This document shows, one piece after another, positions 1 through 21,797 of a DNA stretch of 21,797 nucleotides. The DNA comes from a virus. How positions within the stretch are numbered: the first letter of the stretch is position 1; the number at the start of each line of letters is the position of its first letter. The translations under genes and the position numbers were made by a program. The notes under the pieces were generated by a model. It had not been told where the DNA came from. It searched no databases and was given only the letters and a program-made list of their open reading frames with translations. The stretch spans positions 1 through 21,797 of IMG/VR virus record IMGVR_UViG_3300007963_003735. One strand, given 5' to 3'.

Positions 1-3000
1 CATAGAGGCCCCCCTCCAACTTCCGGGCCGACTTCAACCCCGCCCAGATGGCCCTGAACTCGTCTTCAGTGAAGCCAAGCCCCATTATCGCTACTTGCAT
101 GTCCCGGTAGTTCAACGTCGCCAGGTCAGGAACCGACATCGGGGTGCGGGAAGACCGAAGCCTCGTCCCGACCTTGAGGGCCAGACCGCTTTCGATACCC
201 AACTCAATGTCGTCCAACGCTTTCTGGCGGCTCTTGTTGATGTCATTCATCAAAGACTGGAGCCTGTTCATGATGTCCTGGATGCCCTTGCTGTCGGGCT
301 GGCCCGTGGCGTACTCAGGACTGATGCCTCTCTTAGAGGTGAGGAGGACATCGCCCTGGTGTGTCGGCAGGATCTGAGGGACGGCTTCGGCGTGGGTGGC
401 CAACGCCCCCGCCAGCGTCGCCTTCGTGGTCCTCTGCCGGAGATGAGACAGCCAGTACGGGTTCTGGCGGCTGAGACCCAACGTCAACTTGCTGTTGAGT
501 TGCTGCTGATGCAACCCCAGTTCCGGGATCAGGTTCCCCAACTTGCGTGGGTCCGTGAACGACACACCATGAACAACCTTGTACCCCTTGTCATGCAGCG
601 ACTGGACAAAGGCGGGGCTCAGAGTTTCCGGGTCGATTTCGGCGGCGATGTGCTGCGACTCTTTCTGTAGTTGCTTTGCCCGCTTCCGGGCGTCCTCCAC
701 AGGGTCGGCTCCGTGGGCCATGCTCTTCAACCCGAACCGGTCCATCCACGCAGGCGAATACGCCAGTTCGGTCAGTTCCTGTTTCAGCATGTCCTCCAAA
801 CCCTTGAGGTTTAGCGGACTGCCTTCTTCGCCCAACCGCACCGCCGTTTCAACGAGTTGGCCGAATCTTGATTCCTGGTCCCCGCCGAAAGCCCGGGTGA
901 GAATCCGCTCGCCCCGGGCCTTTTCCGCTTCCAAGGCCTGCCTGATGAACTCACGGGCGGCGGCACGCTCCAACTGTCCGCCCCGGGCCGTTCCGGCGAC
1001 CTGGCCAACGGCTGCAGACACCTCCTCGGATACCCCCATGGACTCGAACCTTTTGATAGCCCGCAACATTCCGTACCGGTAGTTGATCTGGCCAATGAAC
1101 TCAATCGCTTCCTGCTTCACGACAGTGTCCAAACGGGCCAGGTGATACCGGCCCTTGGACGCATCCAAAGCCCTCACCAGCGGGGCGTACATCCCCTTGT
1201 TGATCCACTCTATGTACGAGTAGTCTCCCGCCTTCTCACCGAAGAGGTTGCCTGCGTAGGGCCGGGGCCGGGCCGGGTCTTCCCTGGCGAACGGGAAGAG
1301 GTTCATGCGACGCCCCGAATCCGGCGACAACGCCTTCAGATACTGGGCGGAATCCAGGCCCGCTGCCGCAATATGTTCCCCCAACTCATCCGCTGCGGCC
1401 ACATACTCGTTCCAATGAGAGAACCGTTCCAAAACATCGTCCGTTAGGGCCAGTGAAAGAGCAGGAACCGTCGGGGTGTACCCCCTGGCCCTGGCCGTTC
1501 CCGCCGGGGTGCTGCCCAGGTGAGGTATCTGCCCGTGCAGGCCTGCCGCCAGGTTCGGGTCCCCGGACTCAAGATTATTTATCAACTCGGAGATGGTGGC
1601 GTCACGTTTGAAGTTGTGGTTAGCGACCACGCCGGAATAGACAACGTCATCGGCCACCACGGCTTCCGGGTCCCACATCCACTTGGCTTTCTGCCGGTCC
1701 CACCGTCGGGCCGTTCCGGCCTTGACCTCCCCCCAACTGAATTCCCGGTGCCTGCCCTGGAACCCGGACGGCAAGTCGATGCCACGGCCAGCGACCTCAG
1801 GGCCGAAGAAGTTCCTGACATTGTCCAGGTGTTCCCCGTGGAAAGCAGCGAACTCCTCCAAATCCAAATCCAGCACCCTGGCGTTGTCCGCCAACTGCTC
1901 CCCGGGCTCCAGCGTCCGCCAAGTGGAATAGTCCCCGGCGTTCGCATCGGGTTCCTTGACCAAACGGACGTACCCGTCGCCCACATCTGCCCCCCGGGCC
2001 CTCGTCACCGCTTCCGGCTCCAGGAACTTCTCCACCAGTTTCGCTAGTTCATTCGCTTCAATGTCGGCGTCATCCAAAGCCCTGCCGCCCAACACGACGT
2101 TGCTCATCTGCGTCTGGGAAGCGATCTCTCCCAGGTTCTGGTACATATCGTGCGGGTCCAGATACCTGGTCTGCCCCTCCAGGTAGGCCTTGATCGTGTT
2201 GTAGACAGGGTTTCTTTCGTAGTGGCTTCCGACCCCGGCCAGCATGTTTGCCGCCTGGCGGGAAGCATGTTCGATGCCGATAGAGAACAGAATGTGGATA
2301 TAGGCGTTACCGAAATCTGCTTCGTCACCGTTGAAGAACACTTCCGTCAACGCCTTGCCCGGGCCCTGTTCTCTCGCCACCTGCTCGTAGCGGGGCGCCA
2401 GGTCCGGGTCGGTCCTGCGGAGATAATCCAAAGTCGACTCGTGGAACGTCGCTATCGCACGGCTCCCCATGTGGTTGCTGGAAGCCAAACGCTGGCTGAC
2501 CCCCGGTACGGCCCGCAGGGGGAAACTGGTAACCATCTTTGCGCCACGCATTATCGACTTGATCGTTCCGGGTTCATACAGGGTGTACGGGGCGAACATG
2601 AGGTCGAACACCAGGTCCCCGACAATGTTCGACACCTTGTTGGGGTACAGGTACTGGTCCCGCAGGTCAGCAACAATTCCGACGTTCTCCAGGGAGAACC
2701 CGGACTCTCTGCTTTCCTTGTCGCCGGGACGAATCGCTTCGGCAGTTCTCAGACCCAAACCGGTTTTCCAGACGTTCTGGGCCGTGACCTTTCCGGCCTG
2801 AACGGCACGGTAGTTCCGCCAGTTCTGCATCTTCGTCCCCGCCACCAGCGCCTGCTGGCCCAAGGTGCTGGTTCCTCGGGCAGCGATCCCGGGGACCGCA
2901 GCGCCGACAGCGGCAGCGCCCCGGCCCACCGCATTGCTGGTGTACTGACCGCCGATACCGCCCACAAGGTAGTTGGACAGCCCGGAAGGGCGGCTGAAGT

Positions 3001-4000
3001 TCGTTAGGCGGGTGCCAGCCGCACCGGCCAAACCCCCGACACCTGTCTCAAAGCGGTTCGCCGGGAACAGCGCCCTGGACAGCGGACCGACCCCGGGGGC
3101 GAACCTGTGCCCTTGCCGGAGCCCTTCCACCCCTGCGGCCATCCGCCCGCCTTGCACCGCCGCCGCACCCATCGTCAAACCTCTGACGCTCAGGTAAACA
3201 TTGCCCATTCCGCTGAGGATCAGGAACCAGTTCAGGGCCGGGACCAGAGCGTCGTCAATCGGGCCGGTCACGACATCCACAGTGGACTGGACCGTGTCCG
3301 TGAAATCGAAATCGTCTTCGTTCCAGATGGCAGAAACATTCCGCCACCAAGTCTTGGCTTTGTCGTCCCAAGCCTTGGCCTCGTCCGCAATTTGGCCGTA
3401 ATCCCAAGCCAGGTCCGCTTCAATAGCGGCCCTCGTCAAACCGGAAGGTGACAGCCAATCGTCAAAAATGTTGGTGGCCTGGCTGATGGACAGAGACCCT
3501 TCCTCTCCCCCCATGAAATCCGCCTCCATCTGGTCCCGAACCATGTCATAGTTGATGGAGTTGTATTCGGGCCTCCACCGGGGATCAACCAACTCCGCAT
3601 CATCCATCGTGATGTAACCACCGTCGATGGCCCGGCGTTTCCAATCCATCACCATTTCGTTCTTGTCTTCGGCCACCTCATGCGGCCTACCGCCGCCCTG
3701 GATAGCGGAGGCCCAACGGGCAGCGGTCCGGCGGAACGGCTCCCCTTCTCCTTCGGGGTCGACCTGGGCCATATCTAAACGCCCAGAATCCACCTGCGCT
3801 GGGAGCGACAACGGTGACCGTGGCGGTGCGGCAGTAAGTTCGCTGGCGGCACCGTAAAGCAACGATTCCAGATTCGATGGCTGCATCCCCGGCAGAGTCG
3901 CCAGGTCCAACATCACCTGTTCGGGAAGAGCGGGCAGGCCCCAGGAACTGTCGACATGACGCAGAGTTGTCAAGTTCCGGTCAATGTTCTGCAAACTCAT
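1..4000 (-). CDS. Giant virion-associated protein, partial (C-terminus beyond window)
   Basis: The frame is open from ATG at 4000 to the window edge with no stop, giving at least 1333 residues. The start overlaps the stop of the upstream 86-residue gene as ATGA, which supports both the start and translational coupling. I recognise no catalytic domain. The N-terminal 240 residues are acidic and Trp-rich. A hydrophobic segment lies near residues 253-275 (around W258) and is followed by a Gly/Ala-rich stretch to about residue 370. The rest is mainly charged, helix-forming sequence. Its size, its place after terminase, portal and the metallopeptidase giant, and the hydrophobic region fit an internal virion or ejected protein, or a tape-measure-like protein; this is inference. 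The reading frame is clear but the function is not. Confidence 0.85.
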   Translation of the reverse strand, partial: MSLQNIDRNLTTLRHVDSSWGLPALPEQVMLDLATLPGMQPSNLESLLYGAASELTAAPPRSPLSLPAQVDSGRLDMAQVDPEGEGEPFRRTAARWASAIQGGGRPHEVAEDKNEMVMDWKRRAIDGGYITMDDAELVDPRWRPEYNSINYDMVRDQMEADFMGGEEGSLSISQATNIFDDWLSPSGLTRAAIEADLAWDYGQIADEAKAWDDKAKTWWRNVSAIWNEDDFDFTDTVQSTVDVVTGPIDDALVPALNWFLILSGMGNVYLSVRGLTMGAAAVQGGRMAAGVEGLRQGHRFAPGVGPLSRALFPANRFETGVGGLAGAAGTRLTNFSRPSGLSNYLVGGIGGQYTSNAVGRGAAAVGAAVPGIAARGTSTLGQQALVAGTKMQNWRNYRAVQAGKVTAQNVWKTGLGLRTAEAIRPGDKESRESGFSLENVGIVADLRDQYLYPNKVSNIVGDLVFDLMFAPYTLYEPGTIKSIMRGAKMVTSFPLRAVPGVSQRLASSNHMGSRAIATFHESTLDYLRRTDPDLAPRYEQVAREQGPGKALTEVFFNGDEADFGNAYIHILFSIGIEHASRQAANMLAGVGSHYERNPVYNTIKAYLEGQTRYLDPHDMYQNLGEIASQTQMSNVVLGGRALDDADIEANELAKLVEKFLEPEAVTRARGADVGDGYVRLVKEPDANAGDYSTWRTLEPGEQLADNARVLDLDLEEFAAFHGEHLDNVRNFFGPEVAGRGIDLPSGFQGRHREFSWGEVKAGTARRWDRQKAKWMWDPEAVVADDVVYSGVVANHNFKRDATISELINNLESGDPNLAAGLHGQIPHLGSTPAGTARARGYTPTVPALSLALTDDVLERFSHWNEYVAAADELGEHIAAAGLDSAQYLKALSPDSGRRMNLFPFAREDPARPRPYAGNLFGEKAGDYSYIEWINKGMYAPLVRALDASKGRYHLARLDTVVKQEAIEFIGQINYRYGMLRAIKRFESMGVSEEVSAAVGQVAGTARGGQLERAAAREFIRQALEAEKARGERILTRAFGGDQESRFGQLVETAVRLGEEGSPLNLKGLEDMLKQELTELAYSPAWMDRFGLKSMAHGADPVEDARKRAKQLQKESQHIAAEIDPETLSPAFVQSLHDKGYKVVHGVSFTDPRKLGNLIPELGLHQQQLNSKLTLGLSRQNPYWLSHLRQRTTKATLAGALATHAEAVPQILPTHQGDVLLTSKRGISPEYATGQPDSKGIQDIMNRLQSLMNDINKSRQKALDDIELGIESGLALKVGTRLRSSRTPMSVPDLATLNYRDMQVAIMGLGFTEDEFRAIWAGLKSARKLEGGLY

Positions 4001-4257
4001 TCCGCCGGAACCCCCTCACCCCTTTTGAAACCCAAGAAGTCAGACACCATTTCCGGCGTCACATCATCGTCAGGTTCAAAGACAGTCCCCAGGTCTCCCC
4101 TTACCGGCTTGAAGTGCATTTCCGCCCCCGAAAAAATCCTGTCCGGGATTCCGTCAGGGAAAGCGGCACAGGTCTGCAAACCCTGAGGGTTGCCTATACC
4201 TGGCCGCCAATGCTTGCATAGACGGCACAGTCCGCCGACTTCTCCCAATCTAGGCAT
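3997..4257 (-). CDS. Small Cys-containing phage protein between two giant genes
   Basis: The product is 86 residues. I chose the ATG at 4257 because GGAGG lies 9 nt upstream; a longer frame starting at 4317 has no such support and would sit deep inside the neighbour. It overlaps the end of the 1913-residue gene by 8 nt, and its stop overlaps the next start as ATGA, so the three genes look coupled. Visible features are C11-x2-C14, then C30 in a CAAFPDGIP motif, H48, and a GDLGTVFEP block. From memory, this CxxC ... CAAFPxGIP ... GDxG pattern occurs in small uncharacterised proteins beside head genes of many tailed phages. The Cys/His set suggests metal binding, but no function is established here. 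Confidence 0.8.
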   Translation of the reverse strand: MPRLGEVGGLCRLCKHWRPGIGNPQGLQTCAAFPDGIPDRIFSGAEMHFKPVRGDLGTVFEPDDDVTPEMVSDFLGFKRGEGVPAE

Positions 4258-7200
4258 CCGGCAACGCCTCCAGGTCCTTTTTGTCCCATCGCACTCTACC
4301 CTTCTTCCTTCGGCCACGCTTTCTCGGGATAAGACCCTCGCTGGTCAGGTATTCCAGGTGTGGCAGAAGCCCCCCCTCCGGTCCCAACTGACCCTCGTCT
4401 ATTGTTCTGGCTTCAAAGTCGCTCATCACTCCTGACCAGAAAGGCATAGCGTCCAGTCCTCCATCGTATGTCGCCATGTCCGGGACAGCCGGGCCAGCGT
4501 CGGCTATTGCGGCCTCCGACTCTCGGATCATCCGTATCCCACGGTCGGACTGATACAGGAGATCCCACGCCGTATCGACTATCTCAATAGCCATCGGTGG
4601 GGCGTCAGGGCCCAACACCATGACCATGGTGAACGACTCGGCCACCGTTTCAATCCAGGTGCCAGCCGCATAACTCCCCAACTGCCGTTTTACTTCTCCG
4701 GCACCGCCCTGCTTCGCAATAATCTGGGCTAGTTGCTCCCGGAATATGTGGCCTACTCCTGTTTCAACGAGAGCGGAATGGACACCGTGACCGAACTCGT
4801 GGATAGCGACAAAGGTGCTGGCCTCTTCAGCGACCGTCTGCGATGACTGAGACAACCGGGATGCAATATTATTGGCACTCGATTCGTTCCATATAAGCCT
4901 CACATAACGCCGGTATGACTGTAAGTCTCCCATAGTATAAAGTGGTTCTACGGTAACGTGCAGGCCATGGCCGGGAACCCTTGTGCCGTTTTCGTCAAAT
5001 AGCACCGTTGAGGGCGGAACTCTTCTGGTGTCGCCCATATGTTCGGTGCCGTAGGCCGGAATATTGAAATGCCCGCCTGAACCGCTTCCAGTGGCGGCAC
5101 GGTCGTGGTGGGCACCAATCGTTATCGACCCGAAGAGGGCAGCAACACCTGGGAACGTCACACCTCCGTGGCGTTCCCGGAACCATTTGATTCCAGGATA
5201 GTTCCGCAGGGGGTTGTTCTCGGCCACAAAGCCGGGCCGTTCCGTCAGGGCCCCCACCGCCCCCAACGTATGCATGACCCGGTTCTGTTGGTTTTGCATC
5301 ATGCTCTCTGATGGGAACCTGTACCCGGCCAACACTTGAACCGGTAGACCGTTCACCAGGCTGTAATCTCCGATCCATTCTTCAGCAATTGACTTGTAGA
5401 TCGCTTGCAGTTGGGGGTCCAACGTCTTTGCCTTGGCTCTGGCCTTGGCCTCCCGACCCGCACTGCCTTCAATGGGAGATCCCGCAGCAGTCGACGGGTG
5501 CGTCGGTGCGCCGTGACCGGGAATCATCCAATGTTCTATCCCGGTCATATCCCCGTCGACACGGTACTGATCGAAAAGGTTCTCCAGCGCATAGAACTCT
5601 ATGGCGTATTCTCCTGGCGTTTGAGACACCTCTGACGTAGTTCTTTCGTGTATAAGCACCGGTTTCATTATGGAAATACGGTTCGCAAGCGAAGTGGCCA
5701 ACGGGTGGTTCTCGAACGCCTTGTTGATCGCCCCTTTGGTTGCCCCGTACCTCAGCAGCAGTTGGACCGCCGCAAAGACATCGTTGATTTCGGCGGCGTA
5801 GAGCGGGTCGTAAATCCCGGAAGACATATCAAAGACGCTTTCTCCGGTCCTTTGCTGCTGCCTCAACTGTTGAGTTTGAGGGTTCCGGGGGGCCTGAGAT
5901 TCCATGTAGTTAGCAACAGATTCAAGGTCAGCATCTTTCGATGGCAGTTTCGGCGGGGCGGGCACTTGATCGTTCGTGACACCGGTAACCCTCCCGGTGG
6001 ATGACACTTTGAACCACGCCGCCCGCTGGAACCCGTAAATAACCACAGCATCGCTGTGGCTGAATGCTTCCTCCGACGCCGCCATGAGAACCATCGGTTT
6101 CCCGGTTTCCGGGTCTTTGGTTACAGCCGCAACCCGGACAGGTTCCCCATCCACTTTGGAGGCCAACAGTTTTTTCGGGTTGATTTCAAGATTTTCTCCG
6201 GCACCTATGACGGTGATTTCTCCGTCAACAACCGCAACCCTGCTGTCCTTCTGCTCTACCGTGGCCTCATGCCGAATCGACTTTGACGGAAACATTCCGT
6301 GAGTCAAATCCAGTCGCATCGCTTCGGATGTAGGGACCCACACCGTGTAGTAATGCTCGTCTTCCAGCAGGGCTTCCTGATGGTGTGCCCGCTGAGTCAA
6401 CCGTTGTTCACCGTTTGTGTAGGAAAACTCACCCACCTGTGTCATGGGATGGCCGGTGCTGCGGCCTGTCTGGTCGGCGTAGAGGGCACCATGGAAATAG
6501 CCCGATAGCCCCAAAGTTGACGAGTTTCTGTCAAGATTTTCCCAGAGACCCAACACCATCGCCGGGTCCGGTACCGACCCCAATTCGATAATCACCTGGG
6601 CCCTACTGGTTCCATCTATCTCGCTGGAGGCCTGGACGGTGGGCGCTGGGCCCCCTTCGTCCGCTGCGTACTCCATAGAGAAATCCATTGACCCCGGGTC
6701 CCCGACCACCTGGAAAGCCACCGTCCCCGGTTTCCCGGCCCCTATAGAAATGCCGTCTGCGGTAGCGGGGGTGAAAGCCCCGTCGGCGTAATAGCCGTCC
6801 TGAGTCCAGAAGGTATCGACGCCGCCCATGAACTCTGATTCGGCGGTCAAACCGAACACGACCATTGCACGCCTGGTTTCTCCCGATTCGATGTCCCTCA
6901 CATAGGTCTCTATTGGGGAGAAACGGTTGCGCTTCAACCGTTGAATGATTTTCCGGTTGTCCGCTGGGATCACTGCCCAGTTCAAAGTGTTGAACGGGTT
7001 CTCGGAAGCCCGACGGTGCCACCCCTCCGACACATCCGCTTCCGTAAGTTTCGATGAGGCACGCCGGGAGCCAGCGGAATGGGTCACGGAGACCACCTGG
7101 AAAGACCCCTTGTCGTCCTTGGCTATATCCAGCGGGAACCTGTTCGTTTCCAGGATCTGCCGGACACTGGCAACGTCGTTGGTGGCGACTTCGACCACGA

Positions 7201-9991
7201 TGTAGTTCCCGGGCGAATGCACATCCCCGACGAGGGCTATCTGGCTGAGGCTTGCCGTTCGGAACTCGCTGGCCGGTGAAGTCTCCGCAATGGACCTCTG
7301 GGTCGCCGCCAGGTTTTCCACTTGCCTGGAAATGCGAGGGACGAAACGCACCGGGTCAAGTTTTGTTGGGCCGAAATCTTTATCCGGCTCTAAAGTCAGA
7401 CCTTCCTGTTTCCCTACGGCCAGGGCCGGTCGGGCCGAAATGGGGTACGCCGTCCTGAGTTGGTCCGTGACCCCCGCCACTGTGGGGTCGGCGTACATGC
7501 GGGTGCCCCCCGGGCCGGAAGCAATCAGAATCCCGATGCCCGGCTCGTTCTGGGTTGTACCTGAAACGTCGAACTTGTCTTGGTGGCCGGACATCGGGTC
7601 GATCAGTTGACCGTCCAACCCCACCAGCGCATCCGTGACGTTTGGTGAAGTCGGGGAACGGCCTTCTAGTTCCTTGATGATCCCGTCATGCCACACCACT
7701 GTCTTGCCTCCCCTTACCGAAGAGGCGGCTTCCATGACCGGTTGCCAGAGCCTGGCTTGGGCTTCGATTGGGCTGATCCCCAGCAACTCCGCCACGATGA
7801 CGGTCGCTCTGGTCGCAGCGTCGTAAGCCCTCTCAGCGGTGAACGAGGGGACATCAGCGCCCCGGCGGACAGTGGCACGGTCCATCAAACGCCCCCAAAG
7901 GTCGACTTCGCCCTGGATTTCCCCTTCCTCCAACAATTCCTCAATTGCGATTTCGCCTTCTTCGTGAAGAAGCCGTGCAAGAAGGTCTTCCCCGATAGTC
8001 GATTTCCACTCTTCAGCGACTCTGACTTTTCTTATGTCCTTGAACCAGACCGGTTCAACAGCGTGCATGAATCCGGTCATCGCCCGCCACGCATGAGTAT
8101 CGGCGGTGATGATGGCCCGACCGAACGGACTGTTCTCTGGAGAGCCTTCCGGGTACAACCCGTTATGCAGGAACGCCATCGTCTTCAACATCCGCAAGGC
8201 TTCCACCGGGTTCATTCCTGCAAGAACCCGACTCACCTTGGATCTACCGTGTCCCAGCGCCGACCCGTACCCCTTGTACCTTTGAACCGGCAGAAAGCCC
8301 GCTTCTCGCCGGATCTCGTTTAGTTCCGCCAAGACTGCGGGGTCAGCCGCCGGAAGGACCCCCCGCTCGGCTTCCATAACGCCCAGGATCGCCCAGTTCA
8401 CATTGTCCGGGTCCCATAGGGCACGAGGAGACAACGAAGAAACGATTGCCCCGACCTGATACTTCTTCAAACCGAACCTGGCGGCAACCACTTCAATCAG
8501 TTGGTTGAACTGCGGATACCACTTCCTCGCTGCCTCACGGTGAACGTCGGAAACAGCGACGCTGGTTCCACCGTTTTCGATGGCCATCATTGCCTGAACC
8601 ATGAGAGGAACCATGGTCATTACGTCCATCCGCAGCAACTGGCTTTGCAGGCCCACGGGGTCCTCAACCAGATTGTTTTCAACGTCCACATAGCGACCGT
8701 CTTGCAGCACATGGACATTCATTGTCGCCACGACATGCTGCTTTGCGTCCAGGTAAAACGAGTTCCACTTCATGTTTGGCGTCAACGTCAACTCTCCGGT
8801 GCCGCCCGTGTACCGGTCCACTTCGGCGGCCAGGCCTCCCACAAAGTTCAGGAACCTCAGCATTTCGCCCCGTTCTCCCCCTACTGTGTCGGCAGACCAA
8901 GACTTTCTTTCCCTAAACAATTGACCGTCTTCAAAGGTTTCCATCGGGTCTATTAGGCGGTGGTCGTGGATTAGCCCGGCGTCAGCGGCCTGGGTGTAAA
9001 TCATCAAGGCGTGCCGGGCCGCATCAAACACTGCCGGGTCTAAAGCGTTGTCCCAGTTCATGTCCGCAGCGTCGGGTGCCAGCGTCGGCCTAAATGCGTC
9101 AACCGACTCGCCTCTCCCGACAAGCACCTTGGTGCCTAGTTCATTCAAGAACCACACAAAGTTGGCTCGTTCGGCAGAAAACACATCTCCCAGGTTCCTG
9201 CTAGCCCCGGCGGGGACTGCCTCCAGGCCCGTCACTTCCATCATCTCAGAAACCAGGGTTTCTTGACGTTCCTGCATTATTGACATGGTCCCAGGTTGCA
9301 CCCCCCACAACGCATAGGTGAGTTCACCGACCGTTTCGGCCAGGTCAATTTTCACATGACGAGGAACCGGGATGTCGCCCCTCTTGAAAGCCAGTTTTTC
9401 CTGGGCGACGCCAGTGTCGGCGGTCGCATGGGTTTCCCTCAACTTTTGCCTGATCTGGTCGATGTTCAACCCCAGAGTGTGGCGGACTTGAGCGGGGGAC
9501 ATATCCGGCGTTACCGGCGCCGCTGGAGACTGCATGGGCCCGGGGCCCGCCGGGTCCGGGATTCGGTACGTTTCCGCTAAAGACTCGTACAGGCCTGCGG
9601 TCTGCTGGTAGTGACGGTTACGCATCTGGGTGTTGGCGGCCATGCCGATAGCACCAGCGCCAGCGGCCACCGGAGCGAAACCAGCGAAGATCGCAAGGGT
9701 TCGTTCCAACCAGTCCAGGTCGTTATCGAAATCGGTCCCTTCTTTCAGGTCCAGAACATCTCCGACCACTGGGGTGAATTCGATCATGCTGCGGGCGGTG
9801 TCTCCCAGGGTGAGGCCGGTTTCCGGCCTGCTGCCAGAAATCCAGGACGGCATAAACATGCCCGCCGTCGCACCAAGACCCTCCAGGGGGTTACGCCTGA
9901 AGGTCTGTGAGAGGGTTTCTCTTTCTGGCTGTTGAACAGCGGCGGGGTCTACCGTCGCATCGTCAACGATGTGTTCAGGAACGTGAGGCAT
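4250..9991 (-). CDS. Giant multidomain virion (polyvalent-type) protein with HExxH metallopeptidase
   Basis: The product is 1913 residues, with its start overlapping the 145-residue gene by 17 nt. Residues about 70-118 contain FTPVVGDVLDLKEG followed by a WLER-type segment and a hydrophobic stretch, resembling the pretoxin (PT-TG) motif of polymorphic toxins. Residues about 487-640 resemble the helix-hairpin-helix glycosylase-like proteins of phages: KWYPQ near W491, SSLSPRALW at 518-526, KVSRVLAG at 585-592, and TADTHAWR at 629-636. The C-terminal part has a zincin site, HEFGH at 1731-1735, with E1785 in ETVAESF as probable third ligand. The last 30 residues are very basic. The middle 900 residues are unrecognised. 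By family knowledge, large phage proteins of this kind are packaged and delivered with the DNA; that role is inferred. The metallopeptidase call is firm and the other domains are tentative. Confidence 0.85.
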   Translation of the reverse strand: MPHVPEHIVDDATVDPAAVQQPERETLSQTFRRNPLEGLGATAGMFMPSWISGSRPETGLTLGDTARSMIEFTPVVGDVLDLKEGTDFDNDLDWLERTLAIFAGFAPVAAGAGAIGMAANTQMRNRHYQQTAGLYESLAETYRIPDPAGPGPMQSPAAPVTPDMSPAQVRHTLGLNIDQIRQKLRETHATADTGVAQEKLAFKRGDIPVPRHVKIDLAETVGELTYALWGVQPGTMSIMQERQETLVSEMMEVTGLEAVPAGASRNLGDVFSAERANFVWFLNELGTKVLVGRGESVDAFRPTLAPDAADMNWDNALDPAVFDAARHALMIYTQAADAGLIHDHRLIDPMETFEDGQLFRERKSWSADTVGGERGEMLRFLNFVGGLAAEVDRYTGGTGELTLTPNMKWNSFYLDAKQHVVATMNVHVLQDGRYVDVENNLVEDPVGLQSQLLRMDVMTMVPLMVQAMMAIENGGTSVAVSDVHREAARKWYPQFNQLIEVVAARFGLKKYQVGAIVSSLSPRALWDPDNVNWAILGVMEAERGVLPAADPAVLAELNEIRREAGFLPVQRYKGYGSALGHGRSKVSRVLAGMNPVEALRMLKTMAFLHNGLYPEGSPENSPFGRAIITADTHAWRAMTGFMHAVEPVWFKDIRKVRVAEEWKSTIGEDLLARLLHEEGEIAIEELLEEGEIQGEVDLWGRLMDRATVRRGADVPSFTAERAYDAATRATVIVAELLGISPIEAQARLWQPVMEAASSVRGGKTVVWHDGIIKELEGRSPTSPNVTDALVGLDGQLIDPMSGHQDKFDVSGTTQNEPGIGILIASGPGGTRMYADPTVAGVTDQLRTAYPISARPALAVGKQEGLTLEPDKDFGPTKLDPVRFVPRISRQVENLAATQRSIAETSPASEFRTASLSQIALVGDVHSPGNYIVVEVATNDVASVRQILETNRFPLDIAKDDKGSFQVVSVTHSAGSRRASSKLTEADVSEGWHRRASENPFNTLNWAVIPADNRKIIQRLKRNRFSPIETYVRDIESGETRRAMVVFGLTAESEFMGGVDTFWTQDGYYADGAFTPATADGISIGAGKPGTVAFQVVGDPGSMDFSMEYAADEGGPAPTVQASSEIDGTSRAQVIIELGSVPDPAMVLGLWENLDRNSSTLGLSGYFHGALYADQTGRSTGHPMTQVGEFSYTNGEQRLTQRAHHQEALLEDEHYYTVWVPTSEAMRLDLTHGMFPSKSIRHEATVEQKDSRVAVVDGEITVIGAGENLEINPKKLLASKVDGEPVRVAAVTKDPETGKPMVLMAASEEAFSHSDAVVIYGFQRAAWFKVSSTGRVTGVTNDQVPAPPKLPSKDADLESVANYMESQAPRNPQTQQLRQQQRTGESVFDMSSGIYDPLYAAEINDVFAAVQLLLRYGATKGAINKAFENHPLATSLANRISIMKPVLIHERTTSEVSQTPGEYAIEFYALENLFDQYRVDGDMTGIEHWMIPGHGAPTHPSTAAGSPIEGSAGREAKARAKAKTLDPQLQAIYKSIAEEWIGDYSLVNGLPVQVLAGYRFPSESMMQNQQNRVMHTLGAVGALTERPGFVAENNPLRNYPGIKWFRERHGGVTFPGVAALFGSITIGAHHDRAATGSGSGGHFNIPAYGTEHMGDTRRVPPSTVLFDENGTRVPGHGLHVTVEPLYTMGDLQSYRRYVRLIWNESSANNIASRLSQSSQTVAEEASTFVAIHEFGHGVHSALVETGVGHIFREQLAQIIAKQGGAGEVKRQLGSYAAGTWIETVAESFTMVMVLGPDAPPMAIEIVDTAWDLLYQSDRGIRMIRESEAAIADAGPAVPDMATYDGGLDAMPFWSGVMSDFEARTIDEGQLGPEGGLLPHLEYLTSEGLIPRKRGRRKKGRVRWDKKDLEALPDA

Positions 9992-10412
9992 CGACCATCA
10001 TCCCTAAGACGATTTGGGCCCACTCCCTGGTTTCTGGTGAAACCTCCTGGCTGGTCGCCAATGAATCCAGCAGAGCCAAACGGGCCTGAGACAGGCTTTC
10101 GGGCTGCGAGGGCTGAACCATGGATGACCGGGGAGTTACCTGCCCTGGCGTCCGGGATGGATGCGTCAATACGTCCGGCAACCCGGCGGGACCGGCAGGT
10201 TCCTGGACCGGCATCCCGGCCACCGGCTTGTTCGGGGTGGCTTGAGACCTCTGGGGCGCTTCCTGGGCCGGGCCTGGGCCTGGGCCACCGCTTGACGGCA
10301 ACTCTTTCCTCAAGCGTTCGACTTCGGCTTTCTCGCCGTAGGTGCCGCTTTCCGGCTTGTTTGCCGACTGGTTCTGGGTCGGCGTCTTGTCGATGTTTAT
10401 GGGATCAGCCAC
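9975..10412 (-). CDS. Pro/Gln/Ser-rich protein between portal and giant head protein
   Basis: The product is 145 residues and starts with GTG at 10412, overlapping the portal stop by 8 nt; it ends 17 nt inside the following giant gene. Residues 1-110 are low in hydrophobics and rich in Pro, Gln, Ser and Gly, with a GPGPGPAQ run, so they are probably disordered. The last 35 residues (from about ESLSQARLALLDSL) form a predicted amphipathic helix pair. A scaffold, decoration or portal-linker role would fit the place and composition, but nothing in the sequence proves it. A scaffolding protein would usually be followed by a major capsid gene, and none is seen in this window. Confidence 0.8.
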   Translation of the reverse strand: MADPINIDKTPTQNQSANKPESGTYGEKAEVERLRKELPSSGGPGPGPAQEAPQRSQATPNKPVAGMPVQEPAGPAGLPDVLTHPSRTPGQVTPRSSMVQPSQPESLSQARLALLDSLATSQEVSPETREWAQIVLGMMVDASRS

Positions 10413-12219
10413 GGACTTCCGCTCCGATCATTCCGCCGGGACCCGCCGGGACACCCATACGGGCCAGCAGGTTCGCTCCGTCAGGGGCCTGCGGGGGGCC
10501 GGGGCCCAGCATCGCCGGGCCCGGCGGACCGCCCGGGCCACCCGGGCCAGCGGGACCCATCGGCGCTCCCGGTTGCAAACCTGGACCTGCCATCGCCGGA
10601 AGCATTTGCGCCTGTTGTTCTTCCTGGGGTTCAACGACCCACTTCTCGAACAGGTCGAACAGTTCGTCGCCCTGGAGTCGGGCACGGGCAATTTCCACCA
10701 GGGCGGAGTCGGGGATCATTCCCTGCTCCAGACCTTGCAGTAGTTTCGCCAGGGCCATGGCACGGAACTTCTCCGTGTCGATCCTGGCCTGTTCCCGGGC
10801 CACATCGGTGAGACCGTCCAGGTTCTCCTGCACGAACTCCTTGGACACGAACTCGTTTTGGCTGTATTGGATGTGCAGCACCGCCGACTGGGCGGGGTCC
10901 CTGCCCATGCCCAGCCCGTACTCCACCCGCAGCCGGTTGTCCATGTCGATGTCTTTGACCGGGTTGTATTCCTCCAGGAACTCCTGGTTCCTGAGAATCC
11001 CCCCGGCGGTCTTCTCCCCCGGGAAATACTGTTTATCGACCATGCAGGCGATCCGCAGCGCCTTCTCCAGTTTCGACTGGAGCAACTGGTGGTAGGTGCG
11101 GATAGCGGTGTTCATCATCCCCACCGACGACTCCAGGAACTTCGCTGAAGCGATGCTCTGGTCGATTTCGCCCGGGCGAGATTTGGGCCAGCGGCCCCCC
11201 AGGTGGATGCCTTCCACCAACTGGGACATATCGGCCTGGACGTTTAGCGACGAAACCGCTGGCGGTACACGACCGATAGCGCCCTGGGGGCCCAACTCAA
11301 TGTAGGCACCGCCGCCGTAAGGCATCTCTCCGATCAGGTCCTTGACAAAAATGTCCGAATAGACCGCCTGGTCCGCATAGTCCAGAACCATCGACATGAG
11401 CCGAATGTGGGCTTCCAGTAGGCCTACTACCTGGTCGAACTGGCCTCGGAACTCGCCGTCCAAAGTGATTCTTGAACCAATCACTATGGGGCATACCCCC
11501 AGGGGGTTAGGTATCCGCTCCAGTTCGACCGGGTAGAGCGCATAGTCGCCGGAACTGAAACGGTGGAAGGTGTCGTGGTTGCCCTGGTACATGCCGCACA
11601 GGAGATATTCATGCTCGTCGTAGTATTCGACCAGAACAACCTTGGTGTTCTCATCCACTTCGCCTAAACCGTTACTCCCGACAAATTCAAAGAGAACGGC
11701 CTGGTAGTCCGGCGGCAACTGCGAATAATACACCTCCCTTCCAAACATCACTTTGCGGACAGTGTCGCCGGGGCGGAACCCTGGCTCCGGGTAGCAGGTC
11801 CGTGGGTCCCGACGTTCGATCAACGGCATGTGCTGTTCAAAGTCGGGGCTGACCGACCAGACGCTGTACCCGTAAGCGGCCATATCCATGACGGCTCTCG
11901 GGATCAGCAGGTCGATACCGTTCGCCTGCATGTAGGAAGTCGCCACCCGTTCCATGCGGGAAGCAGTCTTCTTAGACGACTGGGTGGCCTTAGCGGGCTG
12001 CACCCGAATAGTCGGGATGACAGACGCTGCTTCAGCGGTGTCTTCCAAAGCGACCTGAATCATGTTCGGTGAACGTGCGGTCACGTTCTCTTCGTCCGGG
12101 TCGAACTCGTCAAAGTCCCCCTTGACCGTCCGGTCGATAACGTCGATTCTTAGGTCCCGCTCCGTATAACGCTGTCTCCAGGCGCTATACATGCTTGGGA
12201 GTTTGTCAACTTCCAGCAT
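10405..12219 (-). CDS. Portal protein with collagen-like C-terminal tail
   Basis: The product is 604 residues. It lies directly downstream of the large terminase and one small gene, the usual place for a portal, and its N-terminal two thirds look like actinophage portals (MYSAWRQRY start, SPNMIQVALEDTAE region, then a long mixed alpha/beta core and an AREQARIDTEK-type helix near residues 485-500). The portal forms the ring at the capsid vertex through which DNA is packaged and leaves. Unusually, residues 541-604 are Gly/Pro-rich, with consecutive Gly-X-Y triplets (GPAGPGGPGGPPGPA) as in phage collagen-like proteins. It overlaps the upstream gene by 14 nt and the downstream one by 8 nt. The portal call rests on context and overall resemblance, not on a catalytic motif. 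Confidence 0.85.
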   Translation of the reverse strand: MLEVDKLPSMYSAWRQRYTERDLRIDVIDRTVKGDFDEFDPDEENVTARSPNMIQVALEDTAEAASVIPTIRVQPAKATQSSKKTASRMERVATSYMQANGIDLLIPRAVMDMAAYGYSVWSVSPDFEQHMPLIERRDPRTCYPEPGFRPGDTVRKVMFGREVYYSQLPPDYQAVLFEFVGSNGLGEVDENTKVVLVEYYDEHEYLLCGMYQGNHDTFHRFSSGDYALYPVELERIPNPLGVCPIVIGSRITLDGEFRGQFDQVVGLLEAHIRLMSMVLDYADQAVYSDIFVKDLIGEMPYGGGAYIELGPQGAIGRVPPAVSSLNVQADMSQLVEGIHLGGRWPKSRPGEIDQSIASAKFLESSVGMMNTAIRTYHQLLQSKLEKALRIACMVDKQYFPGEKTAGGILRNQEFLEEYNPVKDIDMDNRLRVEYGLGMGRDPAQSAVLHIQYSQNEFVSKEFVQENLDGLTDVAREQARIDTEKFRAMALAKLLQGLEQGMIPDSALVEIARARLQGDELFDLFEKWVVEPQEEQQAQMLPAMAGPGLQPGAPMGPAGPGGPGGPPGPAMLGPGPPQAPDGANLLARMGVPAGPGGMIGAEVRG

Positions 12220-12451
12220 CTGGCCTCTGACTTTCCGCTAGTTCCAGCAGGTGGCGTTCGACGGTAGACAAGGGTCGACCGTTACGGGCAGCAAATGCCC
12301 GGTCCCGAATCTCGTCTTCCGTGGCCTCCCGGGGGGCAGTGAAATACAAGGGCTCTCCATCGTCCGTATAGGTACCGCAGACAATCTCGTCCTCGGCGGC
12401 TGTCTCTGAGGCCTTCTTGAAAGCCCGTGCGTTCTTTAGATCCCTGAACAT
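12206..12451 (-). CDS. Hypothetical protein between terminase and portal
   Basis: The product is 81 residues. ATG at 12451 is preceded by GAGGGATA, an acceptable ribosome site, and sits 28 nt after the terminase stop. The 3' end overlaps the portal start by 14 nt, so it is part of the same translational chain. The protein is charged: a basic first dozen residues (RDLKNARAFKK), a central strand-rich part (GTYTDDGEPLYFTAP), then an acidic helix and a Leu-rich final helix (STVERHLLELAES). I do not recognise the family. A small head-completion or terminase accessory role is possible from position only. Confidence 0.8.
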   Translation of the reverse strand: MFRDLKNARAFKKASETAAEDEIVCGTYTDDGEPLYFTAPREATEDEIRDRAFAARNGRPLSTVERHLLELAESQRPDAGS

Positions 12452-12479
12452 TATCCCTCAAGTGTCCGTAATGAAAGTG

Positions 12480-14363
12480 TCACCGATCCGACACCCTGCC
12501 CTCTATGTTCACAAACTCCGGCCCCTGCTCCTCGTCATGCTCTTCGACCTCGGAATGAGGCAACGGCGTAGACAAAGTCGACCGGCGATACCCCCACTGG
12601 CCACGAGACATATGACCTGCACGCTGGTCCCTCAACTGGACCTTCCGAACGTCCTGCCCCTGGAAATCAACGACATGCCTCCGGCGACGGACCCGGTTCG
12701 GGACCTTCATCCTTTCGTTGAACAACGGCAGGTGGGCCCGGTCCAGTAGGTCCCGGCAACCCAAGTCGGCAAACCAAGTTGACATCACCCTGTCAGAAAG
12801 CATTCCCATAGGGAACGAAACAAACTCTTCGATCACCGGCTGAAACATCTTGCAGGTCGGAGCGTTGCCCCACGGGATCGAAAACATTTCTGCGGTCATC
12901 AACGGTGCCAGAGACTCCACCCCGAACTGTGGGTCCCACTTGTTCTTGTGCGTCGTATGCGGCACCACCCGGACCCCCTTCTTGGCGAGGTACTGGATGA
13001 TCTCCGTGTTGTATTGCACCAACTGGGACTGGAGTCCGTTGTTCTCCACCCGCCACTCAAACAGCGGGTACCTCTCCGTCCACGAGATAATCTGATCTTT
13101 CATCTGCGGGGCCTTCATCGACTTGACCGCCACCTGGTCGACCAGGAAACGCTTCCCCGTCCTCAGGTCGACCCCGATCAGAGAAAAAGCGGTGTACCCC
13201 GAATCTTTATTACCCCCCGCCGGGTCCAGACCAGCGATCAAACGCCAATCGGATTCGTAATGACCGATAGTGCGTGAAGTGTCCTTACACACATCCAGCA
13301 TTTCCTGCGTGAACGAAGCGCCCAGACCGGGTACGTCCACGTTCTGGTACACCAACTGGAAATCCGCCGGTCTCATCTCCGACCGGTGGATCAGCGCCTG
13401 GTCATACGGGAAATGGTCCGGCCAAAGAACCTCTTCGTTCGTGTCGTCCTGGATGCAGGAGTAACGCAACACCCTGTAGCCCGGCCTGTTGGCCAGCGTC
13501 GAATAAATGTCGCCGGGCGACACCCGTGTCCCCACCCAGATCGCTTTGCCCTTCTTCCCGATCCGGGACAGGGCCTCCTTGTCGATCCATTCCAACATCC
13601 CGGCGACCCTGTCCGGGTTGCGCTGGTTGTCCAGGGTAGCGATGTCGTCAAACTTGATTACGTCGGCACGGCGGCCATAAATCTGTGCGCCGACACCCAG
13701 CACCTGAACGGTCGGGTCCTTCTCGGCGGTTTGACGGCCCGCCACATAGATCGCTTCCTGGTTCCACACCGACTGCGACCCCTCAGGTTTGAACGGCCCC
13801 CAATCTTCGATCAGGTTCCCGCCCGCCCCCTCGTACAAGTCCGTGTTACACAGCAGTTCGTTGATCGAATGCAGGAACGTCCGGGCGAACGGCAACGACT
13901 TCGACACGACCAGGGTCCGCAGGTTCGGATTCTTCACCAACGAGTAGATCGTGTCCTTCACCGTCACGTTCGTGGACTTGGAATGGTACGGCGGAAGGTT
14001 GATTAGCACCCGGTGGGCGTCACTGTGGCAGGCCTCCGCCATGTCCCGATGGAACTGCGGCATCTCGTGGTGCTTGTCGCAATCCGGGCAAATCCAATGG
14101 CCGAAATACCTCTGGTCGAACTCCTCGAAAGTGCCGACCCGCCGTTTCTCATCCAAACCCAACGGAGAAATGTTGATACGGGCCTTGGCAGCATCCACCC
14201 GGGCGTCACGCTCCTCACGAGCGATCTTCACCTTCTTGTTCAGATGCTGACGGGAAACCCCGTACTCCTTAGAGGCCTCGGTTTGGGTCCACCCGTCGTC
14301 AATGACACGCAGAATCGCCGCCTCAAAGCGGCGTTGCTTCGACCACTTGGCGTATTTGCTCAC
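12480..14363 (-). CDS. terL: Large terminase subunit (ATPase/nuclease) with N-terminal helix-turn-helix
   Basis: The product is 627 residues from GTG at 14363. Terminase cuts concatemeric DNA and drives it into the prohead through the portal. The ATPase has a deviant Walker A at residues 121-131 (LPPYHSKST, K129), Walker B with D239-D240 (VIKFDDI), and a VGTR motif near 277-280. The RNase H-like nuclease shows D380 (GLDPAGG), E440 (VENNG) and D524 (SDRVM). Residues 14-44 form a helix-turn-helix (TQTEASKEYGVSRQHL) of the sort normally found in the small subunit or recombinases, and no separate small-subunit gene is visible. A CPDC pair lies at 92-95. The tail after about 560 is basic, then acidic. 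The product call is very secure; the gene symbol is used generically. Confidence 0.95.
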   Translation of the reverse strand: MSKYAKWSKQRRFEAAILRVIDDGWTQTEASKEYGVSRQHLNKKVKIAREERDARVDAAKARINISPLGLDEKRRVGTFEEFDQRYFGHWICPDCDKHHEMPQFHRDMAEACHSDAHRVLINLPPYHSKSTNVTVKDTIYSLVKNPNLRTLVVSKSLPFARTFLHSINELLCNTDLYEGAGGNLIEDWGPFKPEGSQSVWNQEAIYVAGRQTAEKDPTVQVLGVGAQIYGRRADVIKFDDIATLDNQRNPDRVAGMLEWIDKEALSRIGKKGKAIWVGTRVSPGDIYSTLANRPGYRVLRYSCIQDDTNEEVLWPDHFPYDQALIHRSEMRPADFQLVYQNVDVPGLGASFTQEMLDVCKDTSRTIGHYESDWRLIAGLDPAGGNKDSGYTAFSLIGVDLRTGKRFLVDQVAVKSMKAPQMKDQIISWTERYPLFEWRVENNGLQSQLVQYNTEIIQYLAKKGVRVVPHTTHKNKWDPQFGVESLAPLMTAEMFSIPWGNAPTCKMFQPVIEEFVSFPMGMLSDRVMSTWFADLGCRDLLDRAHLPLFNERMKVPNRVRRRRHVVDFQGQDVRKVQLRDQRAGHMSRGQWGYRRSTLSTPLPHSEVEEHDEEQGPEFVNIEGRVSDR

Positions 14364-14369
14364 AGTGGA

Positions 14370-14510
14370 CTACTGACAGGACTCGCAGGTTTCGACCTCA
14401 TCGACCCCGCACACTAGCGGAGTGTCATCTTCAAAGGGATCGACCGGAGGCTTCTCCTCATCAAACATAGGGCCAAGAACAACCCTGGGCGTGACCTCGG
14501 GCCAAGCCAT
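14370..14510 (-). CDS. Small acidic hypothetical protein upstream of terminase
   Basis: The product is 46 residues. Its ATG (14510-14508) shares one base with the stop of the upstream 37-residue gene (TGATG), and it ends 6 nt before the terminase start, so it is probably translated by coupling. The sequence is rich in Asp, Glu and Pro, with three cysteines near the C-terminus, two of them in CESC. The overlap geometry and the tight packing on both sides support it more than the protein itself does. I do not recognise a family. A single metal site or a disulphide is conceivable, but nothing shows it. Confidence 0.6.
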   Translation of the reverse strand: MAWPEVTPRVVLGPMFDEEKPPVDPFEDDTPLVCGVDEVETCESCQ

Positions 14511-14623
14511 CAGTACCCCTTGCGACGCTTAGAAACCTTCTTACCGGTCTTACGAGCATACTTTTTTGCCGCTGCCCGGCCTTTTTTGCTGTAAGAGAAT
14601 CGTTTCTTGCCTACTTTCGGCAT
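14510..14623 (-). CDS. Very basic 37-residue phage protein, first gene of the structural operon
   Basis: I start it at ATG 14623, preceded by AGGAG at a normal distance; a longer frame to 14779 would run through the promoter and hairpins. The 37 residues include about 17 Lys or Arg (KVGKKRFSYSKKGRAAAKK and KTGKKVSKRRKGY). Short Lys-rich proteins with this PKVGKKxFxYxKKGxAAAK pattern are, from memory, common near head genes of marine and actinobacterial phages and are uncharacterised. The charge suggests nucleic acid binding, perhaps packaged with DNA; this is inference. It is the first gene after the probable leftward promoter. Confidence 0.75.
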   Translation of the reverse strand: MPKVGKKRFSYSKKGRAAAKKYARKTGKKVSKRRKGY

Positions 14624-14640
14624 GGGTGGGGTCTCCTGTT

Positions 14641-14693
14641 CCTGGAGCGGCTCGTCAGAGCCGCCGCTCCTGGTGCCTGGCTCCTGTGCCAGG
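14641..14693 (-). other. Two hairpins in the 5' leader of the structural operon
   Basis: Hairpin one (14644-14670) pairs GGAGCGG with CCGCTCC around an inner CTC-GTCA-GAG stem with a 3-nt bulge, and can extend by two pairs. Hairpin two (14676-14693) pairs CCTGGC with GCCAGG around a 6-nt loop. They lie between the TATAAT box and the first ribosome site, so the first is in the mRNA leader and the second falls at or near the expected transcript start. They may affect mRNA stability or start efficiency; no U-run follows, so they are not terminators. Confidence 0.5.
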
Positions 14694-14695
14694 AG

Positions 14696-14701
14696 ATTAT
14701 A
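14696..14701 (-). promoter_or_regulatory. Probable leftward promoter -10 box for the virion operon
   Basis: The minus strand reads TATAAT here, a perfect sigma70-type -10 box in otherwise GC-rich DNA, about 73 nt upstream of the first leftward gene. There is no good -35 hexamer at 16-18 nt (the best is TACCTG or ACCTGT), so it may need an activator or a phage factor. A TGTCAG half-site of the palindrome family lies just upstream of the box on the same strand. Confidence 0.5.
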
Positions 14702-14752
14702 CACCTGGACCTGGCTGACAGGTACTAAACAGACAGGAATCCGATATGTATT

Positions 14753-14780
14753 AGTGACAGGCGGCTGTCGGATTGTCACT
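14753..14780. promoter_or_regulatory. Composite inverted repeat in the divergent promoter region
   Basis: AGTGACA at 14753-14759 is the inverted complement of TGTCACT at 14774-14780. Nested inside is GACAG-GCGG-CTGTC at 14756-14769, which has the same 4-base spacer as the palindromes found before the rightward genes. It lies about 50 bp upstream of the leftward TATAAT box, so an operator for a phage repressor or activator is the natural reading. Confidence 0.45.
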
Positions 14781-14819
14781 CAAATAGATAGATGCCCCCT
14801 CCCTGACTCCCTGGCCCCA

Positions 14820-15110
14820 GGCTTATGGACCCCCCTTTGACACTGGACTGTCAAACCCCAGGCCAGGCCCAGAATCCTGGCCCTGCTGCTGGCACCAGGC
14901 CACCCAGCCACCAGGTCGGGCCCACCAGGCCAGGCGGGCCCCTGGTCACCACTCCAGGACCCCGGCACCAGGTCCCGGACCGGGATGGGCACGCCCTCGT
15001 CAATGCACCATGTGTGTGTCACCCTGGGTGCGTCCTGGTCGGCTGCCTGGTGCGCTCCTGGGTGGTGCTGGACAGGCCTGGCGGGTGCTGCCTGGCACTG
15101 CTGGTTGGCT
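14820..15110. repeat. CCWGG-rich intergenic tract
   Basis: I count roughly 17 copies of CCAGG or CCTGG in this tract and just upstream, against one or two expected for its length and GC content. The left half is mostly CCAGG and the right half mostly CCTGG, so the two halves can pair with each other on one strand. Two open frames here (14825-15121 plus and 14780-15022 minus) have low-complexity Pro/Gly products and no ribosome sites, so I see no gene. Confidence 0.5.
14837..14854. promoter_or_regulatory. Solitary TTGACAC-N4-CTGTCAA palindrome
   Basis: TTGACACTGGACTGTCAA matches the start-associated palindrome with one inner mismatch and is further flanked by T and A. Unlike the gene-proximal copies, no ribosome site follows. 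A stand-alone copy in the divergent control region favours a DNA-binding (operator) role for the palindrome. Confidence 0.5.
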
Positions 15111-15280
15111 CGTGCTTGTGAATGGTTTCACTATGTGTGGGTTCTCAGGCCTGTTTTGACCTGGTTTTGTCAGGGGTTGGGAAATATTTCTGGTGGTGTG
15201 TTTGGGCTGGTCAGGTGGTGTTTTGGTGGTGGGTTGGAGGGTGAGTGACGAGGAACTGTCAGTGGCGGGCACTATCGTCA
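15111..15280. other. AT-richer stretch, possible rightward promoter region
   Basis: This stretch is noticeably richer in T than its surroundings. It includes TTGACC at 15156 within a degraded palindrome (TTGACC-N6-TGTCAG, 15156-15173) and AAATAT at 15182-15187, but the 20-nt or longer spacing is too long for a standard sigma70 promoter. The rightward small-gene operon must start upstream of 15675, and this is the likeliest place; no convincing box pair is visible. Confidence 0.3.
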
Positions 15281-15530
15281 CCTTCGGTTCCGGGCACATA
15301 TGCCTCCCGGTTCGAAGGGCCCAGAGCAGCCCACCCAGGTCAGGGCGAGAGACCCGACCGGGGTCCCGATCACTACCGGGGCTCAACGCAGGGGGAGACC
15401 CACCCAGCAGAGGGTGCCACTCCTACCCAGGACCACGGTCCTGAGGAGGCCCTGCGACCCAGCCAGGGGCTAAACGGATTGCCGCATGGACTACGAGGCC
15501 AGCGCCCCCTCACGGGGCTCTGCTACCGGT
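15281..15530 (+). ncRNA. Structured untranslated leader of the rightward operon
   Basis: Several hairpins lie in succession. At 15281-15318 CCTTCG pairs with CGAAGG and encloses CCGGG/CCCGG; at 15351-15365 GACCC pairs with GGGTC; at 15428-15443 CAGGACC-AC-GGTCCTG is an almost perfect palindrome; and at 15504-15518 GCCCC pairs with GGGGC. A long plus frame (15245-15619) covers this region, but its composition is low-complexity and only its last 25 codons have a ribosome site. I read this as an RNA leader. No known riboswitch class is recognised. Confidence 0.4.
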
Positions 15531-15544
15531 CCCAGGAGGAGGAG

Positions 15545-15619
15545 ATGACCTGGGACGACGGAGCAGGGATCGACGCTGGTTGTTGGTCGGAGCGGAGGAT
15601 TCCTCCTCCTCGTCCCTGA
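15545..15619 (+). CDS. Possible 24-residue leader peptide
   Basis: ATG at 15545 follows AGGAGGAGG (15534-15542) at close spacing. The product is MTWDDGAGIDAGCWSERRIP followed by PPRP. Its last codons are written as TTCCTCCTCCTCGTCC, an anti-Shine-Dalgarno stretch complementary to the ribosome site of the next gene (15661-15669) and to all the other rightward ribosome sites. Ribosomes translating this frame would cover that stretch and so could free the downstream site, as in translational attenuation. Neither translation nor regulation is proven. The coding evidence is only the strong ribosome site and position. Confidence 0.4.
   Translation: MTWDDGAGIDAGCWSERRIPPPRP
15600..15613 (+). promoter_or_regulatory. 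Anti-Shine-Dalgarno stretch in leader
   Basis: TTCCTCCTC (15600-15608) is the exact complement of GAGGAGGAA, and CCTCCTCGT (15605-15613) of ACGAGGAGG, the shared ribosome site. It could pair in cis with 15661-15669 or with the leader-peptide ribosome site at 15534-15542, and in trans with the other transcripts. Confidence 0.45.
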
Positions 15620-15635
15620 ATCGACAGGCTGATGA

Positions 15636-15669
15636 GAGCCCCTCCTGGGGCTCAAGAAACGAGGAGGAA
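15636..15669 (+). promoter_or_regulatory. Start-associated hairpin (variant) plus ribosome site of first small gene
   Basis: GAGCCCC-TCCT-GGGGCTC (15636-15653) is a 7-bp stem with a 4-nt loop, followed 7 nt later by GAGGAGGAA (15661-15669). The layout equals that of the TTGACAC palindromes before the later genes, but the sequence is unrelated, and the tRNA-like part of the module is absent. Confidence 0.6.
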
Positions 15670-15674
15670 CAACC

Positions 15675-15995
15675 ATGAGGAAAGACAGCACCATTGACTA
15701 CGGTCGTCGCAACAAGGACGGCGTGAAGGTGTCTGACATCAAGCACGAAACCTGGTCCTGCCAGGTCGCTGATTTCAGGGGTGACAGGGAGCATCCCTTC
15801 ACCCAGGTGAGCGTCCATGCCAACAGGGGCTCCCAGGGACCGGCTGAGATCGTCGTCCGGTCGTTCACTGACCATTCCGACCCCTTCTACACCGTCGACA
15901 TTGGCGGCGGCATCGGGGTGAATGTGTTCCTGACGCCTGCCCAGGCCAGGACGCTGGCGGTTTCGCTTGCCGAAGCCACCGGCATGATGAACTGA
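15675..15995 (+). CDS. Hypothetical small phage protein
   Basis: The product is 106 residues. The ATG at 15675 lies 5 nt after GAGGAGGAA. It is the first sizeable gene of the rightward operon. The protein is probably globular, with a beta-rich middle (HPFTQVSVHANRG, AEIVVRSF, FYTVDIGGG) and a C-terminal helix (LTPAQARTLAVSLAEATG). The helix, in which a Thr-Pro cap is followed by QARxLAxxLxxA, is a common element of small actinophage proteins, but I cannot assign a function. No signal peptide, membrane segment or metal-binding set is visible. It is followed 6 nt later by the first full start-associated module. Confidence 0.8.
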   Translation: MRKDSTIDYGRRNKDGVKVSDIKHETWSCQVADFRGDREHPFTQVSVHANRGSQGPAEIVVRSFTDHSDPFYTVDIGGGIGVNVFLTPAQARTLAVSLAEATGMMN

Positions 15996-16001
15996 AATAC
16001 C

Positions 16002-16083
16002 CCCCAGACCAGCCCAGGGCTGGCACCAGGTTCACGACCTGGCTGGGGACGATTGACACATCGGTGTCAACAACGAGGAGGAA
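16002..16083 (+). promoter_or_regulatory. Start-associated module 1 (long form)
   Basis: The outer stem CCCCAG (16002-16007) pairs with CTGGGG (16043-16048). It stacks directly on a T-arm-like hairpin CCAGG-TTCACGA-CCTGG (16026-16042), making 5 + 6 = 11 bp. The 18-nt linker holds a second hairpin, CCAGCC-CAG-GGCTGG (16009-16023). Then come ACGA, the palindrome TTGACAC-ATCG-GTGTCAA (16053-16070) and GAGGAGGAA (16075-16083). Confidence 0.8.
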
Positions 16084-16086
16084 CCA

Positions 16087-16335
16087 ATGAGAGAGTTCGC
16101 AGAACCATTCATCCAGACGTTGATTCGCATTGAGTTGCAGGCGTCGGCGCCGTGTTCCGAAGCATCACTTGCCCACTGGGTCGCAGAGCAGCATCCCAAC
16201 GGCCCAGGTGGGTCGGAGGCATGGTCGTTCGATGATGTCGAACAGCACACCCACGCTGTCCTTGTCAGGCTCCTGGAGCGTGGCCTGGTCCGCACCTGGG
16301 ACAACACGCCAGGCCAGTACGAATGGAAGAACTAA
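16087..16335 (+). CDS. Hypothetical small phage protein, possibly winged-helix-like
   Basis: The product is 82 residues, with ATG at 16087 shortly after GAGGAGGAA. Three helices can be drawn (EPFIQTLIRIELQ, EASLAHWVAEQH, DDVEQHTHAVLVRLLERGLV), followed by a short beta-like end (RTWDNTPGQYEWK). The order helix-helix-helix-strand with a final RLLERGLVRT segment is reminiscent of winged-helix DNA-binding proteins. That is a guess from pattern only, and a nucleic acid binding role is not shown. It is a single-gene unit flanked by modules 1 and 2. Confidence 0.78.
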   Translation: MREFAEPFIQTLIRIELQASAPCSEASLAHWVAEQHPNGPGGSEAWSFDDVEQHTHAVLVRLLERGLVRTWDNTPGQYEWKN

Positions 16336-16343
16336 CCCACACC

Positions 16344-16418
16344 GCCTGATTGGCAAGGACCCAGGTTCGACCCCTGGGCAGGCACGATTGACACAATGGT
16401 GTCAACAACGAGGAGGAA
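16344..16418 (+). promoter_or_regulatory. Start-associated module 2
   Basis: The outer stem GCCTG (16344-16348) pairs with CAGGC (16379-16383), stacked on CCCAGG-TTCGACC-CCTGGG (16360-16378), making 6 + 5 = 11 bp. The loop fits the tRNA T-loop consensus TTCRANY exactly. The linker is 11 nt. The palindrome is TTGACAC-AATG-GTGTCAA (16388-16405), and GAGGAGGAA is at 16410-16418. Confidence 0.8.
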
Positions 16419-16420
16419 CC

Positions 16421-17284
16421 ATGAACAAGCAATCAACAGTCAATGTCCAGGTGTCGGACGAGGTCGCACTCGTCCTGAACAGCACCTGGAGGACCATCCA
16501 GGCGAACCACCCCGATGTCCCCGATGTGTTCCTGGTCGTCAAGTCGACGGGCCGTTCAAGCAGGCGAGGCAGCACCACATTGGGGCACTACTCGTACTCT
16601 GAGTGGGCCATCGAAGAGACCCAGGCACCAGAGGTGATGATCTCAGGAGAGTGTTTCAAGGGCGGTCCAGAGCAGGTCCTGCAGACCCTCCTCCACGAGG
16701 CGGCCCACGGGCTGGCTCATGTCAGGGAGGTCAAGGACTGCTCCAGGCAGAACCGCTACCACAACAAGCGGTTCAAGAACCTGGCAGAGGAAATGGGGCT
16801 GGAGTGGCCGACCCTGGTCGACACCCAGATGGGGCTCTTCAGTGGGTTCCCATACCCGCCTGATGAGCGGATCGGCTACTCGTCGGTCCGGCTCACCCAG
16901 GAGACCATCGCCGCCTACGACGATGACCTGAAGGCCCTGGGCACGCTCCAGGTCTGCACAGGCCAGCGCCAGGCGGCCAGGATCACCCCCGGGCCGAAGC
17001 GCATCCTGACCGGGTGCGGGTGCCGGGAGATCACGTTCGGGCACACCCAGTGGGGCGTAGTTGCTCCCCTGGTGTGTGGGACCTGCGAAGGTGGCTACAA
17101 GCGCCTCCCCAGGGACATGGAGGCCTGCCCGGACACCGGGTGGACCTTCGCCCTGGGCGTCGGTGTCAAGGGCGGTCAAGACCCTGATGTAAACAACGGG
17201 TTCTGGTTCACGGACGAGGGCGACATGGTTGACTACGTCGACCACTACCCCCCGACCTGGGCCAAGACCAACCAGGGGCTCTAA
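16421..17284 (+). CDS. SprT-like zinc metallopeptidase
   Basis: The product is 287 residues from ATG at 16421, chosen because GAGGAGGAA ends 2 nt before it; a longer frame from 16130 would read through the module and the previous gene. The zinc site is HEAAH (residues 92-96) in LLHEAAHGLAH, followed by a YHNKRF segment (113-118), the SprT-type order in which the third ligand lies downstream. A C-terminal region has GCGC (C199, C201) and CGTC (C219, C222), a likely zinc ribbon as in SprT proteins. Members of this superfamily cleave proteins, including DNA-crosslinked proteins (Spartan). The target here is unknown; host-protein removal or DNA-protein crosslink repair is possible. It is by far the largest gene of the rightward array and the only one in its unit. 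Confidence 0.88.
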   Translation: MNKQSTVNVQVSDEVALVLNSTWRTIQANHPDVPDVFLVVKSTGRSSRRGSTTLGHYSYSEWAIEETQAPEVMISGECFKGGPEQVLQTLLHEAAHGLAHVREVKDCSRQNRYHNKRFKNLAEEMGLEWPTLVDTQMGLFSGFPYPPDERIGYSSVRLTQETIAAYDDDLKALGTLQVCTGQRQAARITPGPKRILTGCGCREITFGHTQWGVVAPLVCGTCEGGYKRLPRDMEACPDTGWTFALGVGVKGGQDPDVNNGFWFTDEGDMVDYVDHYPPTWAKTNQGL

Positions 17285-17292
17285 GCCCCTAC

Positions 17293-17369
17293 CCCTGACT
17301 GGCAGGCACCCAGGTTCAAGCCCTGGGCAGGGACGATTGACACATCCGTGTCAACACAACGAGGAGGAA
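17293..17369 (+). promoter_or_regulatory. Start-associated module 3
   Basis: The outer stem CCCTG (17293-17297) pairs with CAGGG (17328-17332), stacked on CCCAGG-TTCAAGC-CCTGGG (17309-17327), 11 bp in total, with the 11-nt linker ACTGGCAGGCA. The loop fits TTCRANY. The palindrome is TTGACAC-ATCC-GTGTCAA (17337-17354), and GAGGAGGAA is at 17361-17369. The linker CAGG could instead pair with the 5' CCTG, an alternative fold. Confidence 0.8.
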
Positions 17370-17373
17370 CACA

Positions 17374-17769
17374 GTGAACAACACAACAGAAATGCAGATC
17401 CGCACCCTGGTCAGGACCTACCTGACCTGGACGCCAGACACCACGGTGTCCTGGGGCGGTGGCAAGCGCCCCCTGGGGGACACTGCTGAACTGACCAACC
17501 TGGATGCCATCCTTTCGGCAGTCGACTGCATGTACCAGGGCCAGCATGGTTCGGACCCGCTCACACGCTCACAACTAGAGGCTGTGACCCGCCGGGTCGT
17601 GGAGAACATGGTGCAGCACCTGGAACTTGCCGTGGTGCCCTACGGGGGCGGCCAGAATGCATACCAGGTTGCGGTTCGCACCACGGGCCAGCGGCTCCGC
17701 AACCGATACTGCGAGCAGTCGTCACAGCCCAAGGTCCGGGACCACTTCCTGAATGAAGAGCGCCGGTAG
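17374..17769 (+). CDS. Hypothetical phage protein
   Basis: The product is 131 residues and starts with GTG at 17374, 4 nt after GAGGAGGAA; no ATG lies closer to the ribosome site. The sequence begins with polar residues, then a TLVRTYLTWTPD helix, a Gly-rich turn (WGGGKRPLGD), a helix around NLDAILSAVDCMY, and a long helix (TRSQLEAVTRRVVENMVQHLEL). The tail is basic (RLRNRYCEQ ... NEERR). The family is not recognised. There is no metal-binding cluster and no membrane segment. It forms a single-gene unit between modules 3 and 4. Confidence 0.8.
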   Translation: MNNTTEMQIRTLVRTYLTWTPDTTVSWGGGKRPLGDTAELTNLDAILSAVDCMYQGQHGSDPLTRSQLEAVTRRVVENMVQHLELAVVPYGGGQNAYQVAVRTTGQRLRNRYCEQSSQPKVRDHFLNEERR

Positions 17770-17779
17770 CACCGGTCAC

Positions 17780-17855
17780 GCCTGAGTAGAACCCACCCTG
17801 GTGCGAGGCCAGGGCAGGCACGATTGACACATCCGTGTCAACCAACGAGGAGGAA
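17780..17855 (+). promoter_or_regulatory. Start-associated module 4
   Basis: The outer stem GCCTG (17780-17784) pairs with CAGGC (17815-17819). It stacks on CCCTGG-TGCGAGG-CCAGGG (17796-17814), where two central pairs are changed in a compensatory way compared with modules 2 and 3. The linker is 11 nt (AGTAGAACCCA). The palindrome is TTGACAC-ATCC-GTGTCAA (17824-17841), and GAGGAGGAA is at 17847-17855. Confidence 0.8.
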
Positions 17856-17865
17856 CCACAAGACA

Positions 17866-17952
17866 ATGACTGTATTCATTATTTGGATGGCTCTAGCAGC
17901 CACCCTCGTCATTTTCCGACTCTGCCAACGCTGGCTGGGGAGGACCTGGTGA
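17866..17952 (+). CDS. 28-residue single-pass membrane peptide
   Basis: ATG at 17866 lies 10 nt after GAGGAGGAA. The product is mostly a hydrophobic segment, VFIIWMALAATLVIF (residues 3-17), followed by a basic, Trp-containing tail (RLCQRWLGRTW). Its stop shares one base with the ATG of the next gene (TGATG), so the two are coupled. The size and hydrophobicity suggest a small inner-membrane peptide. I see no holin-type evidence beyond that. Support comes from the module upstream, the overlap downstream and the clean hydrophobic pattern. Confidence 0.65.
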   Translation: MTVFIIWMALAATLVIFRLCQRWLGRTW

Positions 17953-18323
17953 TGAGTGCCAAGACACGAGCAGCCAACGAAATCCGACGCACCAGGGCGG
18001 CCCAACGGGCGGCCCAGGAGGCCAAGGGCTACCAGTTCCTTGACGAGGTCAAGATTCCTGGGAACCGGTACCCCTTGGTACCTGGGACCAGGTTCAGGAT
18101 CACGGGCAAGCGGGGCTGGTGGGTGTTTAGGACCGCTCAGGTCGACCCCCAGGGCCGCACCTCAGTGGACTGCACTGGGCCACACCCAGGTAGCAGCACC
18201 CTGAAAGGAGCCCCCATGAGGGTGTTCTGCGTCCTGGACGACGGGCCACCGCTCCGGGTGTCATCCATGCCATGGGCTGGAGACATCCGGGTGAGGGTCT
18301 CGAAGATCCAGCGCAAGGGCTGA
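17952..18323 (+). CDS. Hypothetical basic phage protein
   Basis: The product is 123 residues. I use ATG at 17952, which overlaps the stop of the membrane peptide (TGATG); a longer frame from 17835 would start inside the palindrome and translate the ribosome site. The N-terminus is a charged helix rich in Ala, Arg and Lys (KTRAANEIRRTRAAQRAAQ). A beta-rich remainder follows (RYPLVPGTRFRIT, WWVFRTAQVD, RVFCVLD, RVRVSKIQRK), which could be a small barrel. The family is not recognised. RNA or DNA binding would suit the charge but is not shown. Confidence 0.75.
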   Translation: MSAKTRAANEIRRTRAAQRAAQEAKGYQFLDEVKIPGNRYPLVPGTRFRITGKRGWWVFRTAQVDPQGRTSVDCTGPHPGSSTLKGAPMRVFCVLDDGPPLRVSSMPWAGDIRVRVSKIQRKG

Positions 18324-18333
18324 CCCGGCCCAC

Positions 18334-18416
18334 CCCTGACTAGCAGGCATCCAGGTGCGAGCCCTGGACAGGGACGATTGACAGAACCCTGTCAACAGCA
18401 ATACAACGAGGAGGAA
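18334..18416 (+). promoter_or_regulatory. Start-associated module 5, palindrome with compensatory change
   Basis: The outer stem CCCTG (18334-18338) pairs with CAGGG (18369-18373), stacked on TCCAGG-TGCGAGC-CCTGGA (18350-18368), with the 11-nt linker ACTAGCAGGCA. The palindrome here is TTGACAG-AACC-CTGTCAA (18378-18395): the inner pair has changed from C/G to G/C on both sides. GAGGAGGAA is at 18408-18416. Confidence 0.8.
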
Positions 18417-18421
18417 ATCAA

Positions 18422-18688
18422 ATGGCTTACAAGGAAATAGTTACGGTCAAGGTCCCGACGGTCCAGGTGGGCGACATCGTCTGTGGCACTGCCTGGAACA
18501 AGAACGACGAGACAGGCACCGACTGGTTCCCGACCAGTCTCAAGGTGACCAGCGTTACACAGACCCACCTGGAGACCCCGACTCAGAACGCCACCTGGTG
18601 GCTGGTCACTGAGTGCATGGACCACGACTACCAGGACGACCTGGGCCCCTTCGGCGCAGACAGCGAACTGCATGTAGTCAAGGCCTGA
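18422..18688 (+). CDS. Hypothetical small phage protein
   Basis: The product is 88 residues. ATG at 18422 lies 5 nt after GAGGAGGAA. The pattern is beta-rich throughout: EIVTVKVPTVQVGDIVCG, TSLKVTSVTQTHLE, ATWWLVTECMD, ELHVVKA. It resembles a small barrel in which QVGDIV would start the first strand pair. Two cysteines (in VCGT and TECM) are too few for a clear metal site. The family is not recognised. It is a single-gene unit between modules 5 and 6. Confidence 0.78.
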   Translation: MAYKEIVTVKVPTVQVGDIVCGTAWNKNDETGTDWFPTSLKVTSVTQTHLETPTQNATWWLVTECMDHDYQDDLGPFGADSELHVVKA

Positions 18689-18696
18689 CCCGATAC

Positions 18697-18780
18697 CCCT
18701 GACTAGCAGGCTCCTGGGTGCAAGCCCCAGGCAGGGACGACTGACACAAATGTGTCAATCAGAGAAACAACGAGGAGGAA
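18697..18780 (+). promoter_or_regulatory. Start-associated module 6
   Basis: The outer stem CCCTG (18697-18701) pairs with CAGGG (18732-18736), stacked on CCTGGG-TGCAAGC-CCCAGG (18713-18731), with the 11-nt linker ACTAGCAGGCT. The palindrome is CTGACAC-AAAT-GTGTCAA (18741-18758), with the outermost pair lost. GAGGAGGAA is at 18772-18780. The T-arm stem differs at several pairs from the other copies, always in complementary fashion. Confidence 0.8.
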
Positions 18781-18785
18781 TAGAC

Positions 18786-18929
18786 ATGGCTGAAGTAACC
18801 AGCGGAACGGACCTAACGGTCCTCATTCTGAACAAGGTAGAAGCCGAGGTCCTGGCCCGCCTACTCAGGCTGAACAAGGACAGGCCCAGCGTCAAGAAGT
18901 GGTTGAGCGAAGTAGTCGAAGCGATATGA
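18786..18929 (+). CDS. 47-residue hypothetical protein
   Basis: ATG at 18786 lies 5 nt after GAGGAGGAA. The product is almost wholly helical by pattern: TDLTVLILNKVEAEVLARLLRL, then a turn at NKDRPS, then VKKWLSEVVEAI. The two amphipathic helices suggest a small helical hairpin that could dimerise or bind a partner. Its stop overlaps the next start as ATGA. It is too short for a function to be named. Confidence 0.7.
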   Translation: MAEVTSGTDLTVLILNKVEAEVLARLLRLNKDRPSVKKWLSEVVEAI

Positions 18930-19072
18930 GCGCCTACTTTGACCCCATGAAGCGCCCACTAGCGCCCGTGGATCAGTCAGCCGACCACATCGACCACGGC
19001 TGGTGCGGGCGGCCCGATTGCGGCTGCGGGCACGATTTTGTAGCAGGCGTCACGCCCTGCAACGAAACCTGA
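18926..19072 (+). CDS. 48-residue Cys/His protein
   Basis: The ATG at 18926 overlaps the preceding stop (ATGA), with no ribosome site of its own, so it depends on coupling. The product carries H21 and H24 in DHIDHGW, then WCGRPDCGCGH (C27, C32, C34, H36), and C45. This density of Cys and His in 48 residues suggests one zinc-binding site. The pattern is not one I can name. Coding support is the overlap, the Cys/His grouping and the module that follows. Confidence 0.65.
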   Translation: MSAYFDPMKRPLAPVDQSADHIDHGWCGRPDCGCGHDFVAGVTPCNET

Positions 19073-19081
19073 TCCAGGAAC

Positions 19082-19173
19082 CCCCAGACCAGCCCAGGGC
19101 TGGCACCAGGAGCGAGACCTGGCTGGGGACGATTGACACTTTCGTGTCAACAGCAATAACCAACGAGGAGGAA
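19082..19173 (+). promoter_or_regulatory. Start-associated module 7 (long form, near-copy of module 1)
   Basis: The outer stem CCCCAG (19082-19087) pairs with CTGGGG (19123-19128), the second hairpin is at 19089-19103, and the T-arm-like hairpin CCAGG-AGCGAGA-CCTGG is at 19106-19122. The fold region matches module 1 base for base except within the 7-nt loop. The palindrome is TTGACAC-TTTC-GTGTCAA (19133-19150), and GAGGAGGAA is at 19165-19173. Confidence 0.8.
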
Positions 19174-19175
19174 CT

Positions 19176-19415
19176 ATGAATGACAAGATAAATAAGTGGG
19201 TAGAGGTAACGGGCCGAATCACGGTCGACATTGTCCTGTCTCCCAAGGAGACCAGGTTGCCTTTCGACCAGGAGGCCTTCGTGGCTGATCTCCTTGACCA
19301 GTGGAACTACAAGAAGGATTACATCCTGGGTAACGACAGGAACGATATAACTGTCAAGTGTGAGGTCCAGGAGATCACGGACACCCCCGGCGACGAAGTC
19401 CTGGGGGCGCTGTGA
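19176..19415 (+). CDS. Hypothetical small phage protein
   Basis: The product is 79 residues. ATG at 19176 lies 2 nt after GAGGAGGAA. Alternating strands and one helix are visible: KWVEVTGRITVDIVLS, then QEAFVADLLDQWNY, then DITVKCEVQEIT. The arrangement strand-helix-strand suggests a compact alpha/beta fold. It is acidic towards the C-terminus. Its stop overlaps the next gene's GTG by four bases (GTGA). The family is not recognised. Confidence 0.77.
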   Translation: MNDKINKWVEVTGRITVDIVLSPKETRLPFDQEAFVADLLDQWNYKKDYILGNDRNDITVKCEVQEITDTPGDEVLGAL

Positions 19416-19753
19416 GCACCTACTGTGACATTGACCGCTGGCCACTGTGCTGCAAGAAGCATCGGTTGGAGATGGAAGAGAGCCACCGCCAGGACGCCCT
19501 GGCCAACGCCGAACCCGACCCCAACCGCTGCACCTGGCTGGTAGAGGTACCCAGCGGGAACCCTGAGCCGGACTGCCCAGCGGACCTGGTCAAGGTCATT
19601 GAGTGCGGGGCCCAGGTCACCTACCAGGTGGCCGACAACGGGTCCAAGGGCTGGTCCTGCGAGGCCGGACACTCCCACTGGGAGTACGGCTCCCCGAACC
19701 AGCAGGCCGAAGAGCGCCTGGAGTGGGCGAAGGAACGCCAGGAAGCGTTCTAA
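19412..19753 (+). CDS. Hypothetical Cys-rich phage protein
   Basis: The product is 113 residues and starts with GTG at 19412, overlapping the previous stop (GTGA), so it is probably coupled. It has C5, C13-C14 and H17 near the N-terminus (LCCKKH), then single cysteines at 40, 55 and 65, and finally C83 with H87 and H89 (SCEAGHSH). The last 20 residues are a charged helix (QQAEERLEWAKERQEAF). The Cys/His pairs at both ends resemble knuckles of one or two zinc sites, and the GWSCEAGHSHW part looks like the second half of a small zinc finger. The family is not recognised. Confidence 0.72.
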   Translation: MSTYCDIDRWPLCCKKHRLEMEESHRQDALANAEPDPNRCTWLVEVPSGNPEPDCPADLVKVIECGAQVTYQVADNGSKGWSCEAGHSHWEYGSPNQQAEERLEWAKERQEAF

Positions 19754-19760
19754 GGAGAAC

Positions 19761-19848
19761 CCCCGACTAGCAGCCACCAGGGTGCAAGGCCCTGGCGGGG
19801 ACGACTGACACGACCGTGTCAATCGCAATACCAACCAACGAGGAGGAA
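19761..19848 (+). promoter_or_regulatory. Start-associated module 8
   Basis: The outer stem CCCCG (19761-19765) pairs with CGGGG (19796-19800), a further compensated variant. It stacks on CCAGGG-TGCAAGG-CCCTGG (19777-19795), with the 11-nt linker ACTAGCAGCCA. The palindrome is CTGACAC-GACC-GTGTCAA (19805-19822), and GAGGAGGAA is at 19840-19848. Confidence 0.8.
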
Positions 19849-19854
19849 TACCCA

Positions 19855-20007
19855 ATGGAAGAAATGCTCCAAGAGGTCCTGGAGGGAACCGGGTGGACCG
19901 TCGAAAACGACGCTGTCCTGATCTCACCGAAAGGGCACCCCGTCGAATACGACGGAACGTCCCCCGACGGCGAGCGCAGCCCGCTCCTGGCCATGGGGCT
20001 CATCTGA
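19855..20007 (+). CDS. 50-residue hypothetical protein
   Basis: ATG at 19855 follows GAGGAGGAA by 6 nt; a frame from 19816 would start inside the palindrome and translate the ribosome site. The protein begins with an acidic helix (EEMLQEVLEGTGW), followed by a short strand pair (DAVLISPKGHPVEYDG) and a hydrophobic end (SPLLAMGLI). Its stop shares a base with the next ATG (TGATG). I do not recognise it. Confidence 0.7.
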   Translation: MEEMLQEVLEGTGWTVENDAVLISPKGHPVEYDGTSPDGERSPLLAMGLI

Positions 20008-20240
20008 TGAGCGCCTGGTTGTATGTATCGTGCCTAGCCGCCTTGTGTATCTCGAACTTTACTATCGGGTACGCCTGGAGGATCAGACACGAGGACCTGA
20101 ATGAGGCGGCCAACACCGCCATGATTCGAAAGGCCCTGGAGTCGACTAGGCTGGCCAGTGACCAGAGTGAGGTGATCCAGGAGGACGACCCGTTCGCCTG
20201 GCCACCACCTCCCCCACCTGACAGGAGTGTGTCAAAGTGA
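20007..20240 (+). CDS. Small membrane protein with Pro-rich tail
   Basis: The product is 77 residues from ATG at 20007, overlapping the previous stop (TGATG). Residues 2-21 are hydrophobic (WLYVSCLAALCISNFTIGYA), forming one membrane segment or an uncleaved signal anchor, followed by a basic WRIRH. A charged helix comes next, then a run of six prolines (WPPPPPPD) near the end. A bitopic protein with its C-terminus in the cytoplasm is the simplest reading. The 3' end carries a TGACA-N6-TGTCA palindrome (20218-20235) that also overlaps the next gene's ribosome site. Confidence 0.72.
   Translation: MSAWLYVSCLAALCISNFTIGYAWRIRHEDLNEAANTAMIRKALESTRLASDQSEVIQEDDPFAWPPPPPPDRSVSK
20218..20235. promoter_or_regulatory. 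Palindrome overlapping a ribosome site
   Basis: CTGACAG-GAGT-GTGTCAA lies within the last codons of the membrane-protein gene. Its AGGAG (20223-20227) is the only candidate ribosome site for the gene starting at 20237. Folding of the hairpin, or protein binding to it, would hide that site. No tRNA-like part precedes this copy. Confidence 0.55.
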
Positions 20241-20524
20241 CGCAACCGGTAATGGACGATCTCGACTCACATTTGAGAGCGGCCCAGGCAGCAACACTGC
20301 CCCCAGAGCAGGCGACGCAGGTACCGGTAACGGTGTCCTTTGAACCTGTCCTGTTCCATGCGGCCAAGCAACTGGTGGACGACGCTTTCGTCGGTCTGCC
20401 AGGAAGGGCGGCAGCGTATGTGCGTGAAGTGTTCACCATGATTGAACATGACGCAGCCAGCACCTTCGGAAGGGCCTACGTCGCATCGTGGGCGTCAGAA
20501 GACCAGTCGTCACAGCGACTCTGA
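20237..20524 (+). CDS. Hypothetical phage protein
   Basis: The product is 95 residues and starts with GTG at 20237, overlapping the previous stop (GTGA). The sequence is mainly helical: LDSHLRAAQAATL, then a strand-like QVPVTVSFEP, then FHAAKQLVDDAFVGL, AAAYVREVFTMIEHDA and FGRAYVASWA. It is the last gene before the tRNA-like RNA. I do not recognise the family. The ribosome site lies inside a palindrome, so its translation may respond to whatever binds or melts that element. Confidence 0.72.
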   Translation: MTQPVMDDLDSHLRAAQAATLPPEQATQVPVTVSFEPVLFHAAKQLVDDAFVGLPGRAAAYVREVFTMIEHDAASTFGRAYVASWASEDQSSQRL

Positions 20525-20531
20525 ATAAACC

Positions 20532-20609
20532 GGGGTAGAAAGGTATCGACCCGTGTGAAAACCGCATGTCGGACGCACGGGTACCGGGGTTCGATTCCCC
20601 GCTACTCCA
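20532..20609 (+). ncRNA. tRNA-like RNA resembling the tRNA-like domain of tmRNA
   Basis: GGGGTAG (20532-20538) pairs over 7 bp with CTACTCC (20602-20608). The third pair is G-U, which is the alanine identity element, and the next base is A, so this end matches tmRNA and tRNA-Ala in its key features. The T-arm is perfect: CGGGG-TTCGATT-CCCCG (20585-20601). There is no normal D-stem; GGTATCGAC (20542-20550) closely resembles the conserved tmRNA D-loop. Next, ACCCGTG (20549-20555) pairs with CACGGGT (20576-20582) around a small CCG-CATGT-CGG hairpin, as a shortened tmRNA helix 2 would. No tag-coding region and no standard anticodon arm are present. CCA is not encoded (CTA follows). A degenerate tRNA or a tRNA-derived attachment site are the alternatives. 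Confidence 0.6.
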
Positions 20610-20641
20610 CTAATCGAATAGACAACCAAGGAGGAATCCCC

Positions 20642-20881
20642 ATCACTACAATCTTCAAAGCAGTCGACATGAACCAGGCCAATGACATGGTTTTGACAGT
20701 TTCGTGTCAACTAACAGATTCACACCAGGTGGTGAACGGCGCCGTGAAGCAAATCGTTTCCGACGCTGCCCACGACCTACACCTCGCCCTGGAGCGTCAG
20801 TCTTTGCCCAGCACCGTGGTAGTTTGCTCTGGTGATGGAACCGCATATCGCAATCGTGTCGTGGAGAAGTTCACGACCTAA
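20642..20881 (+). CDS. Hypothetical protein with uncertain, possibly non-AUG start
   Basis: The frame is open to 20881. AAGGAGGAAT (20629-20638) is a strong ribosome site, but the codon at the right distance in this frame is ATC (20642), giving 79 residues. The first ATG (20669) gives 70 residues but lies about 35 nt beyond the site. The C-terminal part looks like a helix (AVKQIVSDAAHDLHLALERQS) followed by a strand (STVVVCSGDGTAYRN). A palindrome copy, TTGACAG-TTTC-GTGTCAA (20693-20710), lies inside the frame. The start is left open; a further in-frame GTG after the palindrome is possible. The family is not recognised. Confidence 0.5.
   Translation: MTTIFKAVDMNQANDMVLTVSCQLTDSHQVVNGAVKQIVSDAAHDLHLALERQSLPSTVVVCSGDGTAYRNRVVEKFTT
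20693..20710. promoter_or_regulatory. Intragenic start-associated palindrome
   Basis: TTGACAG-TTTC-GTGTCAA has one inner mismatch. It lies inside the reading frame, with no GAGGAGG following. It may be a relic of a former unit boundary or an internal operator. Confidence 0.45.
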
Positions 20882-20902
20882 GGACTGGGACCATGGCGCC
20901 GC

Positions 20903-20924
20903 ACCGACTTTCCCCCTCGTCGGT
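20903..20924 (+). other. Hairpin with C-rich loop
   Basis: ACCGAC (20903-20908) pairs with GTCGGT (20919-20924) around the pyrimidine-rich loop TTTCCCCCTC. It lies between the last gene of the array and the terminator hairpin, in the 3' untranslated part of the transcript or in a separate small RNA. Confidence 0.45.
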
Positions 20925-20971
20925 CCGGCCCCAGCGGTCCCCAGGGTGGAGGCTCCCTACGGCCCCGCCCT

Positions 20972-21030
20972 GGCCCCGTCCCCGCTTACCAGGAGTTCCT
21001 CCTCTCTGGTAGGCCGGGACGGGGCCTTTT
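20972..21030 (+). terminator. Strong intrinsic terminator with anti-Shine-Dalgarno apical loop
   Basis: GGCCCCGTCCC (20972-20982) pairs with GGGACGGGGCC (21016-21026) and is followed by TTTT. After one mismatch the stem continues for about nine more pairs (20984-20992 with 21006-21014), including TTACCAG against CTGGTAG. The 13-nt apical loop is GAGTTCCTCCTCT (20993-21005). Its GTTCCTCCTC is the exact complement of GAGGAGGAAC, the ribosome site of the upstream small genes. It ends the rightward small-gene array. Confidence 0.9.
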
Positions 21031-21045
21031 CTCGTGTACCCCCAC

Positions 21046-21063
21046 TTGACACAACTTTGTCAA
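21046..21063. promoter_or_regulatory. Solitary palindrome downstream of the terminator
   Basis: TTGACAC-AACT-TTGTCAA has one inner mismatch and lies 16 nt after the terminator U-run, about 78 nt before the next gene. A new promoter is expected here. TTGACA could be its -35 box, with the palindrome as an overlapping operator, but no -10 hexamer is seen 17 nt downstream (ATCCTT). Confidence 0.5.
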
Positions 21064-21140
21064 ATCTGATCCTTTCCTGGCCTATGCAGTCACTACCGAA
21101 GTCTGCTGCGATGCCGAACCGGGAAAGGGAGAGATAGAAC

Positions 21141-21356
21141 GTGAAGCATGTCATCCATGTTCACCAACAAAAGGTTAGGAAGGGTGAACCTGCGATCATC
21201 GACCGCACCTACAAGGGATCTACTCATTTGACCAGAATAAGAATCAACGGCCCTTGCGAGATTATTCATTCACAAACACCGGATCATTGCGGTGCCCGTG
21301 TCTGGATTGAGACACAGGCCGACGTTGAGCATGTCACCGCCGACTGGGACGACTAG
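21141..21356 (+). CDS. Hypothetical small phage protein
   Basis: The product is 71 residues and starts with GTG at 21141; AAGGGAGAG upstream is a moderate ribosome site, unlike the GAGGAGGAA used by the array before the terminator. The N-terminus is His/Lys-rich (KHVIHVHQQKVRKG). The rest alternates short strands (AIIDRTYKG, LTRIRINGPCEIIHS, ARVWIETQADVEHVT) and ends in an acidic ADWDD. A small beta fold is likely. The family is not recognised. It begins a new transcription unit and is followed 6 nt later by the peptidase gene. Confidence 0.7.
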   Translation: MKHVIHVHQQKVRKGEPAIIDRTYKGSTHLTRIRINGPCEIIHSQTPDHCGARVWIETQADVEHVTADWDD

Positions 21357-21362
21357 AGATTC

Positions 21363-21797
21363 ATGGATAAAGAAGAAATCCCCGTAAGCAGCAAGTGGGT
21401 CCAGGTCGACCTATTGCACCCCACGCTCAAGCACCGGCTCGTGGCCCTGTTCAGGCACCCCGAAATCAAAGGGCGCATGGTTGTTTGTAGTGGCGTCCGT
21501 TCCTACGCCGAACAGAAGCGGCTATACGACGGCTACCGGGCCGGGAAGAAGGGTTTCAACCTGGCAGCCAACCCGGACTGGCAGAGACCCGACGGCTATT
21601 TTTTCGGGTCGTTCCATCAGGCCCAGCCCGACGGATACGGCTACGCTGTCGACTTCCGCATTACTGACAAGCGACTGTCAACTGGCCGGGCGAACGAACT
21701 GGCGCAGACGTTTGGCCTGAGGCCAACCGTGAGGGGTGAGTGGTGGCATCATCAACCCAGGGATGCCGACGGCTGGTTCCCCACCGTGGCCTTCGAC
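21363..21797 (+). CDS. M15 (VanY/D-Ala-D-Ala carboxypeptidase-like) peptidase, probable endolysin, partial
   Basis: The frame is open from ATG at 21363 to the window edge (145 residues). The M15 zinc-peptidase pattern is clear: SGVRSYAEQKRLYDGYRAG (residues 43-61), S83-x-H85, D97 in GYAVDFR, and E126-W-W-H129. These give the zinc ligands H85, D97 and H129 and the catalytic E126. Members cut peptide bonds in peptidoglycan stems, and in phages they serve as endolysins. The H85 to D97 distance is 12 residues, longer than the usual H-x6-D, because of an AQPDGYG insertion. There is no signal peptide. More domains, such as a cell-wall-binding part, may follow outside the window. Confidence 0.88.
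   Translation, partial: MDKEEIPVSSKWVQVDLLHPTLKHRLVALFRHPEIKGRMVVCSGVRSYAEQKRLYDGYRAGKKGFNLAANPDWQRPDGYFFGSFHQAQPDGYGYAVDFRITDKRLSTGRANELAQTFGLRPTVRGEWWHHQPRDADGWFPTVAFD
21664..21681. promoter_or_regulatory. Palindrome-like copy inside the peptidase gene
   Basis: CTGACAA-GCGA-CTGTCAA keeps TGACA-N6-TGTCA but has an inner mismatch and lies within coding sequence. It could be chance, or an intragenic roadblock site of the stoperator type. Confidence 0.25.

Follow-up and report, generated by a model that had tools for sequence, protein, structure and literature searches.

In the 21,797-nt stretch of viral DNA analyzed here in its entirety (record IMGVR_UViG_3300007963_003735; the window), one fold recurs between small genes, raising the question of what kind of RNA this is and what it does for the gene that follows. 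A sequence-only reading had described eight copies of a single fold with 11 bp and a 7-nt loop, resembling a tRNA minihelix. Indeed, all eight are present, in each of them the outer (P1) and inner (P2) stems total 11 bp and the loop measures 7 nt, and a strict descriptor gave no match in 1.34 Mb of shuffled sequence. In six copies, with P1 of 5 bp and P2 of 6 bp, the linker is exactly 11 nt long, a length also given in that reading; it is 18 nt long, harboring a hairpin of its own, in the other two (at 16002 and 19082; P1 of 6 bp, P2 of 5 bp). Likewise, the proposed invariant ACGA leading into a palindrome and ribosome site is found in all eight copies, where P1/P2 is followed 3' by ACGA, a palindrome of 18 nt (with a deviating end base in two of the eight), ACGAGGAGGAA and the start codon. 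Model R1 recovers the six copies with 11-nt linker from the window at E values between 1e-8 and 1e-10, and a site in Streptomyces phage phiCAM shares 95% identity with module 3 across 41 nt. ARAGORN calls a tRNA-Pyl across module 3 (17250-17334), a false call for which this module is responsible. Besides, the window encodes a tmRNA-like RNA lacking an mRNA part, which is possibly a larger tRNA-like leader.

Table. Positions of modules, P3 hairpins/palindromes and related features in the window.
Feature	Position	Strand	P1/linker/P2	Linker bases	Loop	R1 (bits)	Remark
Module 1	16002..16048	+	6/18/5		TTCACGA		linker with own hairpin
Tail of module 1	16049-16052						ACGA
P3/palindrome, module 1	16053..16070	+
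Module 2	16344..16383	+	5/11/6	GG	TTCGACC	56.2	score includes ACGA tail (16344-16387)
P3/palindrome, module 2	16388..16405	+
Module 3	17293..17332	+	5/11/6	GG	TTCAAGC	61.4
P3/palindrome, module 3	17337..17354	+
Module 4	17780..17819	+	5/11/6	AG	TGCGAGG	52.1
P3/palindrome, module 4	17824..17841	+
Module 5	18334..18373	+	5/11/6	AG	TGCGAGC	59.6
P3/palindrome, module 5	18378..18395	+					loop-adjacent pair G-C, not C-G
Module 6	18697..18736	+	5/11/6	AG	TGCAAGC	55.3
P3/palindrome, module 6	18741..18758	+
Module 7	19082..19128	+	6/18/5		AGCGAGA
P3/palindrome, module 7	19133..19150	+
Module 8	19761..19800	+	5/11/6	AG	TGCAAGG	51.7
P3/palindrome, module 8	19805..19822	+
Palindrome outside modules	14838..14853	.
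Further palindromes outside modules	12780, 20219, 20694, 21665, 21047						last: one mismatch to TGACAS
tmRNA-like RNA	20532..20612	+					ends ACTA, directly upstream of SD

The class extends well beyond the window, and in its 11-nt-linker members the covariation holds in the wider set. Altogether, the same RNA is found at 103 loci with 314 distinct modules and up to 15 copies per genome, with carriers including the Mycobacterium phages Predator, Konstantine and Fowlmouth as well as the Streptomyces phages phiCAM and phiScoe10. A palindrome-plus-SD search pattern, which is blind to stems, retrieved 17 contigs, whose 49 distinct modules can without exception be parsed into 11 bp plus a 7-nt loop (a single mispair in the inner stem in two of the 49). 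The claim that the stems always comprise 11 bp stands for the clade of the window but not elsewhere, as forms with 12 bp and a few with 10 bp also exist; linkers range from 10 to 18 nt. With respect to the host, an exact-pattern search of bacterial genomes gave no match, while a terminase search pointed to one Gemmatimonadota MAG. In 149 other Gemmatimonadota genomes, R1 found no match at E values up to 1e-5, a result that doubles as specificity control. In Rfam, no family reaches threshold, RF02926 being the nearest. The modules are a widespread phage RNA class which is absent from the RNA family database and precedes many small genes.

In the 11-nt-linker class, 10 of the 11 helix pairs, G-U pairs included, covary above all null pairs, the eleventh being an invariant G-C. 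Helix cells are paired at 97.7%, with a covariation score of 0.83 compared to 0.18 after shuffling, and RNAalifold recovers the same helices unaided. Covariation between linker and T-loop in this class matches the tRNA elbow, with analogues of the 18-55 and 19-56 contacts, which are seen here as covariation and not in a solved structure. A control pattern breaking this rule gave no foldable matches (0/72), compared to 58/88 and 50/79. The T-loop likeness previously noticed in two loops extends to the whole 11-nt-linker class, which shows the consensus T-K-C-R-A-N-N closed by G-C. Located 3' of the helix is the tail R-C-[G/T]-A, at the position of R-C-C-A in tRNA; with the first two bases being required, the third is C in only 2 of 314 modules and ACCA is nearly absent. 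Moreover, the first helix pair is mostly G-C and T is rare at -1. The likeness to a tRNA minihelix is, hence, strengthened by wide covariation, elbow contacts and tail, and the T-loop consensus, the 18-55 and 19-56 analogues and an R-C-N-A tail are shared with tRNA and the tRNA-like domain of tmRNA. In contrast to tRNA, the modules have only a one-pair D-stem, no CCA and no anticodon arm, for which the 10-18-nt linker leaves no room, and most stack 11 pairs instead of 12.

The position between genes is equally characteristic. As an automatic estimate from the nearest stop codon might be biased to small values, the gap was re-measured with annotated genes, which placed P1 6-11 nt behind the upstream stop codon in 35 of 47 cases; a gap below 6 nt did not occur. 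From P1 to the start codon, the median distance is 42 nt (10-90% range 34-49 nt), with SD and ATG following P3. In phiCAM, a module is present at nine of the ten gene junctions of at least 74 nt, while none occurs at shorter or overlapping junctions. An initial idea that operons begin with a module-free gene had to be dropped, since an R1 match precedes the first gene of phiCAM. The proposal that the modules mark the starts of small-gene units is borne out by SD and start codon spacing, the phiCAM junctions and the stop-codon gap. With P1 lying 6-11 nt past a stop codon and the start codon about 42 nt further on, the module probably acts on translated mRNA, and it probably helps each small gene to be translated or processed separately.

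Among the possible functions, a translation-initiation leader is favored over punctuation by RNase P or RNase Z. In this reading, to which we assign a probability of roughly 0.45 and whose mechanism is inferred, the tRNA-like fold would help the downstream cistron to initiate translation independently. Lying between two cistrons of a phage operon, the module would act in cis as a structured RNA, its P1 and P2 forming one continuous helix of 11-12 bp akin to acceptor and T-arm. A minimal D-loop would be provided by the linker, whose GG (or AG) would meet the T-loop as residues 18/19 meet 55/56 in tRNA, with two further linker bases pairing with the last two loop bases, as covariation shows; tail, P3, SD and start codon would follow in this order. 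P1 would begin at about the front of the terminating ribosome, so that the fold could persist while the upstream gene is being translated. Downstream initiation might then proceed via contact of the fold with the ribosome, with P3 presumably keeping the SD free. At wide junctions, the module would replace coupling by overlap, turning small genes into self-contained expression cassettes. A precedent exists: in vitro, translation rose 2- to 6.3-fold when tRNAs were put ahead of an SD, and mutation of the conserved GG in yjdF, a tRNA-like leader, left translation close to background (PMC9142559). Since changes to the 3' ACCA mattered little there (PMC9142559), this precedent does not explain the conserved R-C tail of the modules. 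Also counting against a leader, the spacing from P1 to the start codon is looser than a rigid ribosome contact suggests, and many genes of module-bearing phages manage without a module.

An alternative is transcript punctuation, with the modules as sites at which the host's tRNA-processing enzymes cleave the polycistronic mRNA: RNase Z after the R73-like base, leaving a tRNA-like 3' end upstream and P3 near the downstream 5' end, or RNase P 5' of P1. The T-arm plus acceptor-like helix, the following R and invariant C with a third base almost never C, the mostly G-C first pair with T rare at -1, and a hairpin soon after the putative cut are all in line with this. However, cutting of a pseudoknot substrate by RNase P RNA needed a 3' RCCA in one study (PMC12710915), and the modules nearly always lack this end. 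Furthermore, a cut 5' of P1 would create an unprotected end only 6-11 nt past the upstream stop codon. Punctuation is rated as rather unlikely. Actinobacteria possess RNase J, a 5'-3' exonuclease, and a barrier against decay, with pseudoknotted fold and P3 stopping exonucleases and keeping downstream mRNAs stable, would agree with a compact fold and with two consecutive structures ahead of each gene. As this alone leaves the specific tRNA-elbow contacts and the stop-codon spacing unexplained, we regard it as improbable. Similarly small is the chance of a switch in which an elbow-recognizing phage or host factor binds all modules and co-regulates the genes. The many copies per genome are expected of a regulon, and yjdF offers an example of a tRNA-like leader that responds to a ligand (PMC9142559), but neither a candidate protein nor a ligand site was found, and a minimal linker and a P3 that varies between phages speak against it.

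The TTGACAS palindrome of the window's clade is the local version of P3. A P3 stem of at least 6 bp is present in 62% of cases, compared to 3.6% in shuffles, and in other phages the palindrome gives way to unrelated hairpins, whose P3 sequences differ but remain complementary. In the window's clade, the palindrome is in addition a symmetric DNA site of the form TGACA-N6-TGTCA, scattered genome-wide with strict spacing and several copies within genes (outside modules, the genomes G000, G009 and G010 have 6, 9 and 13 sites, respectively; control half-sites 0.03-0.12). For this clade, the dispersed copies within coding regions rule out a mere RNA hairpin, while a palindrome acting at the DNA level only is ruled out because the differing P3 sequences of relatives still pair. 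As P3 is here a copy of the dispersed site, a DNA-binding protein probably acts at the module junctions of this clade as well. Within the modules, TTGACA was rejected as a promoter -35 element, as the short distance to SD and start codon leaves no room for a -10 element. Extending the DNA reading to the whole module, as operator or stoperator and recombination seam with hairpins as by-product, would account for the dispersed palindrome and for related phages carrying the same module before different genes. Nevertheless, this reading is made very improbable by covariation that extends to G-U pairs, by the tertiary contacts, by the strand and the spacing to the stop codon, and by P3 sequences that are not conserved between phages; it was already disfavored for P1/P2.

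None of the known systems fully matches the modules. T4-type PeSL cassettes are likewise stem-loops between shuffled small genes; they are said to include an early promoter, for which the 6-11 nt between stop codon and P1 leaves little room. RF02926 (DUF2693-FD RNA) resembles the modules with 16-18-nt linkers, and only these, in having P1 stacked on P2 (7+5 bp), a gapped linker and the 7-nt loop AGCGAGA of module 7. However, it does not match the 11-nt-linker class, and its scores (23.4 bits for module 7 in the window, 29.0 bits in L099) are below the gathering cut-off of 44.5 bits. The translation-activating yjdF riboswitch shares a tRNA-like fold upstream of the SD and a GG contact to the T-loop, but is a ligand-responsive four-helix junction that is not repeated in the operon (PMC9142559); its Rfam model gave no match at E values up to 1 in the window and four other module-bearing loci. 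The start-associated sequences of cluster K mycobacteriophages, previously named as nearest analogue, agree in position, being repeated directly before the start codons of small genes in these phages (PMC3203893), but not otherwise: ESAS are 17-bp imperfect inverted repeats with variable spacer (PMC3203893), and identity with SAS is ruled out as cluster K phage TM4 (25-52.8 kb) has no module. Cluster A stoperators, the binding sites of a phage repressor, resemble the clade's palindrome in being a short DNA site present in many scattered copies, but are 13-bp, asymmetric and mainly intergenic (PMC3029335), whereas the palindrome is symmetric with several intragenic copies.

Taken as a whole, there is about an even chance that this is a previously unrecognized, widespread phage RNA class: a tRNA elbow in minimal, pseudoknotted form that lies against the leading edge of the terminating ribosome, sets up expression of the next gene, occurs in up to a dozen or more copies per phage and forms the seam of exchangeable cassettes. 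If so, many phages, including those of well-studied laboratory hosts, would use tRNA mimics within their mRNAs as regular elements of expression, overlooked by annotation, the automatic caller even reporting a tRNA in the window. With its many natural copies, the class would allow testing whether a tRNA-like fold before a start site drives bacterial translation or directs mRNA processing, and it offers a minimal tRNA-elbow fold for structural study. In addition, a covariance model could flag gene starts and expression units in phages, where most genes have no known function.

The window, a viral record of 21.8 kb, has its terminase and portal genes on the minus strand, and its right part consists of small genes of mostly unknown function. 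All eight tRNA-minihelix-like modules which a sequence-only reading had proposed for 16002-19848 are present, each with an outer (P1) and an inner stem (P2) summing to 11 bp and contiguous on the 3' side, plus a 7-nt loop. Six copies combine a P1 of 5 bp, a linker of 11 nt and a P2 of 6 bp, the other two a P1 of 6 bp, a linker of 18 nt and a P2 of 5 bp. The ACGA described as invariant follows the fold in 8/8 copies and leads into an 18-nt palindrome (TTGACAC or close), ACGAGGAGGAA and the start codon. The covariance-model search of phage genomes suggested at that stage was run with R1, a model trained on 47 diverse members and representing the 11-nt-linker class, which found six copies in the window (52-61 bits), missing modules 1 and 7, and up to 15 copies per contig elsewhere.

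Features in the window
Feature	Position	Details
Modules 2-6 and 8	16344, 17293, 17780, 18334, 18697, 19761	11-nt linker
Modules 1 and 7	16002, 19082	18-nt linker
Extra-modular palindrome copies	12780, 14838, 20219, 20694, 21047, 21665	TGACA-N6-TGTCA; several inside genes
tmRNA-like RNA without mRNA part	20532-20612	RF00023, 53.6 bits (cut-off 47)
Strong inverted repeat, terminator-like	20972-21026	21-nt arms, 90% complementary, 13 nt apart, then TTTT

When relatives were first retrieved by a pattern of palindrome and SD alone, 17 contigs were obtained, and all 49 distinct modules therein parse as 11 bp plus 7-nt loop, with one mispair in 2/49. Terminase relatives yielded contigs at 48-100% identity, one fragment apart; among these, the 68% relatives L068 and L070 and the 56% relative L083, from a Gemmatimonadota MAG, show the same module with other stems and another downstream hairpin. 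Pattern scans of IMG/VR and a structural descriptor brought the total to 314 distinct modules at 103 loci, a figure not equal to the number of phages, as some loci overlap and some contigs are near-duplicates. The strict descriptor gave no match in 1.34 Mb of shuffled DNA; the fold is not due to chance. Mycobacterium phage Predator (L104) carries modules, several genes of Konstantine, Fowlmouth, phiScoe10 and phiCAM are preceded by them, and LittleE (G030) has two R1 matches. The L083 modules lie in a prophage-like stretch (CP070815.1, near 4.72 Mb), the sole carrier among 150 Gemmatimonadota genomes searched, R1 giving no match in the 149 others; either a Gemmatimonadota host or mis-binning of the MAG may account for it.

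The compensatory stem changes noted in the eight copies extend to the wider alignment. Tested against a null in which the tree and the numbers of substitutions are preserved, 10 of 11 helix pairs show covariation exceeding that of all null pairs, while the G-C that closes P2 does not vary. In 47 sequences of at most 80% identity, gathered by a pairing-requiring descriptor which favours the helices, 97.7% of cells are paired and both sides of a pair have changed in 226 instances; the covariation score is 0.83, versus 0.18 after shuffling. RNAalifold, unaided, gives the same P1 and P2. Further base pairs join linker 2 to linker 8 (C-G, A-T, G-C), linker 9 to loop 7 (A-T, G-C, C-G; eight T-T exceptions) and, at borderline significance (E ~0.1), linker 10 to loop 6 (C-G, G-C). 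Linker 4 and loop 2 are coupled (G with T, A with G), and the invariant linker-5 G and loop-3 C adjoin this contact; the two contacts correspond to 18-55 and 19-56 of tRNA. As the linker-4/loop-2 rule was built into the retrieval patterns, a control pattern was run: forbidden AG with TTC gave 72 distinct matches, none foldable (0/72), versus 58/88 and 50/79 for allowed combinations, and these counts, like the 49-module clade set, are free of the pairing-descriptor bias. For forbidden GG with TGC, the rule-free descriptor found no real case, the few flagged being one-base register shifts. The T-loop likeness noted earlier also holds, the loop T-K-C-R-A closed by G-C being that of tRNA. In place of the R-C-C-A of tRNA, most modules have a tail of the form R-C-[GT], usually A-C-G-A. 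Modules with 17- or 18-nt linkers have a hairpin inside the linker, resembling a D-arm, and loops mostly of other types.

In line with the proposed location at the starts of small-gene units, modules are intergenic and on the coding strand, the start codon following P1 at a median of 42 nt (IQR 38-45.5). Where genes are annotated or clear, P1 is separated from the stop codon upstream of it by a median of 9 nt, by 6-11 nt in 35/47 cases and never by fewer than 6. Not in this set are one copy from Fowlmouth, in which P1 and the annotated end of gene 39 overlap, and a few from Predator and Konstantine that have a different tail or lie within an annotated gene; large outliers may stem from unannotated small genes. 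A terminating ribosome extends about 9-10 nt beyond the stop codon, as known from ribosome footprints, so P1 begins about at its front edge, and this spacing suggests that the module acts on translated mRNA. Of the ten phiCAM junctions that measure 74 nt or more, nine hold a module; shorter or overlapping ones have none, and the first gene is also preceded by one. At L087, L095, L113 and L156, intergenic DNA of irregular NNGGC repeats lies 3' of the modules.

The RNA fold is under selection, makes tRNA-elbow contacts, is followed by a hairpin and occupies a narrow intercistronic position. We favour a role as translation-initiation leader, the tRNA-like module serving the downstream gene, by analogy with tRNAs upstream of an SD, which gave a 2- to 6.3-fold gain in translation in vitro, and with yjdF, where mutating the conserved GG lowered the effect to near background (PMC9142559). 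The main rival is punctuation, with tRNA-processing enzymes acting at the modules, for which the conserved helix end and tail would speak. However, the modules nearly always lack CCA, which weakens this explanation because RNase P RNA needed RCCA for cleaving a pseudoknot substrate (PMC12710915), and a cut would leave an exposed end behind the upstream stop codon. A decay barrier or a regulator is less likely.

Among 201 non-redundant downstream regions, 62% have, 3' of P1, a stem with 6 bp or more, no more than one of them G-U, versus 3.6% in shuffles. This hairpin, P3, mostly starts 4 nt past P1 and varies in sequence outside the window's clade with pairing kept; in the clade itself almost every copy reads TTGACAS-N4-STGTCAA. 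Outside modules, TGACA-N6-TGTCA occurs in 6, 9 and 13 copies in G000, G009 and G010, both within genes (including terminase and large virion genes) and between them, whereas control half-sites of equal composition average 0.03-0.12, and half-site spacing is almost always 6. From dispersal, rare controls and near-fixed spacing, the clade's palindrome is therefore also a DNA site, probably an operator, P3 doubling as one; a pure DNA role of the modules is less likely. C before TGACA mostly goes with T after GTGTCAA (CAAT), and T with C (CAAC), as in modules 6 and 8 versus the others and in clade relatives, so that a longer palindrome is mostly avoided. The copy at 20219 has an SD-like AGGAG in its loop, and that at 21047 lies shortly 3' of the inverted repeat.

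The tmRNA-like RNA ends in ACTA, followed by an SD, and the gene behind it seems to have no usual start codon near this SD. It was also found in G010, G004 (CCA end) and G007, and, unannotated, in Streptomyces phage Shaeky (42932-43011, ~81% identity).

At the modules, no Rfam family reaches threshold; RF02926 (DUF2693-FD), aligning below it with the same architecture and an AGCGAGA loop, is possibly a narrow relative of the modules with long linkers. The cluster K SAS/ESAS (PMC3203893), initially named as nearest analogue, resemble the modules in position only, and cluster K phage TM4 has no module. Searches of open-access papers found no description of the class. We rate it among the tRNA-like cis-acting RNAs, already a known kind; new, to our knowledge, is a repeated, minimal, intercistronic tRNA-like RNA in phages.
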